DNA of 64,000 nt, taken from Dongia mobilis (GTDB lineage Bacteria > Pseudomonadota > Alphaproteobacteria > Dongiales > Dongiaceae). This document shows, one piece after another, positions 1 to 64,000 of this stretch. Within the stretch, counting starts at the first letter, position 1; each line of letters begins with the position of its first letter. The notes beneath the pieces are model-generated. The model searched no databases. It had not been told where the DNA came from and saw only the letters and a program-made list of their open reading frames with translations. The position numbers and the translations under genes were made by a program. The stretch spans positions 186,001 through 250,000 of the forward strand of contig NZ_SNYW01000008.1 in assembly GCF_004363235.1 (NCBI RefSeq), written 5' to 3'.

Positions 1-340
1 CGGCGCGTTCGAAATTCGCCCCGGTCATGTCGGCCTCGTCGAAGACCGAGCCGGTCAGGATGGCGCCGCGGAAATTGGTGCCGCGCAGATTGGCACGCTC
101 GAGATTGCAGCGCACCAGATAGGCATCGGTGAAATCCATCAGGCTGAGATCGAGCCGCGCCAGATTGCATTCTCTGAGCATCAGGCGCTGGCCCTGGGCC
201 CGCCCGAGGCGCCAGTTGCGGTGCAGTTCCGCCAGCCGCTTCAACGCCCCGGCGTTGAGCGTCAGCTTGTTCAGCACCTTGGGCGTCTGGGCATTCATCG
301 GGGCAAGCGGACCGGCATGCGACTCGGGATCACCCGTCAT
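1..340 (-). CDS. Pentapeptide-repeat protein (5' part only)
   Basis: Reading leftward from an ATG at 340, the frame stays open to the window edge, so only the first 113 residues are visible. After about 50 residues the A(D/N)LXX periodicity of pentapeptide repeats appears (CNLAR, LDLSL, MDFTD, CNLER, ANLRG, TNFRG, DMTGA, NFERA), which predicts a right-handed quadrilateral beta-helix. A second in-frame ATG at 298 is an alternative start. The target of such proteins cannot be read from the repeat; some mimic DNA and some act as scaffolds. The gene is isolated, and the next gene downstream of its start lies on the same strand. Confidence 0.8.
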   Translation of the reverse strand, partial: MTGDPESHAGPLAPMNAQTPKVLNKLTLNAGALKRLAELHRNWRLGRAQGQRLMLRECNLARLDLSLMDFTDAYLVRCNLERANLRGTNFRGAILTGSVFDEADMTGANFERA

Positions 341-437
341 GGTGACCTTGCCGCAAGCCGGCCACAAGCCCCGGCTTCCAGCGGAATCACATCCCGGTGG
401 CGGAAGTCAGGCTGATCGGCCGCCTATCTGAGCCCAG

Positions 438-629
438 CTATCGCTTCAGGCCGCAGGTATTGATGCCGATGAGCCGATAGGCCGGGCAGAAGCCGACGAG
501 CGCCGTCGCCAGCGGCACGATGCCGATCCAGCCCCAGGGCGTCTGCGGACCGACAAAGACCAGGGCGATCAGCACCAGGCCCACCACCACCCGGAGAATC
601 CGGTCAACGTTACCGACATTTTTTCCCAT
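438..629 (-). CDS. DUF2892 (YgaP-type) small inner-membrane protein
   Basis: The protein has 63 residues starting MGKNVGNVDR, and the N-terminal NVGxxDRxxRxxxG pattern is characteristic of DUF2892. Two hydrophobic segments follow (about residues 12-30 and 33-50), then the typical FCPAYRLIGINTC tail with two cysteines. The start was chosen at 629 because GGAGGG lies just upstream; the frame continues further upstream but without support. In YgaP the same domain is fused to a rhodanese, while here it stands alone. The upstream neighbour is a Crp/Fnr gene, with a four-copy tandem repeat in between. The cellular role is unknown. Confidence 0.82.
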   Translation of the reverse strand: MGKNVGNVDRILRVVVGLVLIALVFVGPQTPWGWIGIVPLATALVGFCPAYRLIGINTCGLKR

Positions 630-693
630 GGCACCCTCCAATTGATTGAACGCTTTGCAGCCTAATCTAGCCGCAGCGCGGCAAGCGCTCAGT

Positions 694-757
694 GACTTGA
701 TCACCCTGGGACTTGATCACCCTGGGACTTGGTCACCCTGGAACTTGGTCACCCTGG
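694..757. repeat. Four tandem 16-bp direct repeats
   Basis: The unit GACTTGATCACCCTGG starts at 694, 710, 726 and 742. Copies 1 and 2 are identical, copy 3 has G for A in the TTGATC core, and copy 4 has that change plus A at its first base. The array lies between the stop of the Crp/Fnr gene (769) and the start of the DUF2892 gene (629), so it sits in the latter's upstream region. TTGAT resembles half of an FNR/Crp-type site, but no full palindrome is formed. Confidence 0.95.
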
Positions 758-768
758 CGCTTGCTGCG

Positions 769-1425
769 TCAACCCGCAGCCAATTGCGCCAGGGCTGGGC
801 GGTCCACCAGCTCGATCGTGCCGCGGCCAAGGCGCAGCCAGCCGCGCCGCTCGAACTCCTTCAGCTGCCGGCTGACCACCTCGCGGGCGGTGCCGAGTTC
901 GGTGGCGATTGCCTGATGGGTGAGGGAAAGCGGGGCGCCGGATCGTTGCGTGAGAAAGGCGGCGAGGCGCCGGTCGATGCGCTGGAAGGCGATGTCCTCC
1001 AGCAGCGCTACGATCTCGCGCAGGCGCTCGGCGAAATTGGCGAAGACCAGGCGGCGAAAGGCGGGGGCGCCGGCCACCAGTTCCTGGAAGGTCGCGTCGG
1101 GCAGGGCAAACCCCGCGACGTCACTCTCCGCCACCAGTTCGGCCGACAGGGCCGTCTGGCCCAGCAGGCAGGCGCTGGAGAGCACGCAGGTCTCACCGGG
1201 CCCGACCCGGTAGAGCACGATCTCGCGGCCGCCTTCGCTTATCCCACTGACGCGGACGACGCCCCGGGTCAGCAGCACGAAATGCGGCAGCGCCTCGCCC
1301 GGCCTCGCGAGGATGGTGCCGGCGGGTGCTGCGATGGGGCGGGCCGCGGCCGCAATGCGCGCGACCGTTGCGGCATCGGCATCAGCCAGCAGAGGAAAAC
1401 TTGCGAGGAGATCGGTGCCGATCAT
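769..1425 (-). CDS. Crp/Fnr-family transcriptional regulator
   Basis: The product has 218 residues. An N-terminal cyclic-nucleotide-binding-type beta-barrel (about 8-125, with GEALPHFVLLTRGVVRV) is followed by a long dimerisation helix and a winged HTH (about 150-215) containing LTHQAIATELGTAREVVSRQ, the Crp recognition pattern. There is no FNR-type N-terminal cysteine cluster, so oxygen sensing through Fe-S is not indicated. The start at 1425 (MIGTDLL) gives the family length; a longer frame would run into the preceding phosphatase gene. It lies 22 bp behind the phosphatase gene, and the two are probably co-transcribed. The tandem repeats immediately downstream may be targets (inference). 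Confidence 0.9.
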   Translation of the reverse strand: MIGTDLLASFPLLADADAATVARIAAAARPIAAPAGTILARPGEALPHFVLLTRGVVRVSGISEGGREIVLYRVGPGETCVLSSACLLGQTALSAELVAESDVAGFALPDATFQELVAGAPAFRRLVFANFAERLREIVALLEDIAFQRIDRRLAAFLTQRSGAPLSLTHQAIATELGTAREVVSRQLKEFERRGWLRLGRGTIELVDRPALAQLAAG

Positions 1426-1447
1426 CGCGCCATCCGCCCGTGCGCGC

Positions 1448-2026
1448 TCAGGCCGGCTCGAACAGAATGTCGATACGCCAGTTTCCCGCCCCCATCGGCG
1501 GCCGGAAATGGGCCAGCGCGGTATTGCGGATGTCGAGGGCTGAGGGCAAGCCGAGAAGATGCTCCAGCGCCCAGACCAGACCGCCATGGGCGACGATCAG
1601 GACCGGTTCTTGCCCTCGCATCGCCTCGGCCGGTTGCAGCGCCCGGGCGATGCCCTGGGCTACCCGCTTGGCGAAGGCGTCGAGGCTTTCCACCCCCGAC
1701 ACCGCCTGGCCGCGGCGCCAGGCGCCGAGCCACGCATTCTCGGTGAGGCCGGCGTAGGGCCCGACGTCAAACTCCATCAGGGCATCGTCGAAACGGATGG
1801 GCAGGCCGAGCCCAGCATTGAGGATCTCGGCCGTGCGCCGCGCGCGGGCAAGGGGCGAGGCGACGATTCTGCGGAAGCGATAGGCGCCGAGCCGCGGCGC
1901 CAGCGCCGTCGCCTGGGCCTCGCCCCGGCTGTTGAGGGGAATGTCGCTGCGGCCCTGGAAGCGACCCTCCCGATTCCAGTCGGTCTCGCCGTGGCGCACG
2001 AAATGAAAGGGAATGGCGGGCAGCAT
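1448..2026 (-). CDS. Histidine phosphatase family protein (phosphoglycerate mutase-like)
   Basis: The product has 192 residues. The RHG motif (R11-H12-G13, followed by ETDWN) supplies the phosphorylated histidine, and VAHGGLVWAL near residue 150 supplies the second catalytic histidine. Motifs PLNSRGEAQA and ASPLARARRTAEI fit the alpha-ribazole phosphatase/PhoE/GpmB branch. No substrate can be assigned from sequence. The start at 2026 (MLPAIPFHF) was preferred because the catalytic RHG lies near the N terminus in this family. It is the first gene of a probable two-gene unit with the Crp regulator. Confidence 0.88.
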   Translation of the reverse strand: MLPAIPFHFVRHGETDWNREGRFQGRSDIPLNSRGEAQATALAPRLGAYRFRRIVASPLARARRTAEILNAGLGLPIRFDDALMEFDVGPYAGLTENAWLGAWRRGQAVSGVESLDAFAKRVAQGIARALQPAEAMRGQEPVLIVAHGGLVWALEHLLGLPSALDIRNTALAHFRPPMGAGNWRIDILFEPA

Positions 2027-2145
2027 GCGATCCAATCCATTGGTCAAGGGCCGGCGCGGTCCTGATGCGCGGCGGGCGAGGGAAGATAGGCGAAGCCCCG
2101 CCGCCGCTGCAACCCAGCCGCCCGTCAGCGCATGGACGACCGGGC

Positions 2146-2173
2146 TTGACCATGGCCGTCGCCGCGCTAGAGT
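2146..2173 (+). promoter_or_regulatory. Putative sigma-70 promoter
   Basis: TTGACC (2146-2151) and TAGAGT (2168-2173) are separated by 16 bp in the 370-bp region between the divergent phosphatase gene and the NTF2-like gene. The predicted start near 2180 would give a leader of about 215 nt before the coding start at 2397. Confidence 0.4.
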
Positions 2174-2239
2174 GACATCTATGTCCAGGCGCAAGCATAC
2201 CGCCGCCACGGCGCACGTATCCGGGTCGCGAATTAGCAA

Positions 2240-2264
2240 CCCGGCCTGACCTGTTCAGGCCGGG
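2240..2264 (+). other. Strong RNA hairpin in the leader of the NTF2-like gene
   Basis: A perfect 10-bp stem (CCCGGCCTGA, 2240-2249; TCAGGCCGGG, 2255-2264) with a 5-nt loop lies between the promoter and the gene at 2397. It overlaps the TGA of a 22-codon open frame starting at 2181. There is no U-tract, so it is not a canonical terminator; an attenuator is possible. Confidence 0.6.
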
Positions 2265-2396
2265 CTTCACGCCGCGCGCCGACCGCCATTCCAGCTTTCT
2301 TTGCCTCGAGTTCGGGTCCAGGAACCCGACCGGGCAGGCTCCCGCAAGGGGCGGCGCCGCGCAGATCGCCAGAAGATTTGCCCAGGATTTCGACCC

Positions 2397-2930
2397 ATGC
2401 TGAACATGCTCTCCCCAGACCGAACGCGCCACAACGCGCGTCCCCAGGCGCCGCGGCCGTTCGCCGAGCGCCCGCTCAGCGAGGATGCGCGCGCCGAATT
2501 GCAGCGCCTCTTCAAGGCATATGATGCCGCCTGCCTCGACCTCGATGCCGAGGCGGTGGCGGCGATCTATGATCTCCCCTGCCTGATCTCGACCGCTTCC
2601 GGCAGCACGGCCTTTTCGGCGCGCGGCGAATTGCGCCAGGCGCTGCTCGGCCGCTTTGCCGGCTATCGCCAGCACGGCATCGTCGCCGCCAGCATCACCG
2701 CGCTGGAACTGGAATCGGTGGCGGCGGATTTTGCGACGGCGCGGGTCGTCTGGACCCTCGCCGACCGGCGCGATGTCGCCATGGTGAGCGTGCCGCGCCG
2801 CTATACCCTGCGCCGCTCGGCCACCAGTCCGGGCCGGCCCTGGAAGATCGCCCATGTGGTGAATCTGGCCGACCCCGCCTCGCGCCTGGCAGATGGCGGC
2901 CGCGCCCTGCTGCGGATCGCGGGGACGTGA
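2397..2930 (+). CDS. NTF2-like/SnoaL-fold protein of unknown function
   Basis: The protein has 177 residues. A helical start with the pattern LQRLFKAYDAACLDLDAEA, an IYDLPCLI segment, and a C-terminal beta-sheet ending in WKIAHVVNL match the DUF4440/SnoaL NTF2-like cone fold. No catalytic residues can be named. The start at 2397 is tentative: the frame is open from 2301, and a second ATG lies at 2406. It is a single gene, convergent with the hydrolase operon at 2950. Confidence 0.7.
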   Translation: MLNMLSPDRTRHNARPQAPRPFAERPLSEDARAELQRLFKAYDAACLDLDAEAVAAIYDLPCLISTASGSTAFSARGELRQALLGRFAGYRQHGIVAASITALELESVAADFATARVVWTLADRRDVAMVSVPRRYTLRRSATSPGRPWKIAHVVNLADPASRLADGGRALLRIAGT

Positions 2931-2949
2931 CGGCCGGTGGCCCGTATGC

Positions 2950-3531
2950 CTAGAGACCCTGCGTCGCCGGCGCGACCACGTGGCGGCGCAGGCGCTCCAG
3001 CAGCACCTCGCCCAGGGGCCACGGGCCGAAGCCGGTTTCGCTGTTGATGTGGCCGGCGGGGCCGATATCGACAAACTCGCTGCCCCAGGCGCGGGCGAAG
3101 GCTTCGGCACGGCCAAGCGCGACATAGGGGTCGTCGCGGCTGGCGACCACGATGCTGGGGAAGAACAGGCGCCGCTGCGGCATCGGCCGGAAGACATGGG
3201 CCTCCGGCGGGGTGTGCGAATCCGAATCCGTGTCGGCCGGCGCCACCAGCAGGGCGCCAGCGATGTCGCGCCGGTGCAGTCCCGCCCAATGCGCCACCAG
3301 CGCGCAGGAGAGCGAATGCGCCGCCAGTACCGGCGGGTTGTCCGCGGTCGCGATCGCGGCGTCGAGGGCGGCGATCCAGCCGGCGCGGTCGGGCCTGTCC
3401 CAATCAGCCTGCTCGACGGCCCGTGCCACCGGGCCGAGACGCACCTGCCACAGGCGCTGCCAATGCGCCGGGCCGGAATTGCCGAGGCCCGGGATGATGA
3501 TGACGGGTGCGTGCAGGATATCGGCATCCAT
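2950..3531 (-). CDS. RBBP9/YdeN-family serine hydrolase
   Basis: The product has 193 residues with an alpha/beta-hydrolase fold. VIIIPGLGNSGPAHW at the N terminus is typical of the RBBP9/YdeN family. The nucleophile is Ser73 in AHSLS, the acid is Asp133 or Asp134 in SRDDPYV, and the base is His161 in GHIN, so the triad is complete. It is the last gene of the gltD-gltB-Nudix operon, 2 bp behind the Nudix stop. The natural substrate of the family is largely unknown; a link to glutamate metabolism is only positional. Confidence 0.88.
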   Translation of the reverse strand: MDADILHAPVIIIPGLGNSGPAHWQRLWQVRLGPVARAVEQADWDRPDRAGWIAALDAAIATADNPPVLAAHSLSCALVAHWAGLHRRDIAGALLVAPADTDSDSHTPPEAHVFRPMPQRRLFFPSIVVASRDDPYVALGRAEAFARAWGSEFVDIGPAGHINSETGFGPWPLGEVLLERLRRHVVAPATQGL

Positions 3532-3533
3532 CG

Positions 3534-4007
3534 CTAGACGACCTCGCGAAAGGGGTCGGGGCCGCGGTCGACGAAATCATGCCAGATGTCGAGAATCGCG
3601 CGCCGCTGCCCGGCGAAATGCAGCAGGGTGAGCGCCTCGTCGCGGCCGCACCAGCGGAAGTCATCGCTGCCGTGATCCAGCGTGATCTCGCGCCGCTCCT
3701 GCACGAAGGCGACGAAGATGGGCATCAGTTCGATGACGTTGTCGGGGCCGAAATAGAAACTCTCGGTCAGTCCCGACGTGTAGAGGCGCCCGATCTCCAG
3801 CCCGGTCTCCTCGCGGATCTCGCGGCGGATCGCCTGTGGCGCCGTCTCGCCGGGCTCGATGCTGCCGGTGACGATGCCCCAGGCGCCGCCGGCGACCGGA
3901 CCGACGCGGCGCAGGACCAGCAATCCGGCCTCATTGCCGCTGCCGGCAATGAGTGCTGCCGCGACGGCGCGGCAGCGCAGGGGAATCTCGCCGTAGCGCG
4001 CGCTCAT
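3534..4007 (-). CDS. Nudix hydrolase
   Basis: The protein has 157 residues with a complete Nudix box (G48, E54, then REIREETGL at 62-70), which binds the divalent metal and cleaves nucleoside-diphosphate-X substrates. Which diphosphate it uses cannot be told. Its ATG overlaps the gltB stop as ATGA (4004-4007), so translation is probably coupled to gltB. Confidence 0.92.
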   Translation of the reverse strand: MSARYGEIPLRCRAVAAALIAGSGNEAGLLVLRRVGPVAGGAWGIVTGSIEPGETAPQAIRREIREETGLEIGRLYTSGLTESFYFGPDNVIELMPIFVAFVQERREITLDHGSDDFRWCGRDEALTLLHFAGQRRAILDIWHDFVDRGPDPFREVV

Positions 4008-7000
4008 CGCGCCTTCTTGGCCGTGTTGCGTGCGCCCCGCTGGTCCTGCGGGGAGCGGTCCTGCAGGGGCTGGTCGAGCTTGTCGAGCATCTCCTTCGGC
4101 ACCACCTGCCAGAATTTCAGGCGCTCCTCCGCCCAGTCATTGAGGAGTCGCCCGGCCCATTTCGACTGCGTCTCCCTGGCATGCTCCTCGATGAGCGCGC
4201 GCAGGCGCCCTTCCCAATGGGTACTTTCCAGCCGCTGCCAGAGTACGCTCTCCGGATTGACCCGCAGGGGAAAACGGCCGTCGGCATCGTAGACGAAGGC
4301 CGTGCCGCCCGACATGCCGGCGGCGAAATTGTCGCCGACAGGCCCCAGGATCGCGGCGGTGCCGCCGGTCATGTATTCGCAGCCATTGGAGCCGCAGCCC
4401 TCGATCACCACATCGGCGCCGGAATTCCTGACCGCGAAGCGCTCGCCGGCCTGGCCGGCGGCGAACAGCTTGCCGGCGGTGGCGCCATAGAGCACGGTAT
4501 TGCCGATGATGGTGTTGCGATTGCTTTCCAGCGGCGAGGAGGGCAATGGCCGCACCACGATGGTGCCGCCCGACAGCCCCTTGCCGACATAGTCGTTGGC
4601 ATCGCCGAAAACCTCGAGCTTCAGTCCCTGCACGGCGAAGGCGCCCAGCGACTGGCCGGCGCTCCCGCGCAGCCGCACGGTCAAATGATCAGGTTTCAGC
4701 CCCGTCATGCCGAAGCGCTTGGTGATGTGCGAGGAAAGGCGCGTGCCGATGGCGCGGTAGGTGTTGCGGATGTTGTACTGCAGCTGCATCTTCTCGCCGG
4801 CCTGGAACAGGGCGGCGGCATCCTCGACCATGCGTGCATCCAGCGTGTCCGGCACCTCGTTGCGGCCGGCGAGGGTGCAATAGCGTGCCTCGTCGCCGGG
4901 ATCGGCCTGGGCCAGGATCGGGTTGAGGTCGAGGTCGTCGAGATCGGCGGCACCGCGGCTCACCTGTTCAATGAGCTCGGTGCGGCCGATCACCTCGTTC
5001 AGCGATCTCACGCCCAGCTGCGCCAGGATCTCGCGCACCTCCTCGGCGATGAAGCTGAAAAGATTCACGACCTTTTCCGGCGTGCCGGTAAACTTGGCGC
5101 GGAGCTTCGGGTCCTGGCTGCAGACGCCGACCGGGCAGGTGTTGGAATGGCATTGCCGCACCATGATGCAGCCCATGGCAACGAGCGACGCCGTGCCGAT
5201 GCCGAATTCCTCGGCGCCGAGGATGGCGGCGATGACCACGTCGCGGCCGGTCTTGATGCCGCCATCGGTCCTGAGCTTCACCCGGTGGCGCAAGCGGTTC
5301 AATGTCAGCACCTGGTGTACCTCGGCGAGGCCCATCTCCCAGGGGATGCCGGCATATTTGATGCTGGTATGGGGCGAGGCGCCGGTGCCGCCGACATGGC
5401 CCGAGACCAGGATCACGTCCGCCTTGGCCTTGGCGACGCCGGCGGCGATGGTGCCGATGCCGGAGCGGGCCACCAGCTTCACGCATACCTTGGCGGTCGG
5501 GTTGATCTGCTTCAGGTCGTAAATGAGCTGCGCCAGGTCCTCGATCGAATAAATGTCGTGATGCGGTGGCGGCGAAATGAGCGAGACGCCGGGCGTCGCG
5601 TGCCGGAGCCTAGCGATCTCCAGCGTCACCTTGAAGGCCGGCAACTGACCACCTTCGCCGGGCTTCGCCCCTTGCGCCACCTTGATCTCGATCTCGCGGC
5701 AATTGGTGAGGTATTCCGCGGTGACGCCGAAGCGGCCCGAGGCGATCTGCTTGATCGCGGAATTGGCGTTGTCGCCATTGGGCTGCGGCCGGAAGCGGCT
5801 GGGATCCTCGCCGCCCTCGCCGGAATCCGATTTGGCACCGATGCGGTTCATGGCGACGTTCAGCATGCCATGGGCCTCGGGGCTGAGGGCCCCCAGGCTC
5901 ATGCCGGGCGTCACGAAGCGCTTGCGCAATTCCGTGATGCTCTCGACCTCGTCGGTGGAAATTGGCGTCGTGCCCGGCACGAAGTCGAGGAGGTCGCGGA
6001 TGGCGACCGGCGGCAGCTTGGCGACCGCCTCGGAATAGCGCTTGAAGGCCTGGTAGGATTCCGTCGTCACCGCCTGCTGCAGCGTGTGGATGAGGTCTGG
6101 CGCCCAGGCATGGGTCTCGCCGGATTTCCTGAACTTGTAGAAGCCGCCGACCGGCAGGGTCACCACGGCGCTGCTCCAGGCGCGGGCGTGCAGTTCCTCG
6201 ACGCGATGCTGGATGCCGGTCATGCCGATGCCGGAAATGCGGCTCGGCATCGCCGGGAAATATTCGGCGACCAGGGTGCGGGAGAGGCCCAGCGCCTCGA
6301 AATTGGCGCCGCCGCGATAGGAGGAGATGACCGAGATGCCCATCTTCGACATGACCTTAAGCAAACCCTGGTCGACCGCCTGGCGGAAATTGTCGAGGCA
6401 TTGCTCGAGGGTGAGGTCACCGAAGAGGCCGCGCCGGCGCCGCTCCTCGATCGCCGCCTCGGCAACATAGGCATTGACCGTGGTGGCGCCGACGCCGATA
6501 AGGACGGCGAAATGATGCACGTCGAGGCACTCGCCCGAGCGCACATTGAGACTGGTGAAGGTGCGCAATTGCTGGCGCAGCAGATGCACGTGAACGGCAC
6601 CGGTCGCGAGAATCGTCGGGATGGCGGCGCGGGTGGCACTCACCTGCTCGTCGGAGAGGATGAGATGCGTGGCGCCGCCGCGCACGGCATCCTCGGCCTG
6701 GCGGCGGATCAGCTGGATCGCCTCTCGCAGCGCATTATCGCCGCCACCCACATCGAAGGTGCAATCGATCTCGGCGGCACTCGATCCCATATAGGCGCGC
6801 ATCGCCTGGAACTCGGCGGTGGTGAGGACCGGGCTTTCCAGCTGCAGCAGACGGCACTGGCTCTCGTCCTGGTCCATCACATTGCCGAGATTGCCGAGGC
6901 GAGTCTTGAGACTCATCACCCGCTTCTCGCGCAAGGAATCGATCGGCGGATTGGTGACCTGGCTGAAATTCTGCCGGAAGAACTGGTGCAGGCCGCGATA

Positions 7001-8554
7001 CTGGTCGGAGAGCACGGCCAGCGGCGTGTCGTCACCCATCGAGACGACGGCTTCCTTGGCTTCCTCGACCATGGGCTGGAGGACGACCTCCATGTCTTCC
7101 ATGGTGAGGCCGGCCGCCACCAGACGGCGGCGCAGATCATCCTTCTCGAAGATCGCGGGCTCGCCGCGCTTCTTCTTGATGAGGTCGTCGATGACGGTGA
7201 TGCCCTTTACCCAGCCCGAGAAATCGGCCGTGGCCGCCAGCTGGTCGAGGATCGTGTTGTTGTCGTAGAGACGCCCTTCGGCCAGATTGACCGCCAGCAT
7301 CTGGCCCGGGCCAAGGCGCCCCTTGGTCCTGAGGCGCGTCTCGTCGAGGCGCACCATCCCGGTCTCGGAGCCGGCCACCAGCAGCCCGTCCTCGGTCACC
7401 GCGTAGCGCAGGGGCCGGAGGCCGTTGCGGTCGAGCCCGGCCACCGCCCAATGCCCGGCAAAGCCGCAGATGGCAGCGGGGCCGTCCCAGGGCTCCATCA
7501 CCGAATTGCAGTAGGAGAACATGTCCTGGATGTGCTGCGGCATGGTCACCCGCCCCGCCCAGACATCGGGAATGAGCAGGCATTTCACCATCGGCAGCGG
7601 CCGTTCCTGGGTGGTCAGGATCTCGAACACGTTGTCGAGCGCCGCCGAATCCGAGCCGCCCGCCTGGATGACGGGTTTGAGATCCGCCATGCGTTCGCCA
7701 TAGATGCCGGAATAGAGCCGCGTCTCATGGGCGGCCATCCAGTTGACATTGCCCTTGAGCGTGTTGATTTCGCCGTTATGGGCGATGACCCGGAAGGGCT
7801 GGGCGAGCGACCAGGTCGGGAAGGTGTTGGTCGAATAGCGCTGGTGATAGATGGCGAAGTTCGAGATGAAGCGCTCGTCGAGGAGATCGGGATAGAACGC
7901 GGTGAGCTGTTCGGCCAGGAACATGCCCTTGTAGATGACCGAGCGGCAGGAGAGCGAGCAGATATAGAGCTCCGGCACCTGGGCGGCGATGGCGGCCTTC
8001 TCGATGCGGCGACGGATCACGTAGAGATCGGTCTCGAACTCCTCCTCCGAGACACCCCTCGCATTGGCGATCATGATCTGCTCGATCTCGGGGCGCGTCG
8101 CGTTGGCCTTCTCGCCGATGACGCTGATATCGATCGGTACCTGGCGCCAGCCATAGATCGTGTAGCCGGCGTTGAGGATTTCCTGCTCGACGATGACGCG
8201 GCAGCTCTCCTGCTTGCCGAGATCGGTGCGCGGCAGGAAGATCTGCCCGACGGCGAACTTGCCGGGCTGCAGGGTTTGTCCCGCGCGGCGGATGAAATCC
8301 TCGAAGAAGGCGTGCGGAATCTGCACATGGATGCCCGCACCGTCGCCGGTCTTGCCATCGGCATCGACCGCCCCCCGGTGCCAGACGGCCTTCAGCGCCT
8401 CGACGCCCATGAGGACGATCTCGCGGCGCGGCCGGCCGTCGATGGCGGCGATGAGGCCGACGCCGCAGGCATCGCCTTCATCGGCTGGGTCATACATGCC
8501 GGTCGCGGCGAGGTGCGCGGCATTGCGGCGGAAGAGGTCGATTTCCTGGCTCAT
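4004..8554 (-). CDS. gltB: Glutamate synthase (NADPH) large subunit
   Basis: The subunit has 1516 residues and catalyses transfer of the glutamine amide to 2-oxoglutarate, giving two glutamates. Cys30 in GDACGVG is the N-terminal nucleophile of the class II amidotransferase domain, so a 29-residue propeptide should be removed. Next come the central domain, the FMN-binding synthase barrel (EGGEDPSRF, VSGHVGGTGASP), and the 3Fe-4S cysteines in CIMVRQCHSNTCPVGVC. The C-terminal GXGXG beta-helix domain shows GGTIVV, NTVLYGATAG and EGCGSNGCEYMTGG. Length is normal. GGAG lies 8 nt upstream of the start, 5 bp after gltD. Confidence 0.98.
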   Translation of the reverse strand: MSQEIDLFRRNAAHLAATGMYDPADEGDACGVGLIAAIDGRPRREIVLMGVEALKAVWHRGAVDADGKTGDGAGIHVQIPHAFFEDFIRRAGQTLQPGKFAVGQIFLPRTDLGKQESCRVIVEQEILNAGYTIYGWRQVPIDISVIGEKANATRPEIEQIMIANARGVSEEEFETDLYVIRRRIEKAAIAAQVPELYICSLSCRSVIYKGMFLAEQLTAFYPDLLDERFISNFAIYHQRYSTNTFPTWSLAQPFRVIAHNGEINTLKGNVNWMAAHETRLYSGIYGERMADLKPVIQAGGSDSAALDNVFEILTTQERPLPMVKCLLIPDVWAGRVTMPQHIQDMFSYCNSVMEPWDGPAAICGFAGHWAVAGLDRNGLRPLRYAVTEDGLLVAGSETGMVRLDETRLRTKGRLGPGQMLAVNLAEGRLYDNNTILDQLAATADFSGWVKGITVIDDLIKKKRGEPAIFEKDDLRRRLVAAGLTMEDMEVVLQPMVEEAKEAVVSMGDDTPLAVLSDQYRGLHQFFRQNFSQVTNPPIDSLREKRVMSLKTRLGNLGNVMDQDESQCRLLQLESPVLTTAEFQAMRAYMGSSAAEIDCTFDVGGGDNALREAIQLIRRQAEDAVRGGATHLILSDEQVSATRAAIPTILATGAVHVHLLRQQLRTFTSLNVRSGECLDVHHFAVLIGVGATTVNAYVAEAAIEERRRRGLFGDLTLEQCLDNFRQAVDQGLLKVMSKMGISVISSYRGGANFEALGLSRTLVAEYFPAMPSRISGIGMTGIQHRVEELHARAWSSAVVTLPVGGFYKFRKSGETHAWAPDLIHTLQQAVTTESYQAFKRYSEAVAKLPPVAIRDLLDFVPGTTPISTDEVESITELRKRFVTPGMSLGALSPEAHGMLNVAMNRIGAKSDSGEGGEDPSRFRPQPNGDNANSAIKQIASGRFGVTAEYLTNCREIEIKVAQGAKPGEGGQLPAFKVTLEIARLRHATPGVSLISPPPHHDIYSIEDLAQLIYDLKQINPTAKVCVKLVARSGIGTIAAGVAKAKADVILVSGHVGGTGASPHTSIKYAGIPWEMGLAEVHQVLTLNRLRHRVKLRTDGGIKTGRDVVIAAILGAEEFGIGTASLVAMGCIMVRQCHSNTCPVGVCSQDPKLRAKFTGTPEKVVNLFSFIAEEVREILAQLGVRSLNEVIGRTELIEQVSRGAADLDDLDLNPILAQADPGDEARYCTLAGRNEVPDTLDARMVEDAAALFQAGEKMQLQYNIRNTYRAIGTRLSSHITKRFGMTGLKPDHLTVRLRGSAGQSLGAFAVQGLKLEVFGDANDYVGKGLSGGTIVVRPLPSSPLESNRNTIIGNTVLYGATAGKLFAAGQAGERFAVRNSGADVVIEGCGSNGCEYMTGGTAAILGPVGDNFAAGMSGGTAFVYDADGRFPLRVNPESVLWQRLESTHWEGRLRALIEEHARETQSKWAGRLLNDWAEERLKFWQVVPKEMLDKLDQPLQDRSPQDQRGARNTAKKAR

Positions 8555-8559
8555 GATTC

Positions 8560-10002
8560 TTACTCCGCCGCCGCCTTGCGCGCGTTCTCTTGCAAATAGG
8601 TGTCGATCGCCGCCGCGGCATCGCGGCCGTCGCGGATCGCCCAGACCACCAGCGAGGCGCCGCGCACGATGTCGCCGGCCGCGAAGACGCCGGGAATCGT
8701 CGTCGAGAGGCTGCGCCAGTTGACGCGGATGGTATTGGTCTTGGTAACCGACAATGCCGGCGCCTTCAGGCGCTGCGGCAGATCCTCGGGCTCGAAACCC
8801 AGCGCCTTCACCACGAGGTCGGCCTCGAGGTCGAAGGCCGAACCCTCGATCACGCGCGGGGTCTGGCGGCCGGTGGCATCGGGGAGGCCGAGATGAATGC
8901 GCTCGGCCCGCACCGCGCGGACACGGCCCGCACCGTCATCGAGGAAGGCGGAAGGGGCCGATTGCCAGATGAACTCGACGCCCTCCTCCTCGGCATTCCG
9001 CGTCTCGCGCTGCGAACCCGGCATGTTGGCGCGGTCGCGGCGATAGAGGCACTTCACCGATTTCGCCCCCTGGCGCACGGCGGTGCGTACGCAATCCATC
9101 GCCGTGTCGCCGCCGCCGATGACGACGACATGCTTGTCCCTGGCATTAAGCTCGCCGCTCTCGAATTCCGCGACCTGGTCGCCGAGGCCGTGGCGGTTGG
9201 CGGCGGTGAGATAGGAGAGGGCGGGGACGATGCCCTTGGCACCGCTGCCCGGCCCGCCGAGGTCGCGCGCCTTGTAGACGCCGGTGGCAATCAGGACGGC
9301 ATCATGACGCTGGCGGAGTTGATCGAGGCTGGCATCGCGCCCGACCTCGAAATTGAGCTCGAATTTGATGCCGCCGTCGCGCAGCAGCTGCTCGCGCCGC
9401 TGCACCACCTGCTTCTCTAGCTTGAAATTGGGGATGCCGTAGATCAGCAGCCCGCCGACGCGGTCATGGCGGTCGTAGATGGTGACCTGGTAGCCCTGGC
9501 GGCGCAAAGCCTCGCCCGCCGCCAATCCCGCCGGCCCCGCGCCGATGATGCCAACCGATTGCGGCAATTCCCGCACCGGCCGCACCGGCTTCACCCAGCC
9601 CTGCGCGAAGGCATTGTCGGTCACATGGCGCTCGATGGCGCCGATGGTGACGGTGCCATGGCCGGATTGCTCGATCACGCAATTGCCTTCGCACAGGCGG
9701 TCCTGCGGGCAGATGCGGCCGCAGATCTCGGGGAAGGTGTTGGTGGCGGCCGAAATCTCATAGGCCTCCTCGAGGCGGCCCTCGGCGGTCAGTTTCAGCC
9801 AGTCCGGGATGTTGTTGTTGAGCGGACAATGCACCTGGCAGAAGGGCACGCCGCATTGCGAGCAGCGGCTGGCCTGGCCTTGCGCGGCACGGGCGGCGAA
9901 ATCGGCATAGATCTCGGCGAAGTCGCGGGTCCGTTCCTCGGCCGGCCGCTTGTCCGGCATGGCGCGCCCCAGCGACACGAATTTCAGCAGCTTTTCCGCC
10001 AT
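8560..10002 (-). CDS. gltD: Glutamate synthase (NADPH) small subunit
   Basis: The subunit has 480 residues and passes electrons from NADPH through FAD and 4Fe-4S clusters to GltB. The N-terminal cysteine motifs CSQCGVPFCQVHCPL and CGRICPQDRLCEGNC bind the clusters. GIIGAGPAGLAAGEAL (about 148-163) is the FAD Rossmann motif, and VVIGGGDTAMDC is the NADPH site. GAGG precedes the ATG. It is the first gene of the gltD-gltB-Nudix-hydrolase operon, an order seen in many alphaproteobacteria. The upstream region, shared with divergent uppP, carries a perfect inverted repeat at 10134-10160. Confidence 0.98.
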   Translation of the reverse strand: MAEKLLKFVSLGRAMPDKRPAEERTRDFAEIYADFAARAAQGQASRCSQCGVPFCQVHCPLNNNIPDWLKLTAEGRLEEAYEISAATNTFPEICGRICPQDRLCEGNCVIEQSGHGTVTIGAIERHVTDNAFAQGWVKPVRPVRELPQSVGIIGAGPAGLAAGEALRRQGYQVTIYDRHDRVGGLLIYGIPNFKLEKQVVQRREQLLRDGGIKFELNFEVGRDASLDQLRQRHDAVLIATGVYKARDLGGPGSGAKGIVPALSYLTAANRHGLGDQVAEFESGELNARDKHVVVIGGGDTAMDCVRTAVRQGAKSVKCLYRRDRANMPGSQRETRNAEEEGVEFIWQSAPSAFLDDGAGRVRAVRAERIHLGLPDATGRQTPRVIEGSAFDLEADLVVKALGFEPEDLPQRLKAPALSVTKTNTIRVNWRSLSTTIPGVFAAGDIVRGASLVVWAIRDGRDAAAAIDTYLQENARKAAAE

Positions 10003-10133
10003 GGCAACCTCGCTTTGGCCGTCTTTGGGGCGTGAGTGGTGACCCGTTTCCGCCAGCCGCGTTCCGGTGCGGTGGCGGGTCCGTGCGCCGGAAACAATAA
10101 GGCGGGAATTCGGGCACGCAATCGGAAACTGGC

Positions 10134-10160
10134 ATTTAAGTCATACATACTGACTTAAAT
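10134..10160. promoter_or_regulatory. Perfect inverted repeat in the gltD-uppP divergent region (operator candidate)
   Basis: ATTTAAGTCA (10134-10143) and TGACTTAAAT (10151-10160) are exact complements around a 7-bp spacer. It is the most AT-rich stretch in the 347-bp gap between gltD and uppP, about 130 bp upstream of gltD. The lack of a flanking U-tract and the symmetric form favour a protein-binding site over a terminator. The binding protein is unknown; regulators of gltBD are obvious candidates. Confidence 0.6.
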
Positions 10161-10270
10161 ATGGTCAAATTATCATCTGACGATGTCTTGCAGGCGCCGA
10201 TCTGCCGGCGCGGGCTCTGATTTGGTACCATTTCGGGACTAAATCTGCATTCGGCTGGACTCGAGACCCA

Positions 10271-10279
10271 TGTTATAAG
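10271..10279 (+). promoter_or_regulatory. Putative extended -10 promoter for uppP
   Basis: TGTTATAAG is a TG-N-TATAAG extended -10 element, about 70 bp upstream of the uppP start. The -35 position 17 bp upstream (TCGGCT) is poor, which is usual for extended -10 promoters. Confidence 0.4.
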
Positions 10280-10349
10280 CCAAGGCACTGATTCTCTTGG
10301 GTCATTCGGCCAGATCGCCGGACCGGCCCACCTGCCTGAGGAAGTGCCG

Positions 10350-11168
10350 TTGCCCAATATCGACATCCTGGTCCTGGCCATCGTCCAGGGCATCACGGAA
10401 TTCCTGCCGATCTCCTCCTCGGGCCATCTCATCCTGGTGCCACAGATGTTCTGCTGGCCCGACCAGGGGTTGACCCTCGACGTCGCCGCCCATGTCGGCA
10501 CGCTGCTGGCCGTGCTGGTCTATTTCTGGCGCGATGTCGGCTCCATGGCGGGTGGCATGATCCGCCTCGCCCAGGGCAAGCGCGATCCCCGTGCGCGCCT
10601 CGTCTGGCTGCTGCTGGTGGCCTCTGTCCCGGCACTCATCATCGGTTTCCTGCTCGATACCTGGGTGGGGGACGCCCTGCGCGACTATCGCATCATCGCC
10701 GGCACGCTGATCGGTTTCGGCATCCTGCTCTATGTGGCCGACCGCTTCGGCCTGACGGTGCGGCGCATGGAGCACATGAATACAGGCTCGGCACTCGCCA
10801 TCGGCTTCTTCCAGTGTCTCGCCTTCATTCCCGGGACCAGTCGCTCCGGCATCACCATGACCATGGCGCGCTTCATGGGATACGAGCGGCACGAGGCGGC
10901 GCGCTTCTCCTTTCTGCTCTCGATCCCGACCATCTCGGCGGCCGGACTCTACAAGGGACTGCAGCTATTCCAGGAGGGCGACACGGCCCAGATCGAACGG
11001 GCGGCGATGATGACCGGCTTCTCGGCCGTGGCCGGCTTCCTTGCCATCGTCTTCATGATGTACTGGCTGAAACGCGCCAGCTTCGCACCCTTCGTGGTCT
11101 ATCGCATCGGCCTCGGCATCCTGATGTATGTCGGGCTCTATCTCGGCTGGTCGGTGGGCTGCGCCTGA
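10350..11168 (+). CDS. uppP: Undecaprenyl-diphosphatase
   Basis: The polytopic membrane protein (about 272 residues, BacA family) dephosphorylates undecaprenyl diphosphate for lipid-carrier recycling in cell-wall synthesis. QGITEFLPISSSGHL near the N terminus and FIPGTSRSG in the middle are the two signature motifs, with the catalytic Glu, Ser, Arg and His in place. The TTG at 10350 is favoured because GAGGAA lies 6-7 nt upstream; the GTG at 10344 would leave no spacing. Confidence 0.95.
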   Translation: MPNIDILVLAIVQGITEFLPISSSGHLILVPQMFCWPDQGLTLDVAAHVGTLLAVLVYFWRDVGSMAGGMIRLAQGKRDPRARLVWLLLVASVPALIIGFLLDTWVGDALRDYRIIAGTLIGFGILLYVADRFGLTVRRMEHMNTGSALAIGFFQCLAFIPGTSRSGITMTMARFMGYERHEAARFSFLLSIPTISAAGLYKGLQLFQEGDTAQIERAAMMTGFSAVAGFLAIVFMMYWLKRASFAPFVVYRIGLGILMYVGLYLGWSVGCA

Positions 11169-11225
11169 ACAACGCGGTACGTGACGGCTTCACGTCCGCC
11201 TTGCCGCTACATCTCGAGGAACCAC

Positions 11226-11441
11226 ATGGAAGACGTCAAGGACAGCAACGGCACGATCCTCAAGGACAGCGATTCCGTCACGCTGATCAAGGATCTCAAG
11301 GTGAAGGGGAGTTCCGTCACCCTGAAGCGCGGCACGCGCATCAAGAACATCCGCCTGACCGGCGACCCGGCCGAGATCGAATGCAACGCCGACAAGGTGA
11401 AGGGCCTGGTCCTGCGCACCGAATTCCTGAAGAAGGCGTGA
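11226..11441 (+). CDS. PhnA/YjdM C-terminal-domain protein
   Basis: The protein has 71 residues; the pattern VKDSNGTILKDSDSVTLIKD, then KRGTRIKNIRL and GLVLRTEFLKKA, is the SH3-like C-terminal domain of PhnA/YjdM. The N-terminal zinc ribbon of longer homologues is absent. Despite the old name 'alkylphosphonate utilisation', a role in phosphonate use is not established for this domain. GAGGAA precedes the ATG. It follows uppP by 57 bp and may be in the same transcript. Confidence 0.85.
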   Translation: MEDVKDSNGTILKDSDSVTLIKDLKVKGSSVTLKRGTRIKNIRLTGDPAEIECNADKVKGLVLRTEFLKKA

Positions 11442-11549
11442 GCGCCGTCACATCCGGGCATCGAACCGGCGGCGGCGGCACCGCGACAGATCGCTGGTAG
11501 CTGCTCCTGCCGGCCGTCCCCCGTGTCGGGGCGACTACCATCGGGCGCT

Positions 11550-11580
11550 GCCGCCGGTCGCCTCCGGGGGAACCGGCGGC
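11550..11580. terminator. Weak hairpin between convergent genes
   Basis: GCCGCCGGT (11550-11558) and ACCGGCGGC (11572-11580) form a 9-bp stem with a 13-nt loop between the PhnA-like gene and the oppositely oriented amidotransferase. No U-tract follows on either strand, so termination is only suggested by position. Confidence 0.35.
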
Positions 11581-11592
11581 GGCGCCCGAACC

Positions 11593-12327
11593 TTACTGCG
11601 CCGCCCGCGCGCCGCGCAGCGTCGCCTGCATGAAATTCTCGTAGAGCCGTTTCGCCGCCGCGTTGAATTGCGGCATCAGCGCCGCCGCCTGCTTCTCGAG
11701 ACGCGGCAGCGAACCCGGCCCCATCACCGCATCAAGCGACTGCGCATAGGCCGGCACCTCGCCCCATTCGGCGACCGTGCGGGCGGTAAGTTCGACATGG
11801 TATTGCAGGCCATAGGCATGGGACCCCACCCGCATCGCCTGCACCTCGCAGAGCGGCGAGGAGGCCAGCACCACCGCTTCCCGCGGCAGTTTCGTCACCT
11901 CGGCGCCGTGCCATTGCAGTGCCTGCTGCTTGGGGGCAAGGCCCGCCATGATGGAATCCGCCTTGCCGGCCTCGGTCAAGGCGACATCGAGGATGCCGAC
12001 TTCGGCCTGTCGCATCTTGCCGACCGCGCCGTCCAAGGAACAGGCGAGCAATTGATGGCCGAGGCAGAGGCCGAAATAAGGCATCTTCCTTTGCCAGACG
12101 GCCTCGCGGATGGCGGCCTTCTCGGCCGTCAACCAGGGATGGATGTCCTCTTCCCAGACATCCATCGGCCCGCCCATGACCCAGAGTGCGTCATAGTTCT
12201 CGAGCGGCGGGATGGTCTCGCCGGCATCCAGTTCCACCGCGTCGTAGGCAATGCCGTCCGCCGCCAGAAAATCGCGGAAGATGCCTGGATGCTCGCAGGC
12301 GATGTGCTGGAAGACCAGGAAACGCAT
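11593..12327 (-). CDS. Class I glutamine amidotransferase (GMP synthase-like)
   Basis: The product has 244 residues. The nucleophile elbow is GLCLGHQLL (Cys about 93), and the partner His and Glu are in LQYHVE. The WVMGGPMDVWEED segment is typical of stand-alone GuaA-like amidotransferases. No synthetase domain is nearby, so the ammonia acceptor is unknown; family members include gamma-glutamyl-compound hydrolases. The ATG is preceded by GGAGG. Confidence 0.88.
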   Translation of the reverse strand: MRFLVFQHIACEHPGIFRDFLAADGIAYDAVELDAGETIPPLENYDALWVMGGPMDVWEEDIHPWLTAEKAAIREAVWQRKMPYFGLCLGHQLLACSLDGAVGKMRQAEVGILDVALTEAGKADSIMAGLAPKQQALQWHGAEVTKLPREAVVLASSPLCEVQAMRVGSHAYGLQYHVELTARTVAEWGEVPAYAQSLDAVMGPGSLPRLEKQAAALMPQFNAAAKRLYENFMQATLRGARAAQ

Positions 12328-12353
12328 GCGAGCCTCCGTGTTGCCGGAACGGG

Positions 12354-13298
12354 TCAGTGTGTCGTGCTGTAATGGCCGCGCGGGCGATAGCGGTCGAGAT
12401 AGCTGGGCAGCACGGTTTCCACCGGCGTCGCCGCTATCCCCAGGTCCTTCAGCGTCAGCGCCTGGGGCGAGACGACATTGTCATGCTTGAGGAGACGCAC
12501 CTGGTCGACGGTGAGCGGCGGCACCGGCAGCAATTGCAGCACGCTCGCCTTCAGGGTCGCGAGGGCGAAGGGGGCGGGAATGAGCAGGCGGCAGCGGCCG
12601 ATCTCGGCCAGCATCAGCTTCAGGAGTTCGCGGAAGCTGTAGACCTTCGGCCCGCCCAGTTCGTAGGTCTTGCCGGCGGTGGCCGGGTCTTCCAGCACGC
12701 GCAGGACGGCGGCGGCAACATCGCCCACATAGACCGGCTGGAACTTGGTGTGCCCGCCGCCGATCAGCGGCAGCGCCGGCGAGATCATCGCCATCTTGGC
12801 GAAGCGGTTGAAGAAGTCGTCCTCCGGCCCGAACACGATCGAGGGCCGCAGGATGGTGGCGCCGGGGAAGGCGTTGATGACGCCCTGCTCGCCCAGCGCC
12901 TTGCTGCGGGCATAGTGCGAATCGGATTGCGAATCGGCGCCGATGGCCGAGACCTGGATCAGGCGCCGGGCGCCGGCCGCCTTGGCGGCGGCGGCGACCC
13001 TGGCCGCCCCTTCCGCCTGCACGGCGGCGAATTTCTGCCGCCCGCCCTCGTAAAGGATGCCGACCAGATTGATGACCGCATCGGCGCCGGAAACGGCGGC
13101 GCGGACCGAGGCATCGTCGCGGATATTGGCGGCAAACGGCGTCACCTGGCCGACATCGCCGGCGGTTTTCAGGAACAGGGCCTCGTCCGGCCGGCGGACC
13201 GCCACCCGCACCTGCCAGCCGGCCCGCGCCAGATTGCGCACCACATACCGGCCGATGAAGCCGGACCCGCCGAACACGGTCACCAAGCCGCGTGCCAT
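12354..13298 (-). CDS. NDUFA9-like NAD(P)-dependent reductase/epimerase
   Basis: The product has 314 residues. VTVFGGSGFIGRYVVRNLA at the start is the Rossmann nucleotide-binding loop of the atypical short-chain dehydrogenase family. NLVGILYEGG, SAIGADSQSDSHYARSKALGE and ILRPSIVFGPEDDFFNRF match the complex I NDUFA9 subfamily, which in alphaproteobacteria is often encoded apart from the nuo operon. The canonical YxxxK is present as YARSK. The start was set at the ATG (13298), with AGGG upstream; a GTG lies three codons earlier. Confidence 0.9.
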   Translation of the reverse strand: MARGLVTVFGGSGFIGRYVVRNLARAGWQVRVAVRRPDEALFLKTAGDVGQVTPFAANIRDDASVRAAVSGADAVINLVGILYEGGRQKFAAVQAEGAARVAAAAKAAGARRLIQVSAIGADSQSDSHYARSKALGEQGVINAFPGATILRPSIVFGPEDDFFNRFAKMAMISPALPLIGGGHTKFQPVYVGDVAAAVLRVLEDPATAGKTYELGGPKVYSFRELLKLMLAEIGRCRLLIPAPFALATLKASVLQLLPVPPLTVDQVRLLKHDNVVSPQALTLKDLGIAATPVETVLPSYLDRYRPRGHYSTTH

Positions 13299-13445
13299 AC
13301 CAATCACCCTGAAAAAGCCATGCCATGTGCCCGGGCCAGACCGCGCAGCGTCGCGGCGCCGGGCTGATTTGCCCGGCTAAAATAGGGAAATTCCGGGCAG
13401 ATTGGCAATCCATTCGGCACCGCAACATGGGTGCCACAATCGGGG

Positions 13446-13473
13446 TTGACTTTCCGCCGCTCCTGAACAGAAT
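13446..13473 (+). promoter_or_regulatory. Putative promoter for tRNA-Leu
   Basis: TTGACT (13446-13451) and CAGAAT (13468-13473) are separated by 16 bp, 20 bp upstream of the mature tRNA 5' end. Confidence 0.5.
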
Positions 13474-13492
13474 GCGCGGGCTTTCGGCCCCT

Positions 13493-13577
13493 GCCCAGGT
13501 GGCGAAATTGGTAGACGCGCAGGTTTCAGGTACCTGTGGGGCAACCCGTGGAAGTTCGAGTCTTCTCCTGGGCACCA
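13493..13577 (+). tRNA. tRNA-Leu (anticodon CAG)
   Basis: The 85-nt gene folds into a class II cloverleaf. Acceptor GCCCAGG pairs with CCTGGGC, the discriminator is A, and CCA is encoded. The anticodon stem CAGGT/ACCTG encloses loop TTCAGGT, so the anticodon is CAG, reading CUG. A long variable arm and the GTTCGAG T-loop are present. Confidence 0.96.
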
Positions 13578-13741
13578 TCCGACGGAACGCCGTCGGATTC
13601 ATCCTGGCCGTTCTGGCTACCAGCCGTTTGGGTTTCCCGCCCCTTGGTGATATGCGATAGGCATGCCCGCGCGGCGTGCGCAGCCCGGCCATCCGTTGCC
13701 AGGTCCTGTCGCGCCGGGCATCTACCGAGGGAGTTCCCGCC

Positions 13742-14365
13742 ATGAGCATCCATCTCCACCAGGGCGACCTGCCGGAAGGCCTCGATTTCGGCAATGCGGT
13801 CGCGATCGATACCGAGACGATGGGCCTCAACCCGGCGCGCGACCGGCTCTGTCTGGTGCAATTGTCGGCCGGCGACGGCATCTGCCACATGGTGCAGATC
13901 CCGCTCTGCCGCCCCGACCGGCCGCACCGGGCGCCGCGCCTGCAGGCGCTGCTGGAAGATCCGGCGGTGCTCAAGATCTTTCATTTTGCGCGCTTCGACC
14001 TCGGCGTACTGACGCATTACCTCGGCATCGACTGCCGCCCGGTCTATTGCACCAAGATCGCAGCCAAGTTGACGCGCACCTTCACCGACCGCCACGGCCT
14101 CAAGGATTTGTGCAAGGAATTGCTCGGCGTCGAAATCTCGAAACAGCAGCAGAGCTCCGACTGGGGCGCCCCTCAGCTCAGCGAGGAGCAGCTGAAATAC
14201 GCCGCTTCCGACGTGCTGCACCTCCATCGCCTGCGCGAAAGGCTGGACGAGCTGCTGGCCCGGGAAGGACGTATCGAGCTGGCTCGGGCTGCCTATGATT
14301 TCCTGCCCGCGCGCGCCCGGTTCGACCTCCTCGGCTACGAGGATCCGGACATCTTCGCCCACTGA
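13742..14365 (+). CDS. rnd: Ribonuclease D (short form)
   Basis: The 207-residue DEDDy 3'-5' exoribonuclease shows all Exo motifs: AIDTETMG, then FHFARFDLGVL, then YAASDVLHLHRL. E. coli RNase D is about 375 residues with two HRDC domains; this one ends after the exonuclease domain, as is common in alphaproteobacteria. It is expected to act in 3' maturation or turnover of stable RNA. Its position directly behind tRNA-Leu is suggestive only. The start follows GGGAG. Confidence 0.93.
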   Translation: MSIHLHQGDLPEGLDFGNAVAIDTETMGLNPARDRLCLVQLSAGDGICHMVQIPLCRPDRPHRAPRLQALLEDPAVLKIFHFARFDLGVLTHYLGIDCRPVYCTKIAAKLTRTFTDRHGLKDLCKELLGVEISKQQQSSDWGAPQLSEEQLKYAASDVLHLHRLRERLDELLAREGRIELARAAYDFLPARARFDLLGYEDPDIFAH

Positions 14366-14436
14366 GGGTCCCGCCGGCGCGAGCGCTATTCCCGGCGGAA
14401 GGCGGCTAACCCATTGCCGGGATTGGGGGCTTTTCC

Positions 14437-14463
14437 TTGACAGGGTGCCGGGCCGGCCATAGT
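14437..14463 (+). promoter_or_regulatory. Putative promoter of the kdsD-lpt-rpoN cluster
   Basis: TTGACA (14437-14442) is a perfect -35 box. CATAGT (14458-14463) is the best -10, with a short 15-bp spacer. It lies about 95 bp upstream of the kdsD start. Confidence 0.4.
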
Positions 14464-14557
14464 TAGGACAACCCGGCGCAGTCTGTGGATTCGCTCCCGT
14501 TTTGGCGCTAGGTTGGGGTTCTATCAGCCTCAATTTTCTGACTTTTCGGTGTCCAGG

Positions 14558-15613
14558 ATGACCCAGGCGCAGGCCACTCAAGCAGCCCCCGATGCCATGG
14601 CGGCATCGGCCGGCGCCAATCGGACCACCGAAGGCGGTCCGACCGCCGAAAGCGGCCTCAGGGCGGCCCTGCATGTGCTGGACCACGAGGCGGGTGCGCT
14701 GCGGCAATTGCTGGCCAATCTCGAGGTCGAGCCGGACCGGTCGCGGCTCGGCCAGGCCCTTGATATCCTGCTTGCCGTCGCCGGCCGGGTCATCGTCACC
14801 GGCATGGGCAAGTCGGGTCATATCGCCCGCAAGATCGCGGCGACCCTGGCCTCGACCGGCACGCCGGCGCAATTCGTCCATCCCGGCGAAGCCAGCCATG
14901 GCGACATGGGCATGATCACCGCGGCCGATGCGGTCATCGCCCTTTCCAATTCCGGCGAAACGTCGGAACTGGCCGATCTCATTACCTATTCGCGGCGCTG
15001 GCGCATCCCGCTCATCGCCATCACCAGCCGGCGCGAAAGCACGCTGGGTGGCGCCGCCGACGTGACGCTCGCCCTGCCGCCGACCGGCGAGGCGGGGGCA
15101 CTCGGCCTGGCGCCCACCACCTCGACCACCATGATGCTGGCACTGGGCGATGCGATCGCGGTCGGCCTGCTCGAGCGCAAGGGCTTCTCGGCCGCCGATT
15201 TCCGCCAGCTGCATCCCGGCGGCAAGCTGGGCCAGCAATTGCTGCGCGTCGCCGACCTCATGCATGTGGGTGCGGAATTGCCGCTGATCGACACGACCGC
15301 ACCGATGTCGCAGGCGATCATCGAGATGAGCGCCAAGACCTTCGGCTGCGTCGGTGTCACCGATGCCGCGGGCACCCTGGTCGGCATCGTCACGGATGGC
15401 GATCTGCGGCGCCATATGGGCGCCGACCTGTTGGCGCAGAAGGTCGCCGACGTCATGACGCGCCAGCCGCTGACCATCACCAGCCAGGCCCTGGCCGCCG
15501 AGGCGCTGCGCGTCATGAACGAAAAATCGATCACCTCACTCTTCGTCGTCGACGGCAAGCGTGCCGCCGGAATCATCCGGCTGCATGACTGCCTGCGCGC
15601 CGGGGTCGCCTGA
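14558..15613 (+). CDS. kdsD: D-arabinose-5-phosphate isomerase (KpsF/GutQ family)
   Basis: The enzyme (351 residues) converts ribulose 5-phosphate to arabinose 5-phosphate, the first step to the Kdo of lipopolysaccharide. An SIS domain (about 50-200) carries VTGMGKSGHIARKIAATLAS and ALSNSGETSEL, and is followed by two CBS domains (about 225-350) with VGIVTDGDLRRHM. Its place just ahead of lptC-lptA-lptB supports a role in lipopolysaccharide synthesis. The start is uncertain; an ATG at 14558 and a GTG three codons earlier are both possible. Confidence 0.95.
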   Translation: MTQAQATQAAPDAMAASAGANRTTEGGPTAESGLRAALHVLDHEAGALRQLLANLEVEPDRSRLGQALDILLAVAGRVIVTGMGKSGHIARKIAATLASTGTPAQFVHPGEASHGDMGMITAADAVIALSNSGETSELADLITYSRRWRIPLIAITSRRESTLGGAADVTLALPPTGEAGALGLAPTTSTTMMLALGDAIAVGLLERKGFSAADFRQLHPGGKLGQQLLRVADLMHVGAELPLIDTTAPMSQAIIEMSAKTFGCVGVTDAAGTLVGIVTDGDLRRHMGADLLAQKVADVMTRQPLTITSQALAAEALRVMNEKSITSLFVVDGKRAAGIIRLHDCLRAGVA

Positions 15614-15622
15614 GGTGGATTG

Positions 15623-16369
15623 ATGGCGATCGGCGAGGACAAGACGGGCAAGAGCGACGCGGCCCAGGCGACATCAGGCCAGGCCACATCAGCCTCGGCG
15701 ACATCGGGCGGCATCCAGCGCCTGCGCGGCGAAACGCGCGGGCCGGTCGTCTCGCAGCCGCGCGCCCTGTTCAATCGCCGCCGCCCGCGATTCGTCTGGC
15801 TCAAGATCCTGCTGCCGATCGTCGCCATCGCCACCGTCGCCTATCTCGGCCTCTGGTCCTACCGGCAGATCTCCGAGACGCGGATCACGGTCGAGGCGGT
15901 GGAGACCCCGCCGCTGGTCGATACCGGCATGAAGGTCAGCGGCATTGCCTTCGAGGGCCGCAACAAGAGCGACCGGCCATTTTCCGTCACCGCCCTCACC
16001 GCCACCGAGACCACCGACAACAAGGACCTGATCCGGCTGGAAGAGCCGCAAGCGCAGATCGAGCTCTCCGAATCGTCCTGGTTTGCGGTCACGGCCCGCA
16101 GCGGCATGTTCGACCGGCAGCACGAACGGGTGGAACTGGACGGCGCCGTGACGATCTATCACGACAACGGCATGACCTTCGTGACGGAGAAGGCGCTGAT
16201 CGACCTCACCACCAATGACGCCAGCTCGCCGGTCCGGGTCACCGGCTCTGACGAGCGGCGCGAATTGACGGCGGAAGGCTTCGAACTGCTCGAGAACGGC
16301 CGCGTGGTACTGTTCAAGGGGCAGTCGCATATGAAGATCATGCCGAAGCAAAGGGAAAGCGACGGATGA
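15623..16369 (+). CDS. lptC: LPS export ABC transporter periplasmic protein LptC
   Basis: The 248-residue bitopic protein has a polar cytoplasmic tail (about 1-58), one membrane helix (about 59-80, WLKILLPIVAIATVAYLGL) and a periplasmic beta-jellyroll (about 90-248). In the Lpt bridge it passes lipopolysaccharide from LptB2FG to LptA. Identity rests on architecture and on lptA and lptB following directly. GAGGTGG precedes the ATG at 15623. It overlaps lptA by 4 bp. Confidence 0.9.
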   Translation: MAIGEDKTGKSDAAQATSGQATSASATSGGIQRLRGETRGPVVSQPRALFNRRRPRFVWLKILLPIVAIATVAYLGLWSYRQISETRITVEAVETPPLVDTGMKVSGIAFEGRNKSDRPFSVTALTATETTDNKDLIRLEEPQAQIELSESSWFAVTARSGMFDRQHERVELDGAVTIYHDNGMTFVTEKALIDLTTNDASSPVRVTGSDERRELTAEGFELLENGRVVLFKGQSHMKIMPKQRESDG

Positions 16370-17310
16370 AGTGGCAGGGTAACCCGGGCGCCGCCGGCGG
16401 CTCGATCTGGCAGGTGCGGCGCGGCGGCGCCGGTGCGGTCATCGCGCTTCTCACCGCGCTTTCGTCAGCGGCGGTCTCGGCGCAGGAAGTGCCGCTCGAT
16501 ATCGGTATCGGCGGCGCGACCCCGGCGGTTGCGGTACCGGCCGAAAGTGGCGGAGCCAGTGGCGGCAGTGGCGGTGGCGGATTGGGCTTCGGCGATGGTT
16601 CGACGCCGTTCGAGCTGAGCGCCGGCCAGGGCATCGAGTGGCGCGAAAGCGAGCGCACCTATACCGCGCGCGGCAATGCCATAGCCACCCAGGGCGATTC
16701 CTCGATCGCCGCCGACAAGCTGGTCTTCTATACCGGCGCCGACGATTCCTCCTTCGAGCGCATCCTGGCGACCGGCAGCGTGAAGGTGACCGCCGGTTCC
16801 TCGACCAGCTATGGCGACCAGGGCGATTACGATGCCGAGCAGAAGCTGCTGGTGCTGACCGGCAGCAATCTGCGCATGGAAAGCGAAGGCGACATCATCA
16901 CCGCGCGCGACCGCATCGAATACTGGAGCGGCGACAAGGCCGTGGTTGCCATCGGCGATGCCGTGGTCAAGCGCCAGGATAGCGAGATCCGCGGCGACCA
17001 GGCCGTGCTCTATTTCGCCGCGAACGCGGCAGGCGACGACGAGTTGAGCCAGATCGAGGCTTCCGGCAACGTCAAGGTGCTGAACAACGGCCAGACCATC
17101 CTCGGCAACAATTTCGCCTACAACCCCGATACCGACATCGCCGTCGTCACCGGCAACGTGCTCATCATCGATGGCGAGAACGAGTATCGCGGCGCCCGCG
17201 CCGAGATCGACAACAAGAACAAGGTCAGCCGCATCCTGGCCGGCGAAGGCAAGCGCGTGCACACCTTCATCAAGCCGAAGCAGTCGACCGGCGGCGGGAC
17301 GGCGCAATGA
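16366..17310 (+). CDS. lptA: LPS transport periplasmic protein LptA
   Basis: The product has 314 residues: a signal peptide ending near residue 39 (AVSAQE), a Gly/Ser-rich linker (about 60-75), then repeated OstA-like beta-strand units (YTARGNAIATQGDSSIAADK, AVVAIGDAVVKRQDSEIRGD, AVVTGNVLIIDGENEYRG). These form the periplasmic groove carrying lipopolysaccharide to LptDE. It is much longer than E. coli LptA (about 185), which may extend the bridge. Both ends overlap neighbours as ATGA. Confidence 0.92.
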   Translation: MKWQGNPGAAGGSIWQVRRGGAGAVIALLTALSSAAVSAQEVPLDIGIGGATPAVAVPAESGGASGGSGGGGLGFGDGSTPFELSAGQGIEWRESERTYTARGNAIATQGDSSIAADKLVFYTGADDSSFERILATGSVKVTAGSSTSYGDQGDYDAEQKLLVLTGSNLRMESEGDIITARDRIEYWSGDKAVVAIGDAVVKRQDSEIRGDQAVLYFAANAAGDDELSQIEASGNVKVLNNGQTILGNNFAYNPDTDIAVVTGNVLIIDGENEYRGARAEIDNKNKVSRILAGEGKRVHTFIKPKQSTGGGTAQ

Positions 17311-18185
17311 TCGGCGGACGCATGCAGGCGGCAGCCGATTCGGGTGTGCCGGATCCCACCCCCGGCGATGCCGGCGACGACGGCATCGCAACGGGTGGAG
17401 CGGCCGCGGTGAACGGCCATGGCGGTTTCATCGTCAACGGCGTCGCCGTCGATCCGGTTACCATGCCGGGGCTCATCGCCTATCACCTCGGCAAGCGCTA
17501 CAAGAAAAAGCCGGTGCTACGCGATGTGTCGGTCGGCGTGCAGCGCGGCGAGGCGGTCGGCCTGCTGGGGCCCAACGGCGCCGGCAAGACCACCTGTTTC
17601 TACATCATCACCGGCCTGCTCAAGGCCGATGCCGGCGCCATCTATCTTGACGGCAACGAGGTGACTGATCTGCCGATGTATGAGCGCGCCCGCGGCGGCA
17701 TCGGCTACCTGCCGCAGGAGGCCTCGATCTTCCGCGGCATGTCGGTCGAGGACAACATCATGGCGGTGCTGGAGATCGTCGACCGCGACCCAGCCTCGCG
17801 CGATGCAAGGCTCAACCAACTGCTCGACGACTTTTCCATCGCCCATCTCAGGAAGGTGCCGGCGCTGGCGCTCTCGGGCGGCGAAAGGCGGCGCTGCGAG
17901 ATCGCCCGCGCGCTGGCGACCAGACCCAGCTATATCCTGCTGGACGAACCGCTGGCCGGCATCGACCCGATCGCGGTCAACGACATCCGCGACATCATCT
18001 CGCATCTGAAGGATCGCGGCATCGGCGTGCTGATCACCGATCACAACGTGCGCGACACGCTGGAGATCGTCGACCGCGCCTACATCCTGCACGAGGGCGA
18101 GGTGCTGCGGGAAGGCACACCCGCCGACATCGTGTCGGACGAGGATGTGCGCCGCGTTTACCTTGGAGAAAGGTTCTCGCTGTAG
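17307..18185 (+). CDS. lptB: LPS export ABC transporter ATP-binding protein LptB
   Basis: The product has 292 residues. Walker A (GPNGAGKTT), signature (LSGGERRR) and Walker B (YILLDEPLAGID) are intact, and YLPQEASIFRGMSVEDNI is typical of LptB. About 55 extra N-terminal residues, rich in Gly, Ala and Asp, precede the usual start; an internal start near residue 53 (MPGLIAYHL) would give the normal length. LptF and LptG are not in this window. Confidence 0.95.
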   Translation: MIGGRMQAAADSGVPDPTPGDAGDDGIATGGAAAVNGHGGFIVNGVAVDPVTMPGLIAYHLGKRYKKKPVLRDVSVGVQRGEAVGLLGPNGAGKTTCFYIITGLLKADAGAIYLDGNEVTDLPMYERARGGIGYLPQEASIFRGMSVEDNIMAVLEIVDRDPASRDARLNQLLDDFSIAHLRKVPALALSGGERRRCEIARALATRPSYILLDEPLAGIDPIAVNDIRDIISHLKDRGIGVLITDHNVRDTLEIVDRAYILHEGEVLREGTPADIVSDEDVRRVYLGERFSL

Positions 18186-18198
18186 TACGCTTGATTTC

Positions 18199-19761
18199 AT
18201 GGCGATAACGCAACGGATGGACTTGCGCCAGGCGCAGAGCCTGGTCATGACGCCGCAACTCCAGCAGGCGATCAAACTGCTGGAGCTGTCGAATCAGGAA
18301 CTCGCCGCCTATATCGAGCAGGAGCTCGAGCAGAACCCGCTGCTGGACCGGGAAGAGGGTGGCCGCACGGCCGATACCCCCGCCGCCGAGGGCGACCGTC
18401 TCGCCAGCCTCGAGGCGATGACCAGCGAGCCGGCGACGCCCCAGGAATCCGAGCGCCTGCTGGACGCCAGCGAATATGGCAGGGACGGCGTTCAGAGCGA
18501 ACGGCAGTCGCCGCTCGATACCGATTACGACAATCTCTACAACACCGCCGAAGGCGACCGCGGTGCCGAGGGGCGCGGCGAAGCGGGCTTTGCCGAAAGC
18601 TGGAGCGGCTCGGGCGGCGGGCGCAGCGATTTCGGCGATGACGAATTCGGCCTCGAACAAACGCTGTCCCGCCCCGAATCCCTGCGCGAGCATCTCGAGC
18701 AGCAGCTCTATCTCGACATCCACGGTCCGACCGAGCGCATGATCGGCCTGCAGCTGATCGACCTCATCGACGACGCCGGCTATCTGACCGGCGATCTTGC
18801 GGAGCTTGCCGAGCGCCTGGGCTGCAGCGCCGCGGCGGTGGAGAATGTGCTTGCCAGGATGCAGCAATTCGACCCCTGCGGCGTCTTCGCGCGCAACCTC
18901 GCCGAATGCCTGGCGCTGCAGCTCAAGGAACGCAACCGCTTCGACCCGGCGATGGCGGCGTTGCTGGCGCATCTCGACCTGCTGGCAAAACATGACCGCA
19001 ACCAGCTGATGAAGGTCTGTGGCGTCGATGCCGAGGATCTGGCCGAAATGGTCGGCGAGATCCGCGCCCTCAACCCGAAGCCCGGCGCCAGTTTCGAGCC
19101 GGTCGAGATCCAGGCGGTGGTGCCCGACATCCTGGTCTGGCGGCGCCCGGACGGGTCCTGGTCGGTCGAACTCAACAGCGAGCAATTGCCGCGCCTGCTG
19201 GTCAACCAGCATTACCATGCCCAGGTGCTGCCAAAGGCGCACAACAAGGTTGAGCGCGATTACCTGAACGAGCGGCTCGCCACCGCGAACTGGCTGGTGA
19301 AGACGCTGCACCAGCGCGCCACCACCATCCTCAAGGTGGCGACCGAGATCGTGCGCCAACAGGAGGCCTTCTTCCTGCATGGCGTGCAGCATCTGAAGCC
19401 GCTCATCCGCCGCGACATCGCGGAAGCCATCGGCATGCATGAAAGCACGGTCAGCCGCGTCACCACCAACAAGTTCATGGCGACGCCGCGCGGCATTTTC
19501 GAACTGCGCTACTTCTTCACCGCCGCGATCCAGGGCGCCGACGGCCAGAGCAGCCATTCGGCAGAATCGGTCCGGCAGAAGATCAAGGAACTGATCGATG
19601 CGGAACCGGCCGACGATGTGCTGTCCGATGACCGTCTGGTCGCCATCCTGCAGGGCCAGGGTGTCGACATTGCCCGCCGGACGGTGGCCAAGTATCGGGA
19701 ATCCTTGCGAATTTCATCATCGGTGCAGCGCCGGCGCGAGAAGGCCTTGCGTTCCGCCTGA
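18199..19761 (+). CDS. rpoN: RNA polymerase sigma-54 factor
   Basis: The factor has 520 residues. Region I at the N terminus (SLVMTPQLQQAIKLLEL) interacts with enhancer-binding activators. An acidic linker (about 55-150) follows, then the core-binding domain and the DNA-binding part with HESTVSRVTTNKF and the RpoN box (ARRTVAKYRESLRI). The gene directs transcription from -24/-12 promoters, including nitrogen genes. The start at 18199 was chosen on homology (MAITQRMDLRQ), 13 bp after lptB; the ribosome-binding site is weak. Confidence 0.97.
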   Translation: MAITQRMDLRQAQSLVMTPQLQQAIKLLELSNQELAAYIEQELEQNPLLDREEGGRTADTPAAEGDRLASLEAMTSEPATPQESERLLDASEYGRDGVQSERQSPLDTDYDNLYNTAEGDRGAEGRGEAGFAESWSGSGGGRSDFGDDEFGLEQTLSRPESLREHLEQQLYLDIHGPTERMIGLQLIDLIDDAGYLTGDLAELAERLGCSAAAVENVLARMQQFDPCGVFARNLAECLALQLKERNRFDPAMAALLAHLDLLAKHDRNQLMKVCGVDAEDLAEMVGEIRALNPKPGASFEPVEIQAVVPDILVWRRPDGSWSVELNSEQLPRLLVNQHYHAQVLPKAHNKVERDYLNERLATANWLVKTLHQRATTILKVATEIVRQQEAFFLHGVQHLKPLIRRDIAEAIGMHESTVSRVTTNKFMATPRGIFELRYFFTAAIQGADGQSSHSAESVRQKIKELIDAEPADDVLSDDRLVAILQGQGVDIARRTVAKYRESLRISSSVQRRREKALRSA

Positions 19762-19834
19762 GATGGGCCACATCATGAATGAGGCGCCGCGCAAGGCGGC
19801 GCAATGGGATCGCGGCGGCATCGCGGGAAGATTG

Positions 19835-19859
19835 TTTCAATTCCACCAAGCAATTGAAA
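19835..19859. repeat. Inverted repeat downstream of rpoN
   Basis: TTTCAATT (19835-19842) and AATTGAAA (19852-19859) are exact complements around a 9-bp spacer, in the 402-bp region between rpoN and hpf. It lies just upstream of a strong Shine-Dalgarno sequence serving a 38-codon frame. It could be an operator or a weak RNA hairpin. Confidence 0.6.
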
Positions 19860-19873
19860 AGAGGAGGGAATCC

Positions 19874-19990
19874 ATGCGCATTCCACCCGATCCTGACCAT
19901 TTCCGGCACCGAACCGACGGCGCCCCTTCCCGCCCGGCCGTTGACTTCCGCGCGAACCTCGCTATGGTCCCGGCCGCGCCGCCGGCCTGA
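19874..19990 (+). CDS. Possible small protein (38 aa) between rpoN and hpf
   Basis: ATG at 19874 is preceded by GAGGAGGG with ideal spacing. The frame runs 38 codons to TGA at 19988-19990. The product (starts MRIPPDPDHF, ends VPAAPPA) is Pro/Ala/Arg-rich with no recognised domain. A promoter-like pair lies inside it at 19941-19968. The only support is the ribosome-binding site; it may be an untranslated leader. Confidence 0.3.
   Translation: MRIPPDPDHFRHRTDGAPSRPAVDFRANLAMVPAAPPA
19941..19968 (+). promoter_or_regulatory. Putative promoter for hpf-ptsN
   Basis: TTGACT (19941-19946) and TATGGT (19963-19968) are separated by 16 bp. The predicted start near 19975 would give a leader of about 190 nt before hpf, a long untranslated stretch with no other recognised feature. 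Confidence 0.45.
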
Positions 19991-20163
19991 CCTAGCCCGG
20001 CGGCGTGGTGCTTCCGGGACAGGCGTTCCCGCCGGGCGCAGCCCGCCACAGCGATTATCGGCGCGCCACGGCCAATTGAAGTATCGACAGGGTCCGGCCG
20101 ACCGTATGACTGCCCCCTGAGGCGGCATCCGGCGGCCAAACCCGAGTTTGCAGGACCAAATCC

Positions 20164-20751
20164 ATGAATCTGACCGTCAAGGGCAAGAACATCGATATCG
20201 GCGATGCGTTGAAGACGCGCGCCCAGGAAAGCCTCGACCACATCTTCGGGAAGTACTTCTCGAACCCGATCGAGGCCAGCGTCACGATGTCCAGGGAAAC
20301 CTATTTCTTCCAGGCGCAGATCGCGGTCCATGTCGGTCGCGGCATCCTGCTGCAGGCCGAGGGCCAGGCCGACACCGCCAATGCCGCCTATGACGCGGCA
20401 GCCGAGACGCTGGCCAAGCGGCTGCGCCGCTACAAGCGGCGCCTGCGCGACCATCACCGCGCCGCCACCGAGAGCATGCGCGCCCAGGCCTATATCCTGG
20501 CGGCCGAACCGGAAGAGGCGGAGGAGCCGGAAGCGGCACCGGCCAATGGCGAGGCACCGCCGGTGGTGGTGGCCGAGATGCAGACCGACATTCCGACCCT
20601 GACGGTCAGCGAGGCGGTGATGCGGCTCGATCTTGCCAACAGCCAGGCGATGATGTTCCTCAACCGCGCCCATGGCGGGCTCAACATGGTCTACCGCCGC
20701 AATGACGGCAATATCGGCTGGGTCGACCCGCAATTGCGGGCCGGCGCCTGA
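20164..20751 (+). CDS. hpf: Ribosome hibernation-promoting factor, long form
   Basis: The product has 195 residues. The N-terminal S30AE domain (about 1-105: MNLTVKGKNIDIGDAL, RYKRRLRDHH) binds the ribosomal A/P site. An acidic Pro/Ala/Glu linker (about 115-140) leads to the C-terminal dimerisation domain (about 142-195: SEAVMRLDLANSQAMMFLNR), which pairs two 70S ribosomes into 100S particles. It stands between rpoN and ptsN, the classic proteobacterial order. Confidence 0.95.
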   Translation: MNLTVKGKNIDIGDALKTRAQESLDHIFGKYFSNPIEASVTMSRETYFFQAQIAVHVGRGILLQAEGQADTANAAYDAAAETLAKRLRRYKRRLRDHHRAATESMRAQAYILAAEPEEAEEPEAAPANGEAPPVVVAEMQTDIPTLTVSEAVMRLDLANSQAMMFLNRAHGGLNMVYRRNDGNIGWVDPQLRAGA

Positions 20752-20851
20752 GTGTCCGGCGGCATGATGTCGGGCTCCTGATCAAACGCGAACAGCATTC
20801 GCAGCATCGCCGGCAGCCATTCCGCCGGCGATGACGCGTACGAGGCGAAAG

Positions 20852-21319
20852 ATGGAAATTGAAGATCTGCTCCGCACCCCGGCCCATGTGATGGCGCGGT
20901 TGAAGGCCGGCAACAAGAAGCAGGCCCTGCAGGAAATGGCGCGTCGTGCGGCCGAGCTCTCCGGCCTGCACGAGCGCGCCGTCTTCGACGTGCTGCTGGA
21001 GCGCGAGCGCCTCGGCACCACCGGTGTCGGCAACGGCATCGCCATTCCCCATGGCAAGCTGGCCGAGGCCAAGGGCATGTTCGGCCTGTTCGCCCGCCTC
21101 GATGCGCCGATCGATTTCGATGCCATCGACGAGCAGCCGGTCGACCTCATTTTCCTGCTGCTGGCCCCGGAAGGGGCGGGCGCCGATCACCTGAAGGCGC
21201 TGGCGCGGGTGTCGCGCCTGCTGCGCGACCGCAGCATCTGCGAGAAGCTGCGCGGTGCCGACCAGGCCGATGCCATCTATGCCCTGCTGACCGACGGCGC
21301 GCATTCCCACGCCGCCTAA
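20852..21319 (+). CDS. ptsN: PTS IIA-like nitrogen-regulatory protein
   Basis: The 155-residue EIIA-Ntr protein carries the phosphorylatable histidine in NGIAIPHGKL (about His75). It is the end of the PtsP-NPr-PtsN phosphorelay that regulates potassium and nitrogen physiology; it transports no sugar. The start at 20852 (MEIEDLL) has GAGG upstream; an ATG at 20831 lacks one. It ends before a strong terminator at 21386. Confidence 0.95.
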   Translation: MEIEDLLRTPAHVMARLKAGNKKQALQEMARRAAELSGLHERAVFDVLLERERLGTTGVGNGIAIPHGKLAEAKGMFGLFARLDAPIDFDAIDEQPVDLIFLLLAPEGAGADHLKALARVSRLLRDRSICEKLRGADQADAIYALLTDGAHSHAA

Positions 21320-21385
21320 GCATCTGGCTGAACCGAGCGTCTGGCTGAACGGCGCCCCGGGACGCCGGCCCGGCATCCACATACG

Positions 21386-21417
21386 AAAAAGCGCGGCCAT
21401 CGCTGGCCGCGCTTTTT
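21386..21417. terminator. Strong bidirectional intrinsic terminator
   Basis: A perfect 14-bp stem (AAAAAGCGCGGCCA, 21386-21399; TGGCCGCGCTTTTT, 21404-21417) with a TCGC loop has A5 on one side and T5 on the other. It ends both the ptsN transcript and the convergent hsp20-DUF1150 transcript. Confidence 0.95.
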
Positions 21418-21439
21418 CATTTCGGTCGGCGGCATTTGT

Positions 21440-21667
21440 TCAGTGAAGCGTTACCGGCGCCAGGCCGTTCTCCCAGGCGGCGGCGATCGCCGTCTCGCGA
21501 TCGGGCACGATGGCGAGGCGCTCGCCATTGGCGGCGAAGATCGCAAAGGCGGTGCCGCCGTCGATCTCGGTTTCCTTCACATAGGCGAGGTTGTTGAGGC
21601 CGAGTGCCGCCAGCTGCTGTGCGCTGATGGCATGTACCGCCTGCCTGGTATCGATCTTGTTGGCCAT
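21440..21667 (-). CDS. DUF1150 family protein
   Basis: The 75-residue protein has the DUF1150 pattern: LAALGLNNLAYVKE, then FAIFAANGERLAIVPDRETA. In alphaproteobacteria this gene typically follows an hsp20 gene, as here (27 bp downstream), suggesting a heat-shock role that is otherwise undefined. A GTG at 21694 directly behind the hsp20 stop is an alternative start. Confidence 0.88.
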   Translation of the reverse strand: MANKIDTRQAVHAISAQQLAALGLNNLAYVKETEIDGGTAFAIFAANGERLAIVPDRETAIAAAWENGLAPVTLH

Positions 21668-21694
21668 GATCCGTCTGCCTTTCCCTAGCCGCAC

Positions 21695-22168
21695 TCAGGA
21701 CGCCTTGCCGTCGATGGTGACCTGCGCCTTGCCGGTATCGCTCTTGCCGTTCTCGCCGCTGCTCTTGGCGATCGGCACCTTGCGCACCTTGGGTTCGCTC
21801 TTCGGCCGCGCGAGGTCGATCGCGAGCAGGCCGTTATCGAGTGTCGCGCCCACCACCTCGATCCCCTCCGCCAGCACGAAGCTACGCTGGAACTGACGGG
21901 CGGCGATGCCGCGATAGAGATAGACGCGGGATGGGTCGTCCTGCTGCTTGCCGCGCACGGAAAGCTGGTTGTCCTCGACCTGAATGTCGAGATCGCCGAG
22001 ACCGAAACCGGCCACCGCCAGGGTGATGCGGAGCTGCTGGTCGGAAATCTGCTCGATATTGTAGGGCGGATAACCCTCGGCACCGGCCTTGGCGACGCGG
22101 TCGAGCGTGCGTTCGAACTGGTCGAAACCCAAGAGCAGCGGGCTGTTGAAAAGCGACAGACGTGACAT
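21695..22168 (-). CDS. Small heat-shock protein, Hsp20/IbpA family
   Basis: The 157-residue ATP-independent holdase has an N-terminal arm (about 1-35), an alpha-crystallin domain (YNIEQISDQQLRITLAVAGF to about 130) and a charged tail. GIAARQFQRSFVLAEGIEVVGA is the conserved IbpA/HspA segment. The product binds unfolding proteins and hands them to DnaK/ClpB. GGAAGGAGGGGCC just before the ATG is a strong ribosome-binding site. A sigma-32-like promoter lies about 130 bp upstream, and the leader may fold as an RNA thermometer. Confidence 0.94.
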   Translation of the reverse strand: MSRLSLFNSPLLLGFDQFERTLDRVAKAGAEGYPPYNIEQISDQQLRITLAVAGFGLGDLDIQVEDNQLSVRGKQQDDPSRVYLYRGIAARQFQRSFVLAEGIEVVGATLDNGLLAIDLARPKSEPKVRKVPIAKSSGENGKSDTGKAQVTIDGKAS

Positions 22169-22290
22169 GGCCCCTCCTTCCGAGCGAGCGGATCGTTGCG
22201 ACGCTGGCAGACCCGGTGGCGGCGCCTGTCAGTCCAGCCCATTCCGGGTCCGGGTGCCGGTCCGCCGGCCGCCCGATCCCCATGGCGCTT
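22169..22290 (-). promoter_or_regulatory. Candidate ROSE-like RNA thermometer (hsp20 leader)
   Basis: The predicted leader of about 120 nt ends with TCGCT a few bases upstream of the AGGAGG ribosome-binding site. ROSE elements of alphaproteobacterial small heat-shock genes have a conserved U(U/C)GCU that pairs with the Shine-Dalgarno. A GC-rich upstream part can form further hairpins. No full fold was computed, so this is a lead only. Confidence 0.35.
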
Positions 22291-22298
22291 GCTTCAAG

Positions 22299-22326
22299 AC
22301 ATAGTAATCTAGGTTAAGAAATCAAG
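22299..22326 (-). promoter_or_regulatory. Putative sigma-32 (RpoH) promoter of hsp20
   Basis: On the minus strand CTTGAT (22326-22321), a 16-bp spacer and CTATGT (22304-22299) resemble the alphaproteobacterial heat-shock consensus CTTGAA-N16-CYTATNT. The A of the -35 position 6 is T. Confidence 0.55.
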
Positions 22327-22415
22327 CCGGCCCGGGCCGGCGCCGTCTTGCAGGAAACGGTGCCCTTGCTAAACTGTTCAGCGAGACGGGAAATTCCGCA
22401 AACAGGGGGATCTTG

Positions 22416-22961
22416 ATGTCAGTCGTGTTGAACCGGCGCCGCTTCGCCGCTCTTGCCGCCATGCCTGCCCTGCTGGCCGTTTCCCCCCTGCTGACCGGCT
22501 GCGCCGGGCCGGGCGGCAGCGCGGCCACCGCCGCCAATAGCGGCGAGGGCCGCCTCGACATCCCCGAGACGCCGGCCAGCGAGGCGACCAAGGCGCTTTG
22601 GGCGGCGGCGAAATCGGGCGATGTGGCCGGCATCGAGGCAGCACTTGCCGCCGGTGCCGATATCGAGGGCATCGATTTCAGCGAGAACAGCAACGGCCGC
22701 CGTGCCCTCAATTACGCCGCCCTCAACGACCAGGCCGATGCGATCGAGGCCCTGCTGGCGGCGGGCGCCAACATTGAATCGCAGAACCGTACGCGCTTCA
22801 CGCCGCTGCACCACGCCGCCGAAGCGGGCTCGATCAAGGCCATCAAGGTGCTGCTGAAGCACGGTGCCAACAAGAAGGCCAAGATGTATCGCGGCGGCAT
22901 CCCGCAGCAGATCGCCGAATTCAAGGGCCATCGCGACGCGGCCCTGCTGCTGGTGCCCTGA
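22416..22961 (+). CDS. Ankyrin-repeat lipoprotein
   Basis: The 181-residue protein has a signal sequence with NRRRF, a hydrophobic stretch and a lipobox-like LLTGC (Cys about 29), so it is probably exported and lipidated. The twin arginine resembles a Tat signal. Three ankyrin repeats follow: ALWAAAKSGDVAGIEAALAA, ALNYAALNDQADAIEALLAA and PLHHAAEAGSIKAIKVLLKH. Ankyrin repeats bind protein partners; none is known here. AGGGGGA precedes ATG 22416. Confidence 0.88.
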   Translation: MSVVLNRRRFAALAAMPALLAVSPLLTGCAGPGGSAATAANSGEGRLDIPETPASEATKALWAAAKSGDVAGIEAALAAGADIEGIDFSENSNGRRALNYAALNDQADAIEALLAAGANIESQNRTRFTPLHHAAEAGSIKAIKVLLKHGANKKAKMYRGGIPQQIAEFKGHRDAALLLVP

Positions 22962-22968
22962 AGCGCCC

Positions 22969-23289
22969 TCAGGCTTTCGTGGTCAGCTTCAGCCCGGCGA
23001 TGCCGAAGACGATGAGGGCGATGCAGAGGAGGCGCAGCGGCTCGGCCGGTTCCTTCAGCACCAGGATGCCGAAGATGACCGTGCCGATCGTGCCGATCCC
23101 GGTCCAGATTGCATAGGCGGTGCCCAGCGGCAGGTGCCGGAGCGCCAGGCCCAGCAACGCGATGCTGGCCAGCATCGAGATCACGGTGAGGATGGAAGGC
23201 AGCGGCCGGGTGAAACCCTCGGTGTATTTGAGCCCCACCGCCCAGCCCACTTCCAGAAGACCGGCGATAGCAAGAAGTATCCAGGACAT
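22969..23289 (-). CDS. sugE: Guanidinium exporter (SMR family, Gdx/SugE type)
   Basis: The 106-residue protein has four membrane helices and should form an antiparallel dimer. Glu13 in helix 1 ([18 protein letters not shown]) is the proton/substrate-coupling residue, and the GWAVGLKY context is diagnostic of the Gdx branch rather than the multidrug EmrE branch. [17 protein letters not shown] is also typical. The protein exports guanidinium in exchange for protons. A two-hairpin guanidine-II riboswitch sits directly upstream, which independently supports the assignment. Confidence 0.95.
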
Positions 23290-23304
23290 GACGGACTCCC
23301 GATC

Positions 23305-23361
23305 GATGTCGGGGTCGTCCCCGGTTTGCATGACGCTGGCCGCCGGGTCGTCCCGGGGCCC
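23305..23361 (-). promoter_or_regulatory. Guanidine-II (mini-ykkC) riboswitch
   Basis: On the minus strand two hairpins with identical ACGA tetraloops lie in the leader of the sugE-type gene: CCGGG-ACGA-CCCGG (23356-23343) and CGGGG-ACGA-CCCCG (23323-23310), joined by a 19-nt linker. Two GC-rich stems capped by ACGR loops are the complete consensus of mini-ykkC, which binds free guanidinium at each loop and frees the ribosome-binding site. The second stem ends about 20 nt before the start codon, with GGGAG in between. Confidence 0.93.
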
Positions 23362-23529
23362 CTCTATTTGGTTCAGGATCGGTCCCGCTGCAAGAGCAGT
23401 GGATCATCAGGTCACGCCCGGACGTTAAGAAGATTCACCTATTTCTATAACCAAGCTCATTAATCAAGTTTTAGTTCCCGGGACGTAGGCTCCTCGCAAA
23501 TCAGTCATCTCTTTCAGGAGATACGCGAG

Positions 23530-25221
23530 ATGCGACTCAAGGATCTACGAATCGGCACGCGCCTGGGCGCGGTCGTCCTGGCGGCCATCATCGGTATGGT
23601 CGCGATCGGTACCTATTCCGCCTATGCGATCCGCGAGACTTTGCTCGCCGATCGCAAGGTCAAGACCCAGCATGTGGTCGAAGTGGCCTATGGCATCATC
23701 GCCAATTACGGCGAGAAGGCGAAAGCCGGTGCCATGAGCGAAGACGAAGCGAAGGCCGCCGCCATGGCCGATTTGCAGGCGCTCCGCTACGACGAAAAGG
23801 AGTATTTCTGGATCAACGACATGACGCCGCGGATGATCATGCATCCGATCAACGCCAAGCTCGCCGAGAAGGAGACGCTGGCCGACATGGCGGATCCCAA
23901 CGGCAAGCATCTCTTCGTCGAGATGGTCGACGTGGTGAAGGCGCAGGGCGGCGGCTTCGTCGATTACATGTGGCCGCAGCCCGGCAAGGAAGAACCGGTC
24001 GCCAAGACCTCCTATGTGAAAGGCTATGCACCCTGGGGCTGGATCGTCGGCTCTGGCATCTATCTCGACGACGTCAACGCGATCTTCGGGGAACTGATCG
24101 CCATCCTGGGCGGCGTCATCCTGGTGATCATCTTGGTCACGTCCGGCGCCAGCTATCTCATCGCGCGCAGCATCTCGAAGCCGCTGGCGCGCACGACGCT
24201 TGCCATGCAGCGCCTCGCCGAGGGCGACAAGAACATCGATGTCGAAGGCACCGACAACCAGGCGGAAATGGGTGCCCTCGCCCGCGCCCTCGCGGTCTTC
24301 AAGGAGAACGCGCTGGAGATGGACCGCCTCGCGGCGGAGCGCCATGCGCAGGAGGAACGCGCCGCCGCCGAGAAGCGCAAGACGATGCTGGATCTGGCCG
24401 ATAGTTTCGAAAGCTCGGTACAGCAGGTGGTGGCCCAGGTTTCCTCGGCCGCGGTCGAGTTGCAATCCTCGGCCGAATCCATGGCCGGCAATACCGAGGA
24501 AACGACCGGCCAGGCGGGCATCGTCGCCAGCGCCTCGGAACAGGCCTTCGGCAATGTGCAATCGGTTGCCGCCGCGACCGAGGAACTGTCCGCCTCGATC
24601 ACCGAGATCAGCCAGCAGGTGGCGCAATCCACCTCGATCGCCTCGCAGGCGGTGGCCGAAGCCAGGCAGACCGACGCCACCATCAATGGCCTTGCCCAGG
24701 CCAGCCAGAAGATCGGCGACGTCGCCAACCTCATCCGCGACATCGCCAACCAGACCAATCTGCTGGCGCTCAACGCCACGATCGAGGCGGCGCGCGCGGG
24801 TGACGCCGGCAAGGGCTTCGCCGTGGTGGCTTCCGAGGTGAAGAACCTCGCCAGCCAGACGGCGCGCGCGACCGAGGAGATCACCGGCCAGATCACCGGC
24901 ATCCAGAGTGCGACCGGCAATGCCGTCCAGGCCATCCGCGGCATCACCGATACAATCACGCGGATCGACCAGATCGCCGCCACCATCGCCGCGGCGGTCG
25001 AGGAACAGGGCGCCGCCACGCGCGAGATCTCGCGCTCGATCCAGCAGGCCGCCGACGGCACCCGCGATGTCTCGCAGAACATCTCCGGCGTTTCCTCGGC
25101 GCTCTCCGAATCGGCCAAGCTCGCCGACGGCCTCCTCGGTGCCGCCTCCGATCTCTCGCGCCAGGCGGATGTCATGCGCGGCGAGATCACCCGCTTCCTG
25201 GAGCGCGTCCGCGCCGCCTGA
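23530..25221 (+). CDS. Methyl-accepting chemotaxis protein with Cache domain
   Basis: The receptor has 563 residues: membrane helix 1 (about 11-32), a periplasmic single-Cache domain (about 40-185) with [20 protein letters not shown] and [14 protein letters not shown], helix 2 (about 187-210), HAMP (about 212-265), and a cytoplasmic signalling domain (about 300-560). The hairpin tip is [20 protein letters not shown], which contacts CheA/CheW. The YFWIND pattern resembles Cache domains that bind small carboxylates, but the ligand is unknown. It is an orphan receptor with no che genes nearby. TCAGGAG lies upstream. Confidence 0.95.
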
Positions 25222-25252
25222 GGCGATGTCACGCAGATCAGCCGATCAAAGC

Positions 25253-25289
25253 AAAACCCCCGCGCCGGGTGTTCCGGTGCGGGGGTTTT
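25253..25289 (+). terminator. Intrinsic terminator after the chemoreceptor gene
   Basis: A 16-bp stem from AAAACCCCCGC (25253 on) to GCGGGGGTTTT (ending 25289), containing one G-U pair, with a short loop and a terminal T4. Being A/T-symmetric it could also serve the minus strand. Confidence 0.9.
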
Positions 25290-25293
25290 CATT

Positions 25294-25369
25294 TGGTGGA
25301 CCCAAGCGGGATCGAACCGCTGACCTCCACAATGCCATTGTGGCGCTCTCCCAGCTGAGCTATGGGCCC
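25294..25369 (-). tRNA. tRNA-Ala (anticodon GGC)
   Basis: This is a 76-nt class I cloverleaf on the minus strand. Acceptor GGGCCCA pairs with TGGGTCC and encoded ACCA follows. The anticodon stem CCACA/TGTGG holds loop ATGGCAT, so the anticodon is GGC. The T-arm GGTTCGATCC is standard. Confidence 0.97.
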
Positions 25370-25519
25370 GAAACTCGGGGGCGACCGCGGGATGGCTAGT
25401 AGGCCGTCTCTGGGTGGGCGGTCGAACGGGCAGGAACCTAAGTGGCCGCTGCCCGGAATTCAAGCACAAAAAAAGCCTGAAAAATCAACGAAAGCAGAAG
25501 GACCTGCGCCGGCTTGCGT

Positions 25520-25846
25520 TCAGCGCTCTTCCTCGTCGCCGGTTTCGACGATCTCGATATCCTCGTCGTCCTCGCCCAGCTCGGAGGCGTCCTCGAGGAC
25601 GGAATCATCCTCCTCGTCGCCCAGCGCCTCCTCATCGGCCTCGACATCGGGGAGAATCGGTTCCTCCTCGGCTGCCTGCTTCACCGGCGTCATCTTCTCG
25701 GCGACCCGGCGGCGGCTCTTCATCACCGCATCGGGATCATAGACCGTCTTGCATTTCGGGCACACGATCGTGGCTTTGCGCATGTCGTAGAAATGCGCGC
25801 CACAGCTGCCGCAAACGCGCTTGGTGCCCCATTCCGGTTTGGTCAC
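25520..25846 (-). CDS. TIGR02300 family zinc-ribbon protein
   Basis: The 108-residue protein begins VTKPEWGTKRVC from a GTG start preceded by GGAGAG. Two CxxC pairs (CGSCGAHFYDM and CPKC) form a zinc ribbon, and the rest is a very acidic tail. PEWGTKR and FYD are the hallmarks of this alphaproteobacterial family, whose function is unknown. The gene is located ahead of tRNA-Ala and divergent from aroA. Confidence 0.9.
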   Translation of the reverse strand: MTKPEWGTKRVCGSCGAHFYDMRKATIVCPKCKTVYDPDAVMKSRRRVAEKMTPVKQAAEEEPILPDVEADEEALGDEEDDSVLEDASELGEDDEDIEIVETGDEEER

Positions 25847-26067
25847 GAGTCTCTCCGAGTGATACCAGTGATGCGAGGTGCCAATTGCCATAGCGCCCGG
25901 CACCTGTCAACGGCCCGGAATTGTGGAAAAAACCCGCATCCTTGGCCGGACCGGCCGAGGATCGCGGGAAGACGGGAATGCCCGCAAAATCCGGGTTTCC
26001 GTGGGCGGGCCCGCCTGTGCTAGAGAAGCGCCGCCCCTCCGCTGCAACCGCCCTGGACCCCGTTTTC

Positions 26068-27417
26068 ATGAGCAAGCACGGCGCCATCCCCCGCCCCCTC
26101 ACCTCCGGTACCGGTACCGGCCTCAAGGGGCGCATCCGTGTCCCCGGCGACAAATCGATCTCGCATCGCGCGCTGATGCTGGGCGCCCTTGCCCTCGGCG
26201 AGACCGAGATCCACGGCCTGCTGGAAGGCGAGGACGTGCTGCGCACGGCCGCGGCGATGCGCCAGCTGGGCGGCTCTGCCGAGAAGGGCGCCGACGGCAT
26301 CTGGCGCGCGCGCGGCCGCGGCAATGGCGGGCTCGCCGAAGCGAGCGATGTCCTGGACCTCGGCAATGCCGGCACCGGCACGCGCCTCCTCATGGGCCTG
26401 GTCGCCGCCTATCCGATGACCACCTTCTTCACCGGCGACGCGAGCTTGCGCTCGCGCCCGATGGCGCGGGTCGCCGACCCCTTGCGGCAGATGGGCGCCA
26501 GCTTCGTCACGCGCAGCAATGGCCGCCCGCCGCTCGCCGTCATCGGCACCGCCAACCCCGTCCCCATCACCTACAAGCTGCCGGTGGCAAGCGCGCAGGT
26601 GAAATCGGCCATCCTGCTGGCCGGGCTCAACACGCCCGGCAACACCACGGTGATCGAGCCCGAGCATACGCGCGACCATACCGAGCTGATGTTGCGTGGC
26701 TTCGGCGTCGACATCCGCGTCGAAGAAACGCCGGAGGGACGGGCTTCCTCGATCACCGGCCAGCCGGAACTGAAGGGCCGCCGCATCATCGTGCCGGGCG
26801 ATCCCAGTTCGGCCGCCTTTCCGATCGTCGCCGCCCTCATCCTGCCCGGCTCCGACATCGTCATCGAGAATGTGGGCCTCAACCCGCATCGCATCGGCCT
26901 CATCGACTCGCTGCTCGAGATGGGTGGTGCCATCGAGATCCAGAATGCGCGCGTGGAGGCGGGCGAGAAGGTCGGCGATCTGCATGTCAGGCACAGCCAT
27001 CTTCGCGGCATCACCGTGCCGGCATCGCGCGCCCCCTCGATGATCGACGAATACCCGATCCTCTCGGTGGCGGCCGCCTTCGCGGAGGGCGAGACGAGGA
27101 TGCTGGGCCTCGCCGAATTGCGCGTGAAGGAGAGCGACCGCCTCGGCGCCATGGCGCGCGGCCTCGCCGCCTGCGGTGTCAGCGTCGAGGAAGGCGAGGA
27201 CTGGCTGGGCGTCACCGGCAATGGCAAGAGGCCCAGGGGCGGGGCCCATATCGCCGTCAACCTCGACCACCGCCCGGCCATGTCCTTCCTGGTCCTCGGC
27301 CTCGGCGCCGAAAAGCCGGTCTCGATCGATGACGGCTCACCCATCGACACCTCCTTCCCCGGCTTCAGCGATCTGATGAACGGCATGGGTGCGGCCATCA
27401 GGCTGCAGAACCGATGA
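26068..27417 (+). CDS. aroA: 3-phosphoshikimate 1-carboxyvinyltransferase (EPSP synthase)
   Basis: The 449-residue enzyme condenses shikimate 3-phosphate with phosphoenolpyruvate, the sixth shikimate-pathway step. [11 protein letters not shown] (about 31-41), [14 protein letters not shown] and LRVKESDRL are the signature segments. The glyphosate-contact region reads NAGTGTRL, with Ala in the usual Gly96 position, which is the class II-type pattern. The start is at 26068 ([10 protein letters not shown]). The stop overlaps cmk as ATGA. Confidence 0.97.
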
Positions 27418-28070
27418 AGCCTTTCGTCATCGCGCTCGATGGGCCGGCGGCGGCCGGCAAGGGCACGCTGGCCAAGCGCCTCGCCGCCCATTACGGCTTT
27501 GCCCATCTCGATACCGGGGCGCTCTACCGCGCCGTCGGCCTGGCGGTACTCAGGGCGGGCGGCGACCCGACCGACCCACAAGCCGCGACCAGGGCCGCCG
27601 AGACTCTCGACCCCGCCAGCCTGGCCGATCCGGAGCTGCGCTCGGCCGCGGCGGGCGATGCGTCGTCCAAGGTCGCCGCCATACCGGGCGTGCGCCGGGC
27701 GCTTTTCGAGTTCCAGCAACGGTTTGCCGCCCATCCGCCGACCGGTTCCGGTTCCGTTCTCGACGGGCGGGACATCGGCACGGTGATCTGCCCGGAGGCC
27801 CCGGTGAAGATCTTCGTCACCGCCAGCGCCGAGGCCCGGGCGGGCCGCCGGCTCAAGGAGTTGCAAGCCAGGGGCGAGGCGGCTATATACGCGCGGGTTT
27901 TGGAGGATATCAGGGCCCGGGACGCGCGCGATGCTGCGCGGGCCGACGCTCCGATGAAGCCGGCGGAGGACGCCGTTCACCTCGATACCTCGGACCTCGA
28001 CATCGATCAGGTTTTCGACCGCGCCAAGGCCATCGTCGACCGCGCGATCGCCGACAGCAAGCGATCCTGA
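27414..28070 (+). CDS. cmk: Cytidylate kinase
   Basis: The 218-residue enzyme phosphorylates CMP and dCMP using ATP. The P-loop is [13 protein letters not shown] (about 9-21); [12 protein letters not shown] and [12 protein letters not shown] are CMP-binding signatures. The gene order aroA-cmk-rpsA is widely conserved in proteobacteria, and the 4-bp overlap with aroA indicates an operon. Confidence 0.97.
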
Positions 28071-28161
28071 AGAGACCGTTCCGTCATGCGTACCCGATTG
28101 CAGACCGCCGGAGCCAACCGGCTGGCCGGAAAAATGAACTTTGGAAAGGACTATCCCCGTT

Positions 28162-29901
28162 ATGGCTAAATCAGCTGCGGCCCGCGTGGCCACTCATGAA
28201 ATTCCCGCGTCGAAGGAAAGCTTCGCCGCCCTCCTCGATGAATCGCTGGGCGCTGCCCAGGGTCTCGAGGGTTCGGTGCTCAGCGGCACCGTCGTCTCGA
28301 TCGAAGGCGAGTTCGCCCTGGTCGATGTCGGCCTGAAATCGGAAGGCCGCGTGGCGCTGCGCGAGTTCAGCGGCCCGGCCGGCAAGGCCGAGCTCAAAGT
28401 CGGCGACGTTGTCGAGGTCTATCTCGAGCGCATGGAAGACAAGAACGGCGAAGCCGTTCTCTCCCGCGAGAAGGCCAAGCGCGAAGAGGCCTGGACCGCG
28501 CTCGAGAAGCAGTTCAAGGACAACCAGCGCGTCACCGGCGTGATCTTCGGGCGCGTCAAGGGCGGGTTCACCGTCGATCTCAACGGCGCCGTGGCCTTCC
28601 TGCCGGGCAGCCAGGTCGACATCCGTCCGGTGCGCGATGTGGGCCCGCTGATGGGCACGCCGCAGCCCTTCCAGATCCTGAAGATGGACCGCGCCCGCGG
28701 CAACATCGTCGTCTCGCGTCGTGCCGTGCTCGAAGAGAGCCGCGCCGAAGCCCGCAGCGAACTGGTCGCCAACCTCAAGGAAGGCCAGGTCCTGCAGGGT
28801 GTCGTGAAGAACATCACCGATTACGGTGCCTTCGTCGATCTCGGCGGCGTCGACGGCCTGCTGCACGTCACCGACATCGCGTGGCGGCGCATCAACCATC
28901 CCTCGGAAGCGCTCCATATCGGCCAGACCGTGAATGTGCAGGTGGTTCGTTTCAATCCGGAGACGCAGCGCATCAGCCTCGGCATGAAGCAGCTGGAATC
29001 GGATCCGTGGGAAGGTGTCGCCGCCAAGTATCCGGTCGGCGCCAAGCTCAAGGGCCGCGTCACCAACATCACCGATTACGGCGCCTTCGTGGAACTGGAG
29101 CCGGGCATCGAAGGCCTGGTCCACGTCTCCGAGATGAGCTGGACCAAGAAGAACGTGCATCCCGGCAAGATCGTCTCGACCAGCCAGGAAGTCGAAGTCA
29201 TGGTCCTCGACGTTGATCCGACCAAGCGTCGCATCAGCCTCGGCCTGAAGCAGTGCATGGACAATCCGTGGTCCAGCTTCATCGACAAGCACCCGGTGGG
29301 TTCGGAGCTCGAAGGCGAGATCAAGAACATCACCGAATTCGGCCTGTTCGTCGGCCTGCCCGGCGATATCGACGGCATGGTGCACCTCTCCGATCTCGAC
29401 TGGGATCGCTCGGGCGAGGAAGCCGTGCAGGACTACAAGAAAGGCCAGATGGTGAAGGTGAAGCTGCTCGACGTCGACGTCGAGAAGGAGCGCATCAGCC
29501 TCGGCATCAAGCAGCTGACCAAGGACAATTTCGCCGAAGCCGCCGGCAGCCTGAAGAAGGGCGAGGTGGTGACCTGCACCGTCTCGGCAATCACCGATGG
29601 CGGCCTCGAGGTCACGGTCGGCGACGGCGTCCCCGGCTTCATCAAGAAGGCGGATCTGGCGCGCGAGCGGGCGGAACAGCGCCCGGATCGCTTCGCGGTG
29701 GGCGAGAAGGTCGACGCCAAGATCACCCAGGTCGACGCCAAGACCCGCAAGCTCACCCTCTCGATCAAGGCCCGCGAGGTCGAGGAGGACAAGCAGGCGA
29801 TGGCCGAATTCGGGTCGTCCGATTCGGGCGCCAGCCTGGGCGACATCCTCGGTGCCGCCCTGTCCAAGGCCAAGAAGGGCAAGAAGGGCGATGACGAATA
29901 A
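28162..29901 (+). CDS. rpsA: 30S ribosomal protein S1
   Basis: The 579-residue protein has six S1 OB-fold repeats; repeats 3 and 4 share ITDYGAF(V/F)(D/E)L. It binds mRNA leaders and helps load mRNAs with structured or weak ribosome-binding sites. The start at 28162 (MAKSAAARVATHE) has GGAAAGGA 11 nt upstream. A strong terminator at 29964 closes the unit. The tail is lysine-rich. Confidence 0.98.
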   Translation: MAKSAAARVATHEIPASKESFAALLDESLGAAQGLEGSVLSGTVVSIEGEFALVDVGLKSEGRVALREFSGPAGKAELKVGDVVEVYLERMEDKNGEAVLSREKAKREEAWTALEKQFKDNQRVTGVIFGRVKGGFTVDLNGAVAFLPGSQVDIRPVRDVGPLMGTPQPFQILKMDRARGNIVVSRRAVLEESRAEARSELVANLKEGQVLQGVVKNITDYGAFVDLGGVDGLLHVTDIAWRRINHPSEALHIGQTVNVQVVRFNPETQRISLGMKQLESDPWEGVAAKYPVGAKLKGRVTNITDYGAFVELEPGIEGLVHVSEMSWTKKNVHPGKIVSTSQEVEVMVLDVDPTKRRISLGLKQCMDNPWSSFIDKHPVGSELEGEIKNITEFGLFVGLPGDIDGMVHLSDLDWDRSGEEAVQDYKKGQMVKVKLLDVDVEKERISLGIKQLTKDNFAEAAGSLKKGEVVTCTVSAITDGGLEVTVGDGVPGFIKKADLARERAEQRPDRFAVGEKVDAKITQVDAKTRKLTLSIKAREVEEDKQAMAEFGSSDSGASLGDILGAALSKAKKGKKGDDE

Positions 29902-29963
29902 GTCGTTGACCTTGTAATATTATTGCGAGTTGCGCGCTGTTGCGGCGCGGAATCGGGTTGAGA

Positions 29964-30001
29964 TGGGCCGGGAAGGGCAACCTTTCCGGCCCATTCTTTT
30001 G
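29964..30001 (+). terminator. Intrinsic terminator after rpsA
   Basis: A 14-bp stem (29964-29977 with 29982-29995, one G-U pair) capped by a GCAA tetraloop is followed by TCTTTT. It separates the aroA-cmk-rpsA operon from ihfB. Confidence 0.93.
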
Positions 30002-30224
30002 TCCACCACCGACTTTCGTCAAAAAACATAGAGAAATGAGCGGCTTATCCTTGACGGGGCGGATTTTTCCCGGCACGCTTCCCGCACAAATGGGCTGGGG
30101 ATGCGCCCATGCCCCTGCCGGGCTTTGAAAATTCGGCTTCCAGGGCAAAGAAATCCGGCCCGCGCGGCCGGAAGGAACCAAGGGGGCCGGCTGGCGGGGA
30201 CGACGGGCGGATGGGGACCGGAAG

Positions 30225-30590
30225 ATGACCAAATCGGAATTGATTCTGCGCATTGGCGAGCTGAATCCACATCTCTATCACCGCGATGTGGAGCGCATCG
30301 TGACCGCGATCTTCGAGGAGATCACCGCGGCGCTGGCGCGCCAGGACCGGGTGGAACTGCGCGGCTTCGGCGCCTTCTCGGTCAAGCAGCGTGACGCCCG
30401 CAAGGGCCGCAATCCGCGCACCGGCGAGACCGTGGCGGTCGAGGAAAAGGTGGTTCCCTTCTTCAAGACCGGCAAGGAATTGCGCGACCGCCTGAACAAC
30501 CGGGCAGAAGCCGCGCCGCGGCCGGCCGCAGCCCCAGCCGCGGCACCGCTGCCCGGCCAGCCCGGCAAGGAGCCCGGTTCCGGCCAGTAG
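30225..30590 (+). CDS. ihfB: Integration host factor subunit beta
   Basis: The 121-residue DNA-bending protein starts [15 protein letters not shown], with [21 protein letters not shown] forming the beta-arm and its Pro that intercalates in the minor groove. It pairs with IhfA. The last 28 residues are an Ala/Pro/Gly-rich extension beyond the normal length of about 95. Its position behind rpsA is conserved in proteobacteria. Confidence 0.95.
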
Positions 30591-30647
30591 CCCCCTGTCG
30601 GGGCCGGCGTCTGGTCGCGATCCGGCGGAAGAGAGCAAGTAGCTGAC

Positions 30648-31004
30648 ATGAGCCGTCTCGTCTGGATCGTCACCGCACCCATCGCCATCCTGGTCGTGCT
30701 GTTCGCGGTCATGAACCGCGCCGAGGTGACGCTGAGCCTGTGGCCCTTCCCCTGGGAGATCACGGCACCGCTTTTTCTCTTCACCCTCGGCGCCATCGTC
30801 TTCGGCTTCCTGTTCGGTTCATTGGTCACCTGGATCTCCGGCGGCCGCGCCCGCCAAAAGCTGCGCCTCGCCCAGCGCGAACTGGCCGAGGCGCAGGGCG
30901 CCCTGCAGCGCGCCGAGGCAGCCCGACAGCCGGCAAGCCGGAGCACGACCCAGGGCCCGACCCAGGGCACGCCGCCGGCGACCATGCTGCCACCGGCGGC
31001 GTGA
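30648..31004 (+). CDS. LapA (DUF1049) family membrane protein
   Basis: The 118-residue protein has two membrane helices (about 5-22 and 42-65), a short periplasmic loop with EVTLSLWPFPW, and a cytoplasmic coiled coil (QKLRLAQRELAEAQGALQR). In E. coli LapA and LapB help control lipopolysaccharide synthesis; no lapB gene is seen here. It lies 57 bp after ihfB, as in many proteobacteria. Confidence 0.87.
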   Translation: MSRLVWIVTAPIAILVVLFAVMNRAEVTLSLWPFPWEITAPLFLFTLGAIVFGFLFGSLVTWISGGRARQKLRLAQRELAEAQGALQRAEAARQPASRSTTQGPTQGTPPATMLPPAA

Positions 31005-31200
31005 ACGGCTGGCGTGCAGGGAAACCGATATTAACCTTAAGGCAATTGCGCGATGTTGAGGCAGGGGCGGGGTGGCAACGCTGTCCCCGCATCGGTCGCA
31101 GGGGCGAAGCTGGACAAACCGGAACTCGGGTCGCCAATTTTTCCGGCGCGCAGATGGCGCGACGGCCGCTCTGTATTTCGGGCTGGTTCTAGGTGTGCCG

Positions 31201-32751
31201 ATGACTAACCGCGAACCGCCAGCCTCTGCCCTGCCGTCAACGGCCATTGTGCTGCTGGCGGCGGCTGCCGGCTACCTGCTGCAGAGCTTCACCTATCTCA
31301 ATCACGACGTGAGCTGGTTCCTGTGGGGTGCCCGCGAGATCCTGCACGGCGCGCAGGTCGGCCGTGACATCATCGAGCCGAACCCACCTCTCGCATGGTA
31401 TCTCTCGCTGCCGCCGGCTTGGGTGGCTGAACGAACCGGCTGGGCACTCGAGATTGTCTTCCGGCTTTACGTCCTGCTGGTGGCCACGTTGGCGCTGATC
31501 TGTATGCATTGGCGTCTATCGCGACATCCTGCAATCGCGACTCCTGCCACCCGCCTGCTTCTCGTCACCATCGCCAGCTTGTGGCTATTCATCTTGTGCG
31601 GCCGCGATTTTGGACAACGTGAGCATCTGGCGACTGCCCTGCTGCTGCCTTACGTGGTCGGTACGGCAATCAGGTTCGGGAACAATGATCGGGGCGGTGT
31701 CGTTGAGCCTGTGGCAGCATGCCTGCTGATCGGTCTGATGGCCGGCATCGGCGTCACCATCAAGCCCTACTTCTTCCTCATCCCGCTTCTGCTGGAAGGC
31801 GCCATCCTGCTCAGATGGCGCCGCCTTCAAACACTGTTCCGCATCGAGACTTGGGCCATTCTTGCCGTTGCGGCTGTCTATTTCACCCATCTGATGATTT
31901 GGGACCGGGGTTATATCGATGTCGGGATGGCATTGGCACTCCCGGTCTATTGGGGTTTCAACCTGCCCTTCGGCGATTACGCGCCGCGGATCCTGTTTCA
32001 GGCGACGGCCCTCGCGGCAATCCTCTTCCTCCATTTCCGGGGAGTGCGGTCGCCGCTCTCGTCAATGCTGGGCGCGGCCTCCCTTGGCTTTCTGGTCGCA
32101 TTGCTGTTGCAGCAGAAGGGATACACCTATCATGCCTACCCGGCTTCCGCGTTCGCGACCTTGGCGGTTGCGGCGCTATTCATGACGTCGCGCGCCAGTC
32201 GCCTGGCGTCGAATGTCCTGTTTGCGCTGCTTTTGCTGCTGCTCGTGCTGGGCGGTACAGCAACCGCATTCTGGTGGCGGAATTTCAACACGGTAACCGG
32301 AAGTGATGGTCGCCTCTTTACCCGGTTAATCGACGCGATCGATGCGCGGCCGGACGGCTATCTCGCCATATCCACACATCCTACCCCTGGTTTCCCGATG
32401 GCACTCTATGCCAAGACTCGCTGGACCAGCCGAACCAACAGCCAGTGGTTTCTGCCGGCTGTTGTCGCCTTGCGCGAGGGGCGAGTGCCGATGGATGCAA
32501 GCCTGCTTGCCTTCGCCGAGGAAAAGGCGCGGAGTTTCATACTCCACGACTTGGCCGGAAAACCCGGCATCGTTGTTCTTGATGCCGGCCAGAGACGCCA
32601 CGCCATCGAGGCGAGCAACTTCGACATTCTCGCCTTCTATAACGAAGACCCGGCCTTTCGCGAGATCTGGCGCAACTATCGGGAAGCCGAACCGATTGGT
32701 CGCTTCCGGATTTTTCTGCGTGCCCCGGAACCGGCATCGCCGGCCAATTGA
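31201..32751 (+). CDS. Polytopic membrane protein, GT-C glycosyltransferase-like
   Basis: The 516-residue protein has about 10-12 predicted membrane helices and a soluble C-terminal part (about 380-516). Near the N terminus, LNHDVSWFLWGAREILHGAQVGRDIIEPNPPLAWYLSLP resembles the first loop of ArnT/PMT-type GT-C enzymes, where an acidic residue is catalytic; the assignment is by architecture only. The start at 31201 has AGGTG upstream, although the frame is open from 31072. Base composition is less GC-rich than its neighbours, so acquisition by transfer is possible. Confidence 0.7.
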   Translation: MTNREPPASALPSTAIVLLAAAAGYLLQSFTYLNHDVSWFLWGAREILHGAQVGRDIIEPNPPLAWYLSLPPAWVAERTGWALEIVFRLYVLLVATLALICMHWRLSRHPAIATPATRLLLVTIASLWLFILCGRDFGQREHLATALLLPYVVGTAIRFGNNDRGGVVEPVAACLLIGLMAGIGVTIKPYFFLIPLLLEGAILLRWRRLQTLFRIETWAILAVAAVYFTHLMIWDRGYIDVGMALALPVYWGFNLPFGDYAPRILFQATALAAILFLHFRGVRSPLSSMLGAASLGFLVALLLQQKGYTYHAYPASAFATLAVAALFMTSRASRLASNVLFALLLLLLVLGGTATAFWWRNFNTVTGSDGRLFTRLIDAIDARPDGYLAISTHPTPGFPMALYAKTRWTSRTNSQWFLPAVVALREGRVPMDASLLAFAEEKARSFILHDLAGKPGIVVLDAGQRRHAIEASNFDILAFYNEDPAFREIWRNYREAEPIGRFRIFLRAPEPASPAN

Positions 32752-32805
32752 GCGGGGCGTCGTCGAAGAAACCGGTCGAACGACCGGCGCAGCACCGCCC
32801 GACCG

Positions 32806-34023
32806 CTAGCCGGTCCGCGCCTCGCCCAGCACCTGCAGCACGATGCCGCGCAGCGTCAGATCCTCGTCCCAGGCGCGGGGGCGAATCTCGGTCTGGGAAC
32901 GCAAGGTGTCGACCAGGGCCTCGTCGAGGGCCTGGCGCATGGCCGGCTCCATCTGGCGAAAGCCGCGCACGCCGCTGCCGGTGACGAGGATGAGGTCGGG
33001 CCCCAGCAGCGCGATGAGGTTGGAAAGCCCATAGCCCAGCGCGCGGCCTGCCTGGCGGAACAGGCTGACCGCCACGGGGTGCCCGCTTTCGGCAAGATCG
33101 GTCAGCGCCTGCATCTGCTCCTCGGAAGGGTGCAGCGCATCGGTATTGGGCAAATCGAGCATCGAGCGCGCATCGCGATAGAGCGCATAATCGCCGACGA
33201 AGCTCTCGATGCAGCCGCGTCGCCCGCAATGGCATAGCGGGCCGTCGATCTGGTACTTGGTGTGGCCGAATTCGGCGCCGAGGCCGGAACTTGCCGCATG
33301 CAGCTTGCCGTCGATGATGAGGCCCATGCCGACACCGGTGCCCAGCATGACCACGGCAAGGTTGTCGATCGCCTGCAATTCGCTGTGCTGGCGGATGGCG
33401 AGAGCGATGCAATCGGCGTCGTTCATGGCGATGGCCGGCAGGCCGAAGCGCGCCGCCAGCGGTGCCGCGATGTTGACGTGGCGCAGCGACAGGGCCGGCG
33501 ACCAGATGATGGTCGCGGCGCCGTGGATCAATCCCTGCACGGCGATGCCGATCCCCATCAGCCGGCCGGCCGATGCCGGCAGGGCCGCGATCTCCCCGGC
33601 GATGAGATCGCCAAGGGCGGCAAGCAGTTCGTCCGCGCCGAGTTCCAGCGTGTTGAACGCCCGCGCCGTCACCGGCCCGGTGCCGCCGGCGAAATCGCCG
33701 CGCGCAACCTCGATGCGGTTGATGGTGAGTTTCACGGCGATCATGCAGGCCGCTTCCGGCGCCAGTTCGATGAGGACCTTGGGCCGGCCGCGGCCGCGGC
33801 CGGGCTCGGCGCCGCCGCTTTCCGGCACCTCGCGCAGAAACCCCTCGCGCAGCAGGTCGCTGGTCAGGCTGGAGATGCTGGCCGGGCTCATCTCGAGCAG
33901 CGCACCCAGATCGACCCGGGCGAGCGGCCCGTGCCGGCGCACCGCCTGGAGCACCCGCTGGGCGCTCGACCGCTGGCCGTGATCGCCGTCGCCGCGCTCG
34001 CTTATGGGCCCGTCTTTGCGCAA
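32806..34023 (-). CDS. ROK-family repressor, XylR-like
   Basis: The 405-residue regulator has an N-terminal winged HTH (about 15-70: RRHGPLARVDLGALLEMSPASISSL) and a sugar-kinase-like ROK domain (about 90-400). The zinc motif is GHTKYQIDGPLCHCGRRGCIE, and the nucleotide site GTGVGMGL is present. TTG at 34023 is the start, supported by GGGAGGA at ideal spacing. It is divergent from the xylF-type importer, so it most likely represses that operon, with the sugar as inducer (inference). Confidence 0.92.
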   Translation of the reverse strand: MRKDGPISERGDGDHGQRSSAQRVLQAVRRHGPLARVDLGALLEMSPASISSLTSDLLREGFLREVPESGGAEPGRGRGRPKVLIELAPEAACMIAVKLTINRIEVARGDFAGGTGPVTARAFNTLELGADELLAALGDLIAGEIAALPASAGRLMGIGIAVQGLIHGAATIIWSPALSLRHVNIAAPLAARFGLPAIAMNDADCIALAIRQHSELQAIDNLAVVMLGTGVGMGLIIDGKLHAASSGLGAEFGHTKYQIDGPLCHCGRRGCIESFVGDYALYRDARSMLDLPNTDALHPSEEQMQALTDLAESGHPVAVSLFRQAGRALGYGLSNLIALLGPDLILVTGSGVRGFRQMEPAMRQALDEALVDTLRSQTEIRPRAWDEDLTLRGIVLQVLGEARTG

Positions 34024-34081
34024 GGGCGTCCTCCCATGGCCGCTCCGGACTCGGAAAAGTGCCGTCGCCGGATCATGTTTA

Positions 34082-34134
34082 TTTCATGTCGTGAAAGAAA
34101 TCGACCGATATGATTATGCTGCATTTGCGAAATG
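34082..34134. promoter_or_regulatory. Two inverted repeats in the ROK-xylF divergent region (operator candidates)
   Basis: TTTCA-TGTCG-TGAAA (34082-34096) and CATTT-GCG-AAATG (34122-34134) are perfect short dyads between the ROK repressor start (34023) and the importer promoter. Both share the TTTCA/TTTGC-like half-site flavour of XylR/ROK operators. Repressor occupancy here would control both directions. Confidence 0.5.
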
Positions 34135-34144
34135 AACGAAAATC

Positions 34145-34174
34145 TTGACGGCTATCCCGAAAGCTGGCGATATT
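34145..34174 (+). promoter_or_regulatory. Putative promoter of the sugar importer operon
   Basis: TTGACG (34145-34150) and GATATT (34169-34174) are separated by 18 bp. It lies immediately beside the palindrome at 34122-34134 and about 100 bp upstream of the substrate-binding-protein gene. Confidence 0.45.
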
Positions 34175-34273
34175 AAATTCGTTTTGTGAAGTTAATAGAT
34201 TGGTGCCAAGCCAACCTGGAGAGCCGATCGGCTTTCCGCCTTCACAGGAATGCCAACCGGGAGGACTTATCTC

Positions 34274-35347
34274 ATGACGAATTCCGCGAGCCGCGTTGTC
34301 ACGCGGCGCGTTGCCAACAGCCTGTTCGGTCTCGCCCTTGGCGCAGCCGTGCTGGGCGGAAGCCATTTCAGCGCCGAGGCGCAGGACCTTGTGGTCGGCG
34401 TCAGCTGGTCGAATTTCCAGGAAGAGCGCTGGAAGACCGACGAAGCGGCGATCAAGGCGGCCCTCGAGGCGGCCGGCGCCAAATACATCTCGGCCGATGC
34501 GCAGAGCAATCCCTCGAAGCAATTGTCCGATGTCGAAAGCCTGATCGCCGGCGGCGCCAATGCGCTCATCGTGCTGGCCCAGGACTCGGCCTCGATCGGC
34601 CCGGCCATCACGGCGGCCAGCAATGCCGGCATCCCGGTGGTGGGCTATGACCGCCTGATCGAGGATCCCAATGCCTATTACCTCACCTTCGACAACAAGG
34701 AAGTGGGGCGCATGCAGGCGGCGGCGGTCTTCGCCGTGCAGCCCAAGGGCAATTACGTCTTCATCAAGGGAAACCAGGCCGATCCCAATGCCGATTTCCT
34801 GCATGAGGGCCAGCTCGAGGTGCTGCAGGCCGCGATCGATTCCGGCGACATCAAGGTGGTGGGCGAGCAATATACCGAGAATTGGGAGCCCGCCGTCGCC
34901 CAGCGCAACATGGAGCAGATCCTGACCGCCAACGACAACAAGGTCGATGCGGTGGTCGCTTCCAATGACGGCACCGCGGGCGGCGTCGTCGCGGCACTGA
35001 CGGCACAGGGCCTCGCCGGCATTCCGGTCTCCGGCCAGGACGGCGACAAGGCAGCCCTCAACCGTGTCGCCCTCGGCACGCAGACCGTGTCGGTGTGGAA
35101 GGATGCGCGCGACCTCGGCAAGGCGGCGGCGGAAATCGCCGTGGCCCTCGCCAAGGGCAGCAAGCTTGCCGACGTGCCGGGCACCGTCAAATGGACCAGC
35201 CCGAAGGGCGTCGAGATGAACGCCACTTTCCTGAAGCCGGTACCGGTGACCAGGGACAACCTCAATGAAGTGATCGATGCCGGCTGGATTTCCAAGGCGG
35301 AAGCCTGCCAGGGTGTCGCCGCCGGCAAGGTCGCTGCCTGCGACTGA
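34274..35347 (+). CDS. xylF: Xylose-type ABC transporter substrate-binding protein
   Basis: The 357-residue periplasmic protein has a signal peptide ending near residue 37 (SAEAQDL). The type I binding-protein fold is shown by [53 protein letters not shown] and ISGQDGD-like [14 protein letters not shown], all typical of XylF. It delivers xylose or a similar sugar to the XylH permease. GGGAGGA lies upstream. It is separated from xylH by an intrinsic terminator, probably to allow surplus binding protein. Confidence 0.9.
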
Positions 35348-35439
35348 TCCCGTCGGGCCGGTTCCTTCAACCCCGGCCCCTCGGCCCTGGTCCCTCGGCC
35401 CTTCAGTCCTGGCCAATGGACCGGATGTTCTCAGCCCTG

Positions 35440-35479
35440 GGCCGTGACTGCACCCTGCGGCAGTCACGGCCGCTTTTTT
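35440..35479 (+). terminator. Intra-operon terminator between xylF and xylH
   Basis: A 12-bp stem (GGCCGTGACTGC, 35440-35451; GCAGTCACGGCC, 35460-35471), an 8-nt loop and GC-T6 follow. It lies 92 bp after xylF and 63 bp before xylH on the same strand. Partial read-through would give more binding protein than membrane components. Confidence 0.93.
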
Positions 35480-35542
35480 CCCACCCCCTTGCCATCGGCG
35501 GATTCTGCCGCATGATCCACCCGACATGACCGGTTTTGCGAC

Positions 35543-36808
35543 ATGACGCATCTGCGCAACCTCATGGCGCGGCTCGAGATCGACGAGCGCCTGCTCGGCA
35601 TGATCTTCTGTCTCGCCGCCATCTGGATCGGCTTCGACATCCTGTCGGACGGCCGCTTCGTGACGCCGCGCAACCTCTACAATCTGTCGCTGCAGACCAC
35701 CTCGGTCGCGATCATGGCGATCGGCATGGTGCTGGTAATCATCATCCGCCAGATCGATCTTTCGGTCGGTTCCATGCTGGGCGTCACCGCCATGGTGGTG
35801 GGCGTCGTGCAGGCCTTCTGGCTGCCCAATGTGCTGGGTGCGGGCCATCCGATGATCGTGGTGATCGCGGTCGTCTGCGGCATCGTGCTGGGTGCCGCAC
35901 TTGGCGGGCTCAACGGCCTGCTCATCGGCTATCTCGGCGTACCCTCCTTCGTGGTGACGCTGGGTGGCCTCCTCATCTGGCGCGGCTGCGCTTGGTGGGT
36001 GACCCAGGGCCAGACCGTGGCGCCGCTCGACGAGACCTTCACCCTGCTGGGTGGCGGCGTCTATGGCACGATCGGCGAAACCGCCAGCTGGGTCGTCGGC
36101 ATCATCGCCGTCCTCGCCATCGCCATCGCCGCCCATCGCCGCCGCCGCCGCCGCATCGCCTATGGCTTTCCCGTGCGACCGCTCTGGGCCGAGCTGCTCA
36201 CCGCCGGTTCGCAATGCGCCCTCGCCCTCGGCTTCGTCGCCGTGATGAATGCCTATGAAATGCCGGCGGTGGCGGCGCAGCGCCTGGCCGAGATGGAAGG
36301 CTGGGAGGTGCCGGCGGAGGGATTGCAGATCTTCATGGGCATTCCCATCCCTGTCATCATCCTCATCGCCCTGGCACTCGCCGTTTCGCTGCTGCTCAAC
36401 CGCACGCGTTTCGGCCGCTATGTCTATGCCATGGGCGGCAATCCGGAAGCGGCCGAGCGTGCCGGCATCAACACCAAGCGCATGACGGTGCTGGTCTTCA
36501 CCTTGATGGGTGCCCTCGTCGGCATCTCGGCCATCGTGGCGTCGGCGCGCCTGCAATCGGCCGGCAACTCGATCGGCAGCCTCGACGAGCTCCGCGTCAT
36601 CGCGGCGGCGGTCATTGGCGGCTGTTCGCTCGCCGGCGGTGCCGGCACCATCGCCGGCGCCATTCTGGGCGCGGTCGTCATCCAATCCCTGCAGAGCGGC
36701 ATGTCGCTGCTCGGCTATGACGCCAGCCTGCAGAACATCGTCACCGGCCTCGTCCTGGTACTGGCGGTCTATGTCGACCGCCTCTACCAGCAGCGCCGGC
36801 CCTATTGA
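35543..36808 (+). CDS. xylH: Xylose-type ABC transporter permease
   Basis: The 421-residue protein has about ten or more membrane helices. [21 protein letters not shown] and [23 protein letters not shown] are the BPD_transp_2 signatures that contact the ATPase. The length and the extra central cytoplasmic stretch ([12 protein letters not shown], then a 60-residue insert) match XylH rather than ribose RbsC. It overlaps nothing; xylG starts 14 bp downstream. Confidence 0.92.
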
Positions 36809-36822
36809 GCGGAGAGCGCACC

Positions 36823-37575
36823 ATGGCAACACCGCTTGTCGACATGCGCAACATCTCGATCTCCTTCGGCGGCGTGCGCGCCGTCGACGACGTCTCGGTC
36901 GATCTCTATCCGGGCGAGGTGGTGGGGTTGCTCGGCCATAACGGCGCCGGCAAATCGACCCTGATCAAGATCCTGTCGGGCGCCTATGAGGCCGATCACG
37001 GCGAGATCTTTATCGACGGCGAGAAGGCCGCGATCCGCAACTCGCGCGACGCGCGCGACTACCGGATCGAAACGATCTACCAGAACCTGGCGCTGGCCGA
37101 CAATCTCGACGCCTGCGCCAATCTTTTCCTCGGGCGCGAGATCGTGAATGCCGCGGGCCTGCTGGACGAGCCGGCGATGGAGGCGGCGGCGCGCGAAGTG
37201 ATCGGGCGCTTGAACCCCAATTTCCGCAAATACCACGCGCCGGTCGCGGCCCTCTCCGGCGGCCAGCGCCAATCGGTGGCGATCGCGCGTGCGGTGCATT
37301 TCAACGCCCGCATCCTCATCATGGACGAGCCGACCGCGGCCCTCGGCGTCCAGGAAACCAGGATGGTGGCCGAGCTTATCCAGCAATTGAAGCGCGAAGG
37401 CATCGGCATCTTCCTCATCAGCCACGACCTCCACGACGTGTTCGATCTCTCGGACCGCTTGTCCGTGATGAAGAACGGCAAGCTGGTGGGGACGGTGAGG
37501 ACGCAGGACGTCACCAAGGACGACGTGCTGGGAATGATTATTCTGGGGAAGATGCCGGGTCAGGCGGCGGCGTGA
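36823..37575 (+). CDS. Sugar ABC transporter ATP-binding protein (single domain)
   Basis: The 250-residue protein has one nucleotide-binding domain: Walker [10 protein letters not shown], signature [14 protein letters not shown], Walker [13 protein letters not shown]. XylG of E. coli is about 510 residues with two fused domains; this half-size form must act as a homodimer, as in FrcA-type importers. The start at 36823 follows GGAGAG. It completes the importer begun by the xylF and xylH genes. Confidence 0.92.
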
Positions 37576-37588
37576 GGCCCAGCGCCTT

Positions 37589-37843
37589 CTAATAATGATA
37601 CCGGCACTGTGCAATCAGCACGGTATCGCCATCCATGGCGTAAACCAGGCGATGCTCTCCGTCGATGCGCCGGGACCAGAAGCCCGCGAGGTTGTGCTTC
37701 AGCGGTTCGGGTTTGCCGATCCCGGCATAAGGCTCACGCTGAATCGCCTTCACAAGTTCGTGGATTCTTTTGACCATGCGCTTGTCGGTCTGCTGCCAGT
37801 AGAGGTAATCCTCCCAGGCGTGGTCGGCGAACTTGACCGGCAT
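37589..37843 (-). CDS. yoeB: mRNA interferase toxin YoeB
   Basis: The 84-residue RelE-fold toxin cleaves mRNA in the ribosomal A site. The catalytic set Glu46, Arg65, His83 and C-terminal Tyr84 is intact (GKPEPLKHNLAGFWSRRI, EHRLVYA, CRYHY). It lies 27 bp behind its antitoxin gene. Full-length and apparently functional. Confidence 0.96.
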   Translation of the reverse strand: MPVKFADHAWEDYLYWQQTDKRMVKRIHELVKAIQREPYAGIGKPEPLKHNLAGFWSRRIDGEHRLVYAMDGDTVLIAQCRYHY

Positions 37844-37870
37844 TGAGAAGTCCCGAAACCGGCTCAGGCC

Positions 37871-38146
37871 CTAATCGTTCTCCGCCCCATCATCGTCAAG
37901 TGGCAATGCGACCGTCCTGCCTTCGCCCCTGCGCAGCTGTGCAGTCGCTTCGATCAATCGCTGGGCATTTGCTGCCCCCCGCAACAGATGAGCGGTTTCC
38001 TCGAGGGCGTTGAACTCCTCCAGCGACATGACCACGACCGGCTTGCCGCTTTGCCGTGTCACCAAGATCGGTGCCTGATCGTCATTTACCTGATCCATCA
38101 CCTTGGCGAGGTTCTGGCGCATATAGGTGTAGTTGAGATTGTTCAT
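37871..38146 (-). CDS. yefM: Antitoxin YefM (Phd/YefM family)
   Basis: The 91-residue antitoxin has an N-terminal Phd/YefM fold for dimerisation and DNA binding (YTYMRQNLAKVMDQVNDD, VVVMSLEEFNALEET), and a disordered acidic C terminus that wraps the toxin. It is the first gene of the pair; the operator is at 38183-38200. Toxin excess is expected to derepress by conditional cooperativity (family knowledge). Confidence 0.95.
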   Translation of the reverse strand: MNNLNYTYMRQNLAKVMDQVNDDQAPILVTRQSGKPVVVMSLEEFNALEETAHLLRGAANAQRLIEATAQLRRGEGRTVALPLDDDGAEND

Positions 38147-38182
38147 GGTGATCTGATCCAGTCCGAAGTTCGAGCGCCTATG

Positions 38183-38200
38183 CGTACAGAAATATGTACA
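38183..38200. promoter_or_regulatory. YefM-YoeB operator (two TGTACA-type boxes)
   Basis: CGTACA (38183-38188) and TGTACA (38195-38200) lie 12 bp apart start to start, about 40 bp upstream of yefM. In E. coli the yefM operator consists of two palindromes with TGTACA cores at a 12-bp centre spacing, so the geometry is conserved, with one base change in the first core. Confidence 0.8.
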
Positions 38201-38395
38201 TCTATCTCGGCGACGTCAATAGTTGCCGATACTCCCCTTCACATTGACTCTTCCGCTCGAAGCGCCTAGTTTCCGGCCCGCTTTACCGGTTTTTGGCAGA
38301 GCCTTGGCCCCGAGGGGCCCCGTCCGTCGGCGAGTTTCGCTCACGGGCGCGTTTTCGCTTTGTCGCTAACCTGTTGGAAAACTGACGGAATCTTC

Positions 38396-39826
38396 ATGTT
38401 CGAGAAGCTCTCGGAACGGCTGAACGGTGTGCTCGACAAGCTGACCAAGCGTGGTCAGTTGGGCGAAGCCGATGTCGACGAGGCGCTGCGCGAGGTGCGC
38501 GTGGCGCTGCTCGAGGCCGACGTTGCCCTGCCGGTGGTGAAGGATTTCGTGGCCGCCGTCCGCGCCGAGGCGGTGGGCGAAAGGGTCGTCAAATCCGTCA
38601 CCCCGGGCCAGATGGTCATCAAGATCGTCCATGACGAACTGGTGAAGGTGCTCAAACCCGCCAATGACGCGGGCGGCGTCGCCGGGGCGGGCCTCGACCT
38701 CAACCACCCGGCCCCGGTGCCCATCCTGATGCTGGGCCTGCAGGGCTCGGGCAAGACGACATCCACCGCCAAGATCGCGCGCCGCCTGGCCGAGAAGCAG
38801 GGCAAGAAGGTGCTGATGGCGTCGCTGGACACGCGCCGCCCGGCAGCGCAACAGCAGCTTGCCATCCTCGGCGAGCAGACCGGCATCAAGACGCTGCCCA
38901 TCGTTCCCGGCGAGCCGCCGGTCGCCATCGCCAAGCGGGCGATGAATGCGGGCCGCCTCGAAGGCTATGACGTCGTCATGCTGGATACCGCCGGGCGCCT
39001 GGCCATCGATGACGAGTTGATGGCCGAGCTTGCGCAAGTGCGCGATGCGGTCAAGCCGCATGAGAGCCTGCTGGTGGCGGACGCCATGACCGGCCAGGAC
39101 GCGGTCAATACCGCCAAGCATTTCCAGGACAAGATCGGCATCACCGGCATCATGCTGACCCGCATCGACGGCGATGCGCGCGGCGGTGCGGCACTGTCGA
39201 TGCGCGCGGTCACGGGCCGGCCGATCAAGCTGCTGGGTACCGGCGAGAAGCTGGACCAGCTCGAGGATTTCCATGCCGACCGAGTCGCCGGTCGCATCCT
39301 CGGCATGGGCGACATCGTCTCCCTCGTCGAGAAAGCGATGGAGGCCACCGAGCAGGAAGAGGCCGAGAAGCTCGCCCGCAAGATGCAGAAGGGCCAGTTC
39401 GACCTCAACGACATGGCCCAGCAATTGAAGCAGCTGCAAAAGATGGGCGGGCTGGGCGGCATCATGGGCATGCTGCCGGGCATCGGCAAGATGCAGAAGC
39501 AGCTCGAAGGCAGGATGGACGAGAAGGTGGTCGGCCGCACGCTCGCCATCATCAACTCGATGACGCCGAAGGAACGGCGCCTCCCCGACATCATCAAGGC
39601 CTCGCGCAAGACGCGCATCGCCAGGGGTGCGGGTGTGCAGGTGCAGGACGTCAACAAGCTTCTGAAGCAGCACCAGGAAATGGCGCGCATGATGAAGCAG
39701 GTTTCGAAGCTGGGCCAGAAGGGCCTGATGCGCCACGGCCTCTCTGCCCTGATGAAGGGTGGCCCCATGGGTGGCGGCGGCATGGGCGGCATGGGTGGCG
39801 GCGGCGGTTTCGGGGGCATGCGATGA
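38396..39826 (+). CDS. ffh: Signal recognition particle protein Ffh
   Basis: The 476-residue GTPase targets nascent inner-membrane proteins with 4.5S RNA. N domain about 1-90; G domain with GLQGSGKTTSTAK, DTRRPAAQQQL, DTAGRL and TRIDGDARGG; M domain (about 300-450) rich in methionine (MGGLGGIMGMLPGIGKMQ) for signal-peptide binding. The tail is a Gly/Met-rich stretch (GGGGMGGMGGGGGFGGMR). The stop overlaps the next gene as ATGA. Leader gap 38201-38395 shows no other feature. Confidence 0.98.
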   Translation: MFEKLSERLNGVLDKLTKRGQLGEADVDEALREVRVALLEADVALPVVKDFVAAVRAEAVGERVVKSVTPGQMVIKIVHDELVKVLKPANDAGGVAGAGLDLNHPAPVPILMLGLQGSGKTTSTAKIARRLAEKQGKKVLMASLDTRRPAAQQQLAILGEQTGIKTLPIVPGEPPVAIAKRAMNAGRLEGYDVVMLDTAGRLAIDDELMAELAQVRDAVKPHESLLVADAMTGQDAVNTAKHFQDKIGITGIMLTRIDGDARGGAALSMRAVTGRPIKLLGTGEKLDQLEDFHADRVAGRILGMGDIVSLVEKAMEATEQEEAEKLARKMQKGQFDLNDMAQQLKQLQKMGGLGGIMGMLPGIGKMQKQLEGRMDEKVVGRTLAIINSMTPKERRLPDIIKASRKTRIARGAGVQVQDVNKLLKQHQEMARMMKQVSKLGQKGLMRHGLSALMKGGPMGGGGMGGMGGGGGFGGMR

Positions 39827-40230
39827 TCCTCGATCACGTCTCGATCGGCGTTTCGGATCTCGCCAGGGGCCGCGCCTTCTACGATTCCGTGCTGGCGACG
39901 CTCGGCTATGCCCGTGTCTATGATGTCGACATACCGGGCCAGGGCCTGGTCTCGCATGGCTATGGCGCTGCCCCGGAGAAGCCGGAATTCTGGATCGGCG
40001 CCTATGGCCGCCTCGACGCCGCCCTCAACCGCGAAGGGGCGACGCATCTCGCCTTCGTCGCGAAGTGCCGCAAGGACGTCGATGCCTTCCATGCCGCGGC
40101 GCTCCAGCATGGCGGCCGCGACAACGGCAAGCCCGGGCTGCGGCCCGAATACCACCCGACCTACTATGGTGCCTTCGCCTTCGATCCCGACGGCAACAAG
40201 ATCGAAGCCTGCTGTCACCATCCGGAATGA
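39823..40230 (+). CDS. VOC-family (glyoxalase/bleomycin-resistance fold) protein
   Basis: The 135-residue protein has paired beta-alpha-beta-beta-beta modules: MILDHVSIGVSDLARGRAFYDSVL at the start and YYGAFAFDPDGNKIEACCH at the end. His5, His77-region and Glu128 could form the metal site. The substrate is unknown. It starts inside the ffh stop (ATGA), so it is translationally coupled to ffh, which is unusual for this family. Confidence 0.88.
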   Translation: MILDHVSIGVSDLARGRAFYDSVLATLGYARVYDVDIPGQGLVSHGYGAAPEKPEFWIGAYGRLDAALNREGATHLAFVAKCRKDVDAFHAAALQHGGRDNGKPGLRPEYHPTYYGAFAFDPDGNKIEACCHHPE

Positions 40231-40275
40231 CCAAAACAATTACCGAAGTTCGAATCTGAAAGGAGAACTACCCTC

Positions 40276-40641
40276 ATGTCGTTGAAAATTCGTCTTGCCC
40301 GCGGCGGCGCCAAGAAGCGTCCGTTCTATCGCATCGTGGTGGCCGAGAGCCGCTTCGCCCGCGACGGCCGTTTCGTCGAGCGCATCGGTTCCTACAACCC
40401 GATGCTTTCCAAGGATGACGACAAGCGCATCGTGCTCGACCTCGAGCGCGCCAAGCACTGGCTCTCGAAGGGCGCCCTGCCGACCGAGCGCGTGCAGCAC
40501 TTCTTCGCCAAGGCCGGCCTGATGGCGGCCCCGGCACGGCACGGCCAGACCAAGCAGGACAAGCCGAAGGCAAAGGCCCAGGAGCGCGCCAAGGCTGCCG
40601 CCGAAGCCGCTGCCGCCGCTGCCGCGCCGGCCGAGGCCTAA
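40276..40641 (+). CDS. rpsP: 30S ribosomal protein S16
   Basis: The 121-residue protein starts [20 protein letters not shown], the S16 signature, followed by [13 protein letters not shown] and the lysine/alanine-rich C-terminal extension (about 92-121) seen in alphaproteobacteria. AGGAG precedes the start. It is the first gene of rpsP-rimM-trmD-rplS. Confidence 0.97.
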
Positions 40642-40668
40642 GCACCAGCAGTGGAGGGCAAGCGGGCC

Positions 40669-41232
40669 ATGGTCCTCATGGGCGCCATCATCGGTGCGCA
40701 TGGCGTGAAGGGCGAGGTGAAGGTGAAATCCTTCGCCGCCGAGCCCGCCGCCATTGCCGCCTATGGCGCGCTGACGGACAAGGCGGGCCGGTCCTTCGAG
40801 CTGGCGCTGGTGGGCCGCGCCTCGCCCCGGAAAGCGCCGGGGGGCAAGAGCCAGGACATCCTCATCGCCCGCATCAAGGGCGTGGGCGACCGCAACGCGG
40901 CCGAGGCGCTGAAGGGCGTCGAGCTGTTCGTGTCGCGCGACCGCCTGCCGGCGGTGGCCGATGCGGAGGAGTTCTACCTCGCCGATCTCATCGGCCTTGC
41001 CGCGTTTGATCGCGACGGCCGGCCGATGGGCCGTGTCGCCAGCGTCGACAATTTCGGCGCCGGCGATGTGCTGAGCCTGGAGGGCGGGCCGCAGGGTGCC
41101 TTCGACGTCGCCTTCACGCGGGCATTGGTGCCGGTGGTGGATCTGGCCCAGGGCCGGATCGCGCTCGATCTGCCGGATGATTTCTTCGCGCGCCCGGAAG
41201 GGTCGCCCGAAGGGCCGGAAACCGTGAACTAG
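40669..41232 (+). CDS. rimM: Ribosome maturation factor RimM
   Basis: The 187-residue factor helps mature the 30S head. The N-terminal domain has [19 protein letters not shown] and [20 protein letters not shown]; the PRC-barrel domain (about 100-175) has [10 protein letters not shown] and [20 protein letters not shown] at 40651 and an ATG at 40678 are alternative starts. It lies 27 bp after rpsP. Confidence 0.95.
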
Positions 41233-41237
41233 GGCAA

Positions 41238-41960
41238 GTGGAGGTGACGGAACCGAGCGCTGACACCTGGACGGCACGCATCCTGACCCTGTTCCCGGAG
41301 ATGTTTCCGGGGCCGCTGGGTCAGAGCCTCGCCGGCAAGGCGCTGGAGAAGGGCATCTGGCGGCTGGAGACGATGGATATCCGGGGCTTTGCCACGGACA
41401 GGCATCGCACGGTCGACGACACACCCTTCGGCGGCGGTGCCGGCATGGTGATGCGGCCCGATGTGGTCGATGCGGCGCTGGAAGCGGCGACTGCGGATGG
41501 CCTGAAACCGGCGATCTACCTGACCCCGCGCGGGCGCCTGCTGAAGCAGGAGCTGGTGCAGGAGCTGGCGGCGGGGCCGGGATTGGTGGTGCTGTGCGGC
41601 CGCTATGAGGGGCTGGACGAGCGGGTGATCGAGGCGCGGGGATTGCTGGAGGTGAGCCTCGGCGATTTCGTGCTCTCGGGCGGCGAACCGGCGGCCCTCG
41701 CGCTGATCGATGCCTGTGTCCGGCTGTTGCCCGGCGTGATGGGTGCCGAGGCCACGCTGGCGGAGGAGAGTTTCAATACCGGCCTCTTGGAATATCCGCA
41801 TTACACGCGGCCGGCGGAATGGAGCGGGCGGTCTGTCCCGGAAGTGCTGATGTCGGGTCATCACGAAAAGATCCGGCGCTGGCGCCAGGAACAGGCCGAG
41901 GAGACGACAAGATTGCGGCGCCCGGATCTCTGGGACGCCTATCGGAAACGCAAGGCCTGA
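41238..41960 (+). CDS. trmD: tRNA (guanine-N1)-methyltransferase
   Basis: The 240-residue SPOUT methyltransferase modifies G37 of tRNAs. [41 protein letters not shown] and [13 protein letters not shown] make the deep trefoil knot and SAM site. The start is a GTG; 41238 is chosen, with another GTG at 41244. It follows rimM by 5 bp. Confidence 0.97.
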
Positions 41961-42000
41961 CGGCCTTGCAGAAGAGTTGAAAGAAGAAAGGACGACGACA

Positions 42001-42384
42001 ATGACCATGTTACACGAATTCGAAGCCGCCCAGCTCGCCAAGCTGCAGGGCGCCACCAGCGTGCCGGACTTCCGCCCGGGCGATTCGGTGAAGGTCTCGG
42101 TGAAGGTCGTGGAAGGCGACCGCGAGCGCGTTCAGGCCTTCGAGGGTGTCTGCATCGCCCGCAAGAATGCCGGGGTGAACTCCTCCTTCACGCTGCGCAA
42201 GATCTCCTATGGCGAGGGCGTCGAGCGCGTCTTCCCGCTGTTCTCGCCGCGCCTCGTGAAGATCGAGGTGGTGCGCCGCGGTGACGTGCGCCGCTCCAAG
42301 CTCTATTACCTGCGCGGCCTGCGCGGCAAGGCGGCCCGCATCACCGAGCGCGCCTACAACCCGGCCGACAATTCCGGCGAATAA
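42001..42384 (+). CDS. rplS: 50S ribosomal protein L19
   Basis: The 127-residue protein at the 30S-50S interface has [33 protein letters not shown] and [17 protein letters not shown], then the conserved [19 protein letters not shown] precedes ATG 42001. It is the last gene of the ribosomal operon; the 196-bp gap to leuC shows no clear terminator. Confidence 0.97.
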
Positions 42385-42580
42385 GCGATCCGGCAATATT
42401 GTTTCCCGCCGCCCGCCTGACAGCGGCCGGCTGGAAGCGTAGGACCGGAGCACTTATGTCATTACCTCGTCCCCGACCTTCCGCCGCGCCGATGGGTGCG
42501 GTGGAAGCGGGGGGCGGCGGCAACACAGACCTCGCCCGGCATCGTTGAAGCCCGGTGCAGGTTCATCGGCAGGATTGACC

Positions 42581-43981
42581 ATGGCGAAGACGCTGTTCGA
42601 CAAGATCTGGGAAAATCACCTGGTGCACCGGCAGGATGACGGCACCTGCCTCATCTATATCGACCGGCATCTCGTCCACGAGGTGACCAGCCCCCAGGCC
42701 TTCGAGGGTCTCCGCAATACCGGCCGCAAGGTGCATCGCCCGCAGGCAACCCAGGCGGTGGCCGACCACAACGTGCCGACCTCCGATCGCTCCAAGGGCA
42801 TCACCGAGGAGGAAAGCCGCATCCAGGTCGAGACGCTGGAAGCCAATTGCCGCGAATTCGGCGTGCCCTATTTCTCGATGGACGACATCCGCCAGGGCAT
42901 CGTCCACATCATCGGCCCGGAGCAGGGCATGACCCAGCCGGGCATGACCATCGTCTGTGGCGATTCCCACACCTCGACCCATGGTGCCTTCGGCGCGCTC
43001 GCCTTCGGCATCGGCACCTCCGAGGTTGAGCATGTGCTGGCCACCCAGACGCTGATCCAGAAGCCGGCCAAGAACATGCGTATCACGGTGGACGGGCAAT
43101 TGGGCGCCGGCGTCACCGCGAAGGACGTGGTGCTCGCCATTATCGGCAAGATCGGCACGGCGGGCGGCACCGGCTATGTGGTCGAATTCGCCGGCTCGGT
43201 CATTCGCGGCCTTTCGATGGAAGGGCGCATGACGGTCTGCAACATGACGATCGAGGCGGGTGCCCGCGCCGGCCTGATCGCGCCCGACGAGACCACCTTC
43301 GATTATTTGAAGGGTCGGCCGATGGCGCCCAAGGGTGCCGCCTGGGAACAGGCCGTCGCCTTCTGGAAGACGCTGCCCTCGGACCCGGGTGCCAAATACG
43401 ATCTCGAGGTTGAACTCCGCGCCGAGGATATCGTGCCGCAGGTCACCTGGGGCACCAGCCCGGAGGACGTGCTGCCCATCACCGCCGTGGTGCCGAACCC
43501 GGCCGAGGTGGCGGACGAGCACAAGCGCCGCGCCATGGAACGCGCCCTCGACTATATGGGCCTGAAGCCCGGCACGCCCCTTGCGCAGGTCAAGATCGAC
43601 CGCGTCTTCATCGGCTCCTGCACCAATGGCCGCATCGAGGATCTGCGCGCGGTGGCCGCCATCGCCAAGGGCCGCAAGGTCGCCTCCCATGTCAATGCCA
43701 TGGTGGTGCCGGGCTCCGGCCTCGTCAAGGCGCAGGCCGAGGAAGAGGGCCTCGACAAGATCTTCGTCGAGGCGGGCTTCGACTGGCGCGAGCCGGGTTG
43801 CTCGATGTGTCTCGCCATGAACCCCGACCGCCTATCGCCCGGCGAACGCTGCGCCTCCACCTCGAACCGCAATTTCGAGGGCCGCCAGGGCCGCGGCGGC
43901 CGCACCCATCTGGTCAGCCCCGCCATGGCGGCGGCGGCGGCTATCGCCGGCCACCTGACCGACGTGCGCCAGCTGGGCTGA
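42581..43981 (+). CDS. leuC: 3-isopropylmalate dehydratase large subunit
   Basis: The 466-residue aconitase-family subunit isomerises 2- to 3-isopropylmalate in leucine synthesis. The 4Fe-4S ligands are in GSCTNGR and [21 protein letters not shown] and [20 protein letters not shown] are signatures. Length is normal. The small subunit gene leuD, usually adjacent, does not follow; the next gene is on the other strand. Confidence 0.97.
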
Positions 43982-44058
43982 GTGGCGCGGGGGGCGCGAC
44001 AGCCCCTCGGGACAGGCCCTAGCCGGCCTGCTGGCCGGTCCCGGAATCAGGGCCGGCG

Positions 44059-44535
44059 TCAGGCACTGGCGCCGGGGCCAGGATTCTCGCCAGCGCCGGG
44101 CGCTGGTAGGGCGAGAATTTTCAGCAGCGCTGCGCCGTGCTCGCCCCCCATGCCGCGGATGTCTTTCGAAAGGATGACCCGCAGCGCCTCGCATTGCGCC
44201 AGCGCCCGCTTGTCGCGCGCTGCCGCATCAGCAGCGGTTTCCATATCCTTGGCCGTCAGGTGCCGGCAGAGCGCGTGCGCGATGTGCGAGACCAGTTCGA
44301 AGCCGAAACTCGCCCCCTGGCCCTTGAGGTCATGGGCCATGCGATAGGCCTCCGCCTCCCATCCCGCCGGGCGTTGCGCCACGGCGGTGAACAGCTGCCG
44401 CAGCCGCTCGAGGTTCTGCAGGCTGGCGCGGATGAAGGGCTCGCGCAGCTCCGCCACGGCGTCGCCGGCATCGCGCGCCATCGCCTCCAGTTGTGCAGCG
44501 GGCAGTTTGCCGACCTTGTCGCGCAGCGATGCCAT
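44059..44535 (-). CDS. Hpt-domain protein
   Basis: The 158-residue helical phosphotransfer protein has the phospho-accepting His68 in AHDLKGQGASFG. A C-terminal tail (about 125-158) is Ala/Pro/Gly-rich. Its ATG shares a base with the TAA of the preceding receiver gene, so the two are coupled and probably act in one phosphorelay. No histidine kinase lies nearby. Confidence 0.85.
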   Translation of the reverse strand: MASLRDKVGKLPAAQLEAMARDAGDAVAELREPFIRASLQNLERLRQLFTAVAQRPAGWEAEAYRMAHDLKGQGASFGFELVSHIAHALCRHLTAKDMETAADAAARDKRALAQCEALRVILSKDIRGMGGEHGAALLKILALPAPGAGENPGPGASA

Positions 44536-45068
44536 TACCGGGTTTTCCCCTTGCCGCTTCCCTTGCCACGCCGTTCCCCGGCGATTGGTGCGGCCTTCTT
44601 GCCGCGCCGCTCCGGCCCGACATAGGCTTCCGAGCGGACGAAGGGGCGGTCGTCCTCGACCACGCGGACAAGGGCGCCATAGAGGCTCTTGAAGGAGACC
44701 GGCTTCGCCAGCACCCAACTGACCCCGGCATCCCGCGCCGTCAGCACCCGGTGCGCCTCGGTATGGGCCGTCAGCATCAGGATCGGCACTTCCGGGCAGG
44801 GCGAGTCGATGCCGCGCCGGACCAGCCGGATGAAATCGATGCCGTCGAGCGGGATCATGTTCCAGTCGAGGATGATGAGGTCGGGCGGCGCCGCCTTCAT
44901 CAGGGCGAAGGCGGCCGCGGCATCGGCGGCGAGGCGCACATTCTTGATCCGCATGGCGAACAGCAGCCGCTGCACCAGATGCAGCATGTGGTCGCTGTCA
45001 TCGACAATGAGAACGCTCACCGCGCTGAAATCATAGGCCTCTTGCGGCTCAAGCTTGCGGGTCGCCAT
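44535..45068 (-). CDS. Single-domain response regulator
   Basis: The 177-residue protein has a receiver domain (about 15-140): acidic pair Asp23-Asp24, phospho-acceptor Asp68 in IILDWNM, switch Thr in MLTAH, and Lys in VLAKPVS. After the receiver comes a basic tail with VGPERRGKKAAP and no DNA-binding domain. It is co-transcribed with the Hpt gene; output is likely protein interaction. Confidence 0.9.
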   Translation of the reverse strand: MATRKLEPQEAYDFSAVSVLIVDDSDHMLHLVQRLLFAMRIKNVRLAADAAAAFALMKAAPPDLIILDWNMIPLDGIDFIRLVRRGIDSPCPEVPILMLTAHTEAHRVLTARDAGVSWVLAKPVSFKSLYGALVRVVEDDRPFVRSEAYVGPERRGKKAAPIAGERRGKGSGKGKTR

Positions 45069-45312
45069 GATCTTGCGGCACTGGACTCCATGATGCAGCG
45101 GCCATGGTTCGCGTCTTGCGGCGAATCTGTCAAGACGGCGCTGTTGCCGCACTCCCTGCCCTGGCTGCCCCGGTGCCCGGGTCGCTGCGGTGCATTTTCC
45201 GGGCGAATGCGGGCGACTTGGCCCGGCGGGGCTTTCGACCGGATTGCTGAAGCGTTCGATTCCCTGTTAAATCCGCACACACTTTGCACACACCCATGCG
45301 AAGCGGGATGGG

Positions 45313-46242
45313 ATGGGGATGCGGACAGGGTCCGTCAGCGTTTATCTGGCCGGGCGGCGGGTGCGCCTGTTCAAGCGGCGCGACCGCCCCTCGCGCTTCT
45401 GGCAGGCCGCCTTCCGCCTCGATGGCCGGGCCAGGCCGCTGGTGAAGAGTACCGGCCAGGCGGAACTGGCCGGCGCCCGGCGCTGGGCGCTCGATTTCCT
45501 GGCGGGATTGGGCGGCGGCGAAGCCGTCGCGGCCACGGACGGCGACAACGGGCTCCGCCGCGAGGATCTGCTGGCCCCCTATCCCTTTCCCCATATCCGC
45601 CAGAAAAAGCGCCATGTGGAGCGCGAGATCGCGCTCAGGACGCTCAGCGCCTATGCCCGCAACCCCCTGATCGCCCAGCGTAGCCTGGCGCGGTCGCTCG
45701 ATGTCTCCCTCGCCGTGGTCAATGCCTATACCAAGCGCTGCGTGCGCGAGGGCTGGCTGCTGAAACTGGAGCGGCCGCAGACCCGCGGCCGCGGCTATCG
45801 CTATGTGCTGACCCAGAGCGGCCGGAACCGGGTCGGGGAATTGCTGGCGGCCTTTCTCGCCCAGGAGCTCAGCCTGTTCCGCGTCCTCGCGGCTGATTTC
45901 CGCACCCTCCTGGCGAGGACCGGGCCGCGCCCGGTGGTCCTGCTCGGCGGCGGCGAGATGGCCGCCATCGCCCGCCTGGTCCTGGCCGAAGTGGCGCGCC
46001 GGCCGCTGCTCGAGATCGACCGGCCGCCGAAAGCCCGCGACCGGGCGCGGCTGCGGCGCCATCGCGATGCCGTCTTCTGGCTGACCGCGCCGGACGGTGT
46101 GGCAGCGATCAGGGCGGCAGCTTTCGGGCCGCTCATCGCCCAGGCCGACATCATACGCCCCGCCTTCCTGGAGGAATTTGCAAGCCCGCTCTCGCCGCGC
46201 GAACGCGGCACAATCGATGACAGAACCGGGTCGGTTGTTTGA
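45313..46242 (+). CDS. Winged-helix protein with integrase-like N-terminal segment
   Basis: The 309-residue protein is not a known family member. Residues 1-70 (RRVRLFKRRDRPSRFWQAAF, then STGQAELAGARRWALDFL) resemble the arm-binding region of phage integrases. Residues about 105-190 (QRSLARSLDVSLAVVNAYTKRCVREGWL) look like a MarR-type winged HTH. Residues 190-290 contain VVLLGGGEMAAIARLVLAE, a Rossmann-like segment. No catalytic tyrosine recombinase domain follows. ATG 45319 is an alternative start. Function unknown; probably a DNA-binding regulator. Confidence 0.65.
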   Translation: MGMRTGSVSVYLAGRRVRLFKRRDRPSRFWQAAFRLDGRARPLVKSTGQAELAGARRWALDFLAGLGGGEAVAATDGDNGLRREDLLAPYPFPHIRQKKRHVEREIALRTLSAYARNPLIAQRSLARSLDVSLAVVNAYTKRCVREGWLLKLERPQTRGRGYRYVLTQSGRNRVGELLAAFLAQELSLFRVLAADFRTLLARTGPRPVVLLGGGEMAAIARLVLAEVARRPLLEIDRPPKARDRARLRRHRDAVFWLTAPDGVAAIRAAAFGPLIAQADIIRPAFLEEFASPLSPRERGTIDDRTGSVV

Positions 46243-46338
46243 AATAAAAACATTGCGCGGTTTTCCTGCGCGCCTACCCTGATTGCCAACAACCGGAACA
46301 TCCGCCAAGCGGATAACGCACAGCAACGGAGGCCGACC

Positions 46339-47928
46339 ATGTCGATGACGCTCGATCGGATGCAGAAACTGGCGCGCAAGGGTCGCATGGGGCGGCGCGA
46401 CTTCATGCAGCTGGCCCTGGCGGCGGGCCTCACCGCCACGGCGGCGCAGACCCTCTTCGTGAAGGCGGTGCGGGCCGAACCGAAGAAGGGCGGCAAGTTC
46501 ATCGCCGGCATCGGCCACGGCCAGTCATCGGACAGCCTCGATCCTGCCACCTGGGCCAATGCCTTCTCGGCCGATGTCGGCTTCGTCACCGGCAACTGCC
46601 TGACCATGATCGACCAGAAGAACAACGCGGTGCCCGATCTCGCCGAGAGCATCGAGCCCTCGCCCGACGCCAAGACCTGGGTGTTCAGGCTGAGGAAAGG
46701 CGTCGAGTTCCACAACGGCAAGACGCTGACCTCGGCCGATGTGGTGGCGACCTATGACTATCACCGCGGCGAGGCCTCGAAATCGGCGGCGAAATCGGTC
46801 CTGGCCGACATTGCCGAGGTGAAGGCCGACGGACCCGATACGGTCATCTTCACGCTGGCCTCCGGCAGCGCCGACTTTCCCTACATCACCTCGGATTACC
46901 ACTTGCCGATCTACCAGGCCAGGGATGGCGGCGGCATCGCCTGGGAGGAGGGGATCGGCACCGGCCCTTTCATCCATACCAATTATGAACCCGGCGTGCG
47001 CTTCACCGCCCGGCGCAACCCGAACTACCACAAGGAGGGACCCTGGTTCGACGAGATCGAGATGCTCTCGATCGTCGACGTGGCGGCGCGGCAGAACGCC
47101 CTCATCACCGGCGACATCCATTACATGGATCGCTGCGATCTGAAGACGCTGAGCCTCCTGAAGCGCAATCCGGAGCTCGAAATCACCGACATCACCGGCT
47201 TCTCGCATTACGTGGCGCCGATGGATGTGCGCGTCGCTCCCTTCGACAATGTCGATGTGCGCCTGGCGCTGAAATGGTCGATCAACCGCGCGGAGATCGT
47301 GCAGAAGGTGCTGCTCGGCCACGGCATCGCCGGCAACGACAACCCGCTGGCGCCTTCCATCAAATTCGCCACCAATCCCGAGCCGGTCTATGCCTATGAT
47401 CCGGACAAGGCTAGGTTCCATCTGAAGAAGGCCGGGCTCTCCAGCCTCTCGGTCGATCTCTCGGCCGCCGATGCCGCCTTTGCCGGCGCCGTCGACGCCG
47501 CCGTGCTGATGAAGGAATCGGCCGCCCAATGCGGCATCAACATCAACGTCGTCAAGGAAGGCAATGACGGCTATTGGGATTCGGTCTGGATGAAGAAGCC
47601 CTGGTGCTTCTCCTATTGGAGCGGCCGCCCGACGGCCGACTGGATGTTCACCACCGCCTATGCGGCAGAAGCGGAATGGAACGACACCTTCTGGAAGCAT
47701 CCGCGCTTCAACGAGCTGCTGGTCAAGGCCCGCGCCGAGACCAATGACGAGATCCGCGCCGGCCTCTATGCCGAGATGCAGCAGATCCTGCACGACGATG
47801 GCGGCATTGTCGTCCTCATGTTCAACAACTTCACCTCGGCCAACAGCAGGAAGGTGGCCCATGGCGAACTCAACAGCAATTACGACCATGACGGCGGCTA
47901 TATCTTCGAGCGCTGGTGGTTCGCCTGA
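46339..47928 (+). CDS. Peptide-type ABC transporter substrate-binding protein
   Basis: The 529-residue binding protein (SBP_bac_5, DppA/OppA family) has a twin-arginine signal (GRRDFMQLALAAGL), so it is exported folded by Tat. The body has DSLDPATWANAFSADVGF and FRLRKGVEFHNGKTLTSADV. The ligand is unknown. No matching permease or ATPase genes flank it; the next ABC gene downstream is an exporter. A terminator at 48001 follows. Confidence 0.9.
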   Translation: MSMTLDRMQKLARKGRMGRRDFMQLALAAGLTATAAQTLFVKAVRAEPKKGGKFIAGIGHGQSSDSLDPATWANAFSADVGFVTGNCLTMIDQKNNAVPDLAESIEPSPDAKTWVFRLRKGVEFHNGKTLTSADVVATYDYHRGEASKSAAKSVLADIAEVKADGPDTVIFTLASGSADFPYITSDYHLPIYQARDGGGIAWEEGIGTGPFIHTNYEPGVRFTARRNPNYHKEGPWFDEIEMLSIVDVAARQNALITGDIHYMDRCDLKTLSLLKRNPELEITDITGFSHYVAPMDVRVAPFDNVDVRLALKWSINRAEIVQKVLLGHGIAGNDNPLAPSIKFATNPEPVYAYDPDKARFHLKKAGLSSLSVDLSAADAAFAGAVDAAVLMKESAAQCGININVVKEGNDGYWDSVWMKKPWCFSYWSGRPTADWMFTTAYAAEAEWNDTFWKHPRFNELLVKARAETNDEIRAGLYAEMQQILHDDGGIVVLMFNNFTSANSRKVAHGELNSNYDHDGGYIFERWWFA

Positions 47929-48000
47929 GCTGACGGCGCCATCGGCCTGTTCCTGACCGGCCCGGTGACAAGGGGCTGAACCGCCGCAGCCGGAAGAAGC

Positions 48001-48029
48001 GGAGCGGTCCGCAGCGACCGCTCCTTTTT
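48001..48029 (+). terminator. Intrinsic terminator after the binding-protein gene
   Basis: A 9-bp stem (GGAGCGGTC, 48001-48009; GACCGCTCC, 48016-48024) with a 6-nt loop is followed by T5. Confidence 0.92.
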
Positions 48030-48108
48030 CGTTTGTCCGTTTTTCATTTCGCGCCGCGTCTTCCGCAGCGTCGGCTTCCGATCATTGCTGGCAGCGGTAA
48101 CAGGCGAT

Positions 48109-48127
48109 GCGACAATTTCAATGTCGC
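48109..48127. promoter_or_regulatory. Inverted repeat upstream of a short-ORF unit
   Basis: GCGACA (48109-48114) and TGTCGC (48122-48127) form a perfect dyad with a 7-bp spacer, 25 bp upstream of a promoter-like pair. A further TGTCGC half-site lies at 48161-48166, inside that promoter's spacer, suggesting a regulator site. Confidence 0.5.
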
Positions 48128-48151
48128 GCCAAGATCGCGCCGCCGGCCCCC

Positions 48152-48180
48152 TTGCTAAATTGTCGCGGCTCGGATATGTT
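48152..48180 (+). promoter_or_regulatory. Putative promoter of the short-ORF/ABC-exporter unit
   Basis: TTGCTA (48152-48157) and TATGTT (48175-48180) are separated by 17 bp. Transcription from near 48187 would cover the 19-codon ORF and hairpin, then the ABC exporter gene. Confidence 0.45.
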
Positions 48181-48231
48181 CCGCTCCCTCGACGGCAATC
48201 GCGCCGTTCGACCACCAGCCGGAGGCACAGC

Positions 48232-48291
48232 ATGACTTACATGCTCGCGTTTATGAGCCCCGGCCTGGCCGCGCCCATCGCCCACTCCTAG
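48232..48291 (+). CDS. Possible 19-residue leader peptide
   Basis: ATG at 48232 is preceded by GGAGG at ideal spacing (CCGGAGGCACAGC). The frame encodes MTYMLAFMSPGLAAPIAHS and stops with TAG. It sits between a promoter-like pair and a strong hairpin at 48321-48346 in the 602-bp gap before the ABC exporter gene. Small hydrophobic peptide with no known family; it may be a regulatory leader. Nothing proves translation. Confidence 0.45.
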   Translation: MTYMLAFMSPGLAAPIAHS

Positions 48292-48320
48292 GTCGCAAGA
48301 TCTAGAGTAGCAGGAGCGCC

Positions 48321-48346
48321 GGACAGGCCCCAGCGGGGTCCTGTCC
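48321..48346 (+). other. Strong hairpin downstream of the short ORF (attenuator candidate)
   Basis: GGACAGG-CCCC (48321-48331) pairs with GGGG (48335-48338) and CCTGTCC (48340-48346), with one bulged T and an AGC loop. The trailing ATCTTCGATT is only weakly U-rich, so it may be a partial terminator or attenuator. The remaining 180 bp to the ABC gene shows nothing further. Confidence 0.6.
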
Positions 48347-48530
48347 ATCTTCGATTAATTCCAGTTCATGACATAACCGGGTCGCCCAGCGGCCGGGATG
48401 CGTCTTCGGCCCCGCCGCCCATCCGCGCCGGGCCGGATCATCACCGCTCCCGCCGCTTCCGCCATCCGGAAAACAGAGAGAAGGCGGCCGTTTCCGGGCA
48501 TTTCCGATGCCCCGCGCGGCCGGGCAACAG

Positions 48531-50357
48531 ATGACCGATCTATCCCTTTCAACCGTCGGCGCGGCTCAACCCACCCCGCAGAAGCGCAGCGCCTTCGCGG
48601 CGGTGACGCGCTTCACCCTCGGCTACTGGCGCAAGGAATGGCCGCTCGCCTGCCTCACCGGCGGCGCCATGATGCTGGCGACATTGATGGACATCTGCAT
48701 CCCGCTCTTCGCCGGCGCACTGGTCGATGCGGTCAGTGCCGGGCGCAGTGCGGAATCGCTCGATGCTGCGCTCTCGGCGCTTGCCGCCATCGTCGGCCTC
48801 GGCCTTGCTGCCGTCGTGCTGCGCTTCTGCGGCTTCCTCGGCATCGTGCGGTTGACGCTCCGCCTGATGTCGCGCGTCGTCGCCGACAGCTTCCAGCGCG
48901 TGCAGCGTTTCGCCACCGACTGGCATGCCAACACCTTCGCCGGTTCGACCGTGCGCAAGGTGACGCGCGGCATGTGGGCGCTCGACAGCTTCGACGACAC
49001 GGTGCTGCTCGCCTTGCTGCCGGCCTGCGTGGTGCTGGTGGGCTCCAGTGCGATCCTGGCCTGGCACTGGCCGCTGATGGGGGCGCTGGTCCTCGGCGGC
49101 TCGGCCTTCTACGTCTTCATGGTGGTGACGCTGTCGCTGAAATATGTCGGCCCGGCGGCGGCGCTCGCCAATCAATGGGACACGCGCATGGGCGGCATGC
49201 TGGCCGATTCCATCACCTGCAACGCCGTGGTGAAAAGCTTCGGCGCCGAGGTGCGCGAGGAGGCGCTGCTCGGCCGGGTGATCGCCAAATGGCGCCGGCG
49301 CAGCCAGCGTTCCTGGATGCGCATGACCCATAACGGCACGCTGCAGGCCATGATGCTGCTGGCCCTGCGCGTCAGCATCATCGGCATGGCGCTCCTGCTG
49401 TGGTGGCAAGGCGAGGCGACGACGGGCGAGGTGGTCTATGTGCTCACCGCCTATCTGGTGATCCACGGCTATCTCTTCGACATCGGCTTCTACATCCGCG
49501 ACCTGCAGCGCGCGGTCAACGAGATGGAGGAACTGGTCGAGATCAACGAGACCACGGCCGGCGTGCGCGACTGGCAATGGGCGCAGCCCATCGCCATCAC
49601 CAGGGGCGAGATCGTGTTCGACCGCGTCACCTTCCATTACGGCAGCCACGCGACCCCGCTCTACCGCGATTTCTCGGTCACCATCCGGCCGGGCGAGAAG
49701 GTGGGGCTGGTGGGGCTGTCGGGCTCGGGCAAGACGACCTTCGTCAAGCTGGTGCAGCGGCTCTACGACATCCAGTCGGGCGAGATCCGCATCGACGGGC
49801 AGAACGTCGCTGCCGTGCAGCAGGCGAGCTTGCGCGCGCAGATCGCCCTGGTGCAGCAGGAGCCGATCCTGTTCCACCGGTCACTGGCCGAGAACATCGC
49901 CTATGGAAGGCCGGGGGCGACCATGGCCGAGATCGTGGCGGCGGCGAAGCTCGCCAATGCCCATGATTTCATCGCCCGCCTGCCCAAGGGCTATCTGACC
50001 CTGGTGGGCGAGCGGGGCGTCAAGCTCTCGGGCGGCGAGCGCCAGCGCGTGGCGCTGGCCCGCGCCTTCCTGGCCGATGCGCCGATCCTGATCCTGGACG
50101 AGGCCACCTCCAGCCTCGATTCGGAATCGGAGCACCTGATCCAGGAGGCGACGGCGCGCCTTATCGAGGGACGGACGGCGATCGTCATCGCCCACCGCCT
50201 CTCCACCGTGCGGGCACTCGAGCGCATCCTGGTCTTCGACCGCGGCCGCATCGTCGAGGAGGGCCGCCACGAGGAACTGGTGGCGCGCGACGGCGGCATC
50301 TATCGCCGCCTGTTCGAGCGCCAGGTCCTCGGCCTGATCGACGAGGCGGCGGCATAG
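48531..50357 (+). CDS. ABC exporter, fused permease and ATPase
   Basis: The product (608 residues from ATG 48531; an ATG at 48507 is equally possible) has a six-helix exporter membrane domain (about 30-320) and a nucleotide-binding domain (about 345-600) with GLSGSGKTTFVKL, LSGGERQRVALARAFL and ILILDEATSSLD. It works as a homo- or heterodimer, MsbA/multidrug type. The substrate is unknown. No second half-transporter gene is adjacent. Confidence 0.93.
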   Translation: MTDLSLSTVGAAQPTPQKRSAFAAVTRFTLGYWRKEWPLACLTGGAMMLATLMDICIPLFAGALVDAVSAGRSAESLDAALSALAAIVGLGLAAVVLRFCGFLGIVRLTLRLMSRVVADSFQRVQRFATDWHANTFAGSTVRKVTRGMWALDSFDDTVLLALLPACVVLVGSSAILAWHWPLMGALVLGGSAFYVFMVVTLSLKYVGPAAALANQWDTRMGGMLADSITCNAVVKSFGAEVREEALLGRVIAKWRRRSQRSWMRMTHNGTLQAMMLLALRVSIIGMALLLWWQGEATTGEVVYVLTAYLVIHGYLFDIGFYIRDLQRAVNEMEELVEINETTAGVRDWQWAQPIAITRGEIVFDRVTFHYGSHATPLYRDFSVTIRPGEKVGLVGLSGSGKTTFVKLVQRLYDIQSGEIRIDGQNVAAVQQASLRAQIALVQQEPILFHRSLAENIAYGRPGATMAEIVAAAKLANAHDFIARLPKGYLTLVGERGVKLSGGERQRVALARAFLADAPILILDEATSSLDSESEHLIQEATARLIEGRTAIVIAHRLSTVRALERILVFDRGRIVEEGRHEELVARDGGIYRRLFERQVLGLIDEAAA

Positions 50358-50377
50358 CGAAGAAGGCCATGCCCGTC

Positions 50378-50423
50378 TCTCCCAACCCCTCTCCCCTTGC
50401 GGGAGAGGGGGTGGGGTGAGGGG
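50378..50423. repeat. REP-like GC-rich palindrome
   Basis: CCCCTCTCCC (50386-50395) and GGGAGAGGGG (50401-50410) form a 10-bp stem with a CTTGC loop, flanked by CCCAA and GTGGGGTGAGGGG. Elements of this look are common dispersed intergenic repeats in alphaproteobacterial genomes. It sits 28 bp after the ABC exporter stop and may stabilise the mRNA 3' end. Confidence 0.7.
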
Positions 50424-50522
50424 CAGCCGAATGAAGAAGAAGAAACGGACAAAGCCATGCTTACTTTTCTTGTCGGTGCCGGTGCCGCTAGGATGCCAGA
50501 TCATCCAGCGGAGCCCGCGAAC

Positions 50523-51578
50523 ATGAACCAGCCGATTGCCCAGCCCCCGATCCCCGTCCGGGGCGCCGAACCGACCGAGCCGCTGCTGCCGCAGGCCGAC
50601 TGGCCCCGGGTCTATCGCGACGGCATCGTCTGGGACGCCCATGCCTGCCTGCCGCTGCTGCCCAATTACGATTGCCGGGCGCTGCAGCGCCACCGGGCGG
50701 CGGGGGCAACCTTCGTCTCGGTCAATGTGGGGATGGATTTCAACCCGCTCGCGCAATGCATCCGCGTCATCGCCGGTTTCCGCGACTGGATCGGCAAGCA
50801 TCCCCAGGATTTCATCCTGGCGGAAACTCTCGACGACGTGCGCCGCGCCAAGGCCGAGGGGAAATTGGCGGTCGCCTTCGACCTCGAAGGCTCGATGATG
50901 CTGGACGACGATCTCGCCATGCTGGGGCTCTATCGCGATCTCGGCGTGCGCCAGATGCACCTCGCCTATAACCGCGACAACCCGATCGCCGGCGGCTGCT
51001 TCGGCCGCAACCAGGGCCTCTCCGATCTCGGGCGCGAAGTGGTCAGGGAATGCAACCGGGTCGGCATCGTCATGGATTGTTCGCATTCCAGCCGCCAGAC
51101 CAGCCTCGACGTCATGGCGGTCTCGTCAAAACCGGTGGTCTTTTCGCACAGCAATGCGAAGGCCCTCTGCGACCACCCGCGCAACATCGATGATGTGCAG
51201 ATCAAGGCGGCGGCCGCCACCGGCGGCCTCGTCTGTGTCACCGGCATCGGCCCCTTCCTGGGGCGCGACATCGCGACCGAAACCCTCCTCGCCCATATCG
51301 ATCACATGGTGAAGCTGGTGGGGGTGGCCCATGTCGGCATCGGCATCGACTATTCCTTCGACACCGAGCACAGCGATCTCCCCGACGGCGAGGACCCCAA
51401 GGATTGGTGGCCCCCGGTCGAGGGCAGCGACTTCAACTTCTCGGAAGTCCACTTCATGCCGCCCGAGCGCCTGCCTTTCATCGCGCTCGCCCTGCTGAAA
51501 CACGGCTACAGCGAGGCGGACACAGCCGCCATCCTGGGCGGCAATTTCATGCGCGTGGCGGGGGAGGGGTGGTCTTAA
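50523..51578 (+). CDS. Membrane dipeptidase (M19) family protein, altered metal site
   Basis: The 351-residue TIM-barrel protein belongs to the renal-dipeptidase family. The Glu of DLEGS, the His of MDCSHSS, the His of VFSHSN and the Asp of GIGIDYSFD correspond to the metal-binding set. At the N terminus the usual DxHxD reads DAHAC (Asp38, His40, Cys42), so the second Asp is Cys. This may change metal or activity. ATG 50457 is a possible earlier start. It is the last host gene before the AT-rich island. Confidence 0.88.
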   Translation: MNQPIAQPPIPVRGAEPTEPLLPQADWPRVYRDGIVWDAHACLPLLPNYDCRALQRHRAAGATFVSVNVGMDFNPLAQCIRVIAGFRDWIGKHPQDFILAETLDDVRRAKAEGKLAVAFDLEGSMMLDDDLAMLGLYRDLGVRQMHLAYNRDNPIAGGCFGRNQGLSDLGREVVRECNRVGIVMDCSHSSRQTSLDVMAVSSKPVVFSHSNAKALCDHPRNIDDVQIKAAAATGGLVCVTGIGPFLGRDIATETLLAHIDHMVKLVGVAHVGIGIDYSFDTEHSDLPDGEDPKDWWPPVEGSDFNFSEVHFMPPERLPFIALALLKHGYSEADTAAILGGNFMRVAGEGWS

Positions 51579-51590
51579 AGATGAAATTTC

Positions 51591-51618
51591 TTGATGGTGA
51601 TCTTACATTGACTAAAAT
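51591..51618 (+). promoter_or_regulatory. Promoter of the AT-rich island
   Basis: TTGATG (51591-51596) and TAAAAT (51613-51618) are separated by 16 bp, in sharply AT-rich DNA beginning at the dipeptidase stop. It is about 58 bp upstream of the NYN gene and closer to consensus than most promoters in this window. Confidence 0.6.
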
Positions 51619-51676
51619 CTAGTAAAAGTAGAAAAAAGAAGAAATAACCGATTTGCTGCGAGCTAGGTGAAATTGG

Positions 51677-52321
51677 ATGCCAGCCATGATTCCCGTTACA
51701 GTATTTGTCGATTGGACAGCTCAGTTTCACAACGCCGGGACTAACCGCATAGAAGACGCAAAGACGCGTAGTAAGCTCACTCTTCGAAAGACTGCGGACG
51801 CAATTGCCGACGTTCTCAGCAAAGTCGACAAAAAATCCCGTTATCGAGTTAAGCTTCGCTTCTATCATGGATGGCATGCCGGACTGTCTCCAACTGCAAA
51901 TCGTCTCGTCCTGCAGTTTCTCGATAGCGAGTATGATTTGAGTCCGTCCACTTATCCTAACGTAAGATTTGAACATCCGTTTAGTTATGGCGACCGATTA
52001 CTTGCTGCTCTTCCTCATCGATTGAGGCAAAAAAATCCAATTATACATCTACCGGATACATTGAGGTCATCGTTGGACGATTCGGGTCGGCCGAGGGAGA
52101 AGATGGTGGACACCGCGCTTGCTTGTGACTTGTTAGTACACGCCCGAATGGAAGCCGACGAGTGGCGGATAGTATTTGCCGAAGACGACGACTTAGTCCC
52201 AGCTTTGTTTGTCGCTGAAGCGTGGTCTAAAAGCTCTGGGGGAAAAACGTTCTTAGTTCGCAAGAGGCCTGGAAGTAAACACTTGGCTCTTGATGGATTA
52301 GTCAAGGAGTATCTAGCGTGA
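51677..52321 (+). CDS. NYN-domain (PIN-like) nuclease, putative defence effector
   Basis: The 214-residue protein has a complete NYN acidic set: Asp12 in VFVDWTAQFHNA, Asp145 and Asp151 in EKMVDTALACDLL, and Asp170-172 in AEDDDLVPAL. NYN proteins are PIN-fold metal-dependent nucleases, usually RNases. AGGTGA precedes the ATG. It overlaps the ATPase gene as GTGA, so both should be made together. Codon and base use are AT-rich, unlike all neighbours, indicating transfer. No toxin-antitoxin partner is seen; the ATPase is the likely controller (inference). Confidence 0.88.
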   Translation: MPAMIPVTVFVDWTAQFHNAGTNRIEDAKTRSKLTLRKTADAIADVLSKVDKKSRYRVKLRFYHGWHAGLSPTANRLVLQFLDSEYDLSPSTYPNVRFEHPFSYGDRLLAALPHRLRQKNPIIHLPDTLRSSLDDSGRPREKMVDTALACDLLVHARMEADEWRIVFAEDDDLVPALFVAEAWSKSSGGKTFLVRKRPGSKHLALDGLVKEYLA

Positions 52322-54552
52322 ATCTATCGCTTGAACAGCTGACGGACGAGCTGGGCGTGTTCTCCGATATGGGTACCAGCTCTCCCAAGGTGTCTGATGG
52401 TCCGAATTACATTTCATTTGAGATTGTGCGAAATGGACAGCGGCAGTTGATCAAATTCGATAAAAAATCTTCAATAGTAACTCTAAGGACAGAGAATGAG
52501 GCGGAGAGAAAGCATGCATCATACCGGGCGCTTCTCGCCTCAGCAACCTTCGCGAACTTGCGAGAATGGGCCGGAACGCAACGTAGAGTATTGATGCAGA
52601 CAATCAAGGACATAGAAGAACTAATTCCAATCGAGGGGAATTTGTCCAATTTGTCCATTGAGTCGACGGGTACTGCAAAAGAACTCATGAATGGGTACCT
52701 GGAATCTAACGAACATGGCTCCCCTGGAGTAAGGGTACTGCTAATTGATGGCCCGGCCGGTATTGGAAAGACACGGCTCATAGAATCAGTTGCTTTGAAC
52801 AGGGCCCAGAATTTTGCGAAGCAGCAAAAGCCGCTGATCCTTCACGTAAAGAGTCGGGGCCGAGTGCTGACATACTTGCAGGACTTAATCGCGTTTAGCC
52901 TCCAAACTATCCGAGCGCAAGTTACCTACGATCAAGTACCAATCTTAGTTCGCCACGGGCTCATTCAGTTAGCAATCGACGGGTTTGACGAACTCGGCGA
53001 CCCAAATGGTTACGATACTGCTTGGGCCCAAGTGCGGGATCTAGTTCAAGAGATTGAAGGGCAGGGGGCACTAATTCTAGCTGGACGAGAGACGTTCATC
53101 GGCCGGGAAAGATTACTTAAAGCGGTGCCCAGGCTGTCTCAGAAGGGTCACAATGTCGCTGTGCTGAGCTTGGTTGCCGTTCAGCCAGCGACGGCAAAGA
53201 AATGGCTGCGAAGCAAAGGTTGGTCGGAACAGCAATTTTCTGGCGCAGATTATTGGGGGTTGTTTGAAGAGGGCTCATATGCATTGCGCCCCTTTTTCTT
53301 AAATCGACTGGAAGAGATCTATAGCGATCATGCGGATTTTGTCTCAAATCCCCCGCTGATAATGCTTGTTAATAGAATGATAGAAAGAGAGGCGGAGAAA
53401 TTTGGAGATCAGGTTGCGGCTACTTTTGGCGAGCATCAAAGGCGGACGATAGTTGCATCAATACTTTCCGAAGTTGCGAGAGATATCTCCGAAAACCAAT
53501 CAGACTCTATTGATGAAGAAGCTTTGGTCTGGATAGTAGATGCTGTATTGGGAGATGAAGCGGATCCAACAGTTGCCAATCTGCTAAAGAATAGAGTGTT
53601 GGCGCTGGCATTTCTTCAAAATGATGACAGAAAGGGCAGGCGTAGCTTTGCGCATTCAGAGTTCTTCAATTTCTTTCTGTCAACTTCGGCAATTGATGCA
53701 CTTAGCAAAGGTGAAATCCCAAAATTTCTTCGTCGAAATATTATCGGTGCGGACTTCTTGGTCACTTTTGGTTTGGTTCTGGAGTCAAAAAATGCAGATC
53801 AGATCCGAGATTTCCTAGTCTCAGCCAGCGAGCTTTTGCATGCTTCTCCGCTGGATAGGAGCAGTCGAAATATTGGCGCTTTAATGATCTCAGCTATTCC
53901 GATCTCTGACGGAGTGCCAAACTTTGCCATAAAGAATGTTGATGTAGATGATGCGGTAATAAGAGGAAAGGGGCAGAAATCTTCGTTGATTAACGTTACT
54001 ATTAACCAGCTTGACATTCGGGAAGCTGATATTGCGCAAGTAGTTTTTGAGAGTGTTCAGATAGGGGTCTTGATTTCGGATGCTACGACTCGAGTGAGTG
54101 CTACATTTCCCAATGTATCATGGATTGAGACACTTCAAATTGATGGAAAGGAGCTAACCCTTTTGGATTCAGATGCACTCGACTGGCTAGACTCACACGG
54201 TAGAGTTGAGAGTTCTGGATTGAAGGAGAACCTCGTTCTTGACCAACTGCGCACATCACCTCTCTACAATCTACTTCAGAAGGTATGCAGAACAATGCTC
54301 CGACAGCATTGGATACGTAGCGAGGGCGATGACAGAGCGACGCTACTTGTCGACGATGAGCGATGGGAGGAGCTGGTCCAATTGTTGGCGCGACATGACT
54401 TGCTAGTAGTTGATACGTCCAAGCAGGTGGGCGGACGTCCATCGAAGTTTTTCCACGTTAGGCAAGCACGTTCGATACTAGCTGAGGAAATGGAAAATCA
54501 AAAAGTAAGAGGGCTTCTGGACGATGTGGTGGCCGCATCGACGCATCACTAG
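52318..54552 (+). CDS. NACHT/STAND-like P-loop ATPase, putative sensor
   Basis: The 744-residue protein starts at a GTG inside the NYN stop. N-terminal region (1-130) unassigned. Walker A is GPAGIGKT (145-152), Walker B is LAIDGFDELGD (218-228), and sensor-like LAGRETF is at 254-260; the aromatic-acidic Walker B with trailing Asp resembles NACHT. A helical region (300-530) follows. Residues about 540-640 (VDVDDAVIRGKG, TINQLDIREADIAQVVF) have beta-helix periodicity. The C terminus (about 655-744) looks like a winged helix (GGRPSKFF). It probably senses a trigger and activates the NYN nuclease (inference). Confidence 0.85.
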   Translation: MNLSLEQLTDELGVFSDMGTSSPKVSDGPNYISFEIVRNGQRQLIKFDKKSSIVTLRTENEAERKHASYRALLASATFANLREWAGTQRRVLMQTIKDIEELIPIEGNLSNLSIESTGTAKELMNGYLESNEHGSPGVRVLLIDGPAGIGKTRLIESVALNRAQNFAKQQKPLILHVKSRGRVLTYLQDLIAFSLQTIRAQVTYDQVPILVRHGLIQLAIDGFDELGDPNGYDTAWAQVRDLVQEIEGQGALILAGRETFIGRERLLKAVPRLSQKGHNVAVLSLVAVQPATAKKWLRSKGWSEQQFSGADYWGLFEEGSYALRPFFLNRLEEIYSDHADFVSNPPLIMLVNRMIEREAEKFGDQVAATFGEHQRRTIVASILSEVARDISENQSDSIDEEALVWIVDAVLGDEADPTVANLLKNRVLALAFLQNDDRKGRRSFAHSEFFNFFLSTSAIDALSKGEIPKFLRRNIIGADFLVTFGLVLESKNADQIRDFLVSASELLHASPLDRSSRNIGALMISAIPISDGVPNFAIKNVDVDDAVIRGKGQKSSLINVTINQLDIREADIAQVVFESVQIGVLISDATTRVSATFPNVSWIETLQIDGKELTLLDSDALDWLDSHGRVESSGLKENLVLDQLRTSPLYNLLQKVCRTMLRQHWIRSEGDDRATLLVDDERWEELVQLLARHDLLVVDTSKQVGGRPSKFFHVRQARSILAEEMENQKVRGLLDDVVAASTHH

Positions 54553-54603
54553 GAAACCCCTGAGAGCTATTACCTGCTTTAGAAAGACCTCACTCACATC
54601 TAA

Positions 54604-54717
54604 GTGACCGCGCTGACTCTCGACGCGCTGGCGATTGTGGCCGGCGGGCGCGTCGTTGATGCCAAGACCAGTCTGCTGCAGCAACAGCACGCCGCTCTCA
54701 CCCAGCTGGCGCCATAG
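54604..54717 (+). pseudogene. Short coding remnant at the right edge of the island
   Basis: A 37-codon frame (GTG 54604 to TAG 54715-54717) returns to GC-rich composition right after the island. Its product (LTLDALAIVAGGRVVDAKTS, LLQQQHAALTQLAP) looks like the C-terminal end of a helical protein, but no ribosome-binding site precedes it. It may be the tail of a gene truncated by the insertion. Confidence 0.35.
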
Positions 54718-55146
54718 GGATGGTGGAATGGGGGTCTCGTATTCCCGCCCTGCATTTTTCGTCCAGGCGCGTTTGGCTTTCGCCTGGTTTCGGCTGTCTT
54801 TCGTCCTAACGCATCATATTTTTCCGCGCTGGCCCGATCTGGTTAATGATGGCTGCGGCCGCAGCGTCGGGGATGAAGCTGCGATGCGGCCAAGCCTCTG
54901 GCCTGGCGTGATCTTTTCCACAGGGCCGGGTGCCGCCAGCCGGCGGGCAGGGTTAATTCCTGTTGCGGCGCATTTTCTTCAACTTGTCGGTAACGCATTA
55001 AAATAATTCTAAGATAAGATGTGCTGACCTATATGGAGGGCATGACATGGCCGTTAGGACAATTCTGAAATGCTCACACCATTGAATAGATTTGGCGCCG
55101 AGGTGCCGGCCGCGCGCGGGCGCCACGTCCATCATCGAGTCCGGCC
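54718..55146. other. Gap without a convincing gene
   Basis: This completes the 594-bp stretch between the ATPase stop and the PAS gene. A 13-codon frame starting at 55047 with GGAGG upstream (MAVRTILKCSHH) may be the start of a broken gene. An A/T-rich patch (about 54998-55025, TTAAAATAATTCTAAGATAAG) could hold a promoter. No RNA gene or clear repeat is seen. Confidence 0.5.
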
Positions 55147-55647
55147 ATGATTGAGGTGACGCCGCCGGGCGACCCCGACTGGCTGGTGCAGATGCCGGCC
55201 GATGTGCAGGCGCTCTATCGCTATTGGGATGCGCGACGCGGTGCGCGCCGGATGCCGGCGCGGAGCGATCTCGACCCGGCCGAGATGAAGCCCTATCTCG
55301 CCGGCCTGATGCTGATCGACGTGGTGCCGGATGAGCGGCTCTATGTCTATCGCCTGGTGGGCACGCGCGAGGTGGCGCTGCGCGGCATGGATCCCACCGG
55401 CCGGCCGGTCGAGGGCAACACCATCCATCCCGATTCCAGCCATGCCCTGCGCAATTACGACCAGGTCGTGCTGTCGCAGGCACCCTGGTACGACAACACG
55501 CCCTTCCTCGCCGCCGACCAGCGCATCATGAGCCTGGAGGCGATCTTCCTGCCGCTCTCGACCAATGGCGAGGATGTCGACAAGATCCTGGTCTATGCCG
55601 CCTATCAATCGGTCGACCCGATGCCGGACGTCTCGCTCTCCTGGTGA
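55147..55647 (+). CDS. PAS_5-domain protein
   Basis: The 166-residue protein is one PAS_5 fold (DUF1488-like group typical of Rhodospirillales): ALYRYWDARRGARRMPARSDLDPAEMKPYL is its signature start, followed by YRLVGTREV and a C-terminal FLPLS-AYQSV sheet. There is no kinase, GGDEF or HTH output, so it is a stand-alone sensor or adaptor. The ligand is unknown. Confidence 0.85.
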   Translation: MIEVTPPGDPDWLVQMPADVQALYRYWDARRGARRMPARSDLDPAEMKPYLAGLMLIDVVPDERLYVYRLVGTREVALRGMDPTGRPVEGNTIHPDSSHALRNYDQVVLSQAPWYDNTPFLAADQRIMSLEAIFLPLSTNGEDVDKILVYAAYQSVDPMPDVSLSW

Positions 55648-55664
55648 GGCGGGCGGCCAGCGCG

Positions 55665-56357
55665 TCAGCGCAGCGTATAGACCGTGGCGGCGCCGCGCAG
55701 GTCGAGGAGTTCGGTCTGCAGGGATTTCAACTCGCCCTTCCAGACATTGACGATGGCGATGGCGCCGCGGAAATCGACGCTGAGCAATTGCGCGCGGTCG
55801 GCGAGGCTCATATCCCAGAAGCCGCGGAACTGGTCGGGCGTGAAGGCGGCGGGCGAGGGCAGATTGCCGGCGATGCGCTGGCGCTGGTCCTCGGGCAATG
55901 CCTTGTCGACGAACAGCAGGATGGCGCTGCCAGAACCCTCGGCATCGACATAGAGCCGGTCGGCGACGCCGAATTGCCGTTCGAGTTGCGGCAGGACCGC
56001 ATCGGCACGGGCACCTGCCGGCAGCGGACCGGAATTCACCCGCACCCAGAAGATCCGCTCGCCGTCCTCCTTGTTGGTGAAATGCAGTTCCATCTTCTCC
56101 TCGCCCGTACCGTCGGCGCGGGCGAGCGTGGTGTGGATGTGATAGGCCGGCCAGGGCAGGCCGACGCTGTCGATGACGCGGGGACCCAGCTTCTCCTGAT
56201 AGATGCCTTCCAGATATTCGCCGTCGAGGGCGTCTTCCAGCGGCATGTCGAGCGGCACGTTGTTGAGCCGCCAGCGCTGGGTCGCATCGGCGCCGGCAGG
56301 GACCGCCGCCAGCAGCAGCAGGACGAGGGCGAGGAGAAGGGCGCGTGGCGACATCAT
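55665..56357 (-). CDS. Secreted protein of unknown function
   Basis: The 230-residue protein starts MMSPRALLLALVLLLLAAVPAGA, a clear signal peptide cleaved near residue 23. The mature part has no domain I recognise; it includes WRLNNVPLDMPLEDALDG and LPEDQRQRIAGNLPSP. Its ATG overlaps the LysR gene stop, so it is co-transcribed with a GcvA-type regulator. Confidence 0.78.
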   Translation of the reverse strand: MMSPRALLLALVLLLLAAVPAGADATQRWRLNNVPLDMPLEDALDGEYLEGIYQEKLGPRVIDSVGLPWPAYHIHTTLARADGTGEEKMELHFTNKEDGERIFWVRVNSGPLPAGARADAVLPQLERQFGVADRLYVDAEGSGSAILLFVDKALPEDQRQRIAGNLPSPAAFTPDQFRGFWDMSLADRAQLLSVDFRGAIAIVNVWKGELKSLQTELLDLRGAATVYTLR

Positions 56358-57277
56358 GACGTGGCGGCTCCGGTGGCTTTCTGGAAGTCCTGCATCTGGC
56401 CGAAGATCCAGTCGCGGAAGGCCTTCACCTTGGCCTGTTTGAGCCCGCCCTTGCCATAAACGATGTAATAGCCGGTATCGAGCTTCACGCTGTCGCGGAA
56501 GGGGCGCACCAGATGTCCCTTCTTGAGGTCGTCGCCCGCCAGCATGGTATTGCCGAGGGCGACGCCGAGGCCGTCGATCGCCGCCTGGATCATCAGGTTG
56601 GAATAGTTGAAGGTGAGGTTGGTCTTGAGCTCCAGCGTCGGCGCGCCGACGGCGGCCAGCCAGCGCGGCCAGAAATCGAAATGCGCGCGGCGCCAGTCGA
56701 GGTCCGAGATCAGCTTGAAATGGGCGAGGTCCTGCGGCGTGCGCAGCGGATGCGGGCCTTCCATCAGCTTCGGCGAGCAGACCGGGAACACCTCGTCCTG
56801 CAGCAGCAGCTCGGCATCGAGGCCGGGCCATTGCCCGCGGCCATAGCGGATGCCGATATCGACATCGCCCTCGCCGATGGGGTCGAGCCGGTCGGTGGCC
56901 GAGATGCGCACCTCGATCTCGGGATGGCGCGTCTGGAAATCATGCAGCCGCGGCACCAGCCATTTCGAGGTGAGCGAGGGGAGGGCGCTGACGGTGAGCG
57001 GCCCGCCGCCGGGGAAGAGCCGCATCTCGGCCGAGGCCTCGGCCAGCTGCTGGAAGGCGGCGCGCACCGGCGGCAGATAGCGCCGCCCGGCCTCGGTCAG
57101 AGAGAGGGCGCGCGCGCCGCGCTCGAACAGCAGCACGCCCAGCCATTCCTCCAGCGCCTTGATCTGGTGGCTGATGGCGCTGTGGGTGACGGCCAGTTCG
57201 TCCGCCGCCTTGGTGAAGGAAAGGTGGCGCGCGGCGCTTTCGAAATAGCGGACGGCTTTGAGCGGGGGCAGGCGCAA
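56354..57277 (-). CDS. LysR-family regulator, GcvA-like
   Basis: The regulator (about 307 residues) has an N-terminal winged HTH (ARHLSFTKAADELAVTHSAI) and the two-lobed effector domain (about 90-300). SALPSLTSKWLVPRLHDF and GVALGNTMLAGDDL are typical of the GcvA/AmpR branch. The start is a TTG at 57277, spaced from GGAG; a TTG at 57286 is too close to it. It is divergent from the DUF1127 gene, which it may regulate (inference). Confidence 0.92.
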   Translation of the reverse strand: MRLPPLKAVRYFESAARHLSFTKAADELAVTHSAISHQIKALEEWLGVLLFERGARALSLTEAGRRYLPPVRAAFQQLAEASAEMRLFPGGGPLTVSALPSLTSKWLVPRLHDFQTRHPEIEVRISATDRLDPIGEGDVDIGIRYGRGQWPGLDAELLLQDEVFPVCSPKLMEGPHPLRTPQDLAHFKLISDLDWRRAHFDFWPRWLAAVGAPTLELKTNLTFNYSNLMIQAAIDGLGVALGNTMLAGDDLKKGHLVRPFRDSVKLDTGYYIVYGKGGLKQAKVKAFRDWIFGQMQDFQKATGAATS

Positions 57278-57404
57278 GGGGGCCAACTCCGATTGTCAGA
57301 AAGATTCACAGAACAAGTTAGAAACGATCGTTTGTTTGTCACTCAATGCAAGCATAACTTCATCCCAACGGCAATGCCGCCGGTTAGAAATTTGTGAGGA
57401 TACA

Positions 57405-57629
57405 ATGAGCCAGACCAGTTCCTTTGCGGGTTTTTCGTCGGCTCGGCGCACCCGCTTCGCGACTCCCATCGAATTCACTTCTCTGCTGGTCGCCAGCCTG
57501 CAGGCCTGGCGCGAACGGGTCCGGTCGCGCCGCGACCTGATGCGGCTTTCGGAACACCAGCTGAAGGATATCGGCCTCTCGCGCCAGGATGCCGAGCAGG
57601 AATGGCAGAAGCCGTTCTGGCAGGCGTGA
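57405..57629 (+). CDS. DUF1127 small protein
   Basis: The 74-residue basic protein ends with the DUF1127 motif (WRERVRSRRDLMRLSEHQLK DIGLSR pattern, residues about 34-60). Related small proteins in alphaproteobacteria influence phosphate uptake and RNA metabolism, but this one is uncharacterised. GTGAGGA precedes the ATG. It is divergent from the LysR gene. Confidence 0.88.
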   Translation: MSQTSSFAGFSSARRTRFATPIEFTSLLVASLQAWRERVRSRRDLMRLSEHQLKDIGLSRQDAEQEWQKPFWQA

Positions 57630-57691
57630 GGCAAGACCATTGCGGCGCCCCCTGCCGCAGACCGTTCCGGCGGAGCCTCTCCCCCGGAAGC

Positions 57692-57719
57692 CCTTTCGCC
57701 GGTGCCCGCCGGCGAAAGG
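57692..57719 (+). other. GC-rich hairpin downstream of the DUF1127 gene
   Basis: An 11-bp perfect stem (CCTTTCGCCGG, 57692-57702; CCGGCGAAAGG, 57709-57719) with a 6-nt loop. No U-tract follows. A second, shorter hairpin (GGGCCGA/TCGGCCC) lies just downstream. It may protect the 3' end of the DUF1127 message. Confidence 0.6.
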
Positions 57720-57831
57720 CGCCTGGGCCGAACCCCATTCGGCCCAACCTGGATAACTTGCGCCATCGGTTCCATTGCGGAACCGGTGGCGGATTTTCCG
57801 GGACGCCCTGATTCGATCTGGGACGCATCAA

Positions 57832-57873
57832 TTCCTTGCCGGAAGTTCCTTGCCAGAAATTCCTTGCCAGAAT
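57832..57873. repeat. Three tandem 14-bp repeats
   Basis: The unit TTCCTTGCCAGAAA occurs at 57832, 57846 and 57860 with one or two substitutions, about 80 bp upstream of the DinB-family gene. The rest of the 325-bp gap holds the hairpins described at 57692. Confidence 0.92.
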
Positions 57874-57954
57874 CAGTTTCCGGATCGCTTTCCACCTTCG
57901 CATCTGTGACAACATTAGAAATTTGACGAGCCAGAGAAGCCACGGGTTCACGCC

Positions 57955-58458
57955 ATGCTCGATTATTTCCTGACCCTCGCGCGCTATAACCAATGGGCCA
58001 ATGCGCGCCTCTATGCCGCCGTGGGCCAGCTCGACGCCGCGGCGATCGCGGCACCGCGGGTGGGCTTCTTCCCATCGCTCTTGAAGACGCTCAACCATCT
58101 GATGGTGACCGACCGCATCTGGCTGGGGCGCCTCACCGCGACGCCGGATGCCGCGATCAAATCCCTCGACGACATGCCCTATCCCGATTTCTCCGATCTG
58201 CGCGCGGCGCGGGCGGCGCTTGATGGGCGGATCATCGAGGTGGTGGGCGGGCTGGCGCCGGCCAGGCTCGGCGAGGTGCTGGTCTACAAGACCATGGCCG
58301 GCCAGCCGCACGAAACGCCGATGGCCCTGGTCCTCGGCCATCTCTTCAACCACCAGACCCATCATCGCGGGCAGGCCCATGCCATGCTGTCCGGCACGGC
58401 GGTGCCGCCGCCGGTCCTCGACATCATCTATTTCCTCAGGGATACCGGCGCCGCCTAG
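57955..58458 (+). CDS. DinB family protein
   Basis: The 167-residue four-helix-bundle protein has the DinB metal triad: His48 in KTLNHLMVTD, and two His in LFNHQTHHRGQ. WANARLYAAV at the start is typical. The family includes thiol-dependent transferases and DNA-damage-inducible proteins; the reaction here is unknown. Confidence 0.9.
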   Translation: MLDYFLTLARYNQWANARLYAAVGQLDAAAIAAPRVGFFPSLLKTLNHLMVTDRIWLGRLTATPDAAIKSLDDMPYPDFSDLRAARAALDGRIIEVVGGLAPARLGEVLVYKTMAGQPHETPMALVLGHLFNHQTHHRGQAHAMLSGTAVPPPVLDIIYFLRDTGAA

Positions 58459-58484
58459 TCGGTGCAGCCGGGGCGGCGTGCCCG

Positions 58485-59120
58485 CTAGGCGGCGTGATCC
58501 AGGCGCGGCCGGCCGCGCAGGCCGAAAAAGTGGCGCGGCTTCTGCGGCAGCGCCGAACGCGCCCGCTTGGTATAGCGCCAGACGCTGGCCGGCGGCAGGT
58601 TCTGCAACACGCGTTCCTCGACCTCGCCCTCGATGCCGAGGCGCTCGCGCGGCAGCGGCGAGAAGATGCCGTAGGTGAACTGGATGAAGGGCGCACCCGG
58701 CTGCAGCAGGGCGAAAGCCTGGGCACCGATGCGCAGCTGGATCGACCGCTTGAAGGTCAGCAGCGGCAGGCTGGAAACGATGGCCGATACCGGCAGCAAA
58801 TTGTGCCGCCGCAGCAGGGCGGCCAGATGCAAGGCATCGCCGAGCAACACGCGCACGCCGGGAAAGCGGTCGCTGAGATAGCGATGCAGCACGGGATCGC
58901 GCTCGACCACCACCAGGCGGTCGGGGGCGACGCCGCTGGCGAGCAGGGCGCGCGTCACCGAGCCGGTGCCGCCACCCAGTTCGACCACATAGCCGGCGGC
59001 ATCGCGCGGCACCTGCCGGGCCATGGCGGCGGCCAATTCGGGGCTGGAGACGGCGACCGCGCCGATCGAGCGCGGGTTCTTCAGCCACAATTTGAACAAC
59101 AGGCGGGAATCTTTGAGCAT
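58485..59120 (-). CDS. Class I SAM methyltransferase, phospholipid N-methyltransferase-like
   Basis: The 211-residue enzyme has SAM motif I VVELGGGTGSVTRALL (about 45-60) and motif II VVVERDPVLHRYL. KLWLKNPRSIGAVAVSSPELAAAMA at the start is characteristic of the PmtA-like/rRNA-dimethylase-related family, some members of which methylate phosphatidylethanolamine. Substrate assignment is tentative. The start is at 59120. Confidence 0.85.
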   Translation of the reverse strand: MLKDSRLLFKLWLKNPRSIGAVAVSSPELAAAMARQVPRDAAGYVVELGGGTGSVTRALLASGVAPDRLVVVERDPVLHRYLSDRFPGVRVLLGDALHLAALLRRHNLLPVSAIVSSLPLLTFKRSIQLRIGAQAFALLQPGAPFIQFTYGIFSPLPRERLGIEGEVEERVLQNLPPASVWRYTKRARSALPQKPRHFFGLRGRPRLDHAA

Positions 59121-59234
59121 GGGGTTCCGCAGGTTATGGGACCTGATCCGGCCAGCAGGATAGGGTCCCGTAGCTGACGCCAATCTGTCACCTTGCCCGC
59201 GTTCCGGCAATGGCTGCCTTGCGGCAGGACCGCC

Positions 59235-60209
59235 TCACGGGGTGAGCACGATCTTGCCGGTCGAGCGCCTGGCCAGCAGGGTCTCGAAGGCCTGGCGCCA
59301 CGCCGCCAAGGGCAGGATTTCCGATATATGGGGCTTCAGCTGGCCCTTCGCCACCATGGCGCCCAGGGCCTCGAACCCCGCCGCCAGCAAATCGGGCCGG
59401 TGCTGCCGGTAGGAACCCCAATAGAAGCCCAGCGCGTCGACATTCTTCACCAGCAGGATGTTGGCGGGAATCTGCGGCACCCGCCCGCCGGCAAAGCCGA
59501 TCACGATGAGGCGCGCGTTCCAGGCGACCGCGCGCAGGCTGGCATCGAACACGTCGCCGCCCACCGGGTCATAGACCACATCGGCACCGCGCCCGCCGGT
59601 CAGCGCCTTGACCCGCTCGCGGATGTCCTCCTCGCGGTAATCGATCGCGTCATCGGCGCCATGGGCGATGGCGATGGCGCATTTGTCCGGCCCGCCCGCG
59701 GTGGCGATGACGCGGGCGCCCAGCGCCTTGCCGATCTCGACCGCGGTCAGGCCGACACCGCCCGCCGCCCCATGCACCAGCAGGGTCTCGCCCGGCTGCA
59801 GGCGGGCCTTCCAGACGAGGGCGCCATAGGAGGTGCCATAGGCGATGGGAAAGCCGGCGGCCGCGGGGAAATCGAGGCCGGGCGGCAAGGGGAAGACGTC
59901 ACCCGCCCGGCAGAGTGCCATCTCGGCAAAGGCGCCCTGATCGACCATGGCCATGACCTTGTCGCCAACGGCGCGGCCGGCAATGCCGGGCCCCAGGGCA
60001 TGGATGATACCGGCTAGTTCCAGACCCGGCACGAAGGGCGGGTTGGGCTTCACCTGATACTTGCCGGCAGCCATCAGCGAATCGGCGAAATTGAGCCCGG
60101 CGGCCTTGACCGCGACGACGATCTCGCCGGGGCCCGGTTCCGGTGCCGGCAGCTCGCCCAGGCGCAACGATTCATAGCCTTCCGGCGCATCGCAGATCAG
60201 GGCCCGCAC
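59235..60209 (-). CDS. Zinc-independent quinone oxidoreductase (MDR family)
   Basis: The 324-residue protein is a zeta-crystallin-like NADPH:quinone reductase. The N-terminal GroES-like part has AAGLNFADSLMAAGKYQ, and the Rossmann part has HGAAGGVGLTAVEIGKALGA. No zinc ligands are present. The GTG at 60209 is favoured as start because AGGAGG then has normal spacing; a GTG lies at 60215. Confidence 0.9.
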   Translation of the reverse strand: MRALICDAPEGYESLRLGELPAPEPGPGEIVVAVKAAGLNFADSLMAAGKYQVKPNPPFVPGLELAGIIHALGPGIAGRAVGDKVMAMVDQGAFAEMALCRAGDVFPLPPGLDFPAAAGFPIAYGTSYGALVWKARLQPGETLLVHGAAGGVGLTAVEIGKALGARVIATAGGPDKCAIAIAHGADDAIDYREEDIRERVKALTGGRGADVVYDPVGGDVFDASLRAVAWNARLIVIGFAGGRVPQIPANILLVKNVDALGFYWGSYRQHRPDLLAAGFEALGAMVAKGQLKPHISEILPLAAWRQAFETLLARRSTGKIVLTP

Positions 60210-60309
60210 GCTCACCTCCTCGCATTCCGCATCCGGCTACATGCCTAGCCGGATGCGCCATGCGCGGTAAAGCCCCGAGACGCGTTCCCTGCGAAGCGGC
60301 GGGCGCCGC

Positions 60310-60612
60310 TCAATCGAAGATCGGCAGCACGATGTTGATGGTCGGGCGCTCATAGCGCACCGGCCCCGGATGGTAATAAACCGGCGGCGGCGCGACATAG
60401 ACCGGTTCGTAGACATATACCGGACGCGGCTTCACATAGATGACCTGCGGGCCATGCTGGTGAAAATGGCCATGATTGCCGTGCTTGCCGTGATGCTTGT
60501 GCTTGTGGTCGGCCATGGCGGGCGTCGTCGCGACGCCGAGGGCGCCAACGATTGCAAGGCCGGCGATGATGCGGCGCATGAACCGCCTTGCGTTCGTCCA
60601 GTCTACTTTCAT
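60310..60612 (-). CDS. Histidine-rich secreted small protein
   Basis: The 100-residue protein has a signal peptide (about 1-35, ends TPAMADHK). The mature part begins with a His/Lys/Gly-rich stretch (HKHKHHGKHGNHGHFHQHG) and continues with Pro/Tyr/Val repeats (VYVYEPVYVAPPPVYYHPG). Metal binding in the periplasm is plausible but unproven. GGAGAAGGGG precedes the ATG. Confidence 0.75.
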   Translation of the reverse strand: MKVDWTNARRFMRRIIAGLAIVGALGVATTPAMADHKHKHHGKHGNHGHFHQHGPQVIYVKPRPVYVYEPVYVAPPPVYYHPGPVRYERPTINIVLPIFD

Positions 60613-60731
60613 GTCCCCTTCTCCTTTTGTCCTGGCGCGGGATTCGCCCGGCCTTTCGGCAAAAAGGATAGTGGCGGGGTGGTCGATTGCGTTGTGATGA
60701 GGCTGTGGCGACACGAAAGCGTGATCGGCCC

Positions 60732-61793
60732 TCAGAACGGGGCGGAATCACGCAAGCCCGCGGCGGGCTGGATGCTGCCCACCTCGGTGCCCGCCCAGTT
60801 GCGCAGGGTGGGCGTCAGGCTCTGCCGCAATTGTTCCGCCTCGCCTTCGTCGATGATTCCGAAATGGCGCAGCAGATGCCCCATCACCAGTTCGGCACCG
60901 CGGCCGTTGCCGTCCTCGATCTTGAGGCAGAGGCCGAAGCCGAGTTCGGGCAGGGCGGCCATATAGACGCCTTCGGCACCGGTCTTGATCGCGGCCCTGG
61001 CACCCGTCACGCGCATCACCTCGGTGCAGAAACGACCGGTCCCGGCGACATACCATGGCTCGGCCGTCATCGCCTTGAGGACGCGCGCACTGGCCGCGGC
61101 GCGGGCGGGCGAAAGGTCCTTCGGATCCGCCATCTTCGCCATGCCGAGGGCGTGATGGCCGACCGGAATGGCAATGGTTGGGATGCCGCAGCCATCGATG
61201 CCGCGCGGCACATCGCCCAGATCCTGACCGCACATCTGCTCGAGAATGCCGAGCAGTCGCTGCTGCACCTGGTGCTCGTAGCGCACGTAATCCTGCGTCG
61301 GCTCACCGAGATGCACGGCGGTGGTGAGAAACCCGGCATGCTTGCCGGAGCAATTGTTGTGGGCGCGGGTCGGCATTTCGCCGGCGCGCAGCATGGCATG
61401 GGCGGCTGGTTCGAAATAGGGATAATGCGGGCCGCATTCCAGGTCCTCGGCGGAAAGGCCGATCCGCGCCAGCCAGGCATTGACCGCCTCGACATGGCCG
61501 GGTTCGCCGCTATGCGAGGCGCAGGCCAGCGCGATCTCGCGGTCGCCGAGGCCGAAGCGGTCGGCCGCCCCCGATTCCACCAGCGGGATGGCCAGCAGTG
61601 GCTTGATCGCCGAGCGGCCATAAATCGGCCGTTCGATATCGCCCCAGGCGCGGACCACGTCGCCATCGGCATCGACCACGGCGGCGATGGCCCGGTGCCG
61701 GCTCTCGACCAGATTGCCGCGCCAGACCTCGACCAGGATCGGGCTGTCGCCCTGCGGCAGCTCGGCATGGACATGGTGATGATGCTGGTTCAT
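60732..61793 (-). CDS. L-asparaginase, rhizobial (ReAV) type
   Basis: The 353-residue enzyme hydrolyses asparagine to aspartate and ammonia and is unrelated to E. coli AnsA/AnsB. Ser61 and Lys64 (GRSAIKPL), Ser93 (CASHSGEPGH), Cys148 and Lys151 (NNCSGKHAG) and Cys202 (GCGIP) line up with ReAV Ser48, Lys51, Ser80, Cys135, Lys138 and Cys189 at a constant offset of 13. So both Ser-Lys pairs and the zinc ligands appear intact. The N terminus is His-rich (NQHHHHVHA). Confidence 0.92.
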   Translation of the reverse strand: MNQHHHHVHAELPQGDSPILVEVWRGNLVESRHRAIAAVVDADGDVVRAWGDIERPIYGRSAIKPLLAIPLVESGAADRFGLGDREIALACASHSGEPGHVEAVNAWLARIGLSAEDLECGPHYPYFEPAAHAMLRAGEMPTRAHNNCSGKHAGFLTTAVHLGEPTQDYVRYEHQVQQRLLGILEQMCGQDLGDVPRGIDGCGIPTIAIPVGHHALGMAKMADPKDLSPARAAASARVLKAMTAEPWYVAGTGRFCTEVMRVTGARAAIKTGAEGVYMAALPELGFGLCLKIEDGNGRGAELVMGHLLRHFGIIDEGEAEQLRQSLTPTLRNWAGTEVGSIQPAAGLRDSAPF

Positions 61794-61864
61794 GGGCAGG
61801 CACTCGGCAGGCGTCGGATTTGGCGCGCACAATGCGCCGCGCCGGGCGCAATGGCAACAATCAG

Positions 61865-62476
61865 CTAGAAGCCGGCGTCGGCGTGGCGCCGCCGCGCCCG
61901 GAAGCCGCGCACCTTGGCCCTGGTGCCGCAATCGGCCATCGCACACCAGCGCCGCCTGCCGTTGCGGGTGGCATCGAAAAAGAGCCATTGGCAGGTCTCA
62001 CCGGGGCAGCGCTTGATGCGCGTGATGGCGTCGCCGCGCAACAGGTCGACGGCATCGGCGGCGATGTCGGCATGGAGCTGCGCCGCGGCGTCGGCAGCCG
62101 CCAGCGGGATTGCCCGCCCGCTGCCCGCATCCCAGCGCAGCCCGGCAAGCTGCTGGCGTGCCGCGGCGGCGACGGCGTCGAGATCCGCCTGTGCTGGCGC
62201 CGATCCATTAAGGATTGCATCGAACAGCCGGCAGAGGCAGTCGCGCAGGGCGCGGAAGCGGGCAAGGTCGGTTTTTCCCGGCGGCGCGGCCAGCGGGTGC
62301 CCGCCGCGCGCCGCCCAGGCGGCAAGGCCGGCCGCGTCCGCCAGCCGGTCGCCGCCGGTGGCGCGGGTATGCGTGTTGCAGAAATCCAGCGACAGACGGC
62401 CGGCCAGGAACTCGAACCGTGGCAATCCGGCGGTCGCGCTGTTTGATGTCCTGTCGATCTCGCTCACCTCTGTCAC
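61865..62476 (-). CDS. CGNR zinc-finger regulator (ABATE domain)
   Basis: The 203-residue protein has an N-terminal ABATE domain (FEFLAGRLSLDFCNTH, GDRLADAAGLAAWAA) that probably binds a ligand, and a C-terminal CGNR-type zinc finger (CPGETCQWLFFDATRNGRRRW, then CAMADCGTRAKVRGF). A GTG at 62476 is the start. It is divergent from the EamA transporter gene, which it is likely to regulate (inference). Confidence 0.9.
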   Translation of the reverse strand: MTEVSEIDRTSNSATAGLPRFEFLAGRLSLDFCNTHTRATGGDRLADAAGLAAWAARGGHPLAAPPGKTDLARFRALRDCLCRLFDAILNGSAPAQADLDAVAAAARQQLAGLRWDAGSGRAIPLAAADAAAQLHADIAADAVDLLRGDAITRIKRCPGETCQWLFFDATRNGRRRWCAMADCGTRAKVRGFRARRRHADAGF

Positions 62477-62539
62477 CAGTTAAATTCAATTGACTGGTTA
62501 CGTGGTCGAACTATCCTGTAACCATTAAAACAAATCAAG

Positions 62540-63412
62540 ATGGTTTCGATGCAACAGCGCGCCATGTTGGCCCTGCTCGCCGGCGTCCTGCTTTCGGGGC
62601 TGAGCCCGATCCTGGTCCGCCTCAGCCCGGTCGATCCCGGCGCCACCGCCTTCTGGCGGCTGGTCGCCGCCGCAATCATGATGCTGCTCTTTGCCCGCTT
62701 CCAGGTGCGTCTGCCCCTGCGGGTGATCGGCGCCGTCGCCGCGGCCGGCTTCCTGCTGGCGGCCGACCTCGTCCTCTGGAACATGGCGATCGTCAGCACT
62801 ACCATCCTCGAGGCGACCCTCCTCGTCATGCTCTATCCGCTGCTGGTGGCGGCGGCGGAGATCCTCTGGCTGAAGCGGCAGCTGGGCTGGCCGCTGGTGG
62901 CGGGCGGCCTCATCGCCTTCGGCGGTGCCGCGCTGATGAGCCTCGGCCCCAGTACCGGCCAATCCAGCCTCGCCGGCAACGCGCTTGCTCTCACCGCCGC
63001 CTTTTTCTATGCCGGTTCGCTCCTGATCATCGCGCGTTCCTGCCGCGGCCATGACGTGATGGCGGTGACCTTCTGGCAGATGCTGAGTGCCGCCCTCTGT
63101 TCACTGCCGACGCTGTTGTGGGAACCGAATTTCTTGCCCGCCGATGCTGCGGCCTGGCGCTTTGTGGGCATCTATGGCCTCGTCACCGTCGGCGGCTATC
63201 TTCTCATCAATATCGGGCTGCGTCGGATCGCCGCTAGCATCGCCGCCATCCTCGGCTATGCCCAGCCGGTGATCGCCACCGTGATCGCCTATTTTCTGCT
63301 GGCCGAGATGCCGAGCCACATTGCCCTGCTGGGCGGCGCCGTGGTGCTGGCGGGGCTGTTCCTGGCGGGCGCCGCGCGCAAGCCGACACCGGCCGCCATC
63401 GCAGCAAGTTGA
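62540..63412 (+). CDS. EamA (DMT) family transporter
   Basis: The 290-residue protein has ten membrane helices in two EamA repeats (about 5-140 and 150-285). VLLSGLSPILVRLSPVDPGATAFWR and YAQPVIATVIAYFLLAEMP are the repeat signatures. It is probably a metabolite exporter of unknown substrate. The short divergent spacing (63 bp) to the CGNR regulator suggests a regulator-transporter pair. ATG 62549 is an alternative start. Confidence 0.92.
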   Translation: MVSMQQRAMLALLAGVLLSGLSPILVRLSPVDPGATAFWRLVAAAIMMLLFARFQVRLPLRVIGAVAAAGFLLAADLVLWNMAIVSTTILEATLLVMLYPLLVAAAEILWLKRQLGWPLVAGGLIAFGGAALMSLGPSTGQSSLAGNALALTAAFFYAGSLLIIARSCRGHDVMAVTFWQMLSAALCSLPTLLWEPNFLPADAAAWRFVGIYGLVTVGGYLLINIGLRRIAASIAAILGYAQPVIATVIAYFLLAEMPSHIALLGGAVVLAGLFLAGAARKPTPAAIAAS

Positions 63413-63452
63413 AGGCTGGAAATGGCCGGCGGCTTTGGCTAGGGTCCGGCCC

Positions 63453-64000
63453 ATGAACAGCAACCCGGTCAATCGCGGCTATTTCGGCATCGGCGTCGAG
63501 GGCATCTCGAAGCCGATGAATCTCGGCGCCGTACTCAGGACGGCGCACGCCTTCCATGCCAGTTTCTGCTTCACCATCGGCGCCGGTTTCAACGTGCGCG
63601 AGGTGCTGGCCTCCGACACCTCGGCGGCGGTCGACAACATGCCGGTCCACGTCTATCCCGACCTTGCCGCCTTCACCCTGCCGCTGGGTTGCCGGCTGGT
63701 CGGGATCGAGATCACCGATGATGCCATCGACCTGCCCAGCTTCACGCATCCGCCCGCCTGCGCCTATGTGCTGGGGGCGGAAAAGGATTCGCTCTCGCCC
63801 GCCTTGCAGGCGCGCTGCGACTTCATCGTCAAGGTGCCGACGCGGTTCTGCGTGAACCTGTCCGTGGCCGGTGCCATCGTCATGTATGACCGCATGATCA
63901 GCCTGGGCCGCTTCGCCGAACGCCCGGTCCGCGTCGGCGGCCCCGCGGCGCCCCTTGCGGCGCATAAGCGCGGTCTCCCCGTCTGGAAACAGAAGCAGCT
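63453..64000 (+). CDS. TrmH/SpoU-family RNA 2'-O-methyltransferase (3' part cut)
   Basis: At least 182 residues are open to the window end. The SPOUT motifs are in order: KPMNLGAVLRTAHAF (motif 1), YVLGAEKDSLSP (motif 2) and KVPTRFCVNLSVAGAIVMYD (motif 3). The target, tRNA or rRNA, cannot be told. The end is truncated by the window, but the catalytic domain is complete, so only a short tail is missing. Confidence 0.92.
   Translation, partial: MNSNPVNRGYFGIGVEGISKPMNLGAVLRTAHAFHASFCFTIGAGFNVREVLASDTSAAVDNMPVHVYPDLAAFTLPLGCRLVGIEITDDAIDLPSFTHPPACAYVLGAEKDSLSPALQARCDFIVKVPTRFCVNLSVAGAIVMYDRMISLGRFAERPVRVGGPAAPLAAHKRGLPVWKQKQ

Follow-up and report, generated by a model that had tools for sequence, protein, structure and literature searches.

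About 800 examples of the Guanidine-II riboswitch are known, slightly over half of them upstream of efflux pumps (PMC5486947). According to PMC12186494 it is a translational switch, in which two aptamers bind guanidine cooperatively and promote translation initiation, while Gdx is a guanidine/proton antiporter. As to how binding is relayed to the gene, a hairpin that overlaps both P2 and the ribosome-binding site has been proposed in Gloeobacter violaceus (PMC5486947), whereas for the E. coli riboswitch the linker has been described as holding a putative anti-Shine-Dalgarno sequence (PMC9094411). The Gdx subtype of exporter conserves a tryptophan at position 16, where the Qac subtype has glycine or alanine (PMC7695847); the significance of the other Gdx residues referred to below is given in the same source and in PMC9574504, which describes Gdx-Clo (6wk9).

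The riboswitch and the gdx gene

The element that we analysed lies on the minus strand of a stretch of 64,000 nucleotides, called here the window. It is one more instance of a well-studied system, in an arrangement well known in bacteria; the riboswitch, the gene and their pairing are all already known. The features of the locus are as follows:

23339-23359, minus strand: P1 hairpin of the Guanidine-II riboswitch, with an ACGA loop at 23348-23351 (RF01068 match and folding)
23324-23338, minus strand: linker joining the two hairpins, with a length of 15 nt according to the folded stems and 14 nt in the Rfam alignment
23310-23323, minus strand: P2 hairpin of the riboswitch, with an ACGA loop at 23315-23318 (RF01068 match and its structure line)
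23296-23301, minus strand: likely Shine-Dalgarno sequence CGGGAG (sequence and spacing to ATG 23289)
23281-23302, minus strand: proposed 3' arm of an OFF hairpin, with 23309-23324 as its partner (folding and the P2-to-start-region duplex)
22969-23289, minus strand: gdx (sugE), a probable 106-aa guanidinium exporter of the SMR family (NF008512, PF00893, 6wk5/6wk9 and key residues)

The Rfam Guanidine-II model RF01068 matches 23359-23310 on the minus strand along its whole length (model positions 1-48 of 48) with 39.4 bits, which exceeds the curated gathering score of 32; E is 2.4e-4 in a search of the whole window and 3.7e-6 in a search of the genome. A preliminary description of this DNA had proposed a complete guanidine-II (mini-ykkC) riboswitch upstream of a Gdx-type exporter, and had named a covariance-model search as a check. 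That search was passed, with a full-length match, and the downstream protein exceeds the NF008512 cut-off and carries W16. The two G+C-rich hairpins with ACGA loops that it described are also there, on the minus strand, which it had left unstated. Its spacing of 19 nt between them becomes 15 nt when the folded stems are counted and 14 nt in the Rfam alignment, the figure depending on the stem counted. Both loops are closed by GG/CC. Like other members of RF01068, the element consists of two G+C-rich hairpins with ACGR loops, joined by a short linker and placed near the ribosome-binding site of a guanidine gene. As an aptamer it is unremarkable, and differs only in a one-base bulge that folding places in the outer stem of P1, a hairpin that extends over 23359-23339 by folding and over 23359-23338 in the Rfam alignment.

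The window has 14 copies of the core motif GGACGR[CT]C (4 on the plus strand and 10 on the minus strand), and the two in the riboswitch are the only same-strand pair with a spacing of 18-60 nt. These two cores are 33 nt from each other, and across the 48 RF01068 places described below this distance ranges from 28 to 38 nt. In 300 random sequences generated from the first-order base transitions of the window, no comparable pair of hairpins, with stems of at least 4 pairs, was present. The window's genome yielded no second RF01068 place at E <= 0.001 among the 150 of 880 first-look candidates that were scored.

Between the aptamer and the ATG of gdx at 23289 there are 20 nt, and the gene ends with a stop at 22969 on the minus strand. 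Its product scores 136 bits against the NCBIfam SugE equivalog NF008512 (cut-off 126) and 100.3 bits against PF00893. Among solved structures its closest relative is the 6wk5/6wk9 sequence (1.2e-30), with EmrE far behind at 1.7e-9. The protein aligns with Gdx-Clo in gapless register and has E13, W16, S42, Y59, W62 and a GIG at 64-66, so that the central Glu13, the Tyr59 switch, Trp62, Ser42 and the GXG of TM3 are all found. It resembles Gdx exporters (Gdx-Clo 6wk9; SugE NF008512) in these residues and in length, and departs from them by ordinary sequence divergence. Sequence comparison thus supports its assignment as a Gdx-type guanidinium exporter, and a Qac-type exporter was ruled out by W16 and the NF008512 cut-off. 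A mechanically called ORF of 120 aa begins at 23331, inside the riboswitch; because of the alignment to Gdx-Clo, ATG 23331 is most likely a false start, and the short RNA marks ATG 23289 as the true start of gdx. Taken together, the identity of the riboswitch and of its gene is almost certain, and the locus suggests that the bacterium encounters guanidinium. In the two other SMR genes of this genome position 16 is occupied by F and G, and neither has an ACGR-type core in the 130 nt upstream. A search of 22900-23600 for a sigma-70-like promoter returned none.

Guanidine-II leaders in related genomes

Among 17 family genomes (the same 17 as in the order search), 6 have an RF01068 match, including 2 of the 7 genomes of the genus, the window's own being counted. 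The second genome of the genus with a match, G002, has the riboswitch at 32.7 bits and a gdx of 81% identity, and keeps the chemoreceptor, ankyrin and HSP20 neighbours; none of the five other same-genus genomes gave a match. The chemoreceptor is of the sCache_2 type and is encoded at 23530-25221 of the window on the plus strand, divergent from gdx, an arrangement kept in G002. A plasmid comparison returned 27 records, and the 20 matches listed are confined to the part of the query that covers the chemoreceptor.

The family genomes contain 21 SMR matches, nine of them with W at position 16 (the alignment of L175 being doubtful). Five of these nine W16 genes (L165-L168 and L171) have two ACGR hairpins in leaders read by eye, as against none of the 12 SMR genes without W16, whose leaders were searched for two cores. 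The leader of L171 (genome G011, about 1431-1500) scores 22.7 bits with RF01068 (E 2.1), and its P2 has a possible nine-base pairing with the sequence immediately before the ATG. Another W16 SMR gene, L180 on the minus strand of the same-genus genome G005, has degenerate-looking hairpins in the 90 nt upstream, one of them with a GCGA loop. No Rfam match up to E 5 was found in this leader, which is possibly a decayed or variant Guanidine-II leader.

We extended the survey to 385 sampled genomes of a class that is probably Alphaproteobacteria, because one member locus (L141) holds an alphaproteobacterial tmRNA. Under stricter filters, an RF01068 match was obtained in 38 of them, in 34 over the cut-off. 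The family and class searches gave 48 places, 44 over the cut-off; the other four (L125-L128, 30.0-30.9 bits) were retained. Behind these 48 places we found a gdx relative in 27 cases (phmmer), a DUF1989 gene in 11 (two Pfam-checked, nine by eye), a PACE transporter in 4 (two Pfam-checked directly and two by position; 4 of the 41 class places), a CBU_0592-like membrane protein in 4 (phmmer), an ACT-domain protein in one and nothing plausible in one. The ACT-domain protein (PF10000, PF13840) is encoded at L100:1576-1983 on the plus strand of genome G225, after the match. The window's genome itself has three DUF1989 genes (G000:C5:75344-75841, G000:C3:308991-309488 and G000:C1:892944-893447), and no guanidine riboswitch at gathering score was found in their loci L132, L133 and L134.

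Starting from the gene, we looked at the 200 nt upstream of the best 80 of 571 gdx relatives from named contigs: 44 have two canonical cores (the first core being far off in one of them, L087), 12 have one and 24 none. Guanidine-I is carried by 2 of the 6 coreless leaders that were scanned (L045 and L053). A group of 12 rhizobial gdx leaders (L010, L012, L016, L017, L020-L023, L030, L031, L033 and L087) has, within 130 nt upstream of gdx, a canonical P2 and a P1 of the form AG-ACGR-CU, with complementary stretches in the linker that, by eye, may form an extra hairpin. None of the 12 reaches the gathering score of RF01068; five have matches below it (L010 31.3, L016 29.2, L017 28.9, L012 22.0 and L030 21.2 bits) and the remaining seven show no match up to E 5. 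The present Rfam model thus scores this leader variant below its gathering cut-off.

Base pairing of the two hairpins is maintained through base changes across related leaders. In all of the 47 leaders compared, both hairpins have G-C at the two pairs that close the loop. Pairs 3-6 of P1 are paired in 39-44 of the 47 (pair 4 in 44, by six different kinds of standard pair), and pairs 3-6 of P2 are kept in 47, 46, 40 and 31 leaders. L008 (32.3 bits, followed by no plausible gene and probably a false match) was excluded from this pairing analysis and from the swap and matched-control analyses that follow.

Predicted switching at the start of gdx

We consider it highly likely that the element acts as a translational ON switch in the leader of gdx, and the ON direction in itself is very likely. 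When guanidinium is absent, the P2 strand (23309-23324) would pair with 23281-23302 and mask the ribosome-binding and start region, and little Gdx would be produced. As guanidinium accumulates, two ions would stabilise the loop-loop contact between P1 and P2, the alternative hairpin would be blocked and Gdx would be translated, to export guanidinium in exchange for protons. This predicted platform is like that proposed for Gloeobacter violaceus (PMC5486947) and unlike the linker anti-Shine-Dalgarno of E. coli (PMC9094411).

The P2 hairpin, with its loop, is nearly complementary to the sequence that begins with the Shine-Dalgarno and extends slightly beyond the start codon. The predicted duplex between P2 and the start region has -13.7 kcal/mol, the mean of the controls being -8.0, and the 3' arm of the OFF hairpin would contain the Shine-Dalgarno and enclose the start codon in a small bulge. 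In the best structure of a leader that extends 12 nt beyond the start codon, P1 is kept and P2 is replaced by the start-region hairpin (-36.5 kcal/mol), whereas a fragment with only 3 nt beyond that codon prefers P2 by 1.7 kcal/mol (-32.0 vs -30.3). Since the two fragment lengths give two different optima, the P2 and OFF states are energetically close. Even with P2 folded, the prediction leaves the CGG of the Shine-Dalgarno paired in a local hairpin with the segment that precedes the AUG, so it is not obvious that P2 formation by itself would release the Shine-Dalgarno. The leader of G002 folds into the same kind of alternative hairpin, and in both leaders the complementarity of P2 to the start region ranks at 6% among matched controls (for the window's leader, 150 of the 152 controls of its Shine-Dalgarno class were sampled). 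With the native aptamer, the Shine-Dalgarno pairs with the aptamer with a mean probability of 0.83, exceeded by 3 of 46 foreign aptamers, and the interaction energy between the window's own aptamer and the downstream sequence is beaten by 30 of the 46.

Across 47 leaders, a swap test gave native pairs of aptamer and downstream sequence -8.35 kcal/mol, against -7.06 for swapped pairs (0.0002 of 20,000 permutations). For pairing of the aptamer to the Shine-Dalgarno, native combinations of these 47 were no better than swapped ones (0.289 vs 0.280). Since the P2 core is nearly invariant, the swap is blind to pairing with it, and we therefore also used control start regions matched by Shine-Dalgarno strength. 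In this comparison, from which L067 was excluded, 26 of 102 leaders fall in the best 10% of controls and 18 in the best 5% (Wilcoxon P 0.004 over leaders that are related and not independent). The control pools of the three Shine-Dalgarno classes hold 152, 59 and 6 sequences, the 6 belonging to the strongest class, and with that class left out the best 10% holds 20 of 91 leaders. Among the rhizobial variants, 9 of 12 lie at a complementarity quantile of 0.80 or worse. Refolding of P2, as predicted, is not general among the 102 related leaders, and many show none.

For the window's leader, of the platforms considered, refolding of P2 with the start region is the likeliest, with chances that are about even. 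The same riboswitch and gene could operate through another platform, such as a linker anti-Shine-Dalgarno or an effect on mRNA stability, a possibility on the unlikely side that still deserves attention: the E. coli riboswitch has its putative anti-Shine-Dalgarno in the linker (PMC9094411), P2 refolding is not general in the 102 leaders, and the swap test gave no excess specific to the Shine-Dalgarno. However, in the folds predicted here the partner of the Shine-Dalgarno is the P2 strand or the segment preceding the AUG, and not the linker.

It is improbable that the main substrates of the SMR protein are quaternary ammonium compounds or polyamines and that the riboswitch senses methylguanidine, aminoguanidine or similar compounds. 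The aptamer binds methylguanidine and aminoguanidine with an affinity no more than fourfold different from that for guanidine (PMC5486947), and the NCBIfam equivalog is itself named a quaternary ammonium compound exporter; but W16 is of the Gdx type, the Qac subtype having glycine or alanine there (PMC7695847), and the best solved match is Gdx-Clo with 1.2e-30, EmrE reaching 1.7e-9. Least probable of all, and very unlikely indeed, is that the hairpins arose by chance or are the remains of a decayed, functionless riboswitch. The model is short, the whole-window E is only 2.4e-4 and five other genomes of the genus have no match, yet the element is placed exactly before gdx, the P1 stem of G002 is quite different in sequence and still pairs, and the two-hairpin arrangement was absent from the 300 random sequences, after which a chance origin was dismissed. 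A Guanidine-II riboswitch in the gdx leader, probably switching translation on, is the reading that we retain.

Further genes behind Guanidine-II

The leads outside the window are more interesting than the window's element, and the PACE and CBU_0592-like genes are testable candidates for additional members of the regulon. We put forward tentatively, at somewhat less than even chances, that the Guanidine-II regulon of the class extends past Gdx and the breakdown of guanidine to PACE (PF05232) and CBU_0592-like genes and that at least one of them is a further guanidinium exporter. PF05232 is found in 11 of the 385 class genomes, with 24 half-domain matches read as 12 genes, and Guanidine-II directly precedes 4 of the 12, in G072, G256, G314 and G320. 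In these loci (L113, L117, L104 and L106, respectively) the riboswitch lies 20-27 nt before the transporter gene. Judged by titles, the beginnings of abstracts and word counts, no report of a link between Guanidine-II and PACE was found among the papers listed in literature searches. Chlorhexidine is a bisbiguanide. AceI, the prototype of PACE, has been implicated in chlorhexidine transport (PMC7382281), and a word search of the PACE review PMC6195760 returned no riboswitch or guanid- words.

Small CBU_0592-like membrane proteins with a riboswitch 18-24 nt upstream are encoded at L003:1104-1481 (minus strand), L005:1144-1476 (minus strand), L006:1567-1824 (plus strand) and L099/L143, the last two being the same place. 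L005, L006 and L143 exceed the NCBIfam CBU_0592 cut-off; L003 is below it and was linked by phmmer. The family has 39 matches in 36 of the 385 class genomes, and of 30 of its loci scanned one has Guanidine-II at gathering score before the gene and 29 are without it, so that a general link between CBU_0592 and guanidine is not supported. A full-text literature search for the family name found no papers, and a search of the window's genome, run without a positive control, found no CBU_0592-like homologue.

Elsewhere in the window, an Rfam ffh sRNA (RF01793, 47.3 bits) lies at 38306-38357 on the plus strand, immediately upstream of ORF 38360-39826, which is presumably ffh and has an in-frame ATG at 38396.
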